Part shown: piece after piece, positions 1 through 64,000 of the stretch
Numbering within the stretch: position 1 is the first letter of the stretch
How the letters are laid out: every line of letters begins with the position of its first letter
NCBI RefSeq assembly: GCF_017641085.1
Contig: NZ_JAEPPI010000003.1
Span: forward strand, 696,894 to 760,893
From: Gracilimonas sp.
GTDB lineage: Bacteria > Bacteroidota > Rhodothermia > Balneolales > Balneolaceae
Reading direction: 5' to 3'
DNA length: 64,000 nt
Notes under the pieces: model-generated
Database searches by the model: none
Seen by the model: the letters and a program-made list of their open reading frames with translations, nothing else
Told to the model about the DNA's origin: nothing
Made by a program: the position numbers and the translations under genes

Positions 1-196
1 CAGCCGGCTCTTTTTTGCTAAACAAGAGGAGCAAATCAATGCCAAAAATCACTATAAACCCAAAGAAAAGAATTTCGGCAAAAGCACCGACAGGGGGCAC
101 AAAGTAGCCTACCAGAAAAGTCAGAGCCACCCCGGCCAGTACCTGGAAAAACAGGTTGCTGAGATGCAGTTGCTTTAAAAAGTTTAGTGGATTCAT
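1..196 (-). CDS. N-terminus of a DUF58-type membrane protein (partial)
   Basis: An open frame starts at the ATG complement of 194-196 and runs off the left edge, giving about 65 residues that begin MNPLNFLKQLHLSNLFFQ. Two hydrophobic segments (roughly residues 17-34 and 38-58) are followed by a basic KKE stretch. In this gene order (MoxR, then the next gene) the usual partner is a DUF58 protein, which starts with exactly such a two-helix anchor followed by a cytoplasmic domain. The DUF58 domain itself would lie outside the window, so the family call is inferred from context and topology. It is last in the leftward cluster, about 160 bp after moxR. Confidence 0.6.
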   Translation of the reverse strand, partial: MNPLNFLKQLHLSNLFFQVLAGVALTFLVGYFVPPVGAFAEILFFGFIVIFGIDLLLLFSKKEPA

Positions 197-244
197 GTGT
201 TGTTAGTAAGTCTTTCTATAACTTGCCTTCTGAAAAAGCGTCTT

Positions 245-346
245 CCTCTCCATAGGAGAGGAAACAAAGGAGAGGGTCAATGTTTGAGTCAACTTAATTA
301 CCTATTCAAACATTGACCCGCCCCTAAATCCCCTCCCCGGAGGGGA
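245..346. repeat. palindromic intergenic repeat cluster
   Basis: Three inverted repeats fill the gap between moxR and the DUF58-like gene: a 7-bp-arm hairpin at 245-261 (CCTCTCC ATA GGAGAGG); a 14-bp perfect pair at 274-287 and 306-319 (GGGTCAATGTTTGA and its complement); and a CCCCTCC/GGAGGGG palindrome around 330-346. Such stacked palindromes are typical of dispersed REP-like elements. They could also attenuate or stabilise the transcript between the two genes. Confidence 0.6.
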
Positions 347-357
347 CTTTAGTAAAA

Positions 358-1377
358 TTACCTCGGCACCTCCACCTTCTCCAGAATAATTTGTATTACC
401 TGATCGGGTTTCATTCCCTCCATTTCTTTTTCCGGGGTTAGGGTAATTCGGTGGCGGAGAACAGGGTTTATTACCTCTTTCACATCTTCAGGAGTAATAA
501 AGTCGCGCCCGTTCATAGCAGCCCAAGCTTGTGCGGCTTTCATTACAAACACCGAGGCACGTGGCGAAGCACCGATTGAGACCGAACTACTGTTTCTTGT
601 ATTCTGAATAATTTGGGCAATGTACTTCATCAGCTCAGGCTCCACATGAACCGATGCCGCTACATTTCGTTGTTTGGCAATTTCTTCGGCGGAAATCACT
701 TTATCCAGTGAGCTGATATCCAGCTTGTTTTTGCGGGAATAACTGCCGGATAAAATCTCCACTTCTTCTTCTAATGAAGGATAGGGGACATCAATCCGGA
801 ACAGAAAACGGTCGAGCTGAGCTTCCGGCAACCGGTAGGTTCCCTCATGTTCAATGGGGTTTTGTGTGGCAATTACCATAAATGGAGGCTCCATGAAATA
901 GGTTTTACCATCCACGGTAATCTGCCGTTCTTCCATCACTTCAAATAAAGCCGCCTGTGTTTTCGCCGGCGATCGGTTGATCTCATCGATAAGCACGAGA
1001 TTTGAAAAAACCGGTCCTTCCTTAAACTCAAAGTCTGTGGTTTTTGGGTTGAATACCGATGTTCCGATTACATCAGCCGGCATCAGGTCGGGGGTGAACT
1101 GAATACGGGAAAAGTCAGCACTGATGGTTTGGGCCAGCAGCTTGGTGGTCAGGGTTTTGGCCACACCGGGAACGCCTTCAATTAAAACGTGTCCGTCGGC
1201 GAGGAGGGCCGCAATCAACAAATCGACCATACGATGCTGACCTACAATGATTTTACCTATTTCCTCCCGGATACTTTTCACCAGTTTTTCCACTCCTGAT
1301 AAATCAGTGCGGCTTTCAAATGGTGCTTTTTCTTCGGTTGATTGTTCGTTGTGAGTGTCTTTCTCTTCAGTGCTCAT
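358..1377 (-). CDS. MoxR family AAA+ ATPase
   Basis: A 339-residue AAA+ protein of the MoxR family. Walker A is GVPGVAKT at residues 68-75, Walker B reads LVLIDEINR, and the segment ATQNPIEHEGTYRLPEAQLDRF is the family signature (sensor 1 and following helix). MoxR proteins act as chaperone-like ATPases that activate or assemble partner proteins, often vWA or DUF58 proteins encoded next door. The start codon overlaps the stop of the upstream DUF4350 gene (ATGA at 1374-1377), so translation is coupled. A second moxR (26539-27540) lies elsewhere in the window. The substrate of this copy is unknown. Confidence 0.93.
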   Translation of the reverse strand: MSTEEKDTHNEQSTEEKAPFESRTDLSGVEKLVKSIREEIGKIIVGQHRMVDLLIAALLADGHVLIEGVPGVAKTLTTKLLAQTISADFSRIQFTPDLMPADVIGTSVFNPKTTDFEFKEGPVFSNLVLIDEINRSPAKTQAALFEVMEERQITVDGKTYFMEPPFMVIATQNPIEHEGTYRLPEAQLDRFLFRIDVPYPSLEEEVEILSGSYSRKNKLDISSLDKVISAEEIAKQRNVAASVHVEPELMKYIAQIIQNTRNSSSVSIGASPRASVFVMKAAQAWAAMNGRDFITPEDVKEVINPVLRHRITLTPEKEMEGMKPDQVIQIILEKVEVPR

Positions 1378-2576
1378 CGTTGACTCTGGTTATAGAATTG
1401 GTCAATTCGTTCGGTTAACAGTTTTAATTCTTTTTGGGTGAGGTCATCCTGACCGGAGATCTTGTCAATCAGATCAAAAAGGCCTTGTATTACGATCTCT
1501 TCAATGCCGGATCGAAGGGCGATGTCACGCTTTAGTTCATCATCAATTTCGGAAGTATCCAGCCCGAGGTTGGATCGAATATAATCAAAGAAAAACCGGA
1601 TTTTCTTATCAGCAATCAGCTTGTGATCTCCTTTTTCGAGATAAAGACTTCCGATTGTTCGGGCAAATTCGATACTGGAATTTTTTGGTGGTTCGATCGT
1701 CGGTATAATTCGTTGCTTCCGCTTAGCCCTGAACACCATAAACAGCAATACGCCGCTCAAACTAATAAACCATGCCCAGCTTAGATGTTCTTCTGAAACA
1801 ACGTAGCGTACCACGCTTCCGCCGGCAAGGCGGACATCCTTATAATACTCATCCCAAATGGTTTCCCGTTCCGGAAGGTAGGAAAGGGCCTTTAAGGCAT
1901 AATCGGCTCCGGATTCATCCCGCACAAAATAATTGGTGAACAAGGTAGGGTTGGAATGAAGAAACAGCTCTCCTTCTCCAAACTGGATACGTATGAAATT
2001 TGGATTTCCTTCGTCATTAACTCCCAGTGAAGAAACTTTCAGCGTGGAATCTACCTTAAAGAAATAGGTTTCTGTGGTGCTTCGGTAGTAGGGGAAACCG
2101 GATTCCTCTTTGAGCCGGGGATTGGTGAAATTGACGCGGGCGGTATCTTCATCCAAAATAGAACCACCCGTCAATAACGGGTTATTCAGGTACGTGCCAA
2201 TACCGAGGCTGTCTTTAAAAGCCTGTTCGAAAGTGCGTGCAGCAATAAATACGCTGGCTCCCTGTTCAACCTGTGATAACAATATGTCTGTTTCCCACCG
2301 GTCGATACCAAAGCTCTTATTGATGAAGATCCAGTTCTTTTGGGGGTTTGTGGTGTCGGCGTATTCAAAAATGGGTGATTGATTCAGGCTGATTTCATCA
2401 TCCGGAAAAGCAGCCGGAAGTAAGGCATGCATCAGGTAACCGCCATAGGGAATTTTGTCTTCCGAGGAATAGCTTTCGGTCCAGTTCAGGGGTTTTGGTT
2501 GAAGAATCTGGGCCAGGACGTAGATAAATATCAGGCCGCCCAAGATGAAGTAATATGTGCGCTCTTTCTTAAACAC
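1374..2576 (-). CDS. DUF4350 domain-containing membrane protein
   Basis: A 400-residue protein with an N-terminal transmembrane anchor (about residues 9-26), a long extracytoplasmic part of the DUF4350 type (ThuA/GATase-like fold; motif SEDKIPYGGYLMHALLPAAF near residue 38), a second membrane helix at about residues 267-283 and a cytoplasmic helical tail. DUF4350 proteins are regularly found between DUF4129 and MoxR genes; no activity is established. Translation begins at GTG (complement of 2574-2576), overlapping the TAG of the preceding gene by one base. The lack of alternative ATG codons near the anchor supports this start. Confidence 0.85.
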   Translation of the reverse strand: MFKKERTYYFILGGLIFIYVLAQILQPKPLNWTESYSSEDKIPYGGYLMHALLPAAFPDDEISLNQSPIFEYADTTNPQKNWIFINKSFGIDRWETDILLSQVEQGASVFIAARTFEQAFKDSLGIGTYLNNPLLTGGSILDEDTARVNFTNPRLKEESGFPYYRSTTETYFFKVDSTLKVSSLGVNDEGNPNFIRIQFGEGELFLHSNPTLFTNYFVRDESGADYALKALSYLPERETIWDEYYKDVRLAGGSVVRYVVSEEHLSWAWFISLSGVLLFMVFRAKRKQRIIPTIEPPKNSSIEFARTIGSLYLEKGDHKLIADKKIRFFFDYIRSNLGLDTSEIDDELKRDIALRSGIEEIVIQGLFDLIDKISGQDDLTQKELKLLTERIDQFYNQSQR

Positions 2577-3292
2577 TATGCGTGAGCCTGATTTTTAAAT
2601 TGTTGGTAAACGCTCTCTACCGTTTCATATCCGGCTTGTTCAATATTGAAATCGCCGTATTCCACATATTCGTAATAGGTGGTAAGTTTATTGAAGTAGT
2701 TGCCGGCGGGGTGACTACCTAATTCCCGCAGGTAATCGTGGTTGGTTTTATCCGGTTTCCAGCTGATCAATTCATTTTCATTCAGCTGCTGAAGTGCTTT
2801 CAGGTATAAAATCCGAACGGCATCGCGGTAACGGCTTTCTGCGAGAGCAGCCTGTAGCATTTCCTCATAATTTGTTTTGGAGAGCTCTGACTCGCGAATG
2901 TTCATTGCCAGAGATTGCCCCGTTTTTTTTCTGGAGAAGGAGGAAGTAAGATTCCCACCCAGCATATGGTTTATCAGGGCAAAAAGGATGGCTCCGAAGA
3001 TGGCGAAAAAGATAACCCGAACGGTGATAGACGCCCAAGGGCTGCTGAAAATCCATTGAAGTAATTGAATAAACCACCGTTGTATCCGGCTCCATAACGT
3101 CTCAGGATTTTCAGCCTCTTCGTTATAAGCAAAGACGTCTTCGTTTGTTAAACTGTCTAAGGTTGACGGTTCAACGGTTCGCACATACACTTTGCTGCTG
3201 TCCGGTTCGAAGTGTTGAACCGTAGAAGAATCCTGAGCTGTTGCTGCAGCCGGAATCAGGAACAGAAATATAAACAGCAGTCTTCGGATCAA
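2576..3292 (-). CDS. DUF4129 domain-containing membrane protein
   Basis: A 238-residue protein with a signal peptide (MIRRLLFIFLFLIPAAATAQ), an extracytoplasmic stretch, one transmembrane helix near residues 88-110 and a cytoplasmic C-terminal DUF4129 domain (ESRYRDAVRILYLKALQQL, then LISWKPDKTNHDYL). The tryptophan-rich segment before the helix (WSRIQRWFIQLLQWIF) is typical. The start is TTG (complement of 3290-3292), overlapping the upstream stop by four bases. DUF4129 is a marker of MoxR-associated membrane clusters in this phylum, and its function is unknown. Confidence 0.85.
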   Translation of the reverse strand: MIRRLLFIFLFLIPAAATAQDSSTVQHFEPDSSKVYVRTVEPSTLDSLTNEDVFAYNEEAENPETLWSRIQRWFIQLLQWIFSSPWASITVRVIFFAIFGAILFALINHMLGGNLTSSFSRKKTGQSLAMNIRESELSKTNYEEMLQAALAESRYRDAVRILYLKALQQLNENELISWKPDKTNHDYLRELGSHPAGNYFNKLTTYYEYVEYGDFNIEQAGYETVESVYQQFKNQAHA

Positions 3293-4113
3293 CCCAACTC
3301 CTCAATTTGCGCGCGTAATCCTTTTCCTTCTTTTCGCTCAATGAGGTTGAAATACTGCAGGGCCATCGCAATCAGCATGAGTACCGAAAACAGGGAGGCT
3401 ACAACTATAAGCAGTCCGTAAAAAAGGCCCATTCCGGTTCCGATCATTGCCGAGTTATCGGCTCCAGAAGCTGCCAGAAACCCAAACAATATCGACATTG
3501 GGATAATGAGGACATAGGACATGAAAGACGTGATGATGTTCATCACCAGGTAAGTGGCAAAAGTGAACCACCAGTGGCCTTGTACTAAATCCCACGAACG
3601 GCTGATTGACTCAAAAGGGTTCCGCTGTTCGATTACAGCCACGGCCGGTGCCACAAAAAGTTTGATCCCGATATAAATGCCCGGAATGATGAAGAACATA
3701 AATCCAAAAAACACAATGATTATAATCAGGATGTAGAGGCCCAGAAGCGTAAAAAAGTTCCGGCCAAAATTGTTGAAAATATCTTCAAACCGAACATCAT
3801 TTGTGTCCTGTGCAAGATTTATATGCGTTAAAGAAACCGTGAGTAACGCACCGGATGAAAAGGCAAGAAGAAGCATTCCAATCAGGAAATCTCCGCTAAA
3901 GAGGGCATCAGCTGAGGCATCGGGATTGTCCATAATAGCGGTGAAGAAGCTGGAATATCCGCTTCCCACCAATAAACCGGAAATGATGTAGAAAGGCAGA
4001 ACCAGTAGTCCCAGCGCCTTACCCAGGCTTTTGTAATGCACCCGGATGTAGGTAAAAGAATCGGTTAAGATACCCCCGAGGTCGCGATATTTTTGAAGTT
4101 TGAAGTCGCTCAT
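3289..4113 (-). CDS. multi-pass membrane protein of a MoxR-linked cluster
   Basis: The likely start is the ATG at 4111-4113 (MSDFKLQKYRDLGGILTDSF), preceded on its strand by AAAGGAAC; a longer frame extends to 4155 but lacks support. This gives 274 residues with about six hydrophobic segments and the motif RSWDLVQGHWWFTF, resembling the membrane domain found in glycerophosphodiester phosphodiesterases and YciC-like proteins. No catalytic domain is present. The ATG overlaps the stop of the SpoIIM-like gene (ATGA), so it is co-translated. Role unknown. Confidence 0.75.
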   Translation of the reverse strand: MSDFKLQKYRDLGGILTDSFTYIRVHYKSLGKALGLLVLPFYIISGLLVGSGYSSFFTAIMDNPDASADALFSGDFLIGMLLLAFSSGALLTVSLTHINLAQDTNDVRFEDIFNNFGRNFFTLLGLYILIIIIVFFGFMFFIIPGIYIGIKLFVAPAVAVIEQRNPFESISRSWDLVQGHWWFTFATYLVMNIITSFMSYVLIIPMSILFGFLAASGADNSAMIGTGMGLFYGLLIVVASLFSVLMLIAMALQYFNLIERKEGKGLRAQIEELG

Positions 4114-5063
4114 TGTTCCTTTTTTAGAGTGATGGGTAAATAAACAAAGTACCACAGAATGAATGCTAATGAACTCAAAATTATGAATAAGCTCAACCAG
4201 ATAGGCATTTCAGTGTAGCGGGTTACAAACGATTCCAGCAATCCGGCAGCCACAAATACAGGGACTAGGCCAATAATCATTTTCAGCCCCTCACGTCCGG
4301 CTTTTATAAAGGAATGTTTACGGGAACGGGTACCGGGGAAAAGAAAGCCATTGCCGACCACGAAACCAGCTGCACCTGCAATTACAATAGCTGAAAGTTC
4401 CAGAGTTCCATGGATGAAAATGACCCGAAGAGCTTCGGCCACCAACCCGTATTTGGCAAAAAAGTGGATAAAAGCGCCTACCATCACTCCATTATTGAGC
4501 AGCACCATTCCAACTCCCAGCGAGGTAAGTAAACCACTTGCAAAGGCATAAAAAGAAACGCGGACATTGTTTACAGTGATGGCAAAAAACATATTCATTT
4601 CTTCAGCTTCTTTATAAACGGCCAGCGGGTCTCCGCGATCAATGTTGCTGATGGTCATATTCACGTAGGCATCCCCCATAATGTAGCGAACGAACGAAGG
4701 ATCATTCATTGAGGATAAAACACCGATGCCAATAGCTACTGTAAATACGATAAAGCTGTAGAGTAATTCTTTCTGTTTGGTCGCAAAAAGCCCGGGCAGT
4801 TCCTGCGTCCAAAATGTAATCAGGCGGTTGGTCTCTTCTTTTTTGGAGCGATAGATTTCATCATGTACGGCCACCGAAAGCTGGTTCAGGTATTCTTCGG
4901 TTTTACTGCCGGGGTAATTTGCCTGTGCATAAGCCAGGTCGGCACTGAGCTCGATATAGAGATCGGCGAGTTTGTCGGGGTCATCCTGAGATTTATCCTT
5001 AAGCAGGCTTTCAAACTCCTTCCATTTGTCTGCATTCTTCCGTAAAAAGGCAACTTCTCTCAT
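4110..5063 (-). CDS. SpoIIM-like (stage II sporulation protein M family) membrane protein
   Basis: 317 residues: a soluble helical N-terminus (MREVAFLRKNADKWKEFESL) and then several transmembrane helices with the family pattern FIHGTLELSAIVIAGAAG. This is the widespread DUF95/SpoIIM family, present in many non-sporulating bacteria. The name does not imply sporulation here. It is the first gene of the leftward cluster and divergent from the RDD gene at 5181. In Bacteroidota and relatives, SpoIIM-RDD-DUF4129-MoxR genes travel together and probably form one envelope complex, but its function has not been established. Confidence 0.88.
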   Translation of the reverse strand: MREVAFLRKNADKWKEFESLLKDKSQDDPDKLADLYIELSADLAYAQANYPGSKTEEYLNQLSVAVHDEIYRSKKEETNRLITFWTQELPGLFATKQKELLYSFIVFTVAIGIGVLSSMNDPSFVRYIMGDAYVNMTISNIDRGDPLAVYKEAEEMNMFFAITVNNVRVSFYAFASGLLTSLGVGMVLLNNGVMVGAFIHFFAKYGLVAEALRVIFIHGTLELSAIVIAGAAGFVVGNGFLFPGTRSRKHSFIKAGREGLKMIIGLVPVFVAAGLLESFVTRYTEMPIWLSLFIILSSLAFILWYFVYLPITLKKEQ

Positions 5064-5180
5064 TCAGTAAATTCACTTTCGTTTTAACATACATGAGCCT
5101 AACTTGGCGCTCGTTTGTGTGCAAGAAGATAACAAATCAAAACCAATACGAAACCACAGAAATCCCAATAAACCAGCATT

Positions 5181-5927
5181 ATGGTAGGTATTGAAACCTC
5201 GCAACACGTTAAACTCAGTTATGAGCCGGCCGGAGTGGGAGAGCGCATCCTGGCCTTTTTCCTGGACGCCTTTTTTATCGGGATCTACTACCTGGTGGTA
5301 ATTTGGATCTGGGGGTATGTGAATGATATCGGTCCCTCCTCAACCGGAAGCTTTGAGGATTCCGTTTGGGTGCTTTACATCGTACTCGTTCTTCCGCTGA
5401 TGCTCTATCACCTGGTATCAGAAGTGGTTTCCAATGGCTACAGTCTGGGAAAAAAGATTGTGGGAATCCGGGTGGTTAAAATTGACGGTACGCGTGCCAA
5501 TCTTGGGGGGTATCTGGTTCGTTGGATGTTCAGGCTTGTGGAAATCTCAATGACAAGTGGCGTTCTGGCTTTTGTGGCTATTTTGCTGAATGGGAAGGGG
5601 CAACGCATCGGGGATATCTTAGGTAAGACCTGTGTGATCAAAGAACGAAAAAAAGTGAATCTCGATAACACGCTGTATTCTAAAGTGGCGGATGCTTATG
5701 AGCCCCGGTTTAAACAGGTTGCCGAACTCACCGATAACGATATTCGCATCATCCGGGAAGTGCTCGACTCCCGTTCTCATTACGACTATGACAACTGGTT
5801 CCTTATGCTCCAAAAAACCCGCAAGAAAATTGAAGACCGTTTAGGGATAGAAGATCATGGACTGAGCGGGGATGAATTTCTGCAGACTGTGATTAAAGAT
5901 TACAACGCTATTCACGGAAAGGGGTGA
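5181..5927 (+). CDS. RDD family membrane protein
   Basis: 248 residues. The RDD domain covers about residues 10-160: the opening LSYEPAGVGERILAFFLDAF carries the R..D signature, followed by three to four helices, NGYSLGKKIVGIRVV and RIGDILGKTCVI. The C-terminal 90 residues are soluble and helical (EPRFKQVAELTDNDIRIIRE). RDD proteins are small membrane proteins, some linked to ion transport. It faces the SpoIIM-like gene across a 117-bp gap, the standard arrangement for this cluster. The ATG at 5181 is well placed before the conserved start. Confidence 0.88.
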   Translation: MVGIETSQHVKLSYEPAGVGERILAFFLDAFFIGIYYLVVIWIWGYVNDIGPSSTGSFEDSVWVLYIVLVLPLMLYHLVSEVVSNGYSLGKKIVGIRVVKIDGTRANLGGYLVRWMFRLVEISMTSGVLAFVAILLNGKGQRIGDILGKTCVIKERKKVNLDNTLYSKVADAYEPRFKQVAELTDNDIRIIREVLDSRSHYDYDNWFLMLQKTRKKIEDRLGIEDHGLSGDEFLQTVIKDYNAIHGKG

Positions 5928-5947
5928 TGGAATACGGATGAAAGGAA

Positions 5948-6177
5948 TGGAACACAGATGAGGGGATTGAGCTGATGATCGCGGAATGAGGGGGGTGTTT
6001 TCTGTTATACTTCAACCAGCGACCATCCATTACATCGGTGTTATCCGTGTTCCATGCTATGTTGGAGCAGGATAGAACACGGATGAGAGGATCGAGCAGA
6101 TAATCGCGGAATGAAGGGGTGTTTTCTGTATTCTTCAAACAGTGATCATTCGTACAATCAGTATTATCAGTGTTCCA
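5948..6177. repeat. two tandem copies of a ~125-bp element with inverted ends
   Basis: The 364-bp gap after the RDD gene holds no gene. It contains two diverged copies of one unit, about 5948-6054 and 6073-6177. Each opens with T(G/A)GAACAC(A/G)GATGA and closes with a complementary (G/A)GTGTTCCA, and they share GATCGCGGAATGA and GGTGTTTTCTGT. The inverted ends would let each unit fold into a long hairpin. This resembles dispersed intergenic repeats seen in many Bacteroidota-type genomes. Confidence 0.75.
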
Positions 6178-6291
6178 TTATATGATTATAAAAGGTTAGA
6201 ATTAGGATGTTGTGGGTTGGAAAAACAGGTAACCCATTTTGATATATGCCGTATATTCTTCGCTGATTAATCATTACCGTAAAAACTATTT

Positions 6292-7731
6292 ATGCGCCAT
6301 CTTTTTATCCACGCTCAATTCGGGATACTGCTTTTCAGTTTAATTCTGACAACCGGTGCTTCTGCTCAAACACCTGATACTCTGTTCTTCTCGATAGATA
6401 TGACCGGACCTCTTTCTGAAGACTGGTTCGAGCCGGTTTCCGAAAAGGTTGGAATTCGTGGAGACCAGCCTCCGCTGAGCTGGGGAACAACCTATCTGGC
6501 AGCCGATCCTAACAAAGATGGCATTTATAATATCGCCGTGCCCTTTAAACTAAATACTGATAGTCTGTTGGTTTCCTTCAAAATAAAAGTGGATGGAGTG
6601 GAGAACCCGGATGATGGATGGCAGGCCGGGCGTAATCATGAAGTCACCATATATAAAGGCATGGAAAACAGCGTGGCGTTAGCATGGGGAGACCGGCCAC
6701 CCGAAGCGCCGGTAACCATAACGGGACAGGTTGAGATTATCAGAGACTTTGAGAGTGAAAATCTGCTGCCCAGGGATTTATACATTTACCTTCCTCCGAA
6801 CTATAAGGAAAGTGACCAGCGCTACCCGGTGCTATATATGCATGACGGTCAGGCTCTGTTTGATGCTTCTGAAATAGGGCAGGAATGGAAAGTAGATGAA
6901 GCTGCTGAAGAGCTAATTAGATCCGGTGAAATTGAGCCGGTAATTATTGTGGGGATTGGAAATACGCAAAACCGCATTGATGAATACACCCCCAGCAAGC
7001 AAATCTGGAGACATGAATTGGAGCAAGTTTCATCCGTAGAAGCATCTTCATTTCCTGATGCCTATACCGGAGATTTTAAAACAACAGAAGGAGACACCAT
7101 CCGGTTCAAAACGAAAGCAGACACACTCTATGCAATGATTCCGGGTGGGGATTCCTGGCAGTCTCTGATTCCCAAAACTGAACATAGCTTTTACCTTCCT
7201 CAGGCTGGGATCACCTTTAGTTTTGAAGCATCAGAAGGAAAGGTTAATAAACTGATTGCAAGCAAGCTGTCAATGGGTGGTAAAGGGGATGTATATGGAG
7301 AGTTTATACTGAATAAAGTGAAGCCATTTGTTGATGAGAATTTCCGGACAAAACCCGGGAAAGAGTTCACAGCTCTGGGCGGTTCTTCACTGGGCGGGTT
7401 GATTACGCTATACCTTGGACTTGAATACCCGGATGTTTTCAGCAAGCTGTTGGTGGTTTCTCCTTCCGTTTGGTGGGATGGAAGAATGATCATCGATGAA
7501 GTAAATGAATTAAAGGGCTCAACCGATCAACATATTTGGCTGGATATGGGAACGGCTGAGGGTGAGGGTGCCGTAGATAACGCTAGAGCTTTACATCAGG
7601 CGCTAATAGATAAAGGTTGGTCAGCTCGAAATCTGCAATTTATTATTGAGGAAGGAGCTGCTCATAATGAACGGGCTTGGGCCAAACGGGTTCCTGAGAT
7701 GCTCCGGTTTTTATATGCTGCAGAAAATTAA
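6292..7731 (+). CDS. secreted alpha/beta-hydrolase esterase with inserted DUF3471-like domain
   Basis: 479 residues with a signal peptide ending near residue 25 (LTTGASAQ). Residues 28-140 form a beta-rich domain like a starch-binding or esterase N-terminal module. Residues 143 onward are the esterase-D/enterochelin-esterase fold (RDLYIYLPPNY, YPVLYMHDGQALFD). The nucleophile elbow GSSLG places Ser366; the likely catalytic histidine is His458 (AAHNERAW). Between RIDEYTPS and GGKGDVYGEF, which are normally close together, about 80 residues (about 246-327) are inserted that resemble the DUF3471 beta domain (DAYTGDFKTTEGDTIRF, LYAMIPGG). The substrate is unknown; esterases of this fold act on acylated sugars or siderophore esters. 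Confidence 0.82.
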   Translation: MRHLFIHAQFGILLFSLILTTGASAQTPDTLFFSIDMTGPLSEDWFEPVSEKVGIRGDQPPLSWGTTYLAADPNKDGIYNIAVPFKLNTDSLLVSFKIKVDGVENPDDGWQAGRNHEVTIYKGMENSVALAWGDRPPEAPVTITGQVEIIRDFESENLLPRDLYIYLPPNYKESDQRYPVLYMHDGQALFDASEIGQEWKVDEAAEELIRSGEIEPVIIVGIGNTQNRIDEYTPSKQIWRHELEQVSSVEASSFPDAYTGDFKTTEGDTIRFKTKADTLYAMIPGGDSWQSLIPKTEHSFYLPQAGITFSFEASEGKVNKLIASKLSMGGKGDVYGEFILNKVKPFVDENFRTKPGKEFTALGGSSLGGLITLYLGLEYPDVFSKLLVVSPSVWWDGRMIIDEVNELKGSTDQHIWLDMGTAEGEGAVDNARALHQALIDKGWSARNLQFIIEEGAAHNERAWAKRVPEMLRFLYAAEN

Positions 7732-7744
7732 TTGTAATTCAATT

Positions 7745-8650
7745 TCAGACAAAAAACCGATCTATAAATACAGCAATCCAAACAAGGGGCAGATACGCGA
7801 TGGAGGCAAACATCATCTTTTTGGCATTTGCCTTGGTTCGATCCATTCCAAACTTGATGGTGTAGAAAAGAAATCCAATTGCGAATATGAGTCCGCCCAC
7901 CAGAAAAATCATCCCGGAAATATTAAACTGATAAAGAGCGAACGTAACCGGGAAGAGGGAAAGGGTGCAAATCAATGACCAGAATACGGTTTTGTAGCCT
8001 TTTTCATCTTTGCGGGGCAACATCTTTAATCCGGCGCTGGAGTAATCGTCTTTGCACAACCAGGCAATGGACAGCACGTGGGGTATCTGCCAGAAGAACA
8101 TAATACCAAACAGTAGCCACATGCCCGGCTCGGCAATATTACCGGTTGCTGCAGCCCATCCGCCAACGGGAGGCAGGGCCCCGGGGATTGCTCCGATGGC
8201 AATATTAATCGGAGAAACTTTTTTCATTGGGGTGTAAACGCCAAGGTAAATCAGTGCGGTTGCAAAGGATACGGCTCCGGCCACCGGGTTAACTAAAAGA
8301 ATAAGGTAAAGCAGTCCGGAGAAAATCAAAGTCAGGGAAAAGATCATACCGCTTTTAGAGTCAATACGGCGATCGGGTAGCGGACGTTTAGAAGTCCGCT
8401 TCATCAGGCCGTCGGAAGCACGCTCAATAAATTGATTATGAGCCCCGGTACCTGCAGCAATCAGATAGGTACCGACCAAAGCGTGAATGAGCGTCACAAA
8501 ATTGATGTTAGCTCCACTGCCAAGGATAAAACCAACCAGCATACTCACCAATACCGACATAGTGATGCCCGGCTTGGTTAGTTGGTAGTAATCGGTAATA
8601 ACATCCGTAAAAGATCTCTTGATGAGAATGTTATCTTCGGCTGAATTCAT
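7745..8650 (-). CDS. ctaB: protoheme IX farnesyltransferase (heme O synthase)
   Basis: Converts heme B to heme O by adding a farnesyl group, for cytochrome oxidase. The start chosen is ATG at 8648-8650 (MNSAEDNILIKRS), giving 301 residues; a frame open to 8692 adds an unlikely tail. UbiA-family motifs are present: NQFIERASDGLMKRTSKRPL (the Asp-rich polyprenyl diphosphate site) and the second cytoplasmic loop motif around YTPMKKVSPINIAIGAIPGA, with about nine membrane helices. It is divergent from ctaA, the next enzyme in heme A synthesis, with an 81-bp shared upstream region. Confidence 0.95.
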   Translation of the reverse strand: MNSAEDNILIKRSFTDVITDYYQLTKPGITMSVLVSMLVGFILGSGANINFVTLIHALVGTYLIAAGTGAHNQFIERASDGLMKRTSKRPLPDRRIDSKSGMIFSLTLIFSGLLYLILLVNPVAGAVSFATALIYLGVYTPMKKVSPINIAIGAIPGALPPVGGWAAATGNIAEPGMWLLFGIMFFWQIPHVLSIAWLCKDDYSSAGLKMLPRKDEKGYKTVFWSLICTLSLFPVTFALYQFNISGMIFLVGGLIFAIGFLFYTIKFGMDRTKANAKKMMFASIAYLPLVWIAVFIDRFFV

Positions 8651-8689
8651 GTAAATTTGATAGGTCGAAATAAATACGTTTACAGACAC

Positions 8690-8697
8690 CAAATTTA
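8690..8697 (-). promoter_or_regulatory. candidate -7 box (TAAATTTG) for ctaB
   Basis: On the minus strand TAAATTTG matches TAnnTTTG exactly and lies 40 bp before the ctaB ATG. The upstream partner is only TGTG, at 19-nt spacing, so the promoter call is weak. Confidence 0.4.
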
Positions 8698-8731
8698 AAT
8701 ATTATTCCTCATACTTCACAGTATTTCAGCT

Positions 8732-9670
8732 ATGAAATTGAACGCTTTTCAGAAAACAGCAATAACAACCGTTGCCGCTACTTTATTCTTAATTTTAGTG
8801 GGTGGACTTGTGCGAGCTACCGGGGCAGGACTTGGTTGTCCCGACTGGCCTAAATGCTTTGGTATGTGGATACCTCCCACAAGTTTAGCCGACCTTCCGG
8901 CGGGTTTTGACGAATCCCAATTTAATGTGTGGAAGACCTGGATTGAGTATGTGAACCGGTTAGTGGGAGTTGTAATTGGCTTGCTGATTACGGCTACCTT
9001 TTTACTCTCCATCAGGTACAGAAAGGAAAAGCCAACAGTTTTTTACAGTTCCATTGCCGCTTTTGTGCTCGTTTTATTCCAGGGATGGCTTGGTGGAGTA
9101 GTGGTTAGAACCGGACTTCATGAAGGCTTGATAACCGCGCATATGCTGGTAGCTATGGTAATTGTGACGGTGCTCCTTTATGCAACCTTTGAGGCAACCA
9201 GCGACCTGTTTAAAATCAGGATTGAGGAAGGCTTCCGAAAAAAATTACTTTGGACAGTGTGGGTATTATTCGGGCTTACCATGATCCAGCTCGTACTGGG
9301 AACACAGGTTCGTGAGGCCATCGATGTAATAAAAAATGCACCGGTTGTTTCTCCCCGCGGAACCTGGCTTGAAAACATGGAAGGCGTATTCCCCATTCAC
9401 CGAAGTTTCTCTTGGTTATTGGTAGCGGCAGCTGGGTGGCTGTTTTACCTGATGAAGAAATACAATGCGGAAGGGTGGGTTAAAAAGCTGGGTGACCTGA
9501 ATGTTGTGTTGGTATTTCTTCAGGTATTAATTGGTATAGGTCTCAACTATCTGGCAATGCCCAGAGTGCTGCAGGTTCTGCACTTAGTAGGCGTAGCCGT
9601 GATGGTATGTACTCAGTTTCTGATGATTTTGGTACTTAGAAGAGGGGAAGTTGTGATCAGTGATCAATGA
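8732..9670 (+). CDS. ctaA: heme A synthase (COX15/CtaA family)
   Basis: 312 residues and eight predicted transmembrane helices. The N-terminal motif GGLVRATGAGLGCPDWPKC carries the cysteine pair typical of the bacterial enzyme's first extracytoplasmic loop. Conserved histidines lie in EGLITAHMLVA, IHRSFSWLL and QVLHLVGVA. It oxidises the C8 methyl of heme O to give heme A. Divergently arranged with ctaB. The last codons (VVISDQ) are built from the first units of a 7-bp tandem repeat that continues past the stop codon. Confidence 0.95.
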   Translation: MKLNAFQKTAITTVAATLFLILVGGLVRATGAGLGCPDWPKCFGMWIPPTSLADLPAGFDESQFNVWKTWIEYVNRLVGVVIGLLITATFLLSIRYRKEKPTVFYSSIAAFVLVLFQGWLGGVVVRTGLHEGLITAHMLVAMVIVTVLLYATFEATSDLFKIRIEEGFRKKLLWTVWVLFGLTMIQLVLGTQVREAIDVIKNAPVVSPRGTWLENMEGVFPIHRSFSWLLVAAAGWLFYLMKKYNAEGWVKKLGDLNVVLVFLQVLIGIGLNYLAMPRVLQVLHLVGVAVMVCTQFLMILVLRRGEVVISDQ

Positions 9671-9695
9671 CCAGTGACCAGTGACCAGTGACCAA
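9654..9695. repeat. 7-bp tandem repeat (TGAYCAR), six units
   Basis: Six consecutive 7-mers, TGATCAG, TGATCAA, TGACCAG (three times) and TGACCAA. The first two units encode the C-terminus of CtaA and the third starts with its stop codon. Slippage here would alter only the end of CtaA. Confidence 0.85.
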
Positions 9696-9751
9696 CGATT
9701 AACGAAATGGGACTTGGAATTTGGAATTTGAGACTTGAAATTTAACCCTTA

Positions 9752-10072
9752 TTACAATCTCTCCAGTAAGTCATTCAAAAAAACCTTGATCTCATTCAGG
9801 TCTTTACGGGCTTCGGCACTGAGGGGAGGAGCGTTTTTGATTTCGCCTTCACGTAAAATTTCCTGCACACCTTCTGAACTGTACTTTTTATCATGTAGTA
9901 GTTCTTTGATCTTGAAGATGAGGGCAAGTTCCTGCTCTTTATACACTCTGTTACCGGCGCTGTTTTTCTTGGGGCTCAGCTCCGTGTAGGTCTTCTCCCA
10001 GTTTCGTAATACGTGGGGCTCAAGTCCGGTTAGCTTACTGACTTCACCCATCGAGTAATACAATTTTTTCAT
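9752..10072 (-). CDS. small MerR family transcriptional regulator
   Basis: 106 residues. The MerR winged helix-turn-helix occupies residues 5-72 (YSMGEVSKLTGLEPHVLRNW; the canonical R-x-W/Y wing is AGNRVYKEQEL). Only a short helical tail follows (DLNEIKVFLNDLLERL), so there is no effector-binding domain and no metal-binding cysteines. Bacteroidota genomes carry such short MerR proteins near core genes; the regulated target is not evident. Convergent with ctaA and divergent from the glycosyltransferase at 10153. Confidence 0.88.
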   Translation of the reverse strand: MKKLYYSMGEVSKLTGLEPHVLRNWEKTYTELSPKKNSAGNRVYKEQELALIFKIKELLHDKKYSSEGVQEILREGEIKNAPPLSAEARKDLNEIKVFLNDLLERL

Positions 10073-10152
10073 AGCAGACAGAAAGTGTATTTTAGAACGT
10101 TTTTAATGGCGTGAAAGTAAACCATTTCTGAACATATATAAAAGAATACATT

Positions 10153-11103
10153 TTGGAAGATACACCTTCAGAAAAAAATATCGACATCAGTATCGTGGTT
10201 CCCGTTTATAATGAAGAGGAATCATTACCCGAGCTGGAAAAGGCAATTAGCAAGGCATTATCGGCTGATTACAGCTATGAAATTATTTTTGTTGATGACG
10301 GCTCATCGGATAAATCTTGGCAGCAGGTTCTTTCAATGGGGGGCGAGAAAGATTTTATTCATGGAATCGCACTAAGTCATAATTACGGTAAGAGCGTAGC
10401 CCTGCAGGCCGGCTTTGAGAAAGCACAGGGAAAGTATGTTGTAACCATGGATGCTGATCTCCAGGATGATCCCAATGAAGTGCCCGAGATGGTACAAATG
10501 CTAAAAGACGGATATGATTTGGTGAGCGGCTGGAAAAAAGAACGCCACGATCCAATTTCAAAAACCATCCCGTCCAAATTCTTCAATTTCGTTACCCGAA
10601 AAGTTGCCGGGATTGAATTGCATGATTTTAATTGCGGCCTCAAAGCGTACAGAGCAGAAGTGGTTAAGAATATCTATCTGTACGGAGAACTGCACAGGTA
10701 TATTCCCATGCTGGCAAAGCGAGAAGGATACACCCGGATTACTGAGAAAGTGGTTACGCATCATCCCCGTAAGTATGGAAAAACTAAATTTGGGCTGTCC
10801 AGGTTTATGAATGGATTTCTTGACCTGATTACGATTACTTTTGTGCAGCGGTACTTGCAAAAGCCCATGCATTTTTTTGGTACAGTAGGGGTGTTGTTAC
10901 TCTTAGCCGGTGGAGGTATCAACCTGTACATGGCACTGCTAAAGTTTGTTTACAGGCAGGGTATTGGTGACCGCCCGCTCTTATTTCTAGGTATTTTGCT
11001 GATGGTAGTAGGCGTGCAGTTTTTCTCAACCGGATTATTGGGCGAAATGATCAACAAAAACAATGTGAAGGATCAAAAACCGAGGGTCAGAGAAATTATT
11101 TAA
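10153..11103 (+). CDS. GT2 glycosyltransferase, GtrB/DPM1-like
   Basis: 316 residues. GT-A domain: VVPVYNEEESLPELE, FVDDGSSDKS and the metal-binding DAD at residues 100-102 followed by LQDDP. Two C-terminal transmembrane helices (about 236-258 and 272-292) anchor it in the inner membrane. This architecture matches GtrB and dolichol-phosphate mannose synthase-like enzymes that load a sugar onto undecaprenyl phosphate. The start is TTG at 10153 (MEDTPSEKN); no ATG lies upstream in frame. The sugar cannot be told from sequence. Confidence 0.9.
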   Translation: MEDTPSEKNIDISIVVPVYNEEESLPELEKAISKALSADYSYEIIFVDDGSSDKSWQQVLSMGGEKDFIHGIALSHNYGKSVALQAGFEKAQGKYVVTMDADLQDDPNEVPEMVQMLKDGYDLVSGWKKERHDPISKTIPSKFFNFVTRKVAGIELHDFNCGLKAYRAEVVKNIYLYGELHRYIPMLAKREGYTRITEKVVTHHPRKYGKTKFGLSRFMNGFLDLITITFVQRYLQKPMHFFGTVGVLLLLAGGGINLYMALLKFVYRQGIGDRPLLFLGILLMVVGVQFFSTGLLGEMINKNNVKDQKPRVREII

Positions 11104-11167
11104 CCGGTATAATTATCAGATTGTGGAAGCGTTTATATTGTGTCGTTCAACTTTAATCAACACACTT

Positions 11168-11575
11168 ATGAAGCTAAAAAGTAATCTGCTTTTCGTTTCA
11201 ACATTCCTGTTCATCCTGATGGCAGGCTGTGATGCAAACATCTTTGATTCCAATAAAGATGTACAGATCCGGATCCAAAATTCATCGGAGTACACCCTCG
11301 AAAATATCAGGGTTTCATTTCCTGACGAAGAAGTGAGTTATGGAACATTAGACCCGGCTCAGAGCAGCGACTACCGAAAGGTGAATAAAGCCTATCGCTA
11401 CGCATACATCGAATCAGAAATTGATGGAGAGAAAGCCATATTGCAACCGATCGATTACGTTGGGGAAGATTTTCTTGATGAAGGGAAATACACCTATCAG
11501 TTGTTTGTTTATGGTGAGTCCGGGCAAAGTGAACCAATGCGCTTCTATCTTGGTTTAGAGCTGAAGAAAAACTGA
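11168..11575 (+). CDS. predicted lipoprotein of unknown function
   Basis: Start chosen at ATG 11168 (MKLKSNLLFVSTFLFILMAG|C), giving a 135-residue precursor with a lipobox LMAGC and Cys21 as the lipidated residue. The mature part is a small beta-rich domain (VQIRIQNSSEYTLENIRVSF) with no recognised family. The frame opens upstream at a GTG (11123), but the signal peptide fixes the ATG. It lies 64 bp after the glycosyltransferase and may be co-transcribed. Confidence 0.75.
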   Translation: MKLKSNLLFVSTFLFILMAGCDANIFDSNKDVQIRIQNSSEYTLENIRVSFPDEEVSYGTLDPAQSSDYRKVNKAYRYAYIESEIDGEKAILQPIDYVGEDFLDEGKYTYQLFVYGESGQSEPMRFYLGLELKKN

Positions 11576-12142
11576 TATTATCTAAAATAAGAATGTAAAA
11601 TCAGTTATTTACAGGCAGTTGATGTATTAACTTTTTGTTAAAAGCATCAAAATGTAGAAACTGACACTTGTCAGGTAATATATTTTTCCGTTATTTAGTT
11701 TCATCATAAATAAGGAGCGTCTTCATTATTGGGCGTCAACTCATCTGTTGGATTCAGAATAAGGTTTGCTCCTGATTTAGCTAAACTGCAATTTTTTAAA
11801 ATTAACAGCCAATGGCTACGTCAGTATCGGTTCACTTATATTCATTTTGTCCAAAAAGTCATCAGCTTAAGCTGAAAGGTTCGTGCTACTCTTATCTTTG
11901 CCAAATTCTTTTTCTAAGTTTGGGCACCAGCTTTTTTTACCATTTTCAGGGATTCTTGGAACGCTGTTTCGGCTAATCTAATCCCGACTGCTTCTGTAAC
12001 GGCATTTCATTTGAGGAAAAATATCTTCGAAAGGAATAATAAGCTGTTACCAATCAACGAACGGTTAACATCTTCCATCAAACTAACTAAGAAATAAAAA
12101 CTATTAGTGGGTACTTACGCCCGCAAATTTTAGGTGTTTACT
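11576..12142. other. long intergenic region upstream of the permease
   Basis: About 560 bp without a credible gene on either strand. A TATCTTTG box at 11893-11900 is a possible promoter -7 element, but no good -33 partner precedes it; if used it would give a 5' leader of roughly 235 nt for the permease. I recognise no riboswitch or ncRNA family here. Confidence 0.5.
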
Positions 12143-14215
12143 ATGTCTGATAATAAACTTAAAAAACAACTTGGCCTCTACGATGTATTTGCCATCTGTA
12201 CCGGTGCTATGTTCAGCTCCGGGTTCTTCTTGCTACCGGGAATTGCGGCAGCCCAAACAGGGGAGTCGGTGTATTTGGCTTACCTGGCTTCCGGAATTCT
12301 GATTATACCCGCCATGCTCAGCGTGGCAGAATTATCTACGGCTATGCCAAAATCGGGGGGAACCTATTACTTCCTGGATCGAAGTCTGGGTCCGATGGTA
12401 GGTACCATTGGCGGGTTAGGATCGTGGGTTGCCCTTATGTTTAAAAGTTCCTTTGCCCTTATTGGTATGGGAGCTTATTTAGCACTCTTCGTGGATGTTT
12501 CATTTACGATGCTAGCCCTCATTCTGACCCTGATATTTGGGTTCCTGAATATTTTCGGAGCGAAAGAAACAACACTCCTTCAGAGAATATTGGTCACGGT
12601 GTTAGTATTGATTATGGGACTTTTCATCATACAGGGGGTCTCGGCCGCCGGGTTGGATATCAGCATATCGGATTCGGAAAATGGATTTTTTAGCAACAAC
12701 CTGCATGGTTTTATATCCACCATAGGCCTGGTCTTTGTGTCTTATGCCGGGCTTACCAAGGTTACCAGTGTGGCTGAAGAAGTGAAGAATCCGGATCGGA
12801 ATATTCCTCTCGGGATGATTCTTTCACTCACAACCGCCTCTCTGATCTATGTTGCCGGAGTGTATATAATGCAGCAGGTTCTGACGGCAGAAGAGTTCTA
12901 TTCAAGCCTTACGCCGGTAGCCGATGCGGGAGCAAAATTCATGAACTGGTTACCCGGTTCAGGTGGCATGCTCCTTATTGTGGTTGCGGCAGTTGCTGCC
13001 TTTGCCTCAACCGGAAATGCCGGCATTATGTCTGCCTCAAGGTATCCGTTCGCTATGTCGAGAGATAAGCTTATGAGCCCTAAGTTCAGCGATATCGGTA
13101 AGCAGGGTACTCCTTACTATGCCATTATCGTAACGGTAATTTGCATGATTCTGATTCTTTTGATTTTTGATGTGGAATCGGTAGCCAAGCTTGCCAGTGC
13201 GTTTCAGTTGCTGCTGTTCGGGTTTATGTGTTTAGCAGTTATCGTAATGCGCGAAAGCAACATCAACAGTTACAGGCCGGGATTCAAATCACCGCTATAC
13301 CCGTGGGTTCAAATTGCCGGGATGTTAATCTCTGTTTGGCTGGTAGCAGAAATGGGAATCCTTGCTGTATCACTTACCGGTTTCATCGTGGTGATGTGCG
13401 TGGCGTGGTACATCTACTATACAAAAGGCCGGATAAACCGAAGAGGAGCGATATTCCACGTTCATGAGCGACTGGGTAAGAAAAGGTATGATGATCTGGA
13501 GCTCGAGCTTTTGAACATCCTCAGCGAGAAAAACACCGGGGAGCATCTTTCATACAAAGAAACCATTGCCCGAAGCATTATTGTAGATGTGGATTCGGAG
13601 AATACAAAAGTGGATGAATTGTTAAGAGAAGCCTCTAAAATTCTGTACGGCCGGTTGAAGGTGGAAAAAAAGATGCTGTTGAATGAGCTTACTGAAAACT
13701 ACAACCATCGCTTCAATAAATTGAGCAGCGGGGTAATTTGCAGTTATCATGCGATGGCTGAAGTTTCAGCTCCTGAATTGGTTGTTTTCCGGATTAAGAA
13801 ATCGCTGGACCTTGAAATAACAGGAGTTGATGGCAATGTGTATATGTACGCCATTCTCTTAGTCCCTGAAGAAGAGGAAGGATTGGATATCCGTTTGGTT
13901 GGGCATCTGGCTGAAATTGTTCAGTCATCCGGCTTCAAAAAGCGATGGATGCAATCCGGTAACAAACGCGAACTCAGGGAGTGCTTGCTGAGTGAAGGTC
14001 ACTTTATCCAGCTGAAAGTGAATGAAAGCAAGCAGCTCATGGAATTTGCAGGTAAAAAAATCCGTGACATAAACCTGCCCGGGTCAAGTTTGATCACCAT
14101 TATTTACCGGGGAAGTGAACTCATCATCCCGCATGGAAATACCCTAATCAATGAGGAAGATGAATTCCTGATGGTAGGTGATCCGGATGACATTAAAGAG
14201 CTGATGAGCAGTTAA
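12143..14215 (+). CDS. APC family permease fused to EIIA-like and RCK_C-like domains
   Basis: 690 residues from ATG 12143 (MSDNKLKKQLGLYDV); an upstream GTG in frame is not needed. Residues about 8-430 form a 12-helix APC amino-acid transporter (YDVFAICTGAMFSSGFFLLP, YAGLTKVTSVAEEVKNPDRN). Residues about 470-620 resemble PTS EIIA of the fructose/nitrogen type; His536 in VICSYHAM lines up with the phosphorylated histidine position, followed by HLAEIVQSSGF and the RECLLS tail. Residues about 634-690 resemble the TrkA/RCK C-terminal ligand domain (IRDINLPGSSLITIIYRGSE, DEFLMVGDPDDI). The soluble domains probably regulate transport. The substrate is unknown. Confidence 0.82.
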   Translation: MSDNKLKKQLGLYDVFAICTGAMFSSGFFLLPGIAAAQTGESVYLAYLASGILIIPAMLSVAELSTAMPKSGGTYYFLDRSLGPMVGTIGGLGSWVALMFKSSFALIGMGAYLALFVDVSFTMLALILTLIFGFLNIFGAKETTLLQRILVTVLVLIMGLFIIQGVSAAGLDISISDSENGFFSNNLHGFISTIGLVFVSYAGLTKVTSVAEEVKNPDRNIPLGMILSLTTASLIYVAGVYIMQQVLTAEEFYSSLTPVADAGAKFMNWLPGSGGMLLIVVAAVAAFASTGNAGIMSASRYPFAMSRDKLMSPKFSDIGKQGTPYYAIIVTVICMILILLIFDVESVAKLASAFQLLLFGFMCLAVIVMRESNINSYRPGFKSPLYPWVQIAGMLISVWLVAEMGILAVSLTGFIVVMCVAWYIYYTKGRINRRGAIFHVHERLGKKRYDDLELELLNILSEKNTGEHLSYKETIARSIIVDVDSENTKVDELLREASKILYGRLKVEKKMLLNELTENYNHRFNKLSSGVICSYHAMAEVSAPELVVFRIKKSLDLEITGVDGNVYMYAILLVPEEEEGLDIRLVGHLAEIVQSSGFKKRWMQSGNKRELRECLLSEGHFIQLKVNESKQLMEFAGKKIRDINLPGSSLITIIYRGSELIIPHGNTLINEEDEFLMVGDPDDIKELMSS

Positions 14216-14289
14216 ACCAAAAAAAACCTATGGCTGATTTCATTAATCTAAATAGTAAGTGGAAAGATGGAAGAGCAAACCACTAATAG

Positions 14290-14323
14290 AAAAGCCCTGT
14301 GAAGTGAAGTTCACAGGGCTTTT
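14290..14323. terminator. bidirectional intrinsic terminator
   Basis: A perfect 14-bp stem, AAAAGCCCTGTGAA at 14290-14303 and its complement at 14310-14323, with a 6-nt loop and A/T runs on both sides. It can end the permease transcript (plus) and the tRNA cluster (minus). Confidence 0.9.
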
Positions 14324-14333
14324 ATGTGGTATG

Positions 14334-14406
14334 TACCGCGTACGGGATTTGAACCCGTGCTACCGCCGTGAAAGGGCGGCGTCCTGGACCCCTAGACGAA
14401 CGCGGC
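14334..14406 (-). tRNA. tRNA-Glu (anticodon UUC), distal copy
   Basis: Minus-strand cloverleaf: acceptor GCCGCGT with ACGCGGT (G1-U72 wobble), D-arm TCGTCTAGGGG, anticodon loop CTTTCAC (UUC), T-arm GGTTCGAATCC. CCA is not encoded. Identical over 76 bp to the copy at 14550-14622. Last gene of the six-tRNA transcript. Confidence 0.95.
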
Positions 14407-14466
14407 ATAAAATAAAGTCCATAAAAAAACCGTGGATGTTGTGTCGATCCACAGCTAATATAAAAG

Positions 14467-14541
14467 GGAGCCCGATGGGATTTGAACCCACGGCCTCTAG
14501 GGCCACAACCTAGCGCTCTAACCAACTGAGCTACGAGCTCC
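14467..14541 (-). tRNA. tRNA-His (anticodon GUG)
   Basis: Minus strand. The extra G(-1) typical of tRNA-His is encoded and pairs with C73; acceptor GAGCTCG pairs with CGGGCTC, the anticodon loop is TTGTGGC (GUG) and the T-loop is TTCAAAT. Lies between two identical tRNA-Glu genes. Confidence 0.95.
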
Positions 14542-14549
14542 ATTAATAG

Positions 14550-14622
14550 TACCGCGTACGGGATTTGAACCCGTGCTACCGCCGTGAAAGGGCGGCGTCC
14601 TGGACCCCTAGACGAACGCGGC
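14550..14622 (-). tRNA. tRNA-Glu (anticodon UUC), proximal copy
   Basis: Same sequence and fold as the gene at 14334-14406, including the G1-U72 wobble and A73. The identity extends slightly beyond the gene ends (14549-14624), which suggests a recent duplication or gene conversion. Confidence 0.95.
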
Positions 14623-14676
14623 ATTAATAAAAATTCAATAAGTCAAAAAAAGAGCAACTTGTGTAAACCTCTTTAG

Positions 14677-14747
14677 AGGCGACAGGCGGACTCGAACCGC
14701 CGTACGAGGTTTTGCAGACCTCTGCCTAACCACTCGGCCATGTCGCC
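14677..14747 (-). tRNA. tRNA-Cys (anticodon GCA)
   Basis: Minus strand. Acceptor GGCGACA/TGTCGCC, anticodon stem GAGGT/ACCTC with loop CTGCAAA (GCA), discriminator U73 as expected for cysteine, no encoded CCA. Confidence 0.95.
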
Positions 14748-14769
14748 TTAAGCAAAAGCTAAAAGCTAG

Positions 14770-14843
14770 TACGCCCGACAGGAGTCGAACCTGTAACCTA
14801 CGCCTTAGAAGGGCGTTGCTCTATCCAGTTGAGCTACGGGCGC
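14770..14843 (-). tRNA. tRNA-Arg (anticodon UCU)
   Basis: Minus strand. Acceptor GCGCCCG/CGGGCGT (G1-U72), anticodon stem ACGCC/GGCGT with loop CTTCTAA (UCU), T-arm ACAGGTTCGACTCCTGT, A73. Confidence 0.95.
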
Positions 14844-14907
14844 TCAACTTACAATATGTCAAAAAAACAAGATTTTCCGATCATAAAACCGAAAAATCTT
14901 TCTTTAG

Positions 14908-14981
14908 TCGGGGAGACAAGATTTGAACTTGCGACCCTTCGCTCCCAAAGCGAATGCGCTACCGGACTGCGCCACTCCCCG
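14908..14981 (-). tRNA. tRNA-Pro (anticodon UGG)
   Basis: Minus strand. Acceptor CGGGGAG/CTCCCCG (C1-G72, a tRNA-Pro hallmark), anticodon stem TCGCT/AGCGA region with TGG anticodon, T-loop TTCAAAT. First gene of the tRNA transcript. Confidence 0.95.
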
Positions 14982-14996
14982 TTCTTCGAAAGACTC

Positions 14997-15029
14997 CAAA
15001 TATAGGACTTATTTCAGACGGTTGCCAAA
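14997..15029 (-). promoter_or_regulatory. promoter of the tRNA cluster (TTTG-N21-TATATTTG)
   Basis: On the minus strand TTTG (15026-15029) is followed after 21 nt by TATATTTG (14997-15004), an exact match to the Bacteroidota-type -33/-7 consensus. Transcription would begin just ahead of tRNA-Pro, whose 5' end is at 14981. Confidence 0.85.
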
Positions 15030-15061
15030 TGAATAAATTACTTTTTTCTAAAAATTGGCAT

Positions 15062-16339
15062 TTATTTAGGTAGATCTTTCAGGATAGCTGAAACGTAGTT
15101 TTCCCAGCTCATATTCTCAGCAGATTTCCGAACATTTTCAGCCGGAAGCGGATGCTCGATAAACTTAAGCATTTGTTCTGCCATGGAGTCGATGTTACCG
15201 TCTTCAGCCAGGTAACCGTTAAAACCATCTTTTATGGTTTCCGGGAAATGTCCGACATTAGTGGCCAAAATGGGCAGTTCAAAATTATAGGTCAGTGATT
15301 CTACCCCGGATGGAGTTGCGGTGAGGTAGTAGAGCACACTACAGTCACTTACCTGAAAGTATTTATTAACGTCTTCGTTGGGGATGAACTCGTTTTTAAC
15401 CACGGTACTTTCTTCTAACCCTAATTTTTCAATCAGTTGAAGGGGGCGGTAATCCTGTTCGCTTTCCTTGTTCTTGAGAAACAACTTTTGAGCGACCGCA
15501 AATAAACCACGCTTAATTTTTGTGGTGATTTTTGACGTATCCAGGGTAGCCCAGAATTCCTCTCCGCAGATCAGAAAAGAGACATCATCCCGCTGATCGG
15601 AAACTTGTTTGAAGGCCCGAATGGCGTTATGTAATCCCTTGTATTTTCGGATGAACCCAAAGAAAAGAAAAACATACTTATTTAAGCCCAGTTCCTTCTT
15701 GAACGCTTCCGTGTCAAAGTCGGGATCCGGTTCATATAAATCGTAAACCGGGTGAAATAGCTTGATCACCGTGGTGGCTTCAGAATCCGACCGTTCACCG
15801 GTTTCATTGATGGCAAAATTTCGGTTGGGATAAAGGGCATTCAGTTCATCCACCGTTTTATAGGCGTGTGTGATATAGGTGTCGGCATGTTTAATGCCTC
15901 TTTTGGTGAGCCGCTCATCGATGGTGCTGTCTTCTTTCTGAACCACAAAATGTAAGTCGAAAATGATTTCTGCCCGGCAATGTTTCTTCAGCCATTTGGA
16001 TATCGACCCCATGGGTATTCCCTGAATAGAAATTGCCCATTGAAAAATAACCTTATCTGGATTCAGCGATTTAATGTACTTCGCCGTTTCTTTCCAGCTG
16101 AAGGGATTGTTGTAGTTGGTGATATACTTCACCTTAATACGCGTGCCTTCCAGAAAATCAGATTGGCTGGATTTATCAACAAACTCCCGTGGAATGATTG
16201 ATGGATACTGATTGGTCCAAGAAACAATATGGACTTCATTATCCGGATCTTTGTCCAGCGTTTTTGCCAGCGAGGTGTTGTAGTTAGAAATCCCACCTTT
16301 AAATTTTGGTCCCGGCCCAAAGCATACAATTTTAGCCAT
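15062..16339 (-). CDS. glycosyltransferase, GT4-like (GT-B fold)
   Basis: 425 residues. The N-terminus MAKIVCFGPGPKFKGGISNY has the glycine-rich loop of GT-B enzymes. The C-terminal domain carries VFLFFGFIRKYKGLHNAIRA and the nucleotide-sugar site around CSVLYYLTATPSGVESLTYN, a GT4-type E-x7-E-like region, then PILATNVGHFPETI. Likely builds a surface polysaccharide or glycolipid. It follows the epimerase gene by 4 bp and probably shares its transcript. The donor and acceptor cannot be deduced. Confidence 0.85.
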   Translation of the reverse strand: MAKIVCFGPGPKFKGGISNYNTSLAKTLDKDPDNEVHIVSWTNQYPSIIPREFVDKSSQSDFLEGTRIKVKYITNYNNPFSWKETAKYIKSLNPDKVIFQWAISIQGIPMGSISKWLKKHCRAEIIFDLHFVVQKEDSTIDERLTKRGIKHADTYITHAYKTVDELNALYPNRNFAINETGERSDSEATTVIKLFHPVYDLYEPDPDFDTEAFKKELGLNKYVFLFFGFIRKYKGLHNAIRAFKQVSDQRDDVSFLICGEEFWATLDTSKITTKIKRGLFAVAQKLFLKNKESEQDYRPLQLIEKLGLEESTVVKNEFIPNEDVNKYFQVSDCSVLYYLTATPSGVESLTYNFELPILATNVGHFPETIKDGFNGYLAEDGNIDSMAEQMLKFIEHPLPAENVRKSAENMSWENYVSAILKDLPK

Positions 16340-16343
16340 CAGC

Positions 16344-17387
16344 TTAAGCGTATTTCTCTACGGCAACGTCATAAACGCGTCGCATGCCTTCCCGCAGAGA
16401 TAGTTTGGGCTTCCAGTCGAGTTCTTCATTCACGTAGCTCATATCCGCATATCGGGAATGTACACCTACAGGTTTATCCAGTAATTTTTTGATTTCCGGA
16501 TCATAACCGGCGAATTCAGTGAAAATCTCGATAATTTCGAGGAAGGTGGTCAGTCGGCCACTGCCAATATTAATCGCTCGGCCATCGGTAATTCTTTCCA
16601 TAGCGTGGAGGGTGCAATCCATCACGTCTTCAATGTGCACAAAGTCACGGCCTTGTTGACCGGTTCCCCAAACTTCAAAAGGATCTTCTTTGAGAGCGGC
16701 ACGCCGGGCAATAGCTGGGATAGGATAGGAAAGGTCCTGGTCTTCGCCATAACCTGAGAAAGGCCGGATACAAGTAACAGATACCCCATAGTATTTGGCA
16801 GCGATGTACGCGAGATACTCACCGGTTAATTTAGACCAGCCGTACGTCATATCGGGCTGACCCATATTTTTGAAATCGATATCACTTTCACTCAGTGCAA
16901 TAGCATCTTCTTCGGTTTGAAGGTCAACCGGGTAAGCCGCACTGGAACTTGGATACAGAACACGATTAGGTTTCTGGCGGCATACCCACAGAAAGAATTC
17001 TGCATCAATAGACAGGTCGAGGGCCACAAGCATGGGGTCACCATCAATTTTCGCTCTTCCACCCACAATAGCTGCAAAGTGAAATACATCTTTGAAGCGG
17101 GTTACGTCCAGCCCGTAGGTATCGTTGATGTGATTTTCATTATCCAGCATGGCCCGGATAAAATAGCGGGCATCCTGCTTCAGGAATACCATGCGTTCAT
17201 CATCCCCGAAAAACTCGAGTCCGTTTTCTTTACGGGTCGGAGTGCCATCCGGAAGCCAGTCAGAAGGGTGAGTGCCAACGGATAAATCATCAATAAAGAA
17301 GATGGTATCGTCCGTGGTTTTGTGAAGTCGTTTTACAAAGTTTCTTCCGACGAATCCGCATCCGCCTGTAATTAGATGATAGCCCAT
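16344..17387 (-). CDS. NAD-dependent sugar-nucleotide epimerase/dehydratase
   Basis: 347-residue extended SDR protein. The Rossmann motif TGGCGFVG is at residues 7-14, the active-site Tyr182-x3-Lys186 is in TYGWSKLTGEY, and the preceding Ser-rich strand is YPSSSAAYP. The substrate-side motifs (RPFSGYGEDQDLSYPIPAIA, WGTGQQGRDFVHIEDV) match the UDP/GDP-sugar epimerase and dehydratase group. It makes or modifies a nucleotide sugar, presumably for the glycosyltransferase encoded 4 bp downstream. The exact reaction is not assignable. Confidence 0.88.
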   Translation of the reverse strand: MGYHLITGGCGFVGRNFVKRLHKTTDDTIFFIDDLSVGTHPSDWLPDGTPTRKENGLEFFGDDERMVFLKQDARYFIRAMLDNENHINDTYGLDVTRFKDVFHFAAIVGGRAKIDGDPMLVALDLSIDAEFFLWVCRQKPNRVLYPSSSAAYPVDLQTEEDAIALSESDIDFKNMGQPDMTYGWSKLTGEYLAYIAAKYYGVSVTCIRPFSGYGEDQDLSYPIPAIARRAALKEDPFEVWGTGQQGRDFVHIEDVMDCTLHAMERITDGRAINIGSGRLTTFLEIIEIFTEFAGYDPEIKKLLDKPVGVHSRYADMSYVNEELDWKPKLSLREGMRRVYDVAVEKYA

Positions 17388-17508
17388 ATAAAGAGTTTGT
17401 TTTTCAGATTTTTGCTGAAGATATGAATTTTGAGAAAAAGCCTTTGAAAAAGAAGAAATATTGTTGAAAAATCCCGTTCTTTGCAGTGCATTTAATCAAA
17501 AATCACTC

Positions 17509-18594
17509 ATGAAATATACTATTCCCTTTATTGTTTTTACGTTGATTTCTGTAACAGCTTTTTCGCAGTCACTTCGTATATCCGAATCATCTTCCACTCG
17601 CAGTAACAGTGCCGGCGAATTTACGGTAGCCGGACATCAAATCAGCATGAGCAAAACCTCTCTTGGTTTCACATCAGGAGCTGCTTCTTCTGACCTGAAT
17701 TCCCTTACGGCTTTATCCGGAGCGTTAGGTATTTCCGGGGTTACCGTTTATGAAGGTGGTGGTAAGGAATTGTATAATTCATCCGCTTATCAGCTTCAGC
17801 CAGGTGACAATTCAGCAAAAGTTTATGTAAAGCCGAATGGCGGATTTATTGTGCGAGAGAATATTGCCAATTTTCTGTTTTTTGATGAATCGGGAAGCAT
17901 TGAACAATCGATTTCCAATAGCTCTCAAAGTACAGAAGGTGAGTCGGTTTCAGAACTGGCTGCCGACCCTGCTTTTAAAACCGTGGTTTTGTATAACCCC
18001 AAGATAGTTCGTGATCAGATCGAAGGATCCCGTGCACGTATTGTTAAGCCGAACTGGACGACCACTGATATTTTCTACAGCGGAGATCGCGCCATCCGGT
18101 TCATTAAAGTTTCTGAGAACGGTCAGCTGATTGCAGTTGTGTCTTATAAAGATGGTGAAGACGATAAAGTTGATGTGATGGATCGTTTTGGAAATGAACT
18201 GGAGACTTTTTCCTTTAATCAGAGTGTTGCCGATCTGAGGTTTTCCGAAGATGGAGAATTTGTAACGATCAGATCTAATAGCAGGGTGGGAGTCTATTCT
18301 GTGATTGACGGAGAAAGAGAAGGAAGCACGAGCTTCCGTTCTATGCTGCATTTCGCGGAGTATGTACCGCAAGATAACACGATCATTGCCTTAACCGCTG
18401 ATATAGCCGGTTCGGTGTTATCGGGAGTAGAATTTCATGCAATCAATGTAGAAGCAAGGGCAATCGAACGTCAAGACTACAGCGGGCAGTTAGGTATCTC
18501 TGATTTGCTTTCTGTGAGCTTAGATCGCACTGGTTCGAACAGCTATTCTTTAACCGGATTGAGCAAAGCGCTTAACCTGAGCGTAAGTTTTTAA
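17509..18594 (+). CDS. exported protein with possible beta-propeller repeats
   Basis: 361 residues from ATG 17509 (MKYTIPFIVFTLISVTAFSQ, a clear signal peptide); the frame is open upstream from a TTG at 17461, but the signal peptide fixes the start. The mature protein is Ser/Asn-rich, with recurring segments such as RFIKVSENGQLIAVVS and DLRFSEDGEFVTIRS that look like WD/propeller blades. No enzyme motif is visible. Function unknown; periplasmic or surface location inferred. Confidence 0.75.
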   Translation: MKYTIPFIVFTLISVTAFSQSLRISESSSTRSNSAGEFTVAGHQISMSKTSLGFTSGAASSDLNSLTALSGALGISGVTVYEGGGKELYNSSAYQLQPGDNSAKVYVKPNGGFIVRENIANFLFFDESGSIEQSISNSSQSTEGESVSELAADPAFKTVVLYNPKIVRDQIEGSRARIVKPNWTTTDIFYSGDRAIRFIKVSENGQLIAVVSYKDGEDDKVDVMDRFGNELETFSFNQSVADLRFSEDGEFVTIRSNSRVGVYSVIDGEREGSTSFRSMLHFAEYVPQDNTIIALTADIAGSVLSGVEFHAINVEARAIERQDYSGQLGISDLLSVSLDRTGSNSYSLTGLSKALNLSVSF

Positions 18595-18616
18595 TCTAAT
18601 CTCATACTTCTGAACT

Positions 18617-18645
18617 GTCATCGCGGGCTCAGACCCGCGATCTCC
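18617..18645. repeat. REP-like palindrome (GTCATCGCG...GCGATCTCC)
   Basis: An 8-bp perfect stem ATCGCGGG/CCCGCGAT around CTCAGA, flanked by GTC and CTCC. The same ends, GTCATCGCG and GCGATCTCC, bound a longer element on the minus strand at 26396-26461. Confidence 0.65.
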
Positions 18646-18710
18646 TTAATCCGGGCTTGTGAGGTTTGGTATCAAGTAAGCAAGCATTAATTCCGGAAAG
18701 TGTACTCAAT

Positions 18711-18744
18711 AAAAAAGCCGGTACATATATTATGCACCGGCTTT
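18711..18744 (-). terminator. intrinsic terminator of clpC
   Basis: Stem AAAGCCGGT(A)CAT at 18714-18726 pairs with ATG(C)ACCGGCTTT at 18732-18744 with one mismatch. Read on the minus strand it is followed by a T run (18711-18716), just after the clpC stop. Confidence 0.85.
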
Positions 18745-18768
18745 AGTTTCTTTAAGAAGAATCTCAGC

Positions 18769-21354
18769 TTAAGCTTCTTTCGGCTTTTCTGATGTATCCT
18801 CTTCTTCCTTAGCTTCTTCGCCGTTCTCGCTTTTGGAGGCAGAAGGTTCCGCTTCTTTCCAGTCGAACTCGAGTCCGTCACGAGAGTTGTTCATCTTAAT
18901 CTTGATGAGAGAACCTTCATTATGTTCGTTCTCGAGCAACTCTTCGGCTAAAGGATCTTCGATATACTTCTGGATAGCACGCTTCAGAGGTCGTGCTCCG
19001 TATTTCTGATCGAAGCCTTTATCGGTAATGAATTCCTTGGCAGCTTTGGTCACTTCAATTTCATAACCCAGCTCCTTGATGCGCTTGAAGAGATCTTCGT
19101 TCATCAGGTCGATGATTTGGAAGATATCGTCTTTCTCGAGCGGACGGAATGTAATCACGTCATCGATACGATTCAGGAATTCAGGATTGAATACCTTTTT
19201 AAGAGCATCCTGGATGGTTGATTTCATCTTAGCGTAATCGAAAGCAGAGTCATCAGTATCAAAACCGATGCCTTTACCCATATTCCGGATATCACGTGCT
19301 CCGATGTTAGAAGTCATAATGATAATCGTATTACGGAAGTCAACGCGACGGCCGAGGCTGTCGGTCAGGATTCCATCATCCAGCACCTGTAGTAAGATGT
19401 TGAATACATCCGGGTGTGCTTTTTCAATTTCATCCAGAAGAATCACGCTATATGGCTTACGGCGTACTTTTTCAGTGAGCACTCCGCCTTCTTCATATCC
19501 AACGTAGCCGGGAGGAGCTCCTACCAGTCGGGATACGGAAAACTTCTCCATATACTCACTCATGTCAATGCGAATGAGTGTGTCTTCTTTATCAAATAAA
19601 TACTTGGAAAGAACCTTGGCCATTTCTGTTTTACCAACACCGGTTGGCCCAAGAAATATAAACGAACCGATCGGGCGGGTTGGGTCTTTCAGTCCGGCGC
19701 GGGTACGCTGGATAGCTTTGGTCAATTTCACAATTGCTTCGTCCTGTCCAATCACCTGGCCGCTCAGCTCTTTCTTCATCTTGAGCAGTTTCTGGCCTTC
19801 TTTCTGGGTGATTTTGTTGACAGGAACGCCACTCATCATGGCAATTACGGAAGCAACGTCTTCTTCATTAACATCATAAACAATGTTTTCAGACTCTTTT
19901 TCCCACTGACGTTGAGCAACTTCAAGCTCTTCAATCAGTCGTTTTTCTTTATCACGGAGACGGGCAGCTTCTTCAAAGCGCTGCTTTTTCACCATCGAGT
20001 TTTTCTCTTCGCTGGTGGTCTCAATTTCCTCTTCCAGATCAATGATGTTCTGCGGAACCGTGATATTGGATAAGTGAACACGGGCTCCTGCTTCATCTAA
20101 AGCATCAATGGCTTTGTCGGGGAGGAAGTGATCGGTTACATAACGATCGGTGAGTTTAACACAGGCATCAATCGCATCATCCGTGAAGCGGACGCTGTGG
20201 TGTTTCTCGTACTTGGGTTTAATCTGATTTAAAATCTCGGTGGTTTCTTCCGGTGTAGTCGGGTCAACCATTATTTTCTGGAAACGTCGTTCTAGGGCAC
20301 CATCTTTTTCAATAAACTGACGGTACTCATTCAATGTAGTTGCGCCAATGGCCTGAACATCACCACGCGCAAGAGCTGGTTTAAGCATATTGGATGCATC
20401 CAGCGATCCGCTTGCTCCACCGGCCCCAACAATAGTGTGAAGTTCATCAATAAACAGGATAACATCGTCTGTTTTCTCAAGCTCGGTCATTACCGCTTTC
20501 ATGCGCTCTTCAAACTGACCCCGGTATTTTGTGCCGGCTACCAATGCAGCCAGATCCAGAGCAATAACGCGCTTATCATAAAGGACGCGAGACACTTTGC
20601 GTTCTATGATGCGAGTTGCCAGTCCTTCAGCGATGGCGGTTTTACCTACGCCCGGTTCACCAATAAGCACCGGATTGTTCTTTTTACGGCGGCTCAGTAC
20701 CTGGGCCACACGTTCAATTTCTTTTTCCCGGCCGATGATAGGGTCGAGGCGACCTTCTTCAGCCATCTCGGTAAGGTCACGGCCAAAGTTGTCGAGTACT
20801 GGTGTTTTTGATTTTTCCATTTTCTTTTCCCTTGAGCTCCCTGATCCGGAACCGGATCCTTTGGATGTAGAAGCACTCGCAGTCATAGACGAGGAATCGC
20901 TATGGTCATCACGAGATTTTCCGGATATGATAAGATCCAGTTCTTCGCGAACTGCATCGTAAGAAATGCTGAACTGTTGCAGTATTTGTGCAGCGATATT
21001 TTCATCATCTCTCAGGAGAGATAACAGAAGATGTTCGGTGCCGATGGTGTCACTTTTGTAAAGCTTAGCCTCCAGATAGGTGATCCGTAGTACTTTTTCG
21101 GCTTGTTTGGTGAGCGGAATGTTTCCAACCTGTACAGATCCACCGGTTCCTCGAACGGTGTCTTCAATGGTCTTTTTAAGTTTAAAAAGATCACAATCCA
21201 GATTTTTAAGAATCCGGACTGCCACTCCATCACCTAATCGAACGATACCTAATATTAAATGCTCCGTTCCGATATAATCATGTCCTAACCGTAAAGCTTC
21301 TTCACGGCTAAACTGAATTACATCTCGAACTTTGCTTGAAAAATTTCCCTCCAT
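18769..21354 (-). CDS. clpC: ClpC, AAA+ unfoldase of the Clp protease
   Basis: 861 residues. Two Clp N repeats (about 3-145), a Ser/Gly-rich linker, AAA-1 with Walker A GEPGVGKT at 232-239 and DEX box LFIDELHTI, a UVR-type middle segment ([15 protein letters not shown]), AAA-2 with GPTGVGKT and [14 protein letters not shown], then the C-terminal D2 small domain and an acidic tail. The UVR motif separates ClpC from ClpA and ClpB. It unfolds proteins and feeds them to ClpP. Single gene with its own terminator; gpmI lies 140 bp upstream in the same direction. Confidence 0.96.
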
Positions 21355-21494
21355 CTGACGAGTTCCTTAAATAATTGCTAAATAAATCTGTGAATATTCA
21401 GATAAAAAAACGTGTGAAACACTGCTTTAGTTCATTACTACTCGAAGGTAGTAGCGCGGAAAAGTAAATGCAAACTAAATGCTAATCGCTGAAA

Positions 21495-23015
21495 TTAAAA
21501 TAACGATTTGCCGGTCATTTCTTTTGGTTGCTCAATCCCCATAAGCTTTAGGAGCGTAGGGGATACGTCCGCCAGTATGCCATCGCTTAAGCTGATTTCT
21601 TCCGGATAATTAACAACAATAGCCGGTACCAAAGCGGTAGTATGCGCTGTATGCGGACTTCCATCTTCCTTAATCATGCAGTCGGCATTGCCATGATCTG
21701 CAATTATGAGCGTGCGATAACCGTGTTTGTTTGCGGTTTCGATCACGCGCTCCAGTTGTTTATCGACCGTTTCCACAGCTTCTATAGCGGCTTCCATCAC
21801 ACCGGTATGGCCAACCATATCGGGATTGGCAAAATTGAGCACAACAAAGTGATGTTTTTCAGTTGATAGCTGTTTGCACAATGTGTCCGCAACCTGCTCA
21901 GCGCTCATTTCGGGTTGAAGGTCGTAGGTAGCTACCTTCGGGCTTGGAATCACGATTCGTTCTTCTCCCTTGTTCGGAGTTTCCACTCCGCCGTTAAAGA
22001 AATAGGTCACGTGCGGATATTTTTCCGTCTCTGCAATTCGAAACTGCCTCAGTCCCTGATTACTGATCCATTCACCCATGGTATTTGAGAGTTCCTGTGG
22101 GGGATAGGCTACACGTGCAAACTCAAAAGTTTCATCATAGGAAGTAAAGGTGGTGTAATGAAGATCCAGATCTTCCACCTCAAATTCACTGAACCCGTCT
22201 TCATTTAAAGCTCGGGAAATCTGACGGGCCCGATCACCGCGAATGTTATAGAAAATCACCACATCACCTTTCTGTATGCGTGATTCGGGGCTGTCGTCCA
22301 GCAAAATCGGTTTTATAAATTCATCGGTTACCTTTGCCTCGTATGAAGCTTTAAAACCTTTGGAGGCCGACTCAAATTTCTCTCCTTCTCCATGCACAAG
22401 CAGGTCGTAAGCCAGCTTGATGCGCTCCCAGCGGTTATCCCGGTCCATAGCGTAATACCTTCCTACAATGGAAGAAAGCTGCCCAACGCCAACTTCCTGT
22501 GCTTTGGCCTCAAACTCTTTTGCGTATTCAATTCCACCGTTAGGGGAGGTATCCCGTCCATCGGTGAAAGCATGCACGTTTACATTTTCGATGCCATGCT
22601 TTTTGCAGAGCTCAAGCAATGCAAACAGGTGTTCGTTGTGGCTGTGAACGCCTCCGTCAGAAAAAAGACCCATAATGTGAATCTTGTTCCGGGATTTGGC
22701 TTTTTCTACAGCTGCCAGCAGTTTTTCGTTCTCAAAAAACGAGCCGTCTTGAATGGCTTTATTGATTCGGGAAAGTTCCTGCCATACAATTCTGCCGGCA
22801 CCTATATTAAGGTGTCCGACTTCAGAATTTCCGAATTGACCGTCTGGGAGACCTACATTTTCTCCACTGGCAGAAAGTTTGGCATGCGGATAATTTTGGA
22901 AAAGGGAGTCGATGAAAGGCGTGTCAGCTTTATCCACCGCGCTGACCTCTGGGTTTTCAGCCAACCCGAATCCATCTAAAATGACGAGCAGAGCTTTCGA
23001 TTCGGCGTTGGCCAT
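21495..23015 (-). CDS. gpmI: 2,3-bisphosphoglycerate-independent phosphoglycerate mutase
   Basis: 506 residues, the normal length for the iPGM family. The first metal site is LLVILDGFG; the phosphorylated serine is Ser64 in GNSEVGH. Further metal ligands are in FSDGGVHSH, FTDGRDTSP, PDMVGHTG, IIADHGNAD and SPHTAHT. It interconverts 3- and 2-phosphoglycerate in glycolysis and gluconeogenesis and needs manganese. It starts 12 bp after rpsT, so the two probably share the rpsT promoter. Confidence 0.97.
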   Translation of the reverse strand: MANAESKALLVILDGFGLAENPEVSAVDKADTPFIDSLFQNYPHAKLSASGENVGLPDGQFGNSEVGHLNIGAGRIVWQELSRINKAIQDGSFFENEKLLAAVEKAKSRNKIHIMGLFSDGGVHSHNEHLFALLELCKKHGIENVNVHAFTDGRDTSPNGGIEYAKEFEAKAQEVGVGQLSSIVGRYYAMDRDNRWERIKLAYDLLVHGEGEKFESASKGFKASYEAKVTDEFIKPILLDDSPESRIQKGDVVIFYNIRGDRARQISRALNEDGFSEFEVEDLDLHYTTFTSYDETFEFARVAYPPQELSNTMGEWISNQGLRQFRIAETEKYPHVTYFFNGGVETPNKGEERIVIPSPKVATYDLQPEMSAEQVADTLCKQLSTEKHHFVVLNFANPDMVGHTGVMEAAIEAVETVDKQLERVIETANKHGYRTLIIADHGNADCMIKEDGSPHTAHTTALVPAIVVNYPEEISLSDGILADVSPTLLKLMGIEQPKEMTGKSLF

Positions 23016-23027
23016 CCAGCTTTATCT

Positions 23028-23279
23028 TTATAGGTTGTTAACGTATTTAGTTAACTGAGCTTTTTTGCGCGCTGCATTATTTTTATGAATAATACCTTTA
23101 ACGCTCATACGGTCGAGGTACGATACAGCTTCTTTTAAAGCTTCTTCGGCTTTGGCTTTATCTTCAATTTCGTACACGTTCTTAACCAAAGATCTCATTT
23201 TAGACTTTCGGCTTCGGTTATGATCTCTGTGTTTTTCAGCCTGTCGTACTCTTTTTTTGGCTTGTTCAGTTATTGGCAT
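23028..23279 (-). CDS. rpsT: 30S ribosomal protein S20
   Basis: 83 residues, very basic and helical, with the S20 pattern MPITEQAKKRVRQAEKHRDH at the start and AAVSYLDRMSVKGIIHKNNA-like C-terminus ending in KKAQLTKYV. It binds the 5' domain of 16S rRNA during early 30S assembly. It has a strong promoter at 23329-23359 and a hairpin near the predicted transcript 5' end. gpmI follows directly. Confidence 0.96.
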   Translation of the reverse strand: MPITEQAKKRVRQAEKHRDHNRSRKSKMRSLVKNVYEIEDKAKAEEALKEAVSYLDRMSVKGIIHKNNAARKKAQLTKYVNNL

Positions 23280-23308
23280 TGCTAATATGCTTTTGAAATT
23301 ATCTTTTC

Positions 23309-23324
23309 CTCGGATTTTTCCGAG
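23309..23324 (-). promoter_or_regulatory. 5'-terminal hairpin in the rpsT leader
   Basis: CTCGG-AAAAAT-CCGAG (minus strand) lies right where the predicted rpsT transcript begins, so the mRNA would start with a 5-bp stem. It could stabilise the mRNA or serve feedback control; either role is inference. Confidence 0.4.
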
Positions 23325-23328
23325 AAAC

Positions 23329-23359
23329 CAAAATTAAGAGTTATGAAAATATTAAACAA
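23329..23359 (-). promoter_or_regulatory. rpsT promoter (TTG-N20-TAATTTTG)
   Basis: Minus strand: TTG at 23357-23359, 20-nt spacer, TAATTTTG at 23329-23336. Full match to TAnnTTTG with ideal spacing, about 50 bp upstream of rpsT. Back-to-back with the cmk promoter. Confidence 0.8.
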
Positions 23360-23366
23360 GAAATGA

Positions 23367-23397
23367 TTGAATAATTAACAGGATAAGTTTAATTTAG
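23367..23397 (+). promoter_or_regulatory. candidate cmk promoter (TTG-N20-TAATTTAG)
   Basis: TTG at 23367-23369, 20-nt spacer, TAATTTAG at 23390-23397 (one mismatch to TAnnTTTG). It lies only 10 bp from the cmk ATG, which implies a very short leader. Confidence 0.55.
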
Positions 23398-23407
23398 CTG
23401 ATCTGTT

Positions 23408-24076
23408 ATGATAGTGGTAATTGATGGACCCGCAGGATCGGGCAAAAGTTCAACAGCAAAGGCCGTAGCGGCCAACCTTCAGATTCAATTTCTTGACTCC
23501 GGAGCGTTGTATCGCGTTGCTACCTTGTTATACCTGGACGTTAATAAAGATTTACCACAGTTCTTTGACACACTGAGAGAAAGTGATATTAGCTTTCACT
23601 TCAAGAATGAAAAGTTTCATGCGTATTTAAATGGTCGTGATGTTAGCGATCAGATAAGGAGTATGGAAGTTTCTGAGCATGTAAGTGAGGTGGCTTCTAA
23701 CCCTGATGTGCGCGCGCACTTAAATGATTTGATGCGCGAAGTTGTTAAGACCGATATATACATCGCCGATGGAAGGGACTTAGGAACCGCTGTTTTCCCT
23801 GACGCAGCCTTGAAATTTTTTATGGTTGCCGATTTGGATACACGAGCACAGCGAAGATATCAGGAAGTGAAAGCTCAGGGCAAAGATGTGACGCTTGAAG
23901 AAGTGAAGCAAAATATTGCCGGGCGGGATGAGAAAGACTCTAACCGGGATTCTGATCCGCTCAAAAAAGCCGATGATGCCATTTTGGTGGATACATCCGA
24001 AATGACTTTTGAGGAGCAAGTCGCTTTCATCAGTGAAAAAATAGAACGATTGATATCAACGCAGAAAAACAATTAA
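23408..24076 (+). CDS. cmk: cytidylate kinase
   Basis: 222 residues. The P-loop IDGPAGSGKSS starts at residue 5; LDSGALYRVAT and DGRDLGTAVFPDA are the CMP-binding motifs; RAQRRYQE and RDEKDSNRDSDPL form the lid. It phosphorylates CMP and dCMP to the diphosphates. cmk next to rpsA is one of the most conserved pairs in bacteria, and here rpsA starts 58 bp downstream. Confidence 0.96.
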   Translation: MIVVIDGPAGSGKSSTAKAVAANLQIQFLDSGALYRVATLLYLDVNKDLPQFFDTLRESDISFHFKNEKFHAYLNGRDVSDQIRSMEVSEHVSEVASNPDVRAHLNDLMREVVKTDIYIADGRDLGTAVFPDAALKFFMVADLDTRAQRRYQEVKAQGKDVTLEEVKQNIAGRDEKDSNRDSDPLKKADDAILVDTSEMTFEEQVAFISEKIERLISTQKNN

Positions 24077-24134
24077 CCATAAACTTATCCCACAATTGAA
24101 AGTCAATTGTGAGGTAAACCAATAACCAAACATA

Positions 24135-26138
24135 ATGACTGACGAAGTAAAACAAGAACAAGCAGAACAAGAAACAGCTGAAAACACGGCTGAGGAAACA
24201 GCAGTAGCTGAAGCGGAAGAGCAAGTACAAGAAGAAACTACAGCCGAAGAGCAAGCCGCTGAAGAGAGAAAAGAAACAATGACTCATGTGTACTCCGGAG
24301 ACGTGGAAGGAGAGGTGTACAATCTTGAAGACCTCCAGCGTCCATCCGATGAATACTCCGATGATGAGTACAATGAGATGGTGGATATGTATGAAGACAC
24401 CCTCAATGAAATTGAAGAAAAAGAAATTGTACACGGCCGTGTTGTCTCAGTAGATGAGAAGTACGTTGTTGTAGATATCGGTTTCAAGTCTGAAGGTATC
24501 ATCCAGGTAAATGAGTTTTCTAACGAAGCTCTGGAAGCAATGGAGCCCGGCGATGAAGTGGAAGTATTCCTTGATCGCGTTGAGGACAAAGAAGGACAGT
24601 TAATTCTATCTCGCCGTAAAGCAGATATCCTGAAAGCATGGGAGAAAATTGAAGCTTCTCATGACGATGGTGATATTATTGAAGGATATATCAAGCGACG
24701 CATTAAAGGTGGTATGGTTGTAGATGTATTAGGCATCGACGCATTCCTGCCCGGTTCTCAAATCGACGTACGACCTGTACGTGACTTCGACGCCTATGTA
24801 GGCAAAACCATGGAGTTCCAGGTTGTTAAGCTAAATATGGCCGCTGAAAACGTGGTTGTATCTCACCGTGCACTTATTGAGTCTGATCTTGAAGAGCAGC
24901 GTGAAGAAATTCTCGAAACCATCGAAGCCGGTCAGGTTCTCGAAGGTGCTGTTAAAAACATTACTGACTTCGGTGTATTCATCGACCTTGGTGGTGTTGA
25001 CGGACTGCTTCACATTACGGACCTCTCTTGGGGACGTGTTGACGATCCGCACGAGATTGTTCAACTCGACCAGCGCATGAACGTTGCCGTTATCGACTTT
25101 GACGAGAAAAGTAAACGAGTATCTCTGGGTCTGAAGCAACTTCAACCACACCCATGGGACGCTATCAACGAGAAGTTTCCTGAAGGAAATAAAGTACAGG
25201 GTCGCGTTGTTTCTATCGCTGATTACGGTGCATTTATTGAGCTCGAGAAAGGTGTTGAAGGTCTGATCCACATTTCTGAAATGTCATGGACACAGCACAT
25301 TAAGCATCCGTCTCAGTTAGTTGAGAAAGATGACATCGTAGAATGTATTGTTCTGAACATCAACGAAGAAGAGAAGAAAATTTCTCTTGGTGTTAAGCAG
25401 CTTGAAGATGATCCATGGGCAGACATCCTTGATCGTTTCCCTGTTGGATCCAAGCACACCGGCGTTGTTCGCAACCTTACCAACTTTGGAGTATTCGTTG
25501 AGCTCGAGCCCGGTATTGACGGCTTGATTCACGTTTCTGACCTGAGCTGGACTGAGAAAGTGGACCATCCAAATGAAGTGGTTGACAAAGATCAGGAAAT
25601 TGAGGTTGTAATTCTTGGTGTTGACTTCGACAACCGTCGAATCACCCTTGGCCACAAGCAAGTGGAAGACAACCCATGGAAACAATATGCTGAAGAGTAC
25701 GCACCGGGTAACACCGTTGAAGGTGAAGTTGTTAAAACTACCGATAAAGGCGTATTTGTGAAGCTTCCATTAGGTGCTGAAGCATTCTTAAGCTATGCTA
25801 AATCAACAGAAGCCGAATACAAAGAAGGTGATAAAGTTGAAGACGCATTTGTTCTGAACTTCGATGAAGGAAACAAAAACATCGAATTGAGTCAGCTTGA
25901 TTCTGACAAGAACAAAGCCAAGAAAGCTAAGAAGAAAGTTGAAAGTGCTAACACTGAAACCGGCGCTCCAACGCTCGGTGAAATGTCAGGCCTTGCAGCT
26001 TTGAAGAAAGACATGGAAGAAAAAGAGAAAGCCGAAGCTCAGAAGAAAGCGGATGCTGCCAAAGCCAAGAAGAAAGAGGCTGAGGAAGAAGCAAAAGCTG
26101 AAGAAGCTGAGGACGAATCTTCTGACGAAGAAGAATAA
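24135..26138 (+). CDS. rpsA: 30S ribosomal protein S1
   Basis: 667 residues with six S1/OB repeats, beginning near IVHGRVVSVDEKYVVVDIGF, DIIEGYIKRRIKGGMVVDV, VLEGAVKNITDFGVFIDLGG, VQGRVVSIADYGAFIELEKG, HTGVVRNLTNFGVFVELEPG and VEGEVVKTTDKGVFVKLPLG. The N-terminal 90 residues are highly acidic and repetitive (Glu/Ala), and the C-terminal 80 residues are charged Lys/Glu/Ala, likely disordered. Both extensions make it longer than the E. coli protein (557). S1 brings mRNA to the 30S subunit. Ends at a strong terminator. Confidence 0.96.
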   Translation: MTDEVKQEQAEQETAENTAEETAVAEAEEQVQEETTAEEQAAEERKETMTHVYSGDVEGEVYNLEDLQRPSDEYSDDEYNEMVDMYEDTLNEIEEKEIVHGRVVSVDEKYVVVDIGFKSEGIIQVNEFSNEALEAMEPGDEVEVFLDRVEDKEGQLILSRRKADILKAWEKIEASHDDGDIIEGYIKRRIKGGMVVDVLGIDAFLPGSQIDVRPVRDFDAYVGKTMEFQVVKLNMAAENVVVSHRALIESDLEEQREEILETIEAGQVLEGAVKNITDFGVFIDLGGVDGLLHITDLSWGRVDDPHEIVQLDQRMNVAVIDFDEKSKRVSLGLKQLQPHPWDAINEKFPEGNKVQGRVVSIADYGAFIELEKGVEGLIHISEMSWTQHIKHPSQLVEKDDIVECIVLNINEEEKKISLGVKQLEDDPWADILDRFPVGSKHTGVVRNLTNFGVFVELEPGIDGLIHVSDLSWTEKVDHPNEVVDKDQEIEVVILGVDFDNRRITLGHKQVEDNPWKQYAEEYAPGNTVEGEVVKTTDKGVFVKLPLGAEAFLSYAKSTEAEYKEGDKVEDAFVLNFDEGNKNIELSQLDSDKNKAKKAKKKVESANTETGAPTLGEMSGLAALKKDMEEKEKAEAQKKADAAKAKKKEAEEEAKAEEAEDESSDEEE

Positions 26139-26165
26139 TTCTCGAATAGCTTTCTAAAGTTATTA

Positions 26166-26199
26166 AGCCTCGTTCATTAAATTGAGCGAGGCTTTTTTA
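26166..26199 (+). terminator. intrinsic terminator of rpsA
   Basis: Stem AGCCTCGTTCA (26166-26176) pairs with TGAGCGAGGCT (26183-26193; one G-U pair), 6-nt loop, then TTTTTT. Confidence 0.9.
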
Positions 26200-26261
26200 T
26201 TAAATCTTAGATTGAACTGGGTATAAATGATTTACAAACATGAACCAGAGGTTCTGGCAGG

Positions 26262-26286
26262 CGTTACGAACTGGAAGTTCGTAACG
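26262..26286. repeat. 11-bp-arm inverted repeat
   Basis: CGTTACGAACT (26262-26272), GGA loop, AGTTCGTAACG (26276-26286). Perfect hairpin with no T run in the 400-bp gap between rpsA and moxR; probably a REP-like element. Confidence 0.6.
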
Positions 26287-26395
26287 AGAGTTAAATCCAA
26301 AAGAACTGCGATTTGCCGATGGACCGAACGACCGGTTTTTGATTTGTCCGGGGAGTAGAAAGGGTTAGTTAATTAAATAAGAGTCATAAATAGAC

Positions 26396-26461
26396 CAGGG
26401 AGATCGCCACGTCGAAATACTGAGAGATTTAAGGTCAGGCAAGTGGGCTCCTCGCGATGAC
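26396..26461 (-). repeat. REP-like element with GTCATCGCG...GCGATCTCC ends
   Basis: Read on the minus strand it starts GTCATCGCGAGGAGC and ends GACGTGGCGATCTCC, the pattern of a well-known family of dispersed bacterial palindromic repeats. Its ends match the short palindrome at 18617-18645. Confidence 0.7.
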
Positions 26462-26470
26462 TCGATAACA

Positions 26471-26492
26471 AAAAAAAGCGCCAAACGGCGCC
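26471..26492 (-). terminator. intrinsic terminator of the second moxR
   Basis: Minus strand GGCGC-CGTTT-GGCGC-type stem (26478-26482 with 26487-26491) followed by a T run (26471-26477), about 45 bp after the stop codon. Confidence 0.75.
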
Positions 26493-26538
26493 TTAAAAAC
26501 TTCAATGTTCTAAATTCGATGTTCCTTGTTGGATGTTC

Positions 26539-27540
26539 TTACGGCACCTGAACATTGTTCATAATCCTCGTTACAATATCTTCCGGAGTGATGTCCTCGG
26601 CTTCCGCTTCAAAAGTAGGGATAATGCGGTGCCTTAATACATCCATCGCTATAGTCCGCACATCTTCCGGTGTAACGTACGCGCGGTGCTCCATAAAGGC
26701 TTGCGCCCGGGAGGCGAGGTTGAGGTTGATAGTGGCTCGCGGAGAGGCTCCAAAGCTGATTAAATCCTCGAGATCATCCAGGTTGTAGTTTTTGGGCTTA
26801 CGTGTGGCAAAAACCAGGTCAACGATATATTGTTCCACCTTTTCATCCATATAGATTTCGTTGATGGTAGAGCGGGCTTCTAAAATTTTGGCAGGACTTA
26901 CGACTTTATTCAACTCTTCCTTCTTACCGGTTTTGGCCTGCTGACGCATAATCAGCATTTCCTCTTTTTCGGTTGGGTAATCGATTTTCAGCTTCAGCAT
27001 AAAACGGTCAACCTGAGCTTCCGGCAGCGGGTAGGTTCCTTCCTGTTCCACAGGATTCTGGGTGGCAAGAACCAAAAACGGTTCGTCCAGTTTGAAAGTA
27101 TTTTCACCAATGGTAACCTGCTTTTCCTGCATGGCTTCGAGGAGCGCACTTTGCACTTTTGCAGGAGAACGGTTGATCTCATCCGCTAAAATGATGTTCG
27201 CGAAGATCGGACCTTTTTTAACAAGGAACTCTGCTTCTTTTTGATTGTAAATGAGCGTACCGATCAGGTCGGCAGGGAGTAGGTCGGGCGTAAACTGAAT
27301 GCGTTGAAAAGCCGTATCCAAAACTGTAGCCAAGCTGGAGACCGTCAGGGTCTTGGCCAGGCCGGGAACACCTTCAAGCAGTACGTGTCCGTTGGTCAAT
27401 AACCCTACCAACAAGCGGTCAATCATGTACCGCTGCCCGATGATCACCTTGTCTAACTCTTTTCGAATGTCTTCAATAAAGGCGCTGTTCTTTTCAATTT
27501 TCTCGCCCAGCGCTTCCATGTCAATTGCGTATTCACTCAT
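26539..27540 (-). CDS. MoxR family AAA+ ATPase (second copy)
   Basis: 333 residues from ATG at 27538-27540 (MSEYAIDMEALGEKIEKN); the frame is open to 27741 but that extension overlaps uppP and looks non-coding. Walker A GVPGLAKT, Walker B IILADEINR and the signature ATQNPVEQEGTYPLPEAQVD. It belongs to a different MoxR subgroup from the 358-1377 copy (DEINRSPAKVQSALLEAMQE, AFQRIQFTPDLLPADLIGTL). No DUF58 or vWA gene is adjacent in the window, so its client cannot be guessed from context. Confidence 0.92.
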   Translation of the reverse strand: MSEYAIDMEALGEKIEKNSAFIEDIRKELDKVIIGQRYMIDRLLVGLLTNGHVLLEGVPGLAKTLTVSSLATVLDTAFQRIQFTPDLLPADLIGTLIYNQKEAEFLVKKGPIFANIILADEINRSPAKVQSALLEAMQEKQVTIGENTFKLDEPFLVLATQNPVEQEGTYPLPEAQVDRFMLKLKIDYPTEKEEMLIMRQQAKTGKKEELNKVVSPAKILEARSTINEIYMDEKVEQYIVDLVFATRKPKNYNLDDLEDLISFGASPRATINLNLASRAQAFMEHRAYVTPEDVRTIAMDVLRHRIIPTFEAEAEDITPEDIVTRIMNNVQVP

Positions 27541-27616
27541 TTCGTAAATTCTTTTTTTAGTATTAGCTGATGATATGATTATTTTCTCGCCTTCAAAAAG
27601 TGAACAAATATAATAA

Positions 27617-28423
27617 ATGGACGTTTTACAATCTTTTTTATTAGGACTCATCCAGGGAATCACAGAATTTCTTCCTATCAGCAGCTCAGGACACCTTGTA
27701 TTAGGTAAGTATATTTTAGGTGGCGACCTTGAAGCCGGCATTACCTACGAGGTGGTGGTTCATTTTGGGAGCTTGTGCGCCATTCTGCTTTACTACCGAA
27801 AACTATTGGGAGATTTGCTGATGTCGGGAGTGGGATTTCTGAAAGCTCCGACTCAGAAGAAGGAAGATCCGCAGGTAAAACTGATCGGCTTCATTTTGGT
27901 GAGTATGATTCCTGCCATGGTAATTGGATTCACTATGAAAGATTATATCGAAGAAATATTTATGGATCCCTTGCTGGTTTCGATCATGTTAATGGTAACC
28001 GGCTTGATTTTGTTTCTAACCCGATTTGCCGGAGACACTATGAAAAACATTAATCTTCCCAAAAGCTTTATAATTGGATTGGCACAGGCCTTTGCCATGA
28101 TTCCCGGTGTGAGCAGAGCCGGGTCAACCATTTCAGTCTCTTTATATTTAGGGGTGAAGAGGGAAGATGCAGCCAACTTTTCATTCCTGATGGTAATACC
28201 GGTAATAGCAGGAGCTATGCTGCTTCAGTTCAATGAGATGATGGAAGTAGGTGTGAGTGACGCCCAAATGATAAGCCTGGTGGTTGGATTCCTGACCTCA
28301 TTTATTTCCGGGTATTTTGCATTAAAGTACCTGATCATGATACTCAAGAAAAAAGGATTTCATTATTTTTCATATTACTGCTGGTTGGTAGGCGGTGCCG
28401 GACTCATCTATTTCATTATCTGA
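27617..28423 (+). CDS. uppP: undecaprenyl-diphosphatase (BacA/UppP)
   Basis: 268 residues and about eight membrane helices. The catalytic motifs are GITEFLPISSSGHLVL near the N-terminus and PGVSRAGSTISVSL in the second half. It recycles undecaprenyl diphosphate to the monophosphate lipid carrier used for peptidoglycan and surface polysaccharides, and can confer bacitracin resistance. Divergent from the second moxR, with only 76 bp between start codons. Confidence 0.96.
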   Translation: MDVLQSFLLGLIQGITEFLPISSSGHLVLGKYILGGDLEAGITYEVVVHFGSLCAILLYYRKLLGDLLMSGVGFLKAPTQKKEDPQVKLIGFILVSMIPAMVIGFTMKDYIEEIFMDPLLVSIMLMVTGLILFLTRFAGDTMKNINLPKSFIIGLAQAFAMIPGVSRAGSTISVSLYLGVKREDAANFSFLMVIPVIAGAMLLQFNEMMEVGVSDAQMISLVVGFLTSFISGYFALKYLIMILKKKGFHYFSYYCWLVGGAGLIYFII

Positions 28424-28473
28424 TGTTTTTTGGAATAAAATTCATTAAATCGAAAAAATAGCGCCGTCAGTTC

Positions 28474-28504
28474 TTGAAGCCGGAAGCAAATATGGCTACC
28501 TTTG
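28474..28504 (+). promoter_or_regulatory. nuoJ promoter (TTG-N20-TACCTTTG)
   Basis: TTG at 28474-28476, 20-nt spacer, TACCTTTG at 28497-28504, a full match to TAnnTTTG. The nuoJ ATG is 22 bp downstream. It shows that nuoJK is transcribed as its own unit rather than as the tail of a nuoA-I operon. Confidence 0.8.
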
Positions 28505-28526
28505 GCGCTCACAAAACAGATTATTT

Positions 28527-29045
28527 ATGATCGTTTATTTTTTCATCATGTTAGCAGTCTTAGCCATTGGTTCTGCCCTGGCTATGGTCATCAACAAAAA
28601 TGTCGTAAACAGTGCCTTGTTCCTTGTTTTGAACATGGTTTCACTGGCCGGAATCTTTCTGATACTGAATGCTCAGTTCCTGGCGGTTATTCAAATTCTG
28701 GTATATGCCGGAGCCATCATGGTATTGTTCCTGTTCGTAATCATGTTACTGAATGTGGAAGATGAAGAGAAGTTATTTGACAAGTTCCGCGTGAAATATT
28801 TGCTGACGTTTTTATTAGCAATGGTAGTGATGGGGCAAATTTTTTACAGCCTTGCCGGAGTTACAGACATGCTCCCCCAAATTTCGGGGCAGATGGCTAC
28901 TATAGGAACGGTGGAAGCTGTTGGTGATGTGCTCTACACCGATTACCTGCTGCCATTTGAAATGACGGCCGTTTTACTTACCGCAGCCGTAGTTGGGGCA
29001 TTGATGATTGCACAGCATAAAATTAAAAGAACAGACGAGATTTAA
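28527..29045 (+). CDS. nuoJ: NADH-quinone oxidoreductase subunit J
   Basis: 172 residues with five hydrophobic helices. NuoJ/Nqo10 features: [20 protein letters not shown], then [26 protein letters not shown], whose [15 protein letters not shown] stretch is the family signature (the pi-bulge helix that transmits coupling). Part of the membrane arm of complex I. nuoK follows after 2 bp. nuoI, the usual upstream neighbour, is replaced by uppP here. Confidence 0.95.
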
Positions 29046-29047
29046 TT

Positions 29048-29350
29048 ATGGTTGGAATTGACTGGTTTTTAGGATTAAGTGCGATCATGTTTACCATTGG
29101 TATTATTGGTGTACTGATTCGCCGAAATGCCATTGTGATTTTTATGTGTGTGGAACTGATGCTGAATGCCGTGAACTTATCACTGGTTTCATTTGCCAGT
29201 CACCACGGAAATATTGACGGTCAGGTTCTGGTATTTTTTGCTTTGGCTGTAGCAGCTGCCGAAGCTGTGGTAGGGTTAGCTATTATCATTGCCATTTTCC
29301 GGAATAACCTCACGGTGGATGTTGGTAAGATAAACTTACTGCGCTGGTAG
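29048..29350 (+). CDS. nuoK: NADH-quinone oxidoreductase subunit K
   Basis: 100 residues, three helices, the normal NuoK length. The two conserved membrane glutamates are in [18 protein letters not shown] and [14 protein letters not shown]. NuoK forms part of the proton path next to NuoJ. A strong terminator follows, so nuoJK is a two-gene unit separated from nuoLMN by 9.4 kb. Confidence 0.96.
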
Positions 29351-29396
29351 TAACCGATTTTATACGACACAACAACCTTTTGTGTTGTTTTGGTTA

Positions 29397-29426
29397 AAGC
29401 CTTCCTGATTTCAGGAGGGCTTTTTT
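29397..29426 (+). terminator. intrinsic terminator of nuoJK
   Basis: AAGCCTTCCTGA (29397-29408), loop TT, TCAGGAGGGCTT (29411-29422; one wobble), then TTTT. Confidence 0.9.
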
Positions 29427-29653
29427 ATTGTAAATAAGATTGTGAAAAACGTGGGAAGAATTACTAATGACAGGGGAAGGAAATTGCTAACTGGTCCAAG
29501 CGGACGCTTGGAGGTTCTTAGTTTTTAAACCAGTCTTATATAGATGTTGCTGCTTAGGCGTCAAACTTTTAGGGCTTGGGGTATATATCTTATCGGATTA
29601 TTTAATACCTACAAGGATACCGAACTCGGAGTCTCTCCAACAAAAACCCTCAA
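29427..29653. other. intergenic region with a short palindrome
   Basis: No gene is visible. The palindrome TCCAAGCG-GA-CGCTTGGA sits near 29492-29509, inside a wider ACTGGT/ACCAGT pair. It looks like a REP-type remnant. Confidence 0.45.
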
Positions 29654-30841
29654 TCAGAACAGGTAACCGGCTGTGACGTAAACCCCGTACTCTTCTTCTG
29701 AGAATCCGACATCTGTTCTGAGTATGAAGTCTTCCGTGAAGAAGGATGCAGTAATACCGAAGCCGTAGGTATATTTCAGGTCGTTTATGATGGTATCGAC
29801 AGATTCGCCATTCGGGAACGTTCGCCCAATGTCGGTGAATAAGGTTCCGCCGAATTTTGAAGTGATAGACGGAATTTCAAAAAGCCAGGTTCTTAATTCT
29901 GAATTCAGCAGGACAGAGTTGTCGTCCCGAAATCTGTACTCGGGATACCCACGCATCTTATCTCCGCCACCCAAGTCCGGCTTTTTCCAGTAAGGAATAG
30001 TTCCGGAGGTGTGCTTAAATGAGAGCCGGTTTGCAAAGGTGATTTCACGCAGAAGGGTGAATGAAGTGTAAGCACGGATGTCCGTTTCAACCAGCAGGTA
30101 ATTGTAGGAGCTGGCAATGAATTTACTTCCAATCTCAGCTCCTGCGCGGGCATAGGTTCCGGTAGTGGGGTTGAATTCATTATTGCGTCCTTCCCAGACA
30201 ATACCTCCGCCCAGCGCCGAAATATGGGAGCCGTTGATGCCCTTGGGTTGGTCTGCGACCAATAGCTGAGCATCATCATTACCCCAGGGAGTTTCATATT
30301 CAAATACGGCTTTCCCATATACATCCAGCTGATTGCCGCTCGCTTTTTGCAGCCATGGCTTCCGCAACATGATATCAAAGCCGAGGGAGAAGGAGTTATA
30401 GAAATAATAGTCGCTACTGTCTTTTAACGCATCAGGTAGTTTGCCATAATTCCCAATCCCGTAATACTGATTACCGGTAAACCGCGACACAAAAGTCTCA
30501 GTATAAAAGCGTTTATCAGAGCCAAAGATGTGGGGCTTGTCGTATTCCACGAATACAGAGATCAATCCTTTGGTGGTAATGAGACCATACATATTCAAAA
30601 AAGAATAGAAGGGCTTCATATCCCCGCGATAATGGTACCGGCTGGCTATTCCTCCGGCAATTACCCCAAGGTCACTGTCATAAGCGATGGCGGGCAAAAA
30701 GGCGAATTCAATACTATCTTGCTGTGCAGCGGTTTGTGCAGACGGACTTGGAGCCTGAGCCTGAAGGAGTGAAATTGGGATCAATCCAACCCAGGAAAGT
30801 AACAGACAAAGGTAGAATTTATGTTTGAGGGAAATGTTCAA
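29654..30841 (-). CDS. BamA/TamA-like outer-membrane beta-barrel protein without POTRA domains
   Basis: 395 residues starting at TTG (complement of 30839-30841), with a signal peptide ending at LLQAQA. No POTRA domains precede the barrel. The D15-type barrel signature GGGDKMRGYPEYRFRD contains the conserved RGY motif, and the protein ends in a beta strand with terminal phenylalanine (VYVTAGYLF), as needed for outer-membrane assembly. The function of such POTRA-less barrels is not established. It sits between nuoK and the Mrp cluster, reading with the Mrp genes but 92 bp beyond them. Confidence 0.8.
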   Translation of the reverse strand: MNISLKHKFYLCLLLSWVGLIPISLLQAQAPSPSAQTAAQQDSIEFAFLPAIAYDSDLGVIAGGIASRYHYRGDMKPFYSFLNMYGLITTKGLISVFVEYDKPHIFGSDKRFYTETFVSRFTGNQYYGIGNYGKLPDALKDSSDYYFYNSFSLGFDIMLRKPWLQKASGNQLDVYGKAVFEYETPWGNDDAQLLVADQPKGINGSHISALGGGIVWEGRNNEFNPTTGTYARAGAEIGSKFIASSYNYLLVETDIRAYTSFTLLREITFANRLSFKHTSGTIPYWKKPDLGGGDKMRGYPEYRFRDDNSVLLNSELRTWLFEIPSITSKFGGTLFTDIGRTFPNGESVDTIINDLKYTYGFGITASFFTEDFILRTDVGFSEEEYGVYVTAGYLF

Positions 30842-30933
30842 CTATTGCACAGCCAGTTTTAATGATGAAAAAAGAAAGCAGATACTTTTCCGAAAAGAGT
30901 TTCGAGGATAAAGGCAAACGGCAGGTATTGACC

Positions 30934-32661
30934 TCAAAGTAATACAAATAATGCAGCTACAATAAACCCAAACAAAATAAAAGCAAGAGCGGCACTCATA
31001 GATGCAGTAAAGCCGTCTGACTTGATCTCTCTGCCACTAAAGACAAACGAGGGGAGCAGTACCTTGATTGGGTTTTCGGAAAGACCTGAGAGCCTGTCAG
31101 CAATTTGCAGGGAAAATGTTTCAGCAAGGCCAAAAAGATTATTAGGAAACTGAACAAAGACCGTACGAACTACACCTGCAGGTCGGCGATAAAACCAATC
31201 GGTATCGAGTGAAATGGTAGAAGATACATTGAGGTGGTTTTTCAGGAACCAGAATCCAACAAATGCTAAAACAAGTATTTGAGTCATCTCTACAAAGTTA
31301 TAGATAGAAAATGGCTGAAAGTCGGTGGGATATGGAAGCTGGCTGTATAGTAGCTGTGGAGCCACGCCAAACAGAATGCAAAATAATGCACCCAGACCCA
31401 TAGCTACTTTCATATTGGTTGGGATGGCTGAAACTTCAAAATCAGTTTTCTTTTCAGCAAACCAGGTGAAGTAAGGAAGTTTAAGTCCGGTATGAAGAAA
31501 TGTACCAATAGTAGCGATAAGTAAAAGCAGGATGGGCCATTCCAGATGTGCATCTCCAAGCGCCCCTGAGATCATGGTTTTACTTACAAAACCGTTCAGG
31601 AAGGGCATCCCTGAAATTGATAGCGCCCCAACCATATAAAGGCTAACAATCAATGGCATCTTTTTGGCAAATCCACCCATTTCGCTCAGCTTACTGGTTC
31701 CGGTAGCATGAATAACAGCTCCGGCCGCCATGAAAAGCAGAGACTTATAAATGATGTGATTGAAGGCGTGAGCCGTTGCTCCATTCAGTGCCAATTCTGT
31801 TCCAATCCCTATTGCTGTTACCATATATCCGATCTGACTAATAATACTGTAGGCCAGAATCTCGCGGATATCATTAGCGAGTAGGGCATAAATAGTTCCA
31901 TAGATGGCCATAATCACACCAACCCAGATCAGGATCTCCCAGCCTGGGAAAAGGCGGATCATAACGTAAACGGCAGACTTGGTAGTCAAAGCACACATGA
32001 AAACTGCACCGGTTATAGTCGCTTTAGGATATGCATCTGCAAGCCATGCATGAAGTGGTGGAACGGCTGTGTTCAAAGCCACACCCAGTAACATAAAAAT
32101 GTTTGCTGCCGTGAAAGCAGGTTCAATGCTTTCTATGTATAAAGAACCGCCGCTGCTCAGGTGCAATAAAATTCCGGTGAATAATAGTCCCCCGCCAAAA
32201 ATGTGAACTAACAGGTAGCGCATTCCTGCTTTGGCAGATTCTTTGGTTTCTCTGGCCCAGATCAGGTAAGAGGAGGCTGCGGCCATAATTTCCCAGAAAA
32301 TAAAAAGAGTGAAGAAATCTCCGGCAAAAGTAACCCCTAAAGCACCCCCGGCATAAGCAAGGGCTGAACTCTGTTGTCCAAGATCTTTAATGTGGAACGC
32401 ATATACTCCACCGATTACAGTTATTAATGCAAAGATAATTCCGAATATTCGGCTCAGCCCGTCAACGGCTAAAAGATCTAATTCATAACTTGCAAAAGGC
32501 ACTTGAAGAAGATTCCCTTCCGGCATGGTCCAGACCATTACGAGTGCAACCAATGGGAAAGTGATAAAGGCTGTGCTTCGGAAACGCTCCGGTATCAGTG
32601 GAAGCACAAAAGCTCCTAAAATAAGTATCACAGCAGGTACAGAAAGAAGCTCAAGCATCAT
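30934..32661 (-). CDS. third MrpD/complex I-like antiporter subunit (TM7 Lys replaced by Asn)
   Basis: 575 residues, about 14 helices plus a C-terminal extension. It belongs to the proton-translocating NuoL/M/N-MrpD family: Glu124 in FIFWEIMAAASSYL is the TM5 glutamate and Lys228 in ALTTKSAVYV the TM8 lysine. The usual TM7 lysine is replaced by Asn197 (GVALNTAVPPLHAWL). The C-terminal tail (about 490-575) has an amphipathic stretch and a final helix. It overlaps the end of the 71-residue gene by 11 bp and is last in the Mrp operon. It may take the place of the MrpA antiporter-like half; that is inference. Confidence 0.85.
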   Translation of the reverse strand: MMLELLSVPAVILILGAFVLPLIPERFRSTAFITFPLVALVMVWTMPEGNLLQVPFASYELDLLAVDGLSRIFGIIFALITVIGGVYAFHIKDLGQQSSALAYAGGALGVTFAGDFFTLFIFWEIMAAASSYLIWARETKESAKAGMRYLLVHIFGGGLLFTGILLHLSSGGSLYIESIEPAFTAANIFMLLGVALNTAVPPLHAWLADAYPKATITGAVFMCALTTKSAVYVMIRLFPGWEILIWVGVIMAIYGTIYALLANDIREILAYSIISQIGYMVTAIGIGTELALNGATAHAFNHIIYKSLLFMAAGAVIHATGTSKLSEMGGFAKKMPLIVSLYMVGALSISGMPFLNGFVSKTMISGALGDAHLEWPILLLLIATIGTFLHTGLKLPYFTWFAEKKTDFEVSAIPTNMKVAMGLGALFCILFGVAPQLLYSQLPYPTDFQPFSIYNFVEMTQILVLAFVGFWFLKNHLNVSSTISLDTDWFYRRPAGVVRTVFVQFPNNLFGLAETFSLQIADRLSGLSENPIKVLLPSFVFSGREIKSDGFTASMSAALAFILFGFIVAALFVLL

Positions 32662-32866
32662 AATAGTCTTCGTCGCTTAAGATGAAAATTTTACCTAATC
32701 CTTTGGAAATGAAAATCAATGCTGCACATCCAAGTCCGCCCCAAAGTGCATAAAATGCCGGGACATGATTCCACCAGTGAGAGGCGTAATCTGCGAGATA
32801 AGTAAACTCGAGGATTAAGCTCACAATGAGTAAAATACCAAGTGCTATCCAGTGCCAGTTTTTCAT
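32651..32866 (-). CDS. 71-residue two-helix membrane protein of the Mrp cluster
   Basis: Starts MKNWHWIALGILLIVSLILE; two hydrophobic helices (about 4-22 and 38-58) separated by YASHWWNHVPAFYALWGG, and a charged C-terminus with DEDYYDA. A Trp-rich loop followed by an EDYYD-like tail is a pattern I associate with small proteins next to unusual MrpD paralogs in other phyla. It starts 2 bp after the second mrpD and overlaps the third, so it is very likely a subunit or assembly factor of the same complex. Confidence 0.7.
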   Translation of the reverse strand: MKNWHWIALGILLIVSLILEFTYLADYASHWWNHVPAFYALWGGLGCAALIFISKGLGKIFILSDEDYYDA

Positions 32867-32868
32867 AA

Positions 32869-34353
32869 TTACAATGGATTAAAAATTGTGGATGCTACCG
32901 AAGTGGCCATGTCAAAAAAGTTAAAGAAGAGGTCAGGGTTTAAACCGAATAAGATGGAGAGAACGGCTGTTCCAAACAACGGAACCACCATAAATGGTGA
33001 AGCTTCCGTATGGCCTTCCAACTCAGGGCCTCCTTTTCGGAAATAAGCACGGTGAATGATCGGGAAGAAATATCCCACATTTAATAAACCACTGACTACT
33101 AAGATAATGACAGGGATGAGCATTCCACCTTCCAATGCTCCGGAGGCGAGGTACCATTTACTTACAAAACCGTTTACAGGGGGAATTCCTGCCAGGCCCA
33201 TTGACCCAATTACAAACGCGGCCATGGTCCACGGCATTACTTTGGCAATTCCGTTCAGGTCGCTGATATTCTTTTTATGGAGATTCACCATGATAGCTCC
33301 TGCACAGAAGAAGAGGGTGATCTTCATGGTGGCGTGAAAGGAAATATGCATAATACTACCAACCAAACCAGTCTCGGTTAGTAGAGCTACGCCCAATACG
33401 ATGTAGGAAAGGTGCCCTACGGTAGAATATGCCAGCCTTCGTTTTAAATTGTCTTGTGCAAAGGCGAGGAGGGAAGCTACCAATACCGTGATTCCGGCCA
33501 GTACCATCAGAATTTCATTCAGGCCGAATTCAGCCATAACTTCCGGGCCGAATATAAATCCGACTACACGGATCACACCAAATACACCGGATTTTACCAC
33601 GGCTACGGCATGCAATAAAGCACTAACAGGGGTTGGAGCCGCCATCGCGGATGGAAGCCAGCTATGCAACGGCATAATACCGGCTTTCACCCCAACACCT
33701 CCGAGAAAAAGGATGAAAATAGTCACTGCCATGGTTTGAGAAAGCTCAACGCCTTCAAAGATTCCGCCGGCCTGGAAATCAAGTGTCCCTGTGAGGGAAT
33801 AGGTGATCCCGGCTGCTGCAATCAAAAGTAATCCGGCGGTTAACGTATAGGTCAGATACTTGCGGCCGGCAGCAATTCCTTTCTTGGTTTCGCTGTGAAT
33901 AACCAGAGGATAGGTAGCCAGCGTCAGCATCTCATAAAAGATAATGAAGGTCAAAAGGTTGCCGGAAAAGGCGATGCCGATAGTGGAACTCAGACATATG
34001 GCAAAACTGGCAAAATAGCGGGTCTGTTTTTTCTCATGATGACCGCGCATATAGCCAATGGAATAAAATGAGGTAAAGATCCATAGTCCTGATGCAATCA
34101 ATGCAAAGAAGACTCCAAAGGTATCGGCTTTGAGGACCAGAGGAAGATTCGGAGCAATTTCAAGCAGTTCAAGCTCAATAGTATTTCCGTCAAGGGCTGA
34201 AGGTAATAGTGTAAGTACCAGCAGGAATTTAATTACCCCGGCCAGGATGGTCCAGAACTCGCGCAAGTTCGGTTTCTTCGAACTCAGCAAGATGAACGGC
34301 ACCGCAGCCAGCGATACAAGAACAGCATATAAAGGGATGTACGTAAGATCCAT
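32869..34353 (-). CDS. MrpD-like cation/proton antiporter subunit (second copy)
   Basis: 494 residues with about 14 transmembrane helices. Key residues of the proton path are present: Glu141 in TM5 (FIIFYEMLTLATYP), Lys223 in TM7 (GVGVKAGIMPLHSWLPSAMA) and the TM8 lysine in VAVVKSGVF. The motif SAMAAPTPVSALLHAVAVV is close to NuoM/NuoL and MrpA-type subunits, so this copy may fill the role of the MrpA N-terminal half. It lies 15 bp after the first mrpD. Confidence 0.9.
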   Translation of the reverse strand: MDLTYIPLYAVLVSLAAVPFILLSSKKPNLREFWTILAGVIKFLLVLTLLPSALDGNTIELELLEIAPNLPLVLKADTFGVFFALIASGLWIFTSFYSIGYMRGHHEKKQTRYFASFAICLSSTIGIAFSGNLLTFIIFYEMLTLATYPLVIHSETKKGIAAGRKYLTYTLTAGLLLIAAAGITYSLTGTLDFQAGGIFEGVELSQTMAVTIFILFLGGVGVKAGIMPLHSWLPSAMAAPTPVSALLHAVAVVKSGVFGVIRVVGFIFGPEVMAEFGLNEILMVLAGITVLVASLLAFAQDNLKRRLAYSTVGHLSYIVLGVALLTETGLVGSIMHISFHATMKITLFFCAGAIMVNLHKKNISDLNGIAKVMPWTMAAFVIGSMGLAGIPPVNGFVSKWYLASGALEGGMLIPVIILVVSGLLNVGYFFPIIHRAYFRKGGPELEGHTEASPFMVVPLFGTAVLSILFGLNPDLFFNFFDMATSVASTIFNPL

Positions 34354-34368
34354 TGTTTATTTATCTAT

Positions 34369-35862
34369 TTAAAATCCTGCCGGAAACATGGTGAAAATTA
34401 CATTTACGATATACACGTTGAAAATACCAACCAGTAATAGCCCGATCGCCATTACGGCCATAGGAAACATCATGCTGAAGCCTACTTCATTATTCTGAAC
34501 GGCTTCTGTTTCGGAGGCTTCTTCCGCGTCGGGATTATTGAGATATACTTTTTCCAAAATCCGGAAGAAATACACTGCGTTTAGCAGCGAACTGATCAGT
34601 ATTACTGCGAGTAACAGCCAATCGCTGTTCTCAATGGTTCCCAATGCCAGGTACCATTTTGAGAAAAATCCTGCGAGTGGGGGAAGGCCGACCATAGAAA
34701 TAGCAGCTGTTGTAAAAGCAGCCATCGTCCACGGGTATTTCTTTCGGTACGAATTGTCAAATTTTGTGATGAGTGAATGCCCTTCTTTGAGTCTCATACT
34801 TCCTGAAACAAGAAAGAGGAGGGCTTTCATTATGGCGTGATTGAGGATATGAAGTACAGCTCCAATAAATCCAAACGGATTGGCAAGGCTAATCCCCATG
34901 ATGATATACCCGATTTGTGAAACCGAGCTGTATGCCAGCATTTTCTTTAACTCGCTTTGGGCAATAGCCATGATGGAACCGTAGAGAATGCCGATCCCTG
35001 CAAAAATCCCGATAATAGTGGTAACCGGAAGTTGCTCGTCGATCAGTTCAACTCCGAATAAAAACAGTACAATCCTGAATAGAATATAAGCGGCAACTTT
35101 GGTTCCGATGGGAGCAATCAAAGCAGAAGAGGTGGAAGAGGCAAAGGTATAAGAATCCGGTAACCAGCCATGAAGCGGGAACAATGCGGCCTTCACCCCA
35201 ACACCTATGATCATCAGAATCAATGCTGCAATTACTGAAGAGTGACCAATCACCTGCGGAAGCATGGCGTGCATGTCAATAATATTAAGCGTGCCGGTTA
35301 CGGTATATAGAAATCCAACTCCCAATAAATAGAGTGACCCACCCACGGTTCCGATAATCAAATAGCGGAAAGCTGAAAAGGGAGCTCGTTTCTCACCAAT
35401 GGCAATCAGGGCATAACTAGAAAGAGAGGAGATTTCGAGGAATACATAAAGGTTGAAGAGGTCTCCGGTAAGCACCATGCCGTTGAAGCCCAGCATTAGC
35501 AGCATGGAAACGGTGTAGTAGGCCATCTTTTTGCCGGGAAATTCAACCTTGCTGATTTCTTTGGAGTGAATGAGTACAAAAAAGGCAATGGCATTGATTA
35601 CCAGAACTATGAAAGCTGCAAGGCCATCATACACAAACTCGATACCTATGGGAGGCGCCCAACCACCAAAAAAGTAGCGAATTGTTTCGCCGGTTTGTAT
35701 GAGGTGCCAAAATCCCCATGCGGAAAAGAAGGTAGCTATTCCGGTTCCCAACAGACTCAAATGCCAGGTAATTTCACGCCTCCAGAGTCCGACGACAGGA
35801 ATCAGAATCGCAAAAAAGATGTATGTAACGGGTATTAACGCCGGTATTTCGGATCCAATCAT
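34369..35862 (-). CDS. mrpD: MrpD-like cation/proton antiporter subunit (first copy)
   Basis: 497 residues, about 14 helices. Glu143 (FLEISSLSSYALIA), Lys224 (GVGVKAALFPLHGWLPDSYT) and a TM8 lysine (GTKVAAYIL) are all present. SYTFASSTSSALIAPIGTK is the pattern of genuine MrpD/MnhD. Its start overlaps the mrpC stop by 4 bp, the canonical C-D order. With MrpA-like subunits it forms the Na+(or K+)/H+ exchange path at the expense of proton motive force. Confidence 0.92.
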   Translation of the reverse strand: MIGSEIPALIPVTYIFFAILIPVVGLWRREITWHLSLLGTGIATFFSAWGFWHLIQTGETIRYFFGGWAPPIGIEFVYDGLAAFIVLVINAIAFFVLIHSKEISKVEFPGKKMAYYTVSMLLMLGFNGMVLTGDLFNLYVFLEISSLSSYALIAIGEKRAPFSAFRYLIIGTVGGSLYLLGVGFLYTVTGTLNIIDMHAMLPQVIGHSSVIAALILMIIGVGVKAALFPLHGWLPDSYTFASSTSSALIAPIGTKVAAYILFRIVLFLFGVELIDEQLPVTTIIGIFAGIGILYGSIMAIAQSELKKMLAYSSVSQIGYIIMGISLANPFGFIGAVLHILNHAIMKALLFLVSGSMRLKEGHSLITKFDNSYRKKYPWTMAAFTTAAISMVGLPPLAGFFSKWYLALGTIENSDWLLLAVILISSLLNAVYFFRILEKVYLNNPDAEEASETEAVQNNEVGFSMMFPMAVMAIGLLLVGIFNVYIVNVIFTMFPAGF

Positions 35863-36227
35863 TGAATCTTATCTAAAAGTTCTTCTTCGTTGAGGGTGCC
35901 GTAGCGATTGTAAATGTTGATCAACAGAGCAAAGGCGACTCCCAAAGTTGCCACACCAACTACAATGGCAGTCAGCATTAACGTGTGGGGAAGTGCGTTC
36001 ATATAATTTGAAACTTCACTAACGGGTAAATCATAGGCTTTAACAGGCACCGTTGCGCCTTCTTTCATGGCTACAGAAACAAAAAACAGGATGACACCGG
36101 CCTGGAAAATTGAAAGACCAATGGTTTTCTTTACCAGGTTCTTTTTCAGGAGCATTCCATATAAGCCCAAAGCCAACAGAATAATGGTAAACCAATAAGC
36201 ATAGTGGCCTAAAAAGAATTCAAGCAT
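35859..36227 (-). CDS. mrpC: Mrp antiporter subunit C (NuoK-like)
   Basis: 122 residues, three helices, homologous to NuoK. The pattern LKKNLVKKTIGLSIFQAGVI, then ALPHTLMLTAIVVGVATLGVAFAL is the MrpC/MnhC signature. It overlaps mrpB by 8 bp and mrpD by 4 bp. Confidence 0.92.
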   Translation of the reverse strand: MLEFFLGHYAYWFTIILLALGLYGMLLKKNLVKKTIGLSIFQAGVILFFVSVAMKEGATVPVKAYDLPVSEVSNYMNALPHTLMLTAIVVGVATLGVAFALLINIYNRYGTLNEEELLDKIQ

Positions 36228-36660
36228 AATCTTCTCCTTTTACCATATTATCGTAAATAAGTACAAGCACGGTCATCACCGTTAACCCAATGCCTAATTC
36301 AATAATCAGGATTCCCCAATAGCGCAGGTCTGCAGCTTCGAGGCCGGGAATAGGTAGTTGTTCATAATCCAGAAAATATCCACCGGTGAAAATGGCTACT
36401 AACCCGGTTCCAAAATAAATGAGTACACCAAGTGCAGCATAGGGGGTGGCTAAATAGTCCTTAAACTGAAGGGCGGCAATTTCGGTGCCACTGGCAATGC
36501 GAATCAATAAAAGAGAAGCGGCAAGCAGCGTTCCACCCTGAAACCCGCCTCCGGGAGAATAGTGACCATGAAAGATCACATAAAAACCGAAAAGCATGAT
36601 ATAAGGACTCAAAAAACGGGAGCCCAACAAAATAATGGGGCTGTGTTCTTTATTGGTCAT
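36220..36660 (-). CDS. mrpB: Mrp antiporter subunit B
   Basis: 146 residues, four helices. The segment FYVIFHGHYSPGGGFQGGTL is the hallmark of MrpB/MnhB, and the domain continues with LLIRIASG and a last helix before a short acidic tail. It overlaps the MbhE-like gene upstream (36650) by 11 bp and mrpC downstream. Confidence 0.94.
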   Translation of the reverse strand: MTNKEHSPIILLGSRFLSPYIMLFGFYVIFHGHYSPGGGFQGGTLLAASLLLIRIASGTEIAALQFKDYLATPYAALGVLIYFGTGLVAIFTGGYFLDYEQLPIPGLEAADLRYWGILIIELGIGLTVMTVLVLIYDNMVKGEDYA

Positions 36661-36973
36661 CGTTTTCTCCCTCTGCTTCTTCTTTTCGGTTTCTAAGCAG
36701 CAAAAAAGTAATGAGCCCGGCTGTAAAGATTACAATTTGCTCGCCCAGGGTATCAATACTACGATAGTCACCCAAGATTACGGTTACGATGTTTGGGGTG
36801 TGGGCATCATTGTAAGCTTCCTGAATGTAATAGTTGCCAGGAACTTCAGTGCCGGTCATGCTGACTTCCTGGTTCATCTGGTTGTCAGGGTCTCCACGAT
36901 AGGGCAAGTCCGATGCCGCAAAGAGCAGCACGGTAGTAAATGCCATAATTATAAGTAGCTTCAGATACTTCAA
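36650..36973 (-). CDS. MbhE-like subunit (C-terminal part of MrpA as a separate gene)
   Basis: 107 residues: one N-terminal helix, a polar middle region, and TPNIVTVILGDYRSIDTLGE followed by a second helix. The NxVTVILxDYRxxDTLGE pattern is that of the last MrpA domain, called MbhE when it stands alone in membrane-bound hydrogenases. It is bordered by the DUF4040 gene (4-bp overlap) and mrpB. In standard Mrp operons this piece is fused into MrpA. Confidence 0.85.
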   Translation of the reverse strand: MKYLKLLIIMAFTTVLLFAASDLPYRGDPDNQMNQEVSMTGTEVPGNYYIQEAYNDAHTPNIVTVILGDYRSIDTLGEQIVIFTAGLITFLLLRNRKEEAEGENDDQ

Positions 36974-37215
36974 TCTTCTGTTTTATATGTGGTTTGATAA
37001 ATGGCAACAATTAAAAGAATTCCTGTAACCCCGGCACCGACAACTGCTTCGGTAAATCCAACATCTACAGCTCCCATAGTGGTGAATAAAAGAGCCATTA
37101 GAAAGCTGAAGGCGGTAAGCATGACTACGGATATAAGCAAATCATTCGCTTCCAGGGCTATATAGCCGGTTATTAACAAAAAGATGAATAATATGAGTTC
37201 AAGTTCCCAGTACAT
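36970..37215 (-). CDS. DUF4040/MbhD-like subunit (part of MrpA as a separate gene)
   Basis: 81 residues, three helices, with the family motif AVDVGFTEAVVGAGVTGIL, which is equivalent to the NuoJ-like segment of MrpA (MbhD in hydrogenases). It overlaps mrpG by one base. Together with the MbhE-like gene it accounts for the MrpA C-terminal region. Confidence 0.87.
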   Translation of the reverse strand: MYWELELILFIFLLITGYIALEANDLLISVVMLTAFSFLMALLFTTMGAVDVGFTEAVVGAGVTGILLIVAIYQTTYKTED

Positions 37216-37556
37216 TAGCCTTCCGTTTTGTCTTTTTTGTTATCGGGGAACAGGGGTTTGAGTCCCGAATTATAAGCTGCCCGGGCCAGTGCATGGGCTC
37301 CAACAGGGTTGGCAAGCAAAATAAATAAGAGCACCAGAACTAATTTCCCACTGTTAATCGTGAGGCCTTCAAAAATAATGAGGCCTATAATAACCAGAAT
37401 CATTCCAAGGGTATCACTTTTACTGGTGGCATGGGTGCGGGAGTAAAAATCCGGCAGCCGGATGATGCCGATACTTCCCACCAGCAAAAAGAAGATGCCG
37501 GCCACAACAAATACAATGGTTAATATGGAGGTGAAATCAATCATCAAATCGGACAT
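37215..37556 (-). CDS. mrpG: Mrp antiporter subunit G
   Basis: 113 residues, three helices. IGIIRLPDFYSRTHATSKSD is the MrpG/MnhG signature, and LLANPVGAHALARAAY closes the domain. Charged C-terminus (PDNKKDKTEG). Overlaps mrpF by 20 bp. Confidence 0.94.
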   Translation of the reverse strand: MSDLMIDFTSILTIVFVVAGIFFLLVGSIGIIRLPDFYSRTHATSKSDTLGMILVIIGLIIFEGLTINSGKLVLVLLFILLANPVGAHALARAAYNSGLKPLFPDNKKDKTEG

Positions 37557-37818
37557 CTACTTTTTCGGATGAGAAATATTTTGCAATCGTCAGCGAGCCG
37601 ATGAATCCAAGAATAGCATAGGCCAGAGTAATATCTATAAACATATCGATGCGGCCGAATACGTATCCAATCAGGCAAATAAGAACAATTGTTTTTGTGG
37701 CAATGGCATTGGTACCTACCAACCGGTCAAAAACGGTTGGCCCTTTCATTACCCGGTAGGCGGGAACAACGATAATAGCGGTCAAAATAACGGCGCTGTA
37801 TAGGAAGAAGGAATCCAT
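37537..37818 (-). CDS. mrpF: Mrp antiporter subunit F
   Basis: 93 residues, three helices. The motif YRVMKGPTVFDRLVGTNAIA is diagnostic for MrpF/MnhF, followed by YVFGRIDMFIDITLAYAILGF. It overlaps mrpE by one base and mrpG by 20 bp. Confidence 0.94.
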   Translation of the reverse strand: MDSFFLYSAVILTAIIVVPAYRVMKGPTVFDRLVGTNAIATKTIVLICLIGYVFGRIDMFIDITLAYAILGFIGSLTIAKYFSSEKVDVRFDD

Positions 37819-38375
37819 TATAAGTCCTCCTTGCTGTGAATCACTTCAAAGTCTGACACCACATCGTGCATTTCTGTAGTAAATAATTTGAGTACCTGTT
37901 GGGGCATTTTATCGTTGGCAATTCCCTCAAAGGAAACCGGGGAAATTGCGTGTACTATAAATTCGTCGTCGTTAATATCTACCGTTAGCGTGCCCGGGGT
38001 GAGTGTAATAGAATTACCTAAAATCATTTTAGCATGAGGGTTGGGATAATTCACCTTAAAACGAACCACTGATGATTTAATAGGCAGCGAAGGGGTCAGT
38101 AAAATTTTTGCAACATGAATTCCGGAAACGATGATCTGCCAGAATAACCAAATAAAATACCAGGGCAGATATAAAAACCGCAGATCTTTAATTACATCAC
38201 TCTCGTTATCGTAAAAAGAATGTGCCTTTAGCTTATAGTTGATAGCCATTACAATAGTCACGCTGATAACACCCATAATGGTGTGCGTTATATCGAAAAA
38301 ACCGCTCATGACATACCAAAACCCCATCAGGGTCAGAAAAGATACAATCGGGCTTTGAATTGAAAAAGACTTCAA
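37818..38375 (-). CDS. mrpE: Mrp antiporter subunit E
   Basis: 185 residues. Hydrophobic N-terminal half with helices, then the soluble domain with ILGNSITLTPGTLTVDINDD, the MrpE/MnhE signature. First gene of the eleven-gene Mrp operon; a TATGTTTG box lies about 40 bp upstream. The order E-F-G-(MbhD)-(MbhE)-B-C-D differs from the A-B-C-D-E-F-G order of Bacillus. Confidence 0.94.
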   Translation of the reverse strand: MKSFSIQSPIVSFLTLMGFWYVMSGFFDITHTIMGVISVTIVMAINYKLKAHSFYDNESDVIKDLRFLYLPWYFIWLFWQIIVSGIHVAKILLTPSLPIKSSVVRFKVNYPNPHAKMILGNSITLTPGTLTVDINDDEFIVHAISPVSFEGIANDKMPQQVLKLFTTEMHDVVSDFEVIHSKEDL

Positions 38376-38415
38376 GATTCTGATGAATTAGGATTTTGGG
38401 AATTTTTAATGGCTC

Positions 38416-38423
38416 CAAACATA
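38416..38423 (-). promoter_or_regulatory. candidate -7 box (TATGTTTG) of the Mrp operon
   Basis: Minus-strand TATGTTTG, an exact TAnnTTTG match, 40 bp before the mrpE start. The -33 partner is only TTTC at about 20 nt, so strength is uncertain. Confidence 0.5.
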
Positions 38424-38650
38424 CAAATTCTGATAATTACCTGAAATTTAAATTGGGTAAATTTGATGATTGGTTTGGGTTATATATTTCGAGTTGGTTT
38501 GCAGGCAGTCCATAAATTTAAATAAGCAAACTAATGCCTGATCCGTGCCACCATGATTCATTCATTTTTTTGTTTATCGGCCAAAGGCAGAACTAATTTA
38601 AATTTCAGAAAAATCCCCTAAATCTGTCTTTACCTTCCTATAGTTTTTTG

Positions 38651-38658
38651 TATCTTTG
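38651..38658 (+). promoter_or_regulatory. nuoL promoter -7 box (TATCTTTG)
   Basis: TATCTTTG matches TAnnTTTG exactly, 67 bp before the nuoL ATG. The -33 region is T-rich without a clear TTG. Confidence 0.6.
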
Positions 38659-38724
38659 CCATCCATTTCGGAGCCGTGCCTGTCGCGGCTTTGTTTTTAC
38701 TGAAATCAAAACAAAGTTTAATAA

Positions 38725-40746
38725 ATGGAATCCGCTACGGCGCTGTTTTCACTCATAATTGCTCTTCCATTAGCTGGTTTTCTGATCAACGGAATTATCG
38801 GCCTGTTCGCAGAGAACTATAGAAATAAGAAGCAACTCATTGGATTGATTGCTAATCTGGCCGTATTTGTACCTTTTGCTATTGCGGTTTATTTCTTCCT
38901 TAATATTAATGCTGACTCCGAAGCAGTAGTGTATAAGCTGTTTACCTGGATGGAAGTGGGTAGCTTCAGCGTTGATATTGCTTATCGTCTCGACCAGCTT
39001 TCCATACTTATGACATTGGTGGTAACCGGTGTCGGCTTTCTTATTCACCTGTACTCAATGGGGTATATGGCGGATGATGAAGGTTACTGGAAGTTTTTTG
39101 CTTACCTGAACCTCTTCATCTTTGCGATGCTGAACCTGGTTCTGGGTAATAACTTATTGTTGCTGTTTCTTGGATGGGAGGGCGTAGGTGTTTGTTCTTA
39201 CCTCTTGATTGGTTTCTGGTACACAGACATGGCTAAATCCGATGCCGCCAAAAAAGCTTTTATATACAATCGTATCGGTGATTTTGCCTTTTTGATTGCC
39301 ATGTTTATGGTTTTTCAAACGGTGGGAAGCCTGAGCTTTGATGTGATTCTTGGAAACCTGGATGCGTTTTCCGGTGAATATGTATTTACCATTGGTCTGT
39401 TGATGTTTATCGGGGCAACCGGTAAATCTGCACAGATTCCCTTATTCGTTTGGCTGCCCGATGCGATGGCCGGTCCAACACCTGTTTCTGCATTAATTCA
39501 TGCGGCTACCATGGTAACTTCAGGGATTTACCTGATTTCCCGTATGTCGCCTATGTTTGTGTTGTCACCGGAAGTAATGCTAATTGTTGCCGTTGTTGGT
39601 GCGCTTACAGCTATTGTTGCTGCAACCATCGCCATTACTCAAAACGATATTAAAAGTGTGCTGGCATATTCTACCGTTTCTCAGTTAGGATATATGTTTC
39701 TGGCTTTGGGGTCGGGGGCTTTCACGGCTGCCATGTTCCATGTAGTAACCCACGCTTTCTTTAAGGCATGTCTGTTCCTTGGTTCAGGATCTGTTATTCA
39801 TGCCATGCACCATGTAGAGCATGAACTTGAGCACGAAGGCAAAGATGTGCATTTCGACCCGCAGGATATGAGAAATATGGGTGGACTCCGAAAATACATG
39901 CCATCTACCTACAAGACTTTTCTGATTTCAACTATTGCCATTGCAGGTATTCCTCCATTGGCCGGGTTCTTTTCTAAGGATGAAATTTTAGCGATGACCG
40001 CCAACGCCGGAGCCGGTGAATTCGGAGGCTATATGTATATGGCACTTTGGGGTGTTGGAATGATTACCGCGTTCCTTACTGCTTTTTATATGTTCCGTCT
40101 TACACTGACTACTTTCCATGGGGAGTTCAAACTGGGGCAGCGTTTTAAAGAAGCTATCGGAGCTGAAAAATATCTGCACGAAAGTCCTGCAACTATGACT
40201 ATTCCTCTTTGGACTTTAGCAGGCCTGGCAGCTGTAGGCGGATTTTTAGGTGTACCTAATTTTGTTGTGGAAACTTTCACCGGAGAAACTGCACATATTA
40301 ATTTACTGCATAACTGGCTGTACAATATTAATGCTGATTATGAACTGATTCTTGGCAAGCCAATCAAGTGGGGTATCATGGCGTTCTCTATTGTGATAGC
40401 CATTGCCGGTACCTGGACAGCCTTCAGAATGTACAACAACAATCAGCAGCTTGAGTCGGACGCAAAACTCGCCGATCGATTTGGCGGGCTTTACCAAACC
40501 TGGAAAGACAAGTACAACCTCGATGAGGTATATGAAGGATTGATTTCAGATCCTATCGTGAAATTTTCGGATAAAGTATTAGCCGTGTTCGACATGAAAG
40601 TAGTGGACGGAATTGTAAACGCTACAGCCGGAACGGTTCGTCTGTTTGGTAGCTTATTCCGGTATGTTCAAACCGGTGTAGTTTCAAGTTATGCGCTGGC
40701 TTTTGTGATTGGCGTGATTGTGATCCTTTATTTAATGATAATGTAA
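38725..40746 (+). CDS. nuoL: NADH-quinone oxidoreductase subunit L
   Basis: 673 residues, about 16 helices, including the C-terminal lateral helix extension typical of NuoL. Motifs: FLGWEGVGVCSYLLIGFW with the TM5 glutamate, GATGKSAQIPLFVWLPDAMA with the TM7 lysine and GPTPVSALIHAATMVTSGIY. It is the most distal antiporter-like subunit of complex I's membrane arm. Its own promoter starts the nuoL-nuoM-pcd-nuoN unit. Confidence 0.96.
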   Translation: MESATALFSLIIALPLAGFLINGIIGLFAENYRNKKQLIGLIANLAVFVPFAIAVYFFLNINADSEAVVYKLFTWMEVGSFSVDIAYRLDQLSILMTLVVTGVGFLIHLYSMGYMADDEGYWKFFAYLNLFIFAMLNLVLGNNLLLLFLGWEGVGVCSYLLIGFWYTDMAKSDAAKKAFIYNRIGDFAFLIAMFMVFQTVGSLSFDVILGNLDAFSGEYVFTIGLLMFIGATGKSAQIPLFVWLPDAMAGPTPVSALIHAATMVTSGIYLISRMSPMFVLSPEVMLIVAVVGALTAIVAATIAITQNDIKSVLAYSTVSQLGYMFLALGSGAFTAAMFHVVTHAFFKACLFLGSGSVIHAMHHVEHELEHEGKDVHFDPQDMRNMGGLRKYMPSTYKTFLISTIAIAGIPPLAGFFSKDEILAMTANAGAGEFGGYMYMALWGVGMITAFLTAFYMFRLTLTTFHGEFKLGQRFKEAIGAEKYLHESPATMTIPLWTLAGLAAVGGFLGVPNFVVETFTGETAHINLLHNWLYNINADYELILGKPIKWGIMAFSIVIAIAGTWTAFRMYNNNQQLESDAKLADRFGGLYQTWKDKYNLDEVYEGLISDPIVKFSDKVLAVFDMKVVDGIVNATAGTVRLFGSLFRYVQTGVVSSYALAFVIGVIVILYLMIM

Positions 40747-40763
40747 TTGTCACTGATTAGTAG

Positions 40764-42374
40764 ATGGAAACTCTTTTAAATATCGTTATTTATTTACCGC
40801 TGTTAGGCATTCCGCTGATTTTACTGATCAGGAATGAAACCTCCCGTAAGTGGATCGCCCTGTTAGTGACAGCCCTTACTTTTGTGGCTTCATTGCCATT
40901 GATGTTAAGTTTTGACGTGGCAGCTTCGGGAACTCCGCAGTTCTTGACTGAGGGCGGGCGACTGATGGAAACTCTGGATATTAAATACCTGGTAGGATTA
41001 GATGGATTGAGTCTGCTCTTATTTATGCTGACTACCTTTATGGGGCCAATTGTAATTCTTTCTTCATGGAATTCAGTTAAGAAGCACCTGGCCGGTTATC
41101 TGAGCATGTTATTATTGCTTCAAACGGCTTCACTTGGTGTTTTTGCATCTCTCGATCTGATGGTATTCTACGTGTTCTTTGAGCTTTCACTGATCCCGAT
41201 GTACTTCCTTATTGGAATCTGGGGTGGAGCCGGACGTATTCAGGCTACTGTTAAATTCTTTATCTACACTCTGGTTGGTTCATTAATCATGTTGGTTGGG
41301 TTGATTTACCTGGGTTACGATGCCGGTGCTGCAATGGGAGGCGGAACTACCTTTACTACCGACTGGAGATTCCTGTCCGGTGATATGTACAATATTGGCC
41401 TGGTTGAGCAGACGTATTTATTCCTGGCCTTTGCATTGGCGTTTTGTATTAAAGTACCACTGTTTCCTTTCCATACATGGTTACCATATGCACACACCGA
41501 GGCGCCAACAGCGGGATCAGTTGTGCTTGCTGCCATTATGCTTAAGATGGGTACTTATGGATTGATCCGCGTTTGTCTGCCGATTTTCCCTAATGCTTTT
41601 ATGGAATTTGCCCCATGGATGGCTACCCTTGCCGTGATCGGAATTATTTATGGTGCACTGGTGGCCATGGTTCAGAAAGATGTGAAGAAATTGGTGGCTT
41701 ACTCATCGGTGAGTCACTTAGGTTTTGTTGTATTGGGAATTTTTGCTCTGAACACTGTCGCTGTTCAGGGAGCTATCATCCAGATGATTAATCACGGACT
41801 TTCAACCGGCGCGCTCTTCCTTATTGTTGGGATGATATATGATCGCCGCCACACCCGAATGATTAAAGATTTCGGAGGCATCGCGAAGAAGGTTCCGGTA
41901 TTTACTGTAATGTTTATGATTGCAACGCTGGCATCCATCGGGCTTCCGGGACTGAATGGATTTGTAGGTGAATTTTTGATACTGAACGGCTCGTTTTTCT
42001 CTGAGCTCTATAACAATAAAGTATTTGCAATACTGGCTGCAACCGGTGTGATTTTAGCGGCCGTTTACATGTTATGGATGTTCCAGCGCGTGATGTTTGG
42101 CCCAATCACCAATGAAGAAAATGAGAAATTAGTAGACCTGAATGGTCGTGAAATCGGGCTTTTGGTTCCTTTAGTTATTTTCATGTTTTGGATTGGAATC
42201 CACCCTGTTGATTTCACAAAATATTCAGAGGCTCAGGTTGAGGAATTAATTGAAGCATCTCAGGAAAAAAGTATGGCTGTAATAGAGCAGTCCAAACTTG
42301 ATGAAGACCTTCCTGAGTGGACTGCAAGATTCTATGACGTAGATCAAGTTGAATCACAAATGGCATCCAAGTAA
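40764..42374 (+). CDS. nuoM: NADH-quinone oxidoreductase subunit M
   Basis: 536 residues, about 14 helices. FYVFFELSLIPMYFLIGIWG carries the TM5 glutamate, FCIKVPLFPFHTWLPYAHTE the TM7 lysine and EAPTAGSVVLAAIMLKMGTY the next conserved lysine. It starts 17 bp after nuoL. The C-terminus has an extra charged tail (about 50 residues, rich in Glu) beyond the last helix. Confidence 0.96.
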   Translation: METLLNIVIYLPLLGIPLILLIRNETSRKWIALLVTALTFVASLPLMLSFDVAASGTPQFLTEGGRLMETLDIKYLVGLDGLSLLLFMLTTFMGPIVILSSWNSVKKHLAGYLSMLLLLQTASLGVFASLDLMVFYVFFELSLIPMYFLIGIWGGAGRIQATVKFFIYTLVGSLIMLVGLIYLGYDAGAAMGGGTTFTTDWRFLSGDMYNIGLVEQTYLFLAFALAFCIKVPLFPFHTWLPYAHTEAPTAGSVVLAAIMLKMGTYGLIRVCLPIFPNAFMEFAPWMATLAVIGIIYGALVAMVQKDVKKLVAYSSVSHLGFVVLGIFALNTVAVQGAIIQMINHGLSTGALFLIVGMIYDRRHTRMIKDFGGIAKKVPVFTVMFMIATLASIGLPGLNGFVGEFLILNGSFFSELYNNKVFAILAATGVILAAVYMLWMFQRVMFGPITNEENEKLVDLNGREIGLLVPLVIFMFWIGIHPVDFTKYSEAQVEELIEASQEKSMAVIEQSKLDEDLPEWTARFYDVDQVESQMASK

Positions 42375-42375
42375 C

Positions 42376-42660
42376 ATGGCACAACCACTTTCAGAACAGG
42401 ACATTCGCGAAGCTCTGAATTCCTTAGAAGGGTGGGAGTTTGGCGATGACGTTATAAAAAAAGAATTTTCATTTAAAGACTTCAGCGAAGCACTCGGATT
42501 TATTGTCCGTGTTGGAGTAGAAGCTGAAAAACAGGTACATCATCCGCAATTATTTAATGTGTATAACACAGTAAATATAAGTTTGAATACACATGATGCG
42601 GGTGATAAGGTCACACAGAAAGATGTGGATCTTGCCAAAGCAATTGAAAGCGTTTTATAA
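42376..42660 (+). CDS. 4a-hydroxytetrahydrobiopterin dehydratase (PCD/DCoH)
   Basis: 94 residues from ATG 42376 (MAQPLSEQDIREALNSLEGW), one base after the nuoM stop; an upstream start inside nuoM is unnecessary. The catalytic signature E-x3-HHP-x5-Y-x9-H-x9-D is complete (EKQVHHPQLFNVYN...THD). PCD dehydrates the 4a-carbinolamine of tetrahydropterin cofactors. It is cytosolic and has no known role in respiration, yet here it sits inside the nuo unit. A pcd gene among complex I genes has been described in Rhodothermus marinus. Confidence 0.93.
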   Translation: MAQPLSEQDIREALNSLEGWEFGDDVIKKEFSFKDFSEALGFIVRVGVEAEKQVHHPQLFNVYNTVNISLNTHDAGDKVTQKDVDLAKAIESVL

Positions 42661-42669
42661 AATTAGCGA

Positions 42670-44136
42670 ATGGATTATTTAGGCGACATACAAGCTTTTC
42701 TTCCCGGTGTAATTACTGCTGTAGCCGGTTTAGTAGTAATCGTGGTTGAATCACTCAAAAAAGACAGCCCGTTAAATTTCTGGATTACCTCACTTTCCCT
42801 GATTGCTGCACTCATTGTAAGTGTGCAATCATTAGGTACCAACCTGGATACAGCTTTTTCCGGAATGTTGGTTTATGGTGGCCCGGTAGCATTCGGGAAT
42901 ATGGTTATTCTCACCGGTGCTGTGTTTTGTGTTTTCATTAGTGAAGACTACCTGAGAGACATCGGCCATTACTACGGTGAAATCTATGCACTGATGTTAT
43001 TTGCTACATCCGGTATGCTTGCGCTTGCCGGTTCCAACGACCTGATTACGCTATTTGTAGGCCTGGAAACCATGTCAATTTGTTTATATGTGATGGCCGG
43101 TTTGATTAAAGACGAAAAAGCCGGAGCCGAATCAGCTCTGAAGTATTTCTTGCTGGGTGCCTTCTCAACCGGGTTCCTTTTATATGGAATGGCTCTTCTC
43201 TATGGAGCTACCGGTACAACAAACATTCCTGAAATAGGCGCGGCTGCAAGTACCGATTTATTATTCCTTGCCGGAACCGGACTTCTTTTAGTAGGATTTT
43301 TATTCAAAGTGTCAGCGGTGCCATTCCATATGTGGACTCCCGATGTTTATCAGGGAACGCCAACTACTTTAACCGCTTACATGGCAACGGCCTCTAAAGC
43401 GGGTACGTTTGTAGCCTTTATTCTGGTGCTTGCAAGAGCTCTTCCGATTATGGAAGGATTGGACTGGCAATCGGTGCTCAGCCTTATCGCAATTGTAACT
43501 ATGATATTTGGAAACATCATTGCCCTGGTGCAGGATAATGTGAAACGCATGCTTGCCTATTCAAGTGTGGCACATGCCGGTTATGCTTTGGTTGGCTTAG
43601 CTGCCGGCACATTTGAAGGATACAGCGCCGTGCTCTTTTACCTGTTCGCCTATACCCTGATGAATGTGGGTGCATTTGGTGTGATTGCTTATTACGAGCG
43701 CAACAAAGGCCTTGATTTCAACCAGGTTCAAAACCTTGCCGGATTGGGCTACAAGGAACCAATGATGGGAATTTCTCTTTCCGTATTCCTATTCTCTCTG
43801 GCCGGTATTCCTCCATTAGTGGGTTTCGTAGGTAAGTATTACGTATTTGCTGCAGCTATTAATGCTGAGATGGTTGGGTTAGCAATCGTAGGTGTATTGG
43901 CAAGTGCAGCCAGTGTGTATTATTATCTTCGCGTTATGGTTTACTTGTACTTCCGTGAAGAACATCAGCCAGTTGAGCTATTCAAACCCACACTGCTTTA
44001 CAAAGGAACCATCGCTATTCTCGCAATTCTGACACTTTATTATGGAGTGGAGCCGCTGCTGCCTACCGGCGGGTTAATGGATCTGCTGAACACCTTTGGT
44101 GGCTATTCTACACCTGCCATTTCAGTCGCTCCCTGA
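42670..44136 (+). CDS. nuoN: NADH-quinone oxidoreductase subunit N
   Basis: 488 residues, about 14 helices. The TM5 glutamate is in LFVGLETMSICLYVMAGL, the TM7 lysine in GFLFKVSAVPFHMWTPDVYQ; GTPTTLTAYMATASKAGTF is the NuoN-specific pattern. It starts 9 bp after pcd and ends the nuoL-M-pcd-N unit. No strong terminator is visible behind it. Confidence 0.96.
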   Translation: MDYLGDIQAFLPGVITAVAGLVVIVVESLKKDSPLNFWITSLSLIAALIVSVQSLGTNLDTAFSGMLVYGGPVAFGNMVILTGAVFCVFISEDYLRDIGHYYGEIYALMLFATSGMLALAGSNDLITLFVGLETMSICLYVMAGLIKDEKAGAESALKYFLLGAFSTGFLLYGMALLYGATGTTNIPEIGAAASTDLLFLAGTGLLLVGFLFKVSAVPFHMWTPDVYQGTPTTLTAYMATASKAGTFVAFILVLARALPIMEGLDWQSVLSLIAIVTMIFGNIIALVQDNVKRMLAYSSVAHAGYALVGLAAGTFEGYSAVLFYLFAYTLMNVGAFGVIAYYERNKGLDFNQVQNLAGLGYKEPMMGISLSVFLFSLAGIPPLVGFVGKYYVFAAAINAEMVGLAIVGVLASAASVYYYLRVMVYLYFREEHQPVELFKPTLLYKGTIAILAILTLYYGVEPLLPTGGLMDLLNTFGGYSTPAISVAP

Positions 44137-44260
44137 TAACCAGTATATTTCTTTTCTTTAATAACTAACCGGCTCACCGAGCTGATGTACTGACGCGTCG
44201 GGCCGGTGGAGCTAATCGAACACTGCTAATTTATCTGCGAGAGATTTGTGCATAATCGAA

Positions 44261-44287
44261 AATTGTAATACATTTTGTAAAACAATT
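44261..44287. promoter_or_regulatory. candidate operator of the toxin-antitoxin pair
   Basis: AATTGT (44261-44266) and its complement ACAATT (44282-44287) flank a possible -7 region (TACATTTTG) and lie 11 bp before the antitoxin ATG. Suited to autorepression by the ribbon-helix-helix antitoxin. Confidence 0.4.
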
Positions 44288-44298
44288 AATATAATGTC

Positions 44299-44547
44299 AT
44301 GAGATCAGTTCGTTTGCCGGAAGATTTAGAGAAAGAGCTGGAGATGTTAGCCGATCAAAAAAATGTATCCCGCTCCAATATTATAAAAGAAGCCTTGGTG
44401 GAGTATATGGCAAAAGAGAAGAAATATAACAAACCCTATGAAGCGGGCGCAGCCTACTTTGGAAAGCATGGGAGCGGTGAAGCAAACCGATCCGTAACCT
44501 ATAAATCCCGCATAAAAGATAAGATCCGTGATAAGCACACTGATTGA
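44299..44547 (+). CDS. ribbon-helix-helix (CopG-type) antitoxin
   Basis: 82 residues. Residues 1-40 form a ribbon-helix-helix DNA-binding domain (MRSVRLPEDLEKELEMLADQ, SRSNIIKEALVEYMAKE); the basic, polar C-terminal half would bind and neutralise the toxin. It overlaps the PIN-domain gene by 20 bp, the usual arrangement of type II toxin-antitoxin operons, where it also represses its own promoter. Confidence 0.85.
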   Translation: MRSVRLPEDLEKELEMLADQKNVSRSNIIKEALVEYMAKEKKYNKPYEAGAAYFGKHGSGEANRSVTYKSRIKDKIRDKHTD

Positions 44548-44941
44548 TGCCGGTCCTGTAATTGCTCTGTTTGATCGCGATGATCAGCATCATTCCAGAG
44601 TAATGGAATTTATGAGAGATTTCAGGGGGAGGCTGATTTCTACCTGGCCGGTTTTAACGGAAGTATCCTACATGCTCGATTTTAACAAAGAAACACAGTT
44701 GAACTTTTTGGATTGGGTAGCGGAAGGGGGTATCGAAGTAGTAAACCTTGAACAGTGGCAATTCATTAAAGTAAAAGAAGTGATAGAGAGGTACGCTGAT
44801 TTACCGGCAGATTTTACGGATGCATCCCTTGTTGTTACGGCCGAGTCTCGCGACCTTGAATCAATTATTACGCTGGACAGTGATTTTGGAGTATATAAAT
44901 TGAGTAACGGCCAATACCTGTCAAACCTATTGGACCAGTAA
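44528..44941 (+). CDS. PIN-domain toxin, VapC-like ribonuclease
   Basis: 137 residues from GTG 44528 (MISTLIDAGPVIALFDRDDQ). The acidic PIN active site is complete: Asp7, Glu45 (LTEVSYML), Asp98 (DFTDASLVV) and Asp117/Asp119 (TLDSDFGVY). Such toxins are magnesium-dependent RNases, often cutting tRNA or rRNA. Paired with the preceding antitoxin. Confidence 0.87.
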   Translation: MISTLIDAGPVIALFDRDDQHHSRVMEFMRDFRGRLISTWPVLTEVSYMLDFNKETQLNFLDWVAEGGIEVVNLEQWQFIKVKEVIERYADLPADFTDASLVVTAESRDLESIITLDSDFGVYKLSNGQYLSNLLDQ

Positions 44942-44960
44942 AATAAACCTTTTTGAGAGG

Positions 44961-44992
44961 TTGGAATAGACAACAAAAAAAGCGTATCTTTA
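44961..44992 (+). promoter_or_regulatory. rpsF operon promoter (TTG-N21-TATCTTTA)
   Basis: TTG at 44961-44963, 21-nt spacer, TATCTTTA at 44985-44992 (one mismatch to TAnnTTTG). A leader of about 70 nt precedes rpsF. Confidence 0.65.
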
Positions 44993-45068
44993 CAGTCTTC
45001 TGTTGCTCGGCAAAGTGCCAGAGCGACTGCTTTCATCTCAGGAAGCAACCAAAGAAAAACATATCAAA

Positions 45069-45455
45069 ATGAGCAAAAACTATTACGAGTTTACCTATAT
45101 CATAAATCCTGTTCTCGAAGAGGATAAGTTCAAAGAAACCGTCGATAAAGTTACCAATCTGATCGAAAAGAACGGCGGAGAAATTGATGAAGTAGATGAG
45201 TGGGGCTTACGTCAGTTCGCATACAACATCGATAAAAAAGGCAGTGGTTATTATGTGAATATGTATTTCACAGCACCCGCTGAAGCTATTGCCAGCGTTG
45301 AACGTCAATTAAGAATCGATGATGACATTCTTCGATACCTAACGCTGAAATATGACGCCAAAATGCTACGTCACCGTGAACTTCAAAAGAAAAATGAAGT
45401 GCCGGATATCTTCGCGATTGAAGATGAAGACGAATCGGAAGAAGACGACGATTAA
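45069..45455 (+). CDS. rpsF: 30S ribosomal protein S6
   Basis: 128 residues from ATG 45069 (MSKNYYEFTYIINPVLEEDK); the frame is open upstream, but that part is leader. S6 motifs: EWGLRQFAYNIDKKGSGYYV and the C-terminal RYLTLKYD. Highly acidic tail (EDEDESEEDDD). S6 binds with S18 in the 30S platform; rpsR follows after 33 bp. Confidence 0.95.
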   Translation: MSKNYYEFTYIINPVLEEDKFKETVDKVTNLIEKNGGEIDEVDEWGLRQFAYNIDKKGSGYYVNMYFTAPAEAIASVERQLRIDDDILRYLTLKYDAKMLRHRELQKKNEVPDIFAIEDEDESEEDDD

Positions 45456-45488
45456 TTAAAGAGAACCCACACCTAAAGATTTTGAATT

Positions 45489-45740
45489 ATGATTAAGAAT
45501 CCATCACATCCAAAGAAAGGTCAACGTAAGGTAAAACAGTGCAAATTTACACGTGCCGGAGTTGAGTACATTGATTACAAAGACGTAGATACTCTCCAGC
45601 GTTTTACTAACGACCAGGGTAAAATTCTCCCTCGACGTGTTACCGGTACCAGTGCAAAGCACCAGCGACAGTTAACAACGGCCGTGAAAAGAGCTCGATT
45701 TTTAGCTCTTATGCCATACGTAGCTGAAAACCTTAGATAA
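45489..45740 (+). CDS. rpsR: 30S ribosomal protein S18
   Basis: 83 residues, basic. S18 core: [40 protein letters not shown] and [20 protein letters not shown]. Forms a dimer with S6 on 16S rRNA. No ssb or priB gene lies between rpsF and rpsR, unlike in Firmicutes and Proteobacteria. Confidence 0.96.
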
Positions 45741-45760
45741 AATTTTAAGTTGACAGAATT

Positions 45761-46207
45761 ATGAAAATCATACTTAGAGAAGACGTAGAAAAATTAGGAC
45801 AGTCCGGCGAAGTTGTTGATGTAAAAGACGGTTACGGACGTAATTACCTGATTCCTCAAGGAAAAGCCGTTATGGCAACCAAAGGAGCGATTCAGGAACT
45901 TGAAAGACTGAAGAAAGAAGCAGCTCGTCAGGCTGAGTTTACCGTTAAGGAAGCTAAAGAACTGGCTAAGCAGCTGGAAGTAACTTCACTTACTATCCCT
46001 GTAACAACCGGTGAAGAAGACAAAATTCACGGAACCGTAACCAATGCTGACATTGCAGCGGCTCTGGAAGAGCGTGAAATTCTTGTTGACAAGAAAGACA
46101 TCTCACTTGATCAGGATGTGAAAGCTCTTGGTGAATACACAGCCACCGTAAACCTTGTTGGAGATCTAAATCCTCAGGTTAAGTTCTGGGTTGTTAAAGA
46201 CGAGTGA
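45761..46207 (+). CDS. rplI: 50S ribosomal protein L9
   Basis: 148 residues. The N-terminal domain has the L9 signature GYGRNYLIPQGKAVMAT, followed by the long connecting helix (AIQELERLKKEAARQAEF) and the C-terminal RNA-binding domain (IHGTVTNADIAAALEE). Last gene of the rpsF-rpsR-rplI unit. Confidence 0.96.
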   Translation: MKIILREDVEKLGQSGEVVDVKDGYGRNYLIPQGKAVMATKGAIQELERLKKEAARQAEFTVKEAKELAKQLEVTSLTIPVTTGEEDKIHGTVTNADIAAALEEREILVDKKDISLDQDVKALGEYTATVNLVGDLNPQVKFWVVKDE

Positions 46208-46395
46208 TAACTTTCTGACTCGATTTCGACACACTAATTTCGGATAAATTGAGTTAGCATTCGTAAGATAAACGGTTGCGCAGTCATCCAAGAACAAACG
46301 TATTTATTACAAGGAAACGTAGTGATGCCGAAATTGATTGAACATACAGATTGCAGATAACAACCGTGACGGCTAACTCAAAGAAATTAGGTTTA

Positions 46396-48303
46396 ATGAA
46401 ATCATCTCAAACACTATTAATGGGGATCATCATCATGATGTTATCCCCATTTTTTATTCACGCCCAAATCCCTGATCCTGTTAAATTCAGCGTTTCGGAA
46501 GCCCCGGAAGAAGTGCTGGCCGGTGAAGTTTTTGAGATAAAAATTGATGCCTCTATCGAAGGTGACTGGCACCTATATTCTATTCTAAACGACAAAGATG
46601 CCGGTCCTTTCCCAACTGAGTTTTCTGCTAAGTCACCCAATTTTGTAATCACCGGTGATGTTCTAGAGTCTGAGGCCGATATTGAATTCGATCCTAATTT
46701 CGAGGCTGAATTAGGTTGGCACAGCAGTTTCGCCAGTTTTACCGTTCCCGTTGCTATCAAAACCAATCAGACAGGATCACAGAATCTGGACATCGAAGTT
46801 TTTTACCAGGTATGTGATGACCGGGTCTGCCTTCCGCCCAAATCAAAATCGATTATTGCGGGAGTAACGGTAACCGGGATTTCAGAAAGTCCTGTTGAAC
46901 AAGCTGTTTATAAAGAAGAGTCGGGTACAGCAGGCGGTGAAATAAAAGAATCATCGTTGGGTGGAGACGGGATTTTCTCTTTTATTTGGGTGGCTATTCT
47001 GGCCGGATTTGCAGCCTTGCTTACACCATGTGTCTTTCCCATGATTCCATTAACCGTTTCATATTTCTCTAAACAGGAAGGTTCAGGGAAGGGAATTGGA
47101 GGTGCTGTTTTATTCGGAATCGCTATTGTCATCACTTTTACGATTCTGGGTGTTTTGCTTGCGGCTATTTTCGGAGTATCGGGTGCTCAGAATTTTGCTT
47201 CCAATCCATGGGTGAACCTGTTTATTGCTTTTGTGTTGGTGGCTTTTGCCTTCAGTTTGTTGGGGATGTATGAACTGCGATTACCTCATCAGTTAACAAA
47301 CTGGCTGAACCGGCAAAGTAATGAGAGCTCCGGAATAGCCGGTATATTATTTATGGCACTCACGATCAGCGCGGTTTCATTTTCATGTACTGCACCCTTT
47401 GTGGGCGGTGTGTTTGCTGCAACTACCGGAGGAGAATGGTTCTACCCCATCATTGGGATGATTGGGTTTTCAGCCGCATTTGCGAGCCCTTTTGTGATCC
47501 TGGCCATTTTCCCCAAATGGATGGAATCGTTACCCAAAAGCGGCTCATGGATGAATATTGTAAAAGTATTGCTGGGTTTTATAGAACTTGCTGCAGCTTT
47601 TAAATTCCTTTCCAATGTGGATTTGGTTTGGGAGTGGGGAGTTGTTTCCCGTCCGTTAACCATCGCCGCTTGGATTGCCATTTTCTTACTCACCGGTTTA
47701 TACCTGCTGGGCACGTACTCGCTAAAGCATGAGCAAAAGCCTGAAAGTATTTCTACCGGAAGAATGCTGCTTTCGATTCCTTTTCTGCTGTTCAGTTTCT
47801 ACTTAATTCCGGGACTGTTGGGTTCTTCACTGGGCATCTGGGATGCATTCCTTCCACCAAAACAAGCTACGGATGTAAGTTTAGTGGCATCAATCGGAAC
47901 AACTCCGGGCTCGGGAGCTACTACCAGTGCGGATGAAGGCTGGTCAAAAGATTATGAAGCCTCCCGGGAGGCCGCAAAAGAAGCAGGGATACCTGTTTTC
48001 ATCGACTTCACGGGTTATACCTGCACCAACTGCCGGGCTATGGAATCAAATATCTTTCCGCTGGAAGAAGTTGTACAACGCTTTGATCAAATGGAGCTGG
48101 TCAAGCTCTACACTGATGGCGGTCCGGATGGGCCGGAAAATCAGATGTTCCAGTTTGAGTTGACCGGAAACGTAGCCCTTCCAACTTACGCTATTGTTGA
48201 TCCTGAATCGGGGCGGGTAATTACCCAAAGTTTAGGGTACAGTAAGAAAGATGAGTTTGTGGCATTTCTGGATCGCGGACTTCAGGCATTTAATAATCGC
48301 TGA
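46396..48303 (+). CDS. thiol:disulfide interchange protein DsbD
   Basis: 635 residues from ATG 46396 (MKSSQTLLMGIIIMMLSPFF, signal peptide); the TTG at 46351 is too far upstream. Three parts: a periplasmic N-terminal domain with Cys pair VCDDRVC, a central eight-helix domain with the essential cysteines in LTPCVFPMIPLTVSY and SFSCTAPFVGG, and a C-terminal thioredoxin domain with CTNC (FTGYTCTNCRAME). It carries electrons from cytoplasmic thioredoxin to periplasmic thiol proteins, e.g. for cytochrome c maturation. Domain order and length match DsbD. Confidence 0.93.
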   Translation: MKSSQTLLMGIIIMMLSPFFIHAQIPDPVKFSVSEAPEEVLAGEVFEIKIDASIEGDWHLYSILNDKDAGPFPTEFSAKSPNFVITGDVLESEADIEFDPNFEAELGWHSSFASFTVPVAIKTNQTGSQNLDIEVFYQVCDDRVCLPPKSKSIIAGVTVTGISESPVEQAVYKEESGTAGGEIKESSLGGDGIFSFIWVAILAGFAALLTPCVFPMIPLTVSYFSKQEGSGKGIGGAVLFGIAIVITFTILGVLLAAIFGVSGAQNFASNPWVNLFIAFVLVAFAFSLLGMYELRLPHQLTNWLNRQSNESSGIAGILFMALTISAVSFSCTAPFVGGVFAATTGGEWFYPIIGMIGFSAAFASPFVILAIFPKWMESLPKSGSWMNIVKVLLGFIELAAAFKFLSNVDLVWEWGVVSRPLTIAAWIAIFLLTGLYLLGTYSLKHEQKPESISTGRMLLSIPFLLFSFYLIPGLLGSSLGIWDAFLPPKQATDVSLVASIGTTPGSGATTSADEGWSKDYEASREAAKEAGIPVFIDFTGYTCTNCRAMESNIFPLEEVVQRFDQMELVKLYTDGGPDGPENQMFQFELTGNVALPTYAIVDPESGRVITQSLGYSKKDEFVAFLDRGLQAFNNR

Positions 48304-48418
48304 TTGTTGACCCTTTCCGCGGAAAGCTTTAGCCTTAATCACACCCAAATAAATGTAAATCCCTCTGGCTGCACCTGCGACCCAAACATTCGTTCATTAT
48401 CTGGCCTGCACACTACTG

Positions 48419-51400
48419 TTGTGCTTCGCAAGTTTGGGTTCTGTACATGGGCAGACGCCTGTTGATCAGCAAAAATTACTGCAATCCTTTGACCCGGATT
48501 CCTCCTATTTTTTAGGGGAGTGGGTGATTCCATCAAGCATCAATATTACTGCCGATGGAACGGAGCTTAGCTCAGAAAAATGGACTTTTGATGAACAATC
48601 AGGATTGCTTTCTTTTCGGGAAAATAATCTTCCCGATTACAGGCAGGTAGTAGTTCGCTATCAGGAATTTCCTTTTACTATTTCCAGAACCTATCAACCC
48701 CGGAAACCGATAGAACTGGATAGTACGTTATTTGCTGATCCGGATTCTCTGGAAGAAGAAATTGCAAGCCGGCAACGGCAACCCGGTTTAGCTGAATCCA
48801 ATCTAAGGCAATCGGGAAGCTTGAGCAGAGGCATTATTGTAGGTTCCAATCAGGATTTTGCGCTCGAGAGCGGATTGAATTTTGAACTCAGCGGAGCCCT
48901 GACCGAGAATATAAACATCAACGCCTCTTTAACCGATCAAAGCATTCCCATTCAGCCCGATGGTACCACGCAAAACCTCCGGGAATTTGATAAGGTGTTT
49001 ATTCAGGTGGAAGCTCCGAACACAACAGTGGAAATGGGGGATGTGGACATCAGCCTGGAACAAAGTACGTTTGCCCGACTCAACAGAAGGCTTCAGGGAG
49101 CCACCGGATATGTGAATTCGGACTATGGCGATTATACCGGTGCGGCTTCGGTGGTGAGGGGTACTTATAAACCCATGAGTTTTTCAGGACAAGATGGGTT
49201 TCAGGGGCCCTACCGGCTAACCGGCCGTAACGATCAGGAGTTTGTGATTATCCTTGCCGGAACCGAGCGGGTTTATGTAAACGGACAACAGGTGCAAAGG
49301 GGAGCAGAGCATGACTATATTATCGACTATGGCTTAGGGGAAGTCACCTTCACCAACAACCTGCTTATCAAAGATGAAACCCGAATTGTGATTGAGTATG
49401 AGTATGTAGATCAGGATTTCAACCGAACGATGGTGGCTGCAGAAGGCGGCGGGGATTTTTTAGATGGGAGAATGAAGGTTGGAGCATCGGTCATACGCCA
49501 GGCAGACGGTGATGACCTCTTGTCTCAACAAGTGCTCACCCAAAGTGATATTGAATTACTTCAGGATGTTGGAGATGACCTTGGTGACGCGGTAGTAAAC
49601 GGAGCCCGGATAGCTACCGAAGATGAGCGGGATCGGTTCGTTATGTATGCAGAGATTGATACAGTTTTGGAAGGGCAAAGCTATACGATCTACCAAAATC
49701 AGCCCGGCTCGGAAGATGCAATTTACAGGGTGCAATTTACTAATGTAGGAGAAGGAGAGGGCAGCTACCGCCGGGTGAGCAGTCAGGTAAATGGCTTATT
49801 ATATGAATGGGTTGGTCCCGGGCTTGGCAGTTATGAGCCATTTCGCCAGCTTCCGGCTCCCCAAAAACAACAAATGGCAGCTATTTATGGCAGCTTCAAT
49901 GTCAGTGACAATATTCAGTTATTCGGGGAATGGGCGGCCAGTGATTTTGATGCGAACCGTTTTTCCTCTCTTGATGACGCCAATAATACAGATATGGCTT
50001 ATGAATCCGGTTTGAGGATTTCGGAAGCAAATTCAGCAATTGGCAAAATTAATGCATCTGTGAGCAGAAGATATTCAGGTAGGAGATTTCAGTTTTTTGA
50101 ACGCACCCGAGACGTTGAGTTTGACCGCAAGTGGAATATCACCCGAACCGGAGAAAGCAAGGAAGTGATCAATCAGGCGAGTTTGAGTGTGAGCCCAACC
50201 GGGCAAACAACAATTGGGGGTGAGCTGGGAATTGTTGAAAGGGATCGGTTTTATGGGGTTCGTCAGGCTTCATTCATCTCAAGTTCGGAAGAAGGAATCA
50301 TGGATGTGAGTTACAGGCAGGATTGGGTAAAAAGTGAAGATGAAGTTTTGAATCAGAATGGGAACTGGTTTAGACACAACGGGTCTTTAAGTAAAGGATT
50401 TGATGCCGGTTCAACTCTTATTACGCCCTATGTGTCCTTCGAGCAAGAGAACAGGGAGCAACGTAACGCCCAAACAGATTCACTCACCCAACTTTCTCGG
50501 AACTTCTATGATGTGGGGCCGGGATTACGGGTAACATTTTCAGATCTGGAACTGGATGCATCTGTAGCATATCGGGAAGAGGAGGGCGTGATCGATAATC
50601 GGCTGCAGGATGAAGCCAGAGCCATTGAGCAGCGATACCGGGTAAGCTACCGGCCCGGCAGTAATTTTGGGACTACCAACGAAGTGCGACTGAGGGATAA
50701 ACAGTTCACCGAAGCTTTTGAAGCAGAAGGTGGGAGAAATCGTCAGGGCTTGCTTATTAAATCGGTTACAAACTATTCAACCAATAATGAGTTGCTGGAT
50801 GGGGAGTTTTTCTACGAGGCTAACACTCAGCGGCGTGCTTTATTACAGGAAACCTATATTGAAGTAGGTCCTGAAATTGGGCAGTATGTATGGGATGATC
50901 TGAACGGAGACGGCACTCAACAGGTGGATGAGTTTTTCCTGGAAGTGAGCCCTAATGAAGGAACGTTCATTCGCCAGTTTTTACCCTCCGATGAGTTGTT
51001 GCCGGTCATAGACTTGAATGCCCGGTTGCTTAATACTATTCAGCCTTTAGTCTTTTTGGAGGAAGGAAGCTGGCTTCGTGAAATCAGGTTAAGATCGAGA
51101 ATAGACATTACCGAAAATTCTACAACCCGTGATTTGGCCGATGTTTATTTGCTGAAGCTGAGCTCGTTCCGAAATGACTCCAACACCGTGCAGGGCAGGC
51201 TGCTTTGGGAAAAAGAATTAAATCTATTGAATGGAGTGAATCGAGCCGACCTGCGCCTGGGATATTCACAAAACCGGAGCCTGAATCAGAGAAGTACCGA
51301 GTCGATTGAAAGCTACACCGACTTAACGTACCTGAATACGGCATTAGATATTACCGATCGCATTCGGATTTCCCTTGATGCTTTGGGAAGTACAAACCGA

Positions 51401-51841
51401 AGCGAAAGCAGCCGGCTCCAAAACAGAAATTATGACATCAGAACGCTTTCCTTTAAACCTGGGATAAACGGGACCATCAACCGATCCTGGAATGCAGGGC
51501 TGGAAATTTCTTATGCCCGAAAAGAAGACCGGTTTCCAGAGGAGAATGTAACAGCTGATTTACTGAAAGTTTCGACCACACACCGAACCTTTCTGTGGAG
51601 AAAACTTCAATCCAACCTTCGACTGGAATTACGAAATACGACAGTGAATGGAAGTTCATCGTCGTATGGAAACTATGAGCTGACGGAGGGAACAGGGGAG
51701 GGGACGAATCTGATATGGTCGCTCAATAGTACATACCGTGCAAGTAATTTAATTCGGATAAGTTTTAATTATGACGGGAGAACCGTCTCAGACCGTGCTG
51801 CCATACATACTATAAAATTAGTTATGAGTGCAACTTTTTGA
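48419..51841 (+). CDS. large predicted outer-membrane protein, start region disturbed
   Basis: 1,140 residues from TTG 48419, the first standard start in frame. The frame is open for 20 further codons upstream and encodes a hydrophobic segment (YLACTLLLCFASLGSVHGQ) that reads like a signal peptide. An in-frame ATG at 48353 is directly followed by TAA, so the natural start appears broken or mis-sequenced. The mature protein is beta-rich with repeated pairs of strands (NINASLTDQSIPIQPDGTTQ, VEMGDVDISLEQSTFARLNR), an EF-hand-like DLNGDGTQQVDEFF around residue 840, and a C-terminal phenylalanine after a beta strand. This suggests a beta-barrel outer-membrane protein. Function not recognised. Confidence 0.72.
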   Translation: MCFASLGSVHGQTPVDQQKLLQSFDPDSSYFLGEWVIPSSINITADGTELSSEKWTFDEQSGLLSFRENNLPDYRQVVVRYQEFPFTISRTYQPRKPIELDSTLFADPDSLEEEIASRQRQPGLAESNLRQSGSLSRGIIVGSNQDFALESGLNFELSGALTENININASLTDQSIPIQPDGTTQNLREFDKVFIQVEAPNTTVEMGDVDISLEQSTFARLNRRLQGATGYVNSDYGDYTGAASVVRGTYKPMSFSGQDGFQGPYRLTGRNDQEFVIILAGTERVYVNGQQVQRGAEHDYIIDYGLGEVTFTNNLLIKDETRIVIEYEYVDQDFNRTMVAAEGGGDFLDGRMKVGASVIRQADGDDLLSQQVLTQSDIELLQDVGDDLGDAVVNGARIATEDERDRFVMYAEIDTVLEGQSYTIYQNQPGSEDAIYRVQFTNVGEGEGSYRRVSSQVNGLLYEWVGPGLGSYEPFRQLPAPQKQQMAAIYGSFNVSDNIQLFGEWAASDFDANRFSSLDDANNTDMAYESGLRISEANSAIGKINASVSRRYSGRRFQFFERTRDVEFDRKWNITRTGESKEVINQASLSVSPTGQTTIGGELGIVERDRFYGVRQASFISSSEEGIMDVSYRQDWVKSEDEVLNQNGNWFRHNGSLSKGFDAGSTLITPYVSFEQENREQRNAQTDSLTQLSRNFYDVGPGLRVTFSDLELDASVAYREEEGVIDNRLQDEARAIEQRYRVSYRPGSNFGTTNEVRLRDKQFTEAFEAEGGRNRQGLLIKSVTNYSTNNELLDGEFFYEANTQRRALLQETYIEVGPEIGQYVWDDLNGDGTQQVDEFFLEVSPNEGTFIRQFLPSDELLPVIDLNARLLNTIQPLVFLEEGSWLREIRLRSRIDITENSTTRDLADVYLLKLSSFRNDSNTVQGRLLWEKELNLLNGVNRADLRLGYSQNRSLNQRSTESIESYTDLTYLNTALDITDRIRISLDALGSTNRSESSRLQNRNYDIRTLSFKPGINGTINRSWNAGLEISYARKEDRFPEENVTADLLKVSTTHRTFLWRKLQSNLRLELRNTTVNGSSSSYGNYELTEGTGEGTNLIWSLNSTYRASNLIRISFNYDGRTVSDRAAIHTIKLVMSATF

Positions 51842-52010
51842 TAAAACTCCTTAAAAATCTGTAAGTTAAAGGAGTGAATCGGAAAGTGGGTAACATTACG
51901 TAAAAATGACTTTTTAAGACGGATGTTACTTTGACATTTAGTATAAAATGAACTATTCTTTCGCTTCATTAATCTTAGCCTTTAACAATTAAACTATTAG
52001 TGGAGTAGAC

Positions 52011-52730
52011 ATGATATCGTCGATTGCTCTTTTTCTCTTACAAGCCCCTGCTGACGAAGGGTTTTTTAATGTCGTAGTAGCAAAATTTAACGAAGGTAAT
52101 GAAGGTGGATGGATGTGGCCCGTACTGGTTACATTGATCCTCGGTCTCGCCATTTTTCTTGAGCGGATCATTACTCTCAACCTTGCTGACATCAACACAC
52201 GTAAATTTATCGTTAACGTACAAGAAGCTCTTCAAGACGGTGGTATCGAAGCTGCTGAAGAACTTTGTGCACAAACCCGAGGTCCTGTAGCGTCAGTTTT
52301 TCAAGCTGGTTTAATGCGTTCTCACGAAGGTATTGAAGCCGCCGAAAAAGCAATTTCAGCCTACGGCTCTATTGAAATGAGCTTCCTCGAGCGCGGCCTT
52401 GTATGGTTATCACTTTTCATTGCAATTGCTCCGCTATTCGGATTCCTTGGTACCGTAGTAGGTATGATTGAGGCTTTCGATGATATTGAAGCTGCAGCTG
52501 ATATTTCACCAAGTATTGTTGCCGGTGGTATTAAGACAGCTCTTTTGACAACCGCCGGAGGTTTGATTGCGGGTATTATTCTTCAAATTGGATACAACTA
52601 TTGCGTGTCTAAAATTGACCGACTGATTGCAGAAATGGAAGAAAGTTCAATCACCCTGATTGACTCCATTATTATGCTGAATGAAGGAAAAGATTTAGTT
52701 CCTCCATCTACCAGCGACACTGACGCATAA
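52011..52730 (+). CDS. exbB: ExbB/TolQ/MotA-type proton channel protein
   Basis: 239 residues, three membrane helices (about 36-55, 128-150, 166-190). The MotA/TolQ/ExbB domain includes LVWLSLFIAIAPLFGFLGTV, the family motif APLFGFLGTVVGMIEAF, and ISPSIVAGGIKTALLTTAGG. It forms the pentameric stator with ExbD that uses proton motive force to drive TonB. It is the first gene of a four-gene unit. Confidence 0.93.
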   Translation: MISSIALFLLQAPADEGFFNVVVAKFNEGNEGGWMWPVLVTLILGLAIFLERIITLNLADINTRKFIVNVQEALQDGGIEAAEELCAQTRGPVASVFQAGLMRSHEGIEAAEKAISAYGSIEMSFLERGLVWLSLFIAIAPLFGFLGTVVGMIEAFDDIEAAADISPSIVAGGIKTALLTTAGGLIAGIILQIGYNYCVSKIDRLIAEMEESSITLIDSIIMLNEGKDLVPPSTSDTDA

Positions 52731-52761
52731 TTAGAATCCAAACAATAAAAAGGATATAGAT

Positions 52762-53028
52762 ATGGTTGCAATTAGTGTCGGACTTGCTCTCGGGTTAATC
52801 GTTCTCGGTGTGGTCACTATGGCCGGTGCCGGAGTACGAAGCCTGGTAATGGGCAAGCAGGACTACAAAAAGATTGGAATGATGGCCATCCCATTTGTTG
52901 TCTTCGGAATTGCATATGCAATATCCGGCGAGTTTTCTGATGCCGGAGTGATGACAGCAGCTCTAATGATGCTTGGTATGGTTGCAGCGATAGTCCTTAC
53001 CGGACTTCGCGGAACATTTAAGTTTTAG
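52762..53028 (+). CDS. 88-residue membrane protein between exbB and exbD
   Basis: Three hydrophobic helices (about 2-23, 38-56, 64-82) with short polar loops (MGKQDYKKIGMM). No family that I recognise. It starts 31 bp after exbB and ends 12 bp before exbD, so it must be co-expressed and may be an accessory part of the ExbB-ExbD motor. Confidence 0.7.
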   Translation: MVAISVGLALGLIVLGVVTMAGAGVRSLVMGKQDYKKIGMMAIPFVVFGIAYAISGEFSDAGVMTAALMMLGMVAAIVLTGLRGTFKF

Positions 53029-53040
53029 TAGGAACGCAAT

Positions 53041-53583
53041 ATGCTACTTAAAAAAAGAAAAAGAGAAAGTGCGGAGATCAATGGATCTTCCATGGCCGAT
53101 ATCGCCTTTCTCTTGCTGATCTTCTTTCTGGTAACAACAACGATTAACGTTGATACCGGAATTGGGTTGGTGCTACCTCCACCATTGGAAGATGATGTGG
53201 AACCACCACCCATTAAAGAAAGAAACCTGATGAATATTCTTGTAAATCAGGAAGGACGAATTGTGATGGACGAAGAATTCTATCAACTTGGTGAAGTAAA
53301 AGCTCGGTTGATTGAGTTCATTAAGAATCCAACACAAGATCCGAATCTGGCTGAAACTCCCGACTTGGCGATTGTTTCTATCAGAACCCAACGCGAAACT
53401 CCTTACCGCATTTATGTTGATATGTTAGATGAGGTAATGGGCGCTTACAAGGATCTTAGAGACGAAGCTTCAAGGGCTAATTATGGTGTTCCATATGGCG
53501 CTCTCGAAGAAGACAGTCCTCAGCAAGAGCAGGTAAAGGATATGTATCCGAAGAAAATCTCAATAGCAGAACCTAACGAATAA
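53041..53583 (+). CDS. exbD: ExbD/TolR family protein (first copy)
   Basis: 180 residues. One helix near the N-terminus with the essential Asp in SMADIAFLLLIFFLVTTTIN, then a periplasmic domain starting with a Pro-rich PPPLEDDVEPPP linker. The C-terminal 50 residues extend beyond ExbD of E. coli (141). Works with ExbB and the second ExbD as a heteromeric proton-driven motor. Confidence 0.92.
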   Translation: MLLKKRKRESAEINGSSMADIAFLLLIFFLVTTTINVDTGIGLVLPPPLEDDVEPPPIKERNLMNILVNQEGRIVMDEEFYQLGEVKARLIEFIKNPTQDPNLAETPDLAIVSIRTQRETPYRIYVDMLDEVMGAYKDLRDEASRANYGVPYGALEEDSPQQEQVKDMYPKKISIAEPNE

Positions 53584-53589
53584 TCTATC

Positions 53590-54036
53590 ATGGCTCATTT
53601 TAAAAAGAAGAATGCAGGCAGTAAGCAGGAAGTGCCAACTTCCGCCATGCCGGATGTTGTATTTATGTTACTCTTCTTCTTTATGGTAACCACCGTATTG
53701 AGAGAAGTGACATTAAAGGTTCGTGTTAATCTTACCCAGGCCGAAAACATTGAAAAGATTGAGCAAAAGCGACTTCTTTCCTATGTATATATCGGGCCGG
53801 AACGACTTCCGGGTAATAAACTTGGTGAAGATAAGGTTCAGATTGATGATGCTATCGTTGAAGATATTGGCGGAATAAGAACGCTGATGTACGACAAGCT
53901 TCGCGAACAGCCTAAATTAATTGTGTCTTTACGTGTGGATGAGAACTCCGAGTTCGGACTTCTCACCGACGTTCAGGAAGAATTGAAGCAGGCCAGCACG
54001 TTTCGTATAAACTACTCTACACGTCGCGAACCTTAA
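53590..54036 (+). CDS. exbD: ExbD/TolR family protein (second copy)
   Basis: 148 residues. Helix with the conserved Asp in SAMPDVVFMLLFFFMVTTVL, then a periplasmic domain ending in a basic tail (FRINYSTRREP). 6 bp after the first exbD. Two ExbD proteins per ExbB are common in Bacteroidota-type operons. Confidence 0.92.
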   Translation: MAHFKKKNAGSKQEVPTSAMPDVVFMLLFFFMVTTVLREVTLKVRVNLTQAENIEKIEQKRLLSYVYIGPERLPGNKLGEDKVQIDDAIVEDIGGIRTLMYDKLREQPKLIVSLRVDENSEFGLLTDVQEELKQASTFRINYSTRREP

Positions 54037-54054
54037 TTATATTTTTTAAAGATT

Positions 54055-54091
54055 AAGGCAGCTGTACCCAGTGGTGCAGGTGCCTTTTTTT
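54055..54091 (+). terminator. intrinsic terminator of the exbB-exbD unit
   Basis: AAGGCA-G-CTGTACC (54055-54068), loop CAGT, GGTGCAG-G-TGCCTT (54073-54086) with one internal G/G mismatch, then a T run to 54091. thiL begins 19 bp later. Confidence 0.88.
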
Positions 54092-54109
54092 ATTTTAACC
54101 CCTCTCTTT

Positions 54110-55138
54110 ATGTCTGAAGAATTTCAAACGATACAAAGCATTGGAAGCAAAGGGCTTCTTGAAAAGATTTCAAACTATGATGCTTTCAAAAACGAAAAGG
54201 TAACGCAATCTATTGGAGACGATGCTGCCGTAATTAAAGAAGATGACGGAAACCTGACCCTTCTTTCCAGCGATACCTACGTTGAGGGAGTAGATTTTGA
54301 TCCTACTTACACTCCTTTTAATCACCTTGGCTATAAAATACTTTCGGCTGGCGTAAGTGACATCTATGCCATGAATGGCAAACCTGAGGCAGTTCTGGTG
54401 AATCTTGCCGTACCCAACCGAATGTCTGTCCAAATGGTTGAAGATTTATATCAGGGAATATATGCAGCCGGTAAGCTCCATGAAGTTGAAGTTGTTGGTG
54501 GCGACCTGAAAGCTAATCACGCCAACCTGGTGGTTTCCATTAGCGTTTATGGTAAAGTAGATGAAGAACACATCACATATCGTAAAGGTGCCAATGAAGG
54601 CGATGCCATTTGTATAACCGGGGATCTTGGTGGAGCACTTGCCGGACTTCGGATTCTAATGCGTGAAAAGAAATTCTGGGAAGAGCATGGCGATGAATCT
54701 ATTCAGCCCGAGCTGGGAGATTATCAGTTTGTGGTTAAGAGACAACTGGTGCCGGAAGCAAGAAAAGATCTTGTGGATACGTTAAGAGAAAAGAACTTTA
54801 TACCCACCTCAATGATCGATATCACCAAAGGGCTGGTTAGTGAAGTCAATTCTGTTTCCGAGGCATCTGATCTTGGAGCCTACATTTATCAGGCAGCATT
54901 GCCTATAGCAATCGAAACCCGTCAGGTAGCCGACGAAATGCAGGAAGACGTGGATCATTATGCGCTGTTTGGTGGGGAAGATCTGGAACTTATGTTCACT
55001 TTGTCGGAAGAGAAAGTGGAAGAGTTCGTTAATCATTTTAATGATTTTGTAGTAATAGGGCGCATGGTACCCAAAGAAGAGGGCATGAAAATGCAGACGG
55101 CAGAGGGCGACGTGGTCTCATTTGATGATTTGTCATAA
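54110..55138 (+). CDS. thiL: thiamine-monophosphate kinase
   Basis: 342 residues from ATG 54110 (MSEEFQTIQSIGSKGLLEKI); a 13-residue in-frame extension crosses the terminator and is not coding. ThiL/PurM-fold motifs: SIGDDAAVIKED, LLSSDTYVEGVDFD, VSDIYAMNGKPEAVLVNLAV, GGDLKA, and the C-terminal LFGGEDLELMFTL. It phosphorylates thiamine phosphate to the diphosphate, the active cofactor. Confidence 0.95.
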   Translation: MSEEFQTIQSIGSKGLLEKISNYDAFKNEKVTQSIGDDAAVIKEDDGNLTLLSSDTYVEGVDFDPTYTPFNHLGYKILSAGVSDIYAMNGKPEAVLVNLAVPNRMSVQMVEDLYQGIYAAGKLHEVEVVGGDLKANHANLVVSISVYGKVDEEHITYRKGANEGDAICITGDLGGALAGLRILMREKKFWEEHGDESIQPELGDYQFVVKRQLVPEARKDLVDTLREKNFIPTSMIDITKGLVSEVNSVSEASDLGAYIYQAALPIAIETRQVADEMQEDVDHYALFGGEDLELMFTLSEEKVEEFVNHFNDFVVIGRMVPKEEGMKMQTAEGDVVSFDDLS

Positions 55139-55265
55139 TAAAGTCAGTGGCACGTTTTTTGCCAAGAGTTAGTTCGGTTCAATAAAGATAATTCGATCTG
55201 GTAAACTCATCTGAGTGTAAGGTTCGTTATATTATAGTCTAAGATAATTTTATAAGCTTGTTTTA

Positions 55266-57359
55266 ATGGCGCAAAAAGACCAAAATCAAAAAAAATCAGT
55301 AAAGCCAGACGGCAAAAAAGGCGGTAACTCCCCTAAATTTCCTACCTGGAGCATATTTGTATTATTCTTCGTACTTCTACTTGCACAAGTACTTTTCTTT
55401 TCTCCCGACACCGGAAACAGAATTAAATACAGCAAGTTTCTCGAACATGTTGAAAATGGATATGTAAGTGAAATAACAATCACCAATGGAGTGGATGTAA
55501 CCGGGGTCTATTCTGATAAAGCCATTTCCGATGGAATTATAAATCGCCCGGCACAGGAAGACAGCAACAATCTCCCGTTTTCTACAGAAAATGTTGAAGA
55601 TTTTAAAAAATTCAGAACCACTATGCTGCGCGGGGATGAAATTCGTCCCGTACTGGATTCCAACGCTGTTGAGTATGACGTTCGGATTGAAGAAGATTGG
55701 TTCAGCGGTATTTTCGTTTGGCTGATCCCAATTGCGCTATTGATTGTAATCTGGATATTCATTTTCAGAAAAATGAATCCCGGGCAGCAAGTTCTCAATA
55801 TTGGAAAGAATAAAGCCTCTCTCTACGATCAGCAAAAAGAAACCAAAGTTACTTTTGAAGATGTGGCAGGACTTCAGGAAGCCAAAGCCGAAGTTGAAGA
55901 GGTTGTAGAATTCCTGAAAAACCCACAGAAGTTTACCAAGCTTGGTGGGGTGCTACCTAAGGGCGTCCTGTTGGTGGGCCCTCCGGGAACCGGTAAAACA
56001 TTGCTTGCCAAAGCAACAGCTGGAGAGGCCAGCGTGCCATTCTTTAGCTTAAGTGGTTCAGACTTCGTAGAAATGTTTGTAGGAGTGGGTGCAGCCCGAG
56101 TTCGTGACTTGTTCAAGCAAGCCAAGGAAAAAGCGCCATGTATTATATTTATTGATGAAATTGATTCCATTGGTCGTACCCGTGGAAGAGGAATGGCAAT
56201 GGGTTCAAATGATGAGCGGGAGAACACGTTGAATCAGCTGCTCAGTGAAATGGATGGATTTAACTCTGACAAAGGGGTGATCCTGATGGCGGCCACCAAC
56301 CGCCCGGATATTCTTGATTCAGCCTTGTTACGCCCGGGGCGTTTTGATCGTCAGATTATGATTGACAAGCCTGACTTAAACGGACGAGTTGAAATCCTGA
56401 GGGTTCACACCAAAAAATTAAAACTCTCGGATAACATTGACTTGAGAGTGTTAGCATCTCAAACTCCCGGTTTTGCCGGTGCCGATTTGGCCAACCTCTG
56501 TAACGAAGCTGCCCTGTTGGCAGCCCGACGTGAGAAGAACAGCATTGAGATGGAAGACTTCCAGGATTCTATTGAGAAGGTAATTGCCGGACTGGAGCGT
56601 AAGAATAAGTTGATTAGTCCGGACGAACGAAAAATTGTGGCATATCACGAGGCCGGCCATGCTGTTGTGGGCTGGTTCCTGGAGCATACCGACCCGGTGT
56701 TGAAAGTAAGTATTGTTCCACGTGGCTTAGCCGCGTTGGGTTATACTTTACAAACTCCGCTTGAAGAACGCTTCCTCATGACAACCGAGGAATTGAACGA
56801 CAAAATCTGTGCGCTGCTTGGTGGGCGAGTAGCTGAGGAAATCATCTTTGGCCGAATTTCTACCGGTGCACAAAACGACCTTGAGCGTATCACAACGATG
56901 GCGTTTGCTATGGTTGCCGAATACGGTATGAGTGAGAAGCTTGGTTATATTTCTCTGAAAGATTCACAGAACCCGGAGAACAGCTACGGATTCAATAAAA
57001 AGTATTCAGAGCAGACCAGTGAGCAAATCGATAAAGAAGTGCGTAAGATTATTGACCTTAATCATGACCGAACTATCGAGTTGCTCAAGAAGCATAAGGA
57101 TGAGCTCGAAAAACTGGCTGAAGCACTTCTTGAAAGAGAAGTTCTTGACCACCACGCCCTGAGGGACCTGCTGGGTGATCGTCCGCACGGAAAATATCCG
57201 GATGGAATTTTCGAGCCACGCTCTGATTCCAAGAAAAATGGAGTTCAGAAAGAAGACGAAGAAAAATCTGATGTGGCTGATGCTGAGATAGTTGAATCTG
57301 AGGATACTCAAGAGGCAAAAGAAGAGACAAAAAACGACACAGAAGATTCCAAGGCCTGA
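55266..57359 (+). CDS. ftsH: ATP-dependent zinc metalloprotease FtsH
   Basis: 697 residues. Two transmembrane helices (about 27-45 and 140-162) flank a periplasmic domain; the AAA module has [17 protein letters not shown] and the second region of homology [20 protein letters not shown]; the protease domain has the zinc motif HEAGH ([12 protein letters not shown]). The C-terminus is acidic and disordered. It degrades membrane proteins and regulators. A 127-bp gap precedes it without a strong consensus promoter. Confidence 0.96.
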
Positions 57360-57440
57360 AAGGGTGGCTATTAACATTGAGATAATCTACAGGTAAACAA
57401 AGGATAACGCCTCCTTAACAGTAGCGCAAAGGCTGAGGTT

Positions 57441-57448
57441 TAGTTTTG
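57441..57448 (+). promoter_or_regulatory. candidate -7 box (TAGTTTTG) of the receptor operon
   Basis: An exact TAnnTTTG match 40 bp before the GTG start; the upstream partner at about 20 nt is not a clear TTG. Confidence 0.4.
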
Positions 57449-57488
57449 CAGTGCATTATGAAAGCAAAACTAAAACATATCAGCACAC

Positions 57489-60356
57489 GTGAAAACACAC
57501 ATAATATCAGCACTCGTTTGTTTTGCGCTTTCTTTTTCGTATAACCTAAAAGCGCAGGATGCAGGTACCATCACCGGTACCGTTGTAGATGCCGAAAGCG
57601 GCGAAACTCTTATCGGAGTTAATGTAGTACTTCAGGGAACTACTATAGGTACTTCCACAAATCTTGATGGCCAATATACCATCAAGAATATTGAACCGGG
57701 CAGTTATACCCTTGAAGTCAGTTACATTTCTTTTCAAAAACAAATCATAACCGGCGTAGAGGTAAATTCCGGCGAAGTAACCAAGCTGGATATTACCCTA
57801 CAACCCGAAACCGAAAAGCTCGAGGACGTAATTATTACGGCCGAAGCTATTTTGGATAATGAAGCCGGGTTGCTCAGGCAGCGTCAAAAAGCCATTTCAT
57901 TCAGCGATGCTATTTCTGCTGAAAGTATCTCCAGCAGCGGTAGCGGAGATGCAGCCGGAGCCCTAAAGAAAGTTGTTGGGGCTTCTGTAGTGGATGGTAA
58001 ATATGTATTCATCCGGGGATTGGGAGACCGATACACCAGTACCCACCTGAACGGATCAGAACTACCTTCAGCAGATCCTAACAGGAAATCTTTTCAGCTC
58101 GACATTTTTCCAAGCAATCTTCTGGAGAACATCGTAACCCTGAAAACCTTTACTCCGGACAAACCGGGTAACTTCAGCGGGGGGTTAGTAGATATTGCAA
58201 CCAAAGATTTTCCAGAGCAATTCTCATTCCAGGCTTCTGCCTCAACAGGGTTCAATACCAAATCTACGTTCACAGACCTTGTAATAGGAGATCCAAGCAG
58301 TACCGATTATTTGGGTTTTGACGGAGGGAGAAGAGGAGTCCCTCAGGAAGTCCGTGACTTTATAAAAAGCGGACAAGAATTTCCAACCCTGCGTGATACC
58401 CGCAATGATCCGGAAGCTGCAGAAACACTCGATCGTTTATCAAATGCTTTCAACAACGAGTTTCGTCCCCGTGAGCAGTATGGGGTGATGGACCAGAGTT
58501 ATGGTATTTCCATCGGGAATCAGGTTCCATTTTTAGGGAACGACCTGGGATACACGGCCAGCTTTTCATACAGCCAGGGGTATTCCGGTTACGATGACGG
58601 AGTGGTATCAAGATACGACCTGGTTGGTAATTTCGACGATTCTGAGCAGCTGTTTCGCCGGCTTGATGTGACTGACATCAAAGGCCAGCGCAACGTGGAC
58701 TGGGGTGGAATGGCAACACTATCGTATCGACTGTCTGATGCGCATAAAGTTTCCGCACGTTTCCTGAGAACTCAAAGCGGTACCGGCGAAGGTCGCTATT
58801 TAGAAGGTTTTCAGTACGACATCCCCAATGCTCTTTTCCAAACTCGCGTGGTTCAATATACGGAGCGAAGTCTGTCTTCATTTCAGTTAAGCGGTAAGAG
58901 CTATTTCGAGAATTTTCTCAAAACTACCATAGAGTGGAAAGCCGCAAGTGCAACCAATATTCAGGATGAACCTGATTTGCGTTACTTCACCACGCAGGTG
59001 GATACTTTTCCATCAGGGGCAATTCTCCATTCAAGCCCAACCAATAACTTCCAGCGACCCGGACGTTTTTACCGGAACCTGGAAGAGTCGAACCGTTCAG
59101 TTGGTGTGGATGTAACCATTCCTTTTAATTCCTTTAACGGAGTGGCAGGTAACATCAAGTTTGGTGGTAACCTTGTTGATGTTGATCGTGATTTCAGAGA
59201 ACAACGATTTGACTTCTATACCGACACACAGAACTTCACCCTGAACGATGTGGAAGGGAATGTGGATGCGTTTTTTGATTCACTGGGAATCTTAGGATAC
59301 AGCAACAGTGGCCGGCCGGAGTTTGGAAACTATGTACAGAATGCTTCAACCCCCAGAAGTAATTATGACGCCACACGAACCGTTTCTGCTGCTTATCTAA
59401 TGACCGAATTGCCCGTTACCGATTGGTTCAGGCTAATTGGGGGAGTGCGGCTTGAACAGGCTGATATTGAAGTGGTAAGCCAGGATACATCGCTTGCGGT
59501 TGGTTCAATCTCCAATACCGATTATCTGCCTTCCATTAATGGTATTCTCAGCCTCACCGATAATATGAATATCCGTGCAGCATATACCAAAACGGTAGCT
59601 CGGCCTACATTCAGGGAGCTCGCACCTTATATCACCTTCGACTTTGTAGGGGGATTATTATTTCAGGGGAATGAAAACCTGAAGCGCACGCTGATTACCA
59701 ATTATGATCTTCGCTGGGAATTATTCACCGGTCCGGGTGAAATACTGGCTGTAAGCGGGTTCTATAAAGAACTGAAAAATCCTTTAGAGCGGGTAATCAG
59801 AACGGATATCGGGAATGACGCACTCTCCATTCAAAATGTAGAAGAAGGGCGTGTGTATGGGCTCGAACTAGAAGTCCGCAAAAATCTGGGCTTCCTTACA
59901 GAGAATCTGCGGCACTTTTCATTAGCTACCAACTATACGCTGGTACGCTCTTATGTGGACATTCCTGAATTAGAACTGCTTGTTATTCGAAATGCAAAAC
60001 CTGATGCAGAAGATACCAGGGAACTGCAGGGCCAATCTCCTTTCCTCTTCAATTTTGATTTGGGGTACTCGAACCCTGACATCGAATTCAACTCCTCGGT
60101 GAGTTACAACTACTTTGGAGACCGATTGGGGATTATCTCTGAGGGTGCCACCCCCGATATCTATGAACGAGGATATGGCTCTCTCAATTTCACCGCAAAC
60201 AAAACCATTGCTGATCATTTCGAGCTCAGCTTTAAGGTGAGCAATATTCTGGACCCGTATATCATTCAGTCACAATCTTTTAATGGTGACGAATATTTCT
60301 ATCAGCGATATAAGCGTGGACGTACATTTTCTCTGGGCATTAAATACAAGATTTAA
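57489..60356 (+). CDS. TonB-dependent outer-membrane receptor
   Basis: 955 residues from GTG 57489, with signal peptide ending SYNLKAQ. Residues about 25-105 are a carboxypeptidase-regulatory-like beta-sandwich (TGTVVDAESGETLIGVNVVL), about 125-250 the plug (ISSSGSGDAAGALKKVVGAS, YVFIRGLGDRYTSTHLNGSE), and the rest a 22-strand barrel ending in FSLGIKYKI. An out-of-frame ATG at 57458 overlaps the start. It transports a bulky ligand using energy from the ExbB-ExbD motor. Ligand unknown; the next gene, 40 bp downstream, encodes a secreted surface protein probably working with it. Confidence 0.93.
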   Translation: MKTHIISALVCFALSFSYNLKAQDAGTITGTVVDAESGETLIGVNVVLQGTTIGTSTNLDGQYTIKNIEPGSYTLEVSYISFQKQIITGVEVNSGEVTKLDITLQPETEKLEDVIITAEAILDNEAGLLRQRQKAISFSDAISAESISSSGSGDAAGALKKVVGASVVDGKYVFIRGLGDRYTSTHLNGSELPSADPNRKSFQLDIFPSNLLENIVTLKTFTPDKPGNFSGGLVDIATKDFPEQFSFQASASTGFNTKSTFTDLVIGDPSSTDYLGFDGGRRGVPQEVRDFIKSGQEFPTLRDTRNDPEAAETLDRLSNAFNNEFRPREQYGVMDQSYGISIGNQVPFLGNDLGYTASFSYSQGYSGYDDGVVSRYDLVGNFDDSEQLFRRLDVTDIKGQRNVDWGGMATLSYRLSDAHKVSARFLRTQSGTGEGRYLEGFQYDIPNALFQTRVVQYTERSLSSFQLSGKSYFENFLKTTIEWKAASATNIQDEPDLRYFTTQVDTFPSGAILHSSPTNNFQRPGRFYRNLEESNRSVGVDVTIPFNSFNGVAGNIKFGGNLVDVDRDFREQRFDFYTDTQNFTLNDVEGNVDAFFDSLGILGYSNSGRPEFGNYVQNASTPRSNYDATRTVSAAYLMTELPVTDWFRLIGGVRLEQADIEVVSQDTSLAVGSISNTDYLPSINGILSLTDNMNIRAAYTKTVARPTFRELAPYITFDFVGGLLFQGNENLKRTLITNYDLRWELFTGPGEILAVSGFYKELKNPLERVIRTDIGNDALSIQNVEEGRVYGLELEVRKNLGFLTENLRHFSLATNYTLVRSYVDIPELELLVIRNAKPDAEDTRELQGQSPFLFNFDLGYSNPDIEFNSSVSYNYFGDRLGIISEGATPDIYERGYGSLNFTANKTIADHFELSFKVSNILDPYIIQSQSFNGDEYFYQRYKRGRTFSLGIKYKI

Positions 60357-60396
60357 AGAGGCTTTAACTCAAATCCCAAATAACCAAAACGTACAA

Positions 60397-63309
60397 ATGA
60401 AAAAAGTAACGCTACTTATTGCAGCATTGATGATTGTTCCCGCTCTTGCGATGGCGCAAACAACAGTGACTGTCAGTTCTAACATAACGGAAGACACCGA
60501 ATGGACTTCTGACAACGAATACCTGCTCGATGGTATGATCTTCGTAACCGACGGTGCAGATCTTTATATCGAAGCCGGAACTACAGTACGCGGAGCAGCA
60601 GGGCAAGACCTTGATGCTTCCGGACTGGTAATTACCCGTGGTTCCAGAATCTTCGCTGAAGGAACTGCTGATTCCCCAATTATCTTCACAGCAGAAGATG
60701 ATGCCAACTTAACCAAAGATGATGTTGGTGAGTGGGGTGGTATTGTAATTCTTGGCCGTGCATCAACAAATAATACTGTTGAAGCGACTATCGAAGGTGT
60801 GAATGAAATCGAGTCTGATCCTGCTCTTGTAGGCTATGGTGGAGATAACGACATGGACAATTCGGGTGTTCTTCGTTATGTATCTATTCGTCACACAGGA
60901 ATCAATATTGGTTCCAGTTCAGGTAATGAAATTCAAGGACTGACTTTAGGTGCAGTAGGTGCCGGTACTACCATCGAATACGTTGAGTCATTTGCCTCAG
61001 GTGATGACGGATACGAGTGGTTCGGTGGAACAGTAAATACCAAATATTTGGTGTCTGCTTTTAATAATGATGATGCCTTTGACTGGGACCAGGGCTTTCG
61101 TGGAAAAGGTCAGTTCTGGTTTGTGATTCAGGACAGTGATCAGGCCGGACGTTCTGCTGAAATGGACGGAGCCGGAGGAGATGAAACAGGTACTCCATTC
61201 GCCTATCCTGTTATCTCCAACGCGACCTATGTAGGACCTGGTGTTACTTCTACTCCATCCGGAGATCCGGGACAAATGCTTGAGTTCCGTGACAATACAG
61301 GTGCTCTTTATACTAACTCCATCTTTACCGACCACCCCGGTAACGCCCTTCGCGTGGAAGATGTGGATGGTGTTGATGAATTCGACTCAAGAGCTCGTCT
61401 CGAAGCAGATTCTTTGAACATCAATAATAGTGTATTCTTCAGTTTTGGTACAGGAAATACCCTGGCCGAGATGGCTACCAACGATTACGAAGCCACCATG
61501 CTGAATGAAAACGGCAATAGCGTTACAGATCCTCAGTTAGGGGGAATTAGCCGAACCGATGATGCAGGTTTAGACCCGTGTCCGGGCAATGCTGATGTTC
61601 TTGAGGGAGCAGAAATTCCAAATGATGCTTTCTTCAGTAATGTAGCTTACAAAGGTGCTTTTGGCGGTAACAACTGGTTAGCCGGATGGACTGCCCTGGA
61701 TCAATACGGATACCTGGCAGCTGAAGGCACAGCTGGAATGGTAACGGTTTCAGCCAATATTACCGAAGATACATACTGGACTGCAGACAACGAATATCTT
61801 CTGGACGGGATGATTTTCGTAACCAACGGTGCTGATCTTTATATCGAAGCCGGAACCACCGTTCGCGGGGCAGCCGGTCAGGATCTTGATGCTTCCGGGT
61901 TAGTAATTACTCGCGATTCCAGAATTTTTGCTGAAGGTTCTCCAAGCAACCCTATTGTATTTACAGCTGAAGAGGATGCCAACTTAACAAAAGATGATGT
62001 TGGAGAATGGGGCGGTGTAGTAATTCTTGGCCGCGCTTCAACAAACAATACCGTTGAAGCTACTATCGAAGGTGTAAATGAGATTGAGTCTGATCCTGCA
62101 CTGGTAGGATACGGTGGTACAGACGACATGGATGATTCCGGTGTACTTCGATATGTATCGATTCGACACACAGGAATCAACATTGGATCCAGTTCAGGTA
62201 ATGAGATTCAGGGACTGACTTTAGGTGGAGTAGGTGCCGGTACAACTATCGAGTATGTTGAGTCATTTGCCTCAGGTGATGACGGATACGAGTGGTTCGG
62301 TGGAACAGTAAACACCCGTTACCTGATTTCCGCTTTCAACAATGATGACGCTTTTGACTGGGATCAGGGCTTCCGTGGAAAAGGACAATTCTGGTTTGTA
62401 ATTCAGGATAGTGACCAAGCAGGTCGTTCAGCAGAAATGGATGGAGCTGGCGGAGATGAAACCGGTACGCCATTCGCCTACCCGGTAATTGCAAATGCTA
62501 CCTATATTGGACCGGGTTCATCCTCAACACCATCCGGAGATCCGGGACAAATGCTGGAATTTCGTGATAACACCGGGGCTCTTTACGCCAACTCTGTATT
62601 TACCGACCACCCGGGCAATGCCCTTCGCGTAGAAGATGTAGATGGCGTAGATGACTTCGATTCACGTGCCCGACTGGAAGCAGACTCACTCAATATCAAC
62701 AACAGCTTCTTCTTTGACTTCGGTACGGGTTCAACTATTGCTGAAATTGCTACCAACGATTACGAAGCTACCATGCTGAATGAAAACGGAAACTCAGTGA
62801 CCGACCCACAACTGATTGGTATCAGCCGGACTACTGACGGAGGTTTGGATCCTCGTCCTGTTCCAACAAGCCCTGTTTACGGAGCAGCCGGATCGATGGG
62901 AGATAGCTGGTTCTACAGCACAAATTACGTTGGAGCCTTCGATGGTACTAACTGGGCAGCAGGATGGACTGCTCTGGACGCTTACGGCTTCCTGGGAGAC
63001 GGCGTAGTTACGGATACAGAAGAACCGGTTGCCGAAGTGCCAAATGCGGTTTCTCTGAACCAGAACTATCCGAACCCATTCAACCCAACTACACAAATCA
63101 GCTTTACACTGCCACAAGCGCAGCAGGTAACACTGAAGGTGTATGACATGCTGGGACGTGAAGTGGCTACGCTTGCAAACAGAGAAATGTTCTCGTCAGG
63201 TATGAATACCCTGAACTTTAATGCAAGCAATCTCTCAAGTGGATTGTACATCTATCGCTTAACCAGTGGAAATGTGGCTATAACGCGTAAGATGACACTG
63301 ATTAAGTAA
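60397..63309 (+). CDS. secreted protein with two near-identical ~425-residue repeats and a type A sorting domain
   Basis: 970 residues from ATG 60397 (MKKVTLLIAALMIVPALAMA, signal peptide); an in-frame upstream extension overlaps the receptor gene. Residues about 24-445 and 449-868 are two copies of one domain (VTVSSNITEDTEW and VTVSANITEDTYW start them). Each is likely a right-handed parallel beta-helix (DGMIFVTDGADLYIEAGTTV, GWTALDQYGYL). The C-terminus, LNQNYPNPFNPTTQISFTLP to KMTLIK, is a type A sorting signal for type IX secretion or surface anchoring. It follows the TonB receptor by 40 bp. Function unknown; possibly ligand capture. Confidence 0.88.
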   Translation: MKKVTLLIAALMIVPALAMAQTTVTVSSNITEDTEWTSDNEYLLDGMIFVTDGADLYIEAGTTVRGAAGQDLDASGLVITRGSRIFAEGTADSPIIFTAEDDANLTKDDVGEWGGIVILGRASTNNTVEATIEGVNEIESDPALVGYGGDNDMDNSGVLRYVSIRHTGINIGSSSGNEIQGLTLGAVGAGTTIEYVESFASGDDGYEWFGGTVNTKYLVSAFNNDDAFDWDQGFRGKGQFWFVIQDSDQAGRSAEMDGAGGDETGTPFAYPVISNATYVGPGVTSTPSGDPGQMLEFRDNTGALYTNSIFTDHPGNALRVEDVDGVDEFDSRARLEADSLNINNSVFFSFGTGNTLAEMATNDYEATMLNENGNSVTDPQLGGISRTDDAGLDPCPGNADVLEGAEIPNDAFFSNVAYKGAFGGNNWLAGWTALDQYGYLAAEGTAGMVTVSANITEDTYWTADNEYLLDGMIFVTNGADLYIEAGTTVRGAAGQDLDASGLVITRDSRIFAEGSPSNPIVFTAEEDANLTKDDVGEWGGVVILGRASTNNTVEATIEGVNEIESDPALVGYGGTDDMDDSGVLRYVSIRHTGINIGSSSGNEIQGLTLGGVGAGTTIEYVESFASGDDGYEWFGGTVNTRYLISAFNNDDAFDWDQGFRGKGQFWFVIQDSDQAGRSAEMDGAGGDETGTPFAYPVIANATYIGPGSSSTPSGDPGQMLEFRDNTGALYANSVFTDHPGNALRVEDVDGVDDFDSRARLEADSLNINNSFFFDFGTGSTIAEIATNDYEATMLNENGNSVTDPQLIGISRTTDGGLDPRPVPTSPVYGAAGSMGDSWFYSTNYVGAFDGTNWAAGWTALDAYGFLGDGVVTDTEEPVAEVPNAVSLNQNYPNPFNPTTQISFTLPQAQQVTLKVYDMLGREVATLANREMFSSGMNTLNFNASNLSSGLYIYRLTSGNVAITRKMTLIK
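60466..63000 (+). repeat. in-frame 1.27-kb tandem duplication
   Basis: DNA from 60466 to 61740 and from 61741 to about 63000 encodes the same domain. The offset is 1,275 bp, an exact multiple of three. Long stretches, for instance around 60880-61090 and 62155-62365, differ mostly at synonymous positions. Confidence 0.85.
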
Positions 63310-63365
63310 TTAACCTATTCCTACTCACATAAACGTCTCACATCACTGTGAGGTGTGCTGATCAG

Positions 63366-63400
63366 AGAGAGCTCCGGGGAACCGGGGCTCTCTTTTTTTT
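63366..63400 (+). terminator. intrinsic terminator of the receptor/surface-protein unit
   Basis: AGAGAGCTCCGG (63366-63377), loop GGAA, CCGGGGCTCTCT (63382-63393; one wobble), then seven Ts. Confidence 0.92.
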
Positions 63401-63533
63401 GACCACAGATTATTGAATTTAAGGATTGCAGGGATTACTTAACCTTTACGTCATTTCTGCGGAGGCAAGAATCTGGATCTTGTGCAATTGCCGTGAGACG
63501 ATATGTTCGTTATAAATCTCGGTAACAAAGTTG

Positions 63534-63564
63534 TTGACACTCAACAGATATTACCGTACCATTA
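63534..63564 (+). promoter_or_regulatory. arsR promoter
   Basis: TTGACA at 63534-63539 (TTG 20 nt before TACCATTA at 63557-63564; also 17 nt before TACCAT). The operator begins at the next base, so a bound repressor would cover the start site. Confidence 0.55.
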
Positions 63565-63580
63565 ATCGTACAATTACGAT
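63565..63580. promoter_or_regulatory. ArsR operator (ATCGTA-CAAT-TACGAT)
   Basis: A perfect 6-bp inverted repeat with 4-bp spacer, followed by a further TACGAT half-site at 63582-63587, right before the ATG. Size and position are typical for autoregulation by ArsR/SmtB proteins. Confidence 0.75.
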
Positions 63581-63588
63581 ATACGATT

Positions 63589-63921
63589 ATGGCACTCACA
63601 AAAGCACAATTATTCGACGAAAAACAGGTGAAAGCTGCTGAGTTTGCAAAAGCTCTGGCTCATCCCGCACGTATAGCTATTCTTGAAATACTGGCAAAGC
63701 GAAATACCTGTATATGTGGAGATATCACCGAAGAGCTACCCCTGGCTCAATCCACCGTTTCCCAGCATTTGAAAGCATTGAAGTCTGCGGGAATTATAAA
63801 AGGTGAGATCGACGGAGTCCGAACCTGTTATTGCCTGGATGAAGATAATGTAGCTGAATTAAAAAACGTGATGGAATCATTGTTAAAAGATCTGACGACC
63901 CAGAACCCAAATTGCTGTTAA
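63589..63921 (+). CDS. ArsR/SmtB family transcriptional repressor
   Basis: 110 residues with a winged helix-turn-helix ([40 protein letters not shown]). Cys41-x-Cys43 in NTCICGD sits in the helix where ArsR proteins bind arsenite. Cys80-x-Cys82 in the wing and Cys109-Cys110 at the C-terminus add two more pairs. It probably derepresses on binding a thiophilic metal or metalloid. It lies next to a gene cut by the window edge. Confidence 0.92.
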
Positions 63922-63960
63922 ATAGGTATTCATAATCCCCCAATTCAAAATTTCCCAATT

Positions 63961-64000
63961 ATGAAAACACATCAAAAATCACCCAAAGAGCTAAAAGAAA
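63961..64000 (+). CDS. start of the gene downstream of arsR (partial)
   Basis: ATG 63961 opens a frame running off the right edge: MKTHQKSPKELKE. It starts 40 bp after arsR in the same direction and would be controlled by it. Only 13 residues are visible; the product cannot be named. Confidence 0.5.
   Translation, partial: MKTHQKSPKELKE

Follow-up and report, generated by a model that had tools for sequence, protein, structure and literature searches.

A Gracilimonas APC permease with an EIIANtr-like and RCK_C tail in which tyrosine occupies the phospho-histidine column

Gene, domain architecture and predicted fold

The window, i.e. the whole stretch of 64,000 nt that was analyzed, originates from the genome of Gracilimonas sp. 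(GCF_017641085.1, contig NZ_JAEPPI010000003.1, positions 696,894-760,893 of the forward strand). On its plus strand, an open frame at 12143..14215 encodes a protein of 690 aa that consists of an APC permease, a pseudo-EIIANtr domain and an RCK_C domain. A GTG codon located 9 bases upstream of 12143 is a possible alternative start, and the opposite strand over 12143-14215 is full of stops in the one frame that was translated. Downstream of the gene lies a cluster of six tRNA genes in the opposite orientation, in which two copies of tRNA-Glu(ttc) (14333-14406 and 14549-14622) flank a tRNA-His.

The permease domain (12170..13345, residues 10-401) was assigned to the Pfam family AA_permease_2 with an E-value of 1.2e-44. 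It is followed by a linker (13439..13543, residues 433-467) containing the motif 'RxGAIFHVHxRLG', which is conserved family-wide and was modeled with low confidence. The EIIANtr-like domain was delimited by structural matches to residues 468-619 (13544..13999); the Pfam family PTS_EIIA_2 covers residues 481-616 of it with 28.8 bits, barely above the curated cut-off of 27 (E 1.4e-6). The RCK_C domain (Pfam TrkA_C, E 4.8e-10) comprises residues 635-688 (14045..14206), and the Pfam scan of the window protein called no RCK_N (TrkA_N) domain. Among the NCBIfam matches listed (25 of 39 families), no family scored above its cut-off and the best match was a general amino-acid transporter model.

The fold of residues 433-690 was predicted with AlphaFold2 from an alignment of the window protein and 60 relatives, resulting in a model with a mean pLDDT of 81. 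Its best structural match is the EIIANtr protein 2a0j (Foldseek E 5.7e-9; VIA Z 17.9 over 146 residues, rmsd 2.3), followed by the cytoplasmic domains of BTR1 (7x1i, Z 15.6, 140 residues) and other SLC4 proteins. The RCK_C part of the model matches 5f29, an RCK_C domain solved with c-di-AMP, with a TM score of 0.82 by target, and 4ys2, an RCK domain likewise solved with c-di-AMP, is also among its best matches; we take both structures to be CpaA. The same region was modeled for a His-bearing relative (L123, mean pLDDT 79.5), for which the best match is again EIIANtr. The first-pass annotation had called the three domains by eye and had set structure prediction beforehand as the check on the EIIA fold. 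This fold is present in the model, all three domains are borne out by Pfam profiles and the predicted fold, and the architecture supports the general idea of a permease carrying two cytoplasmic control modules.

The phospho-histidine column

A scan of the genome contigs with the single window protein found no relative, while relatives were found with an alignment as the query, the best 80 of 91 being kept. The family alignment was built from 172 matching ORFs and contains 117 distinct rows, of which 115 have the EIIA columns. By profile, the invariant histidine of 25 His-bearing relatives aligns with the 'IPHG' histidine of two solved PtsN proteins, which we take to be the phospho-histidine. 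The loop from Gly530 to Glu545 has 16 residues in 115 of 115 rows, so that the register cannot be shifted by a gap. By this alignment, the phospho-histidine column is residue 535, which is a tyrosine in the window protein (codon TAT, 13745..13747), and the second conserved EIIA histidine corresponds to residue 582, an aspartate (codon GAT, 13886..13888). A profile of the rows with aspartate agrees when compared to the separate EIIA of the same genome: the tyrosine falls on the histidine of its 'IPHA' motif and the aspartate on its second histidine.

The first-pass annotation had placed the phosphorylation site at His536 (codon CAT, 13748..13750), which is the neighbor of that column and thus off by one position. 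It had proposed that the EIIA domain is phosphorylated there by HPr or NPr and that the permease is gated by this modification together with a ligand of the RCK_C domain. The predicted EIIA fold speaks for this proposal, as does the presence of HPr, EI and a free EIIA in the genome. In addition, when the separate EIIA and the window protein are aligned pairwise (9 bits, with a 3-residue gap), His536 is paired with the EIIA histidine. This pairing was set aside since the family profiles disagree with it, and His536 was rejected as the phospho-site because of the constant loop length. His536 was found in 4 of the 115 rows, namely in the window protein and three congeneric ones, whereas all 72 rows having both histidines lack it; the residue is thus not conserved among orthologues, an outcome that had been named beforehand as one that would refute the claim. 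With Asp582 in place of the second histidine, gating of this chain by phosphorylation of His536 is very improbable. A reading of a single sequence, by eye or pairwise, can therefore put a catalytic residue one position off.

Columns 535 and 582 hold His and His in 72 of the 115 rows, another residue and His in 15, another residue and Asp in 26, and His and Asp in 2. For tree building, 5 of the 117 rows were dropped (three near-identical ones and two without EIIA columns), after which the same classes count 69, 15, 26 and 2 of 112. In the 43 rows lacking the full pair, column 535 is occupied by Tyr (32 rows), Phe (4), His (2) and by Arg, Ile, Met, Gln and Asp (one each). Because of Tyr535 and Asp582, the window protein is predicted to be a very unlikely phospho-acceptor of the PTS.

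The closest relative (98% identical) and one relative of 75% identity have CAT instead of TAT at codon 535, which is one base away, and both carry Asp in the second histidine column. Column 535 may thus toggle within the genus, and weak phosphorylation may occur there. At codon 535, four species of one genus (the window gene, L007, L008 and L009) have TAT twice and CAT twice.

Branches of the family and constraint on the tail

A tree was calculated from the permease part alone and is therefore independent of columns 535 and 582. In this tree, all 43 rows without the full histidine pair (hereafter the dead branch) lie on one side of a single branch with an SH-aLRT support of 99, while the 69 rows of the intact branch keep both histidines. 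Several long outgroup branches meet in the 112-row tree; in a thinned tree, for which eight of these were omitted and the other 104 rows were cut to 55, the same branch was recovered with an ultrafast bootstrap of 100 and an SH-aLRT of 99. The tree is unrooted, and both histidines are also found in the more distant rows, which according to their record titles belong to SAR324, Planctomycetota, Phycisphaerae, Thermoanaerobaculia, Leptospiraceae and Rhodothermaceae, so that loss of the histidines is the simpler reading.

By record titles, the intact branch covers several phyla. The dead branch consists of Balneolaceae and Alphaproteobacteria (Henriciella, Hellea, Hyphomonas, Algimonas, Litorimonas and other bins) as well as single bins of Verrucomicrobiales, Gammaproteobacteria and Rickettsiales.

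The genome of the window also encodes a His-bearing paralogue (G000:C2:833691-835778) that is 52% identical to the window protein and has both histidines; it was one of the three near-identical rows dropped from the tree set, where L046 stands for it. It is located around 16 kb from the gene for HPr (G000:C2:851562-851807), beside which an EI N-terminal domain is encoded from 851883. The separate EIIA with the 'IPHA' motif has 162 residues. With both histidines present in a genome that encodes HPr, EI and EIIA, the phosphorylation proposed in the first-pass annotation fits this paralogue. Lack of PTS genes in the genomes of the dead branch was considered as well and discarded: among 15 dead-branch genomes, including two Balneolaceae, EI was found in 11 and HPr in 14, compared to 10 and 9 of 10 intact-branch genomes outside Balneolaceae, a small difference that proves nothing with many records being metagenome bins. 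A further APC permease of the window genome (G000:C2:219856-221127, in a frame of 783 aa) shares 36% identity with the window permease, restricted to residues 6-437, and therefore probably carries another tail.

The occurrence of both forms in one genome would be expected if the dead copy worked only in a hetero-oligomer with the His-bearing paralogue, one subunit being phosphorylatable and the other not. In 3 of 97 loci (L054, L079 and L088), a dead and an intact copy are indeed tandem genes separated by 92-163 bases. In the window's genome, however, the two genes are located on different contigs, and in 13 of 13 carrier genomes outside Balneolaceae the dead form is the sole such fusion found (E 1e-5). 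Such a pairing was thus rejected as a general rule and is unlikely for the window protein.

The absence of both catalytic histidines would also be explained by a tail that is functionless and decaying, which would leave a mere permease. Consistent with this, the gene is patchy: counting the genome of the window itself, 4 of the 10 genomes from the genus contain a relative of at least 75% identity. Furthermore, the comparison with the 98%-identical relative resulted in a dN/dS of 0.215 for the EIIA part and 0.034 for the permease; these values rest on the closest pair, the other dead-branch pairs being saturated at silent sites. Some mild relaxation of the EIIA part may be hinted at by this difference, yet both values are well below 1. 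Gly580, Arg584, His588 and Glu591 are common to all 28 rows with Asp582; of these four, Arg584 alone is also fully conserved in the remaining 87 rows. At matched permease divergence, the median ratio of EIIA to permease divergence is 2.31 for rows with Asp (157 pairs), 2.27 for the other dead rows (79 pairs) and 2.35 for intact rows (497 pairs), so that the EIIA domain of the dead branch is not drifting faster than that of the intact branch. With the RCK_C domain kept, and with the dead branch extending to Alphaproteobacteria and others, decay of the tail is improbable.

Proposed function, known systems and gene neighborhood

In summary of the sequence comparisons, the three-domain architecture is confirmed and occurs in a broad family, and a phospho-histidine at residue 536 does not hold for the window protein. 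We favor, with a probability of roughly 55%, that the protein is an APC permease whose dead EIIANtr-RCK_C tail descends from a phosphorylatable ancestor and works without phosphorylation. The EIIA domain of this ancestor would have been able to take a phosphate from HPr on its histidine, and in the branch of the window protein this histidine would have been lost to another residue, mostly tyrosine. The RCK_C domain, probably as a dimer, would read a small ligand; given the modeled fold, c-di-AMP is the leading candidate, and a diadenylate cyclase is encoded in the window genome. The pseudo-EIIA would either relay the ligand signal to the permease or dock a partner such as HPr or the free EIIA. 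The permease would then be gated by the ligand on RCK_C, by contacts made through the pseudo-EIIA, or by both, with no role for phosphate in the window copy. In one variant, the window copy would be permanently fixed in the state imposed by unphosphorylated EIIA, since a dead EIIA cannot leave that state, and would answer only to RCK_C.

In the open-licence PMC literature, no paper on an APC-EIIA-RCK_C fusion was found. A related arrangement is LacS of streptococci and lactobacilli, a GPH lactose permease with a fused EIIAGlc-like domain, which is under PTS control (PMC10710835). LacS and the window protein share the fusion of an EIIA-type domain to a permease, and control of a non-PTS transporter by the PTS is a feature of LacS; they differ in the transporter family and in the type of the domain, EIIAGlc in LacS and EIIANtr/EIIA_2 in the window protein. 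Moreover, LacS receives phosphate through HPr, for which the window protein has no phospho-histidine: a phosphorylatable histidine in the fused domain, as in LacS, is absent from it and present in the paralogue and in 69 of the 112 rows. We know of no RCK_C domain in LacS.

In Escherichia coli, unphosphorylated EIIANtr (PtsN) is reported to bind TrkA and YcgO (PMC11808508, PMC13104625). An EIIANtr that controls transporters with RCK-type domains resembles the window protein, in which the combination of the EIIANtr fold with RCK_C on a single polypeptide would fit this known pair of partners. In E. coli, the partners are separate proteins and the transporters carry K+, whereas the window protein is one chain with an APC permease and without the phospho-histidine; for YcgO, the contact with PtsN is reported on the CorC domain and not on the RCK domain.

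The cytoplasmic domains of SLC4 transporters are described as EIIA-like (PMC4664831). In AE1-3 and BTR1, as in the window protein, a domain of EIIA fold forms the cytoplasmic part of a transporter, located N-terminally in SLC4 and after the APC transmembrane domain in the window protein. The transmembrane family of SLC4 differs from the APC permease, and to our knowledge SLC4 proteins have no RCK_C domain. For the other module, the RCK_C domains of CpaA, KtrA, KhtT and BusR bind c-di-AMP (PMC8517857). These proteins share the RCK_C fold with the window protein, which differs by the missing Pfam RCK_N.

The substrate would be an amino acid, as judged by family only. The nearest solved relative of the permease part is 6f34 (E 3.4e-27), presumably GkApcT, and cation-chloride transporters match more weakly than amino-acid transporters. 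In APC permeases, amino acids are bound by a G-S/T-G motif in TM1 and another motif in TM6. The window protein has FSSGFF in TM1 and YAGLTK in TM6, compared to IIGTGIF and YIGFDAV in 6f34.

These differences, together with the gene neighborhood of the relatives, leave room for a permease that carries an inorganic ion or bicarbonate instead of an amino acid and is part of a Na+/pH/HCO3- module. The neighboring genes were clustered by BLAST and one representative per cluster was scanned with Pfam. Clusters of NhaA, of CPA antiporters with TrkA_N and of CPA antiporters carrying both Usp and their own EIIA domain were obtained, further those of SulP (two loci), an SbtA-like Na+/bicarbonate transporter and a P-II-like protein. 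When tandem copies are skipped, a Na+/H+ antiporter directly adjoins the gene in 42 of 97 loci, which are not 42 independent events, as the loci partly overlap (e.g., L043 and L135) and some are shortened by contig ends. An SbtA-like gene lies directly downstream on the same strand in 6 of the 25 loci with the Asp form only, at distances from a 1-base overlap to 33 bases; of these six loci, five have NhaA immediately upstream of the permease, and in five a P-II cluster gene follows. In five alphaproteobacterial loci, the dead-EIIA permease is located between NhaA and the SbtA-like gene. The six loci in which a dead-EIIA permease precedes an SbtA-like gene are L080, L081, L082, L087, L109 and L117.

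The gene context of the relatives thus points to Na+, pH and bicarbonate homeostasis. Nevertheless, both Pfam and the top sequence matches in the PDB point to amino-acid transporters, and the ion-transport neighbors may only serve to return the Na+ or H+ that an amino-acid symporter uses. In addition, none of these neighbors is found beside the window copy, which has no antiporter next to it; the sole NhaA match of the window genome is on the same contig at a distance of about 430 kb, and in an 86%-identical relative NhaA is located 30 bases downstream of the gene. An ion or bicarbonate substrate is therefore rather doubtful.

As a tentative extension of the favored reading, which we regard as conceivable at best, the proteins might form a widespread APC family with an EIIANtr-RCK_C controller that serves Na+/pH/bicarbonate homeostasis, its intact branch being switched by the PTS and its pseudo-EIIA branch, including the window protein, sensing a ligand or partner in parallel to SLC4. 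If this were true, the intact branch would join LacS as another type of bacterial transporter that is phosphorylated directly. The His-bearing rows are a candidate second example, and the dead branch is their natural control, as it combines the same kind of permease and the same tail with the absence of a phospho-histidine; the pair of branches allows one to ask how an EIIA domain serves a transporter when it can be phosphorylated and when it cannot.

Two further arrangements were observed at His-bearing copies. The CPA-type antiporters of one neighbor cluster (C5, 14 loci; L043:7616-10090 was scanned as the representative and contains Usp and PTS_EIIA_2) lie beside His-bearing APC-EIIA-RCK_C genes, so that two EIIA-fused transporters are adjacent. 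In L066 and L067, the His-bearing copy has an EIIA-fused antiporter upstream and, directly downstream in the same orientation, a SulP gene; the SulP copy of L066 was scanned and consists of Sulfate_transp and STAS.
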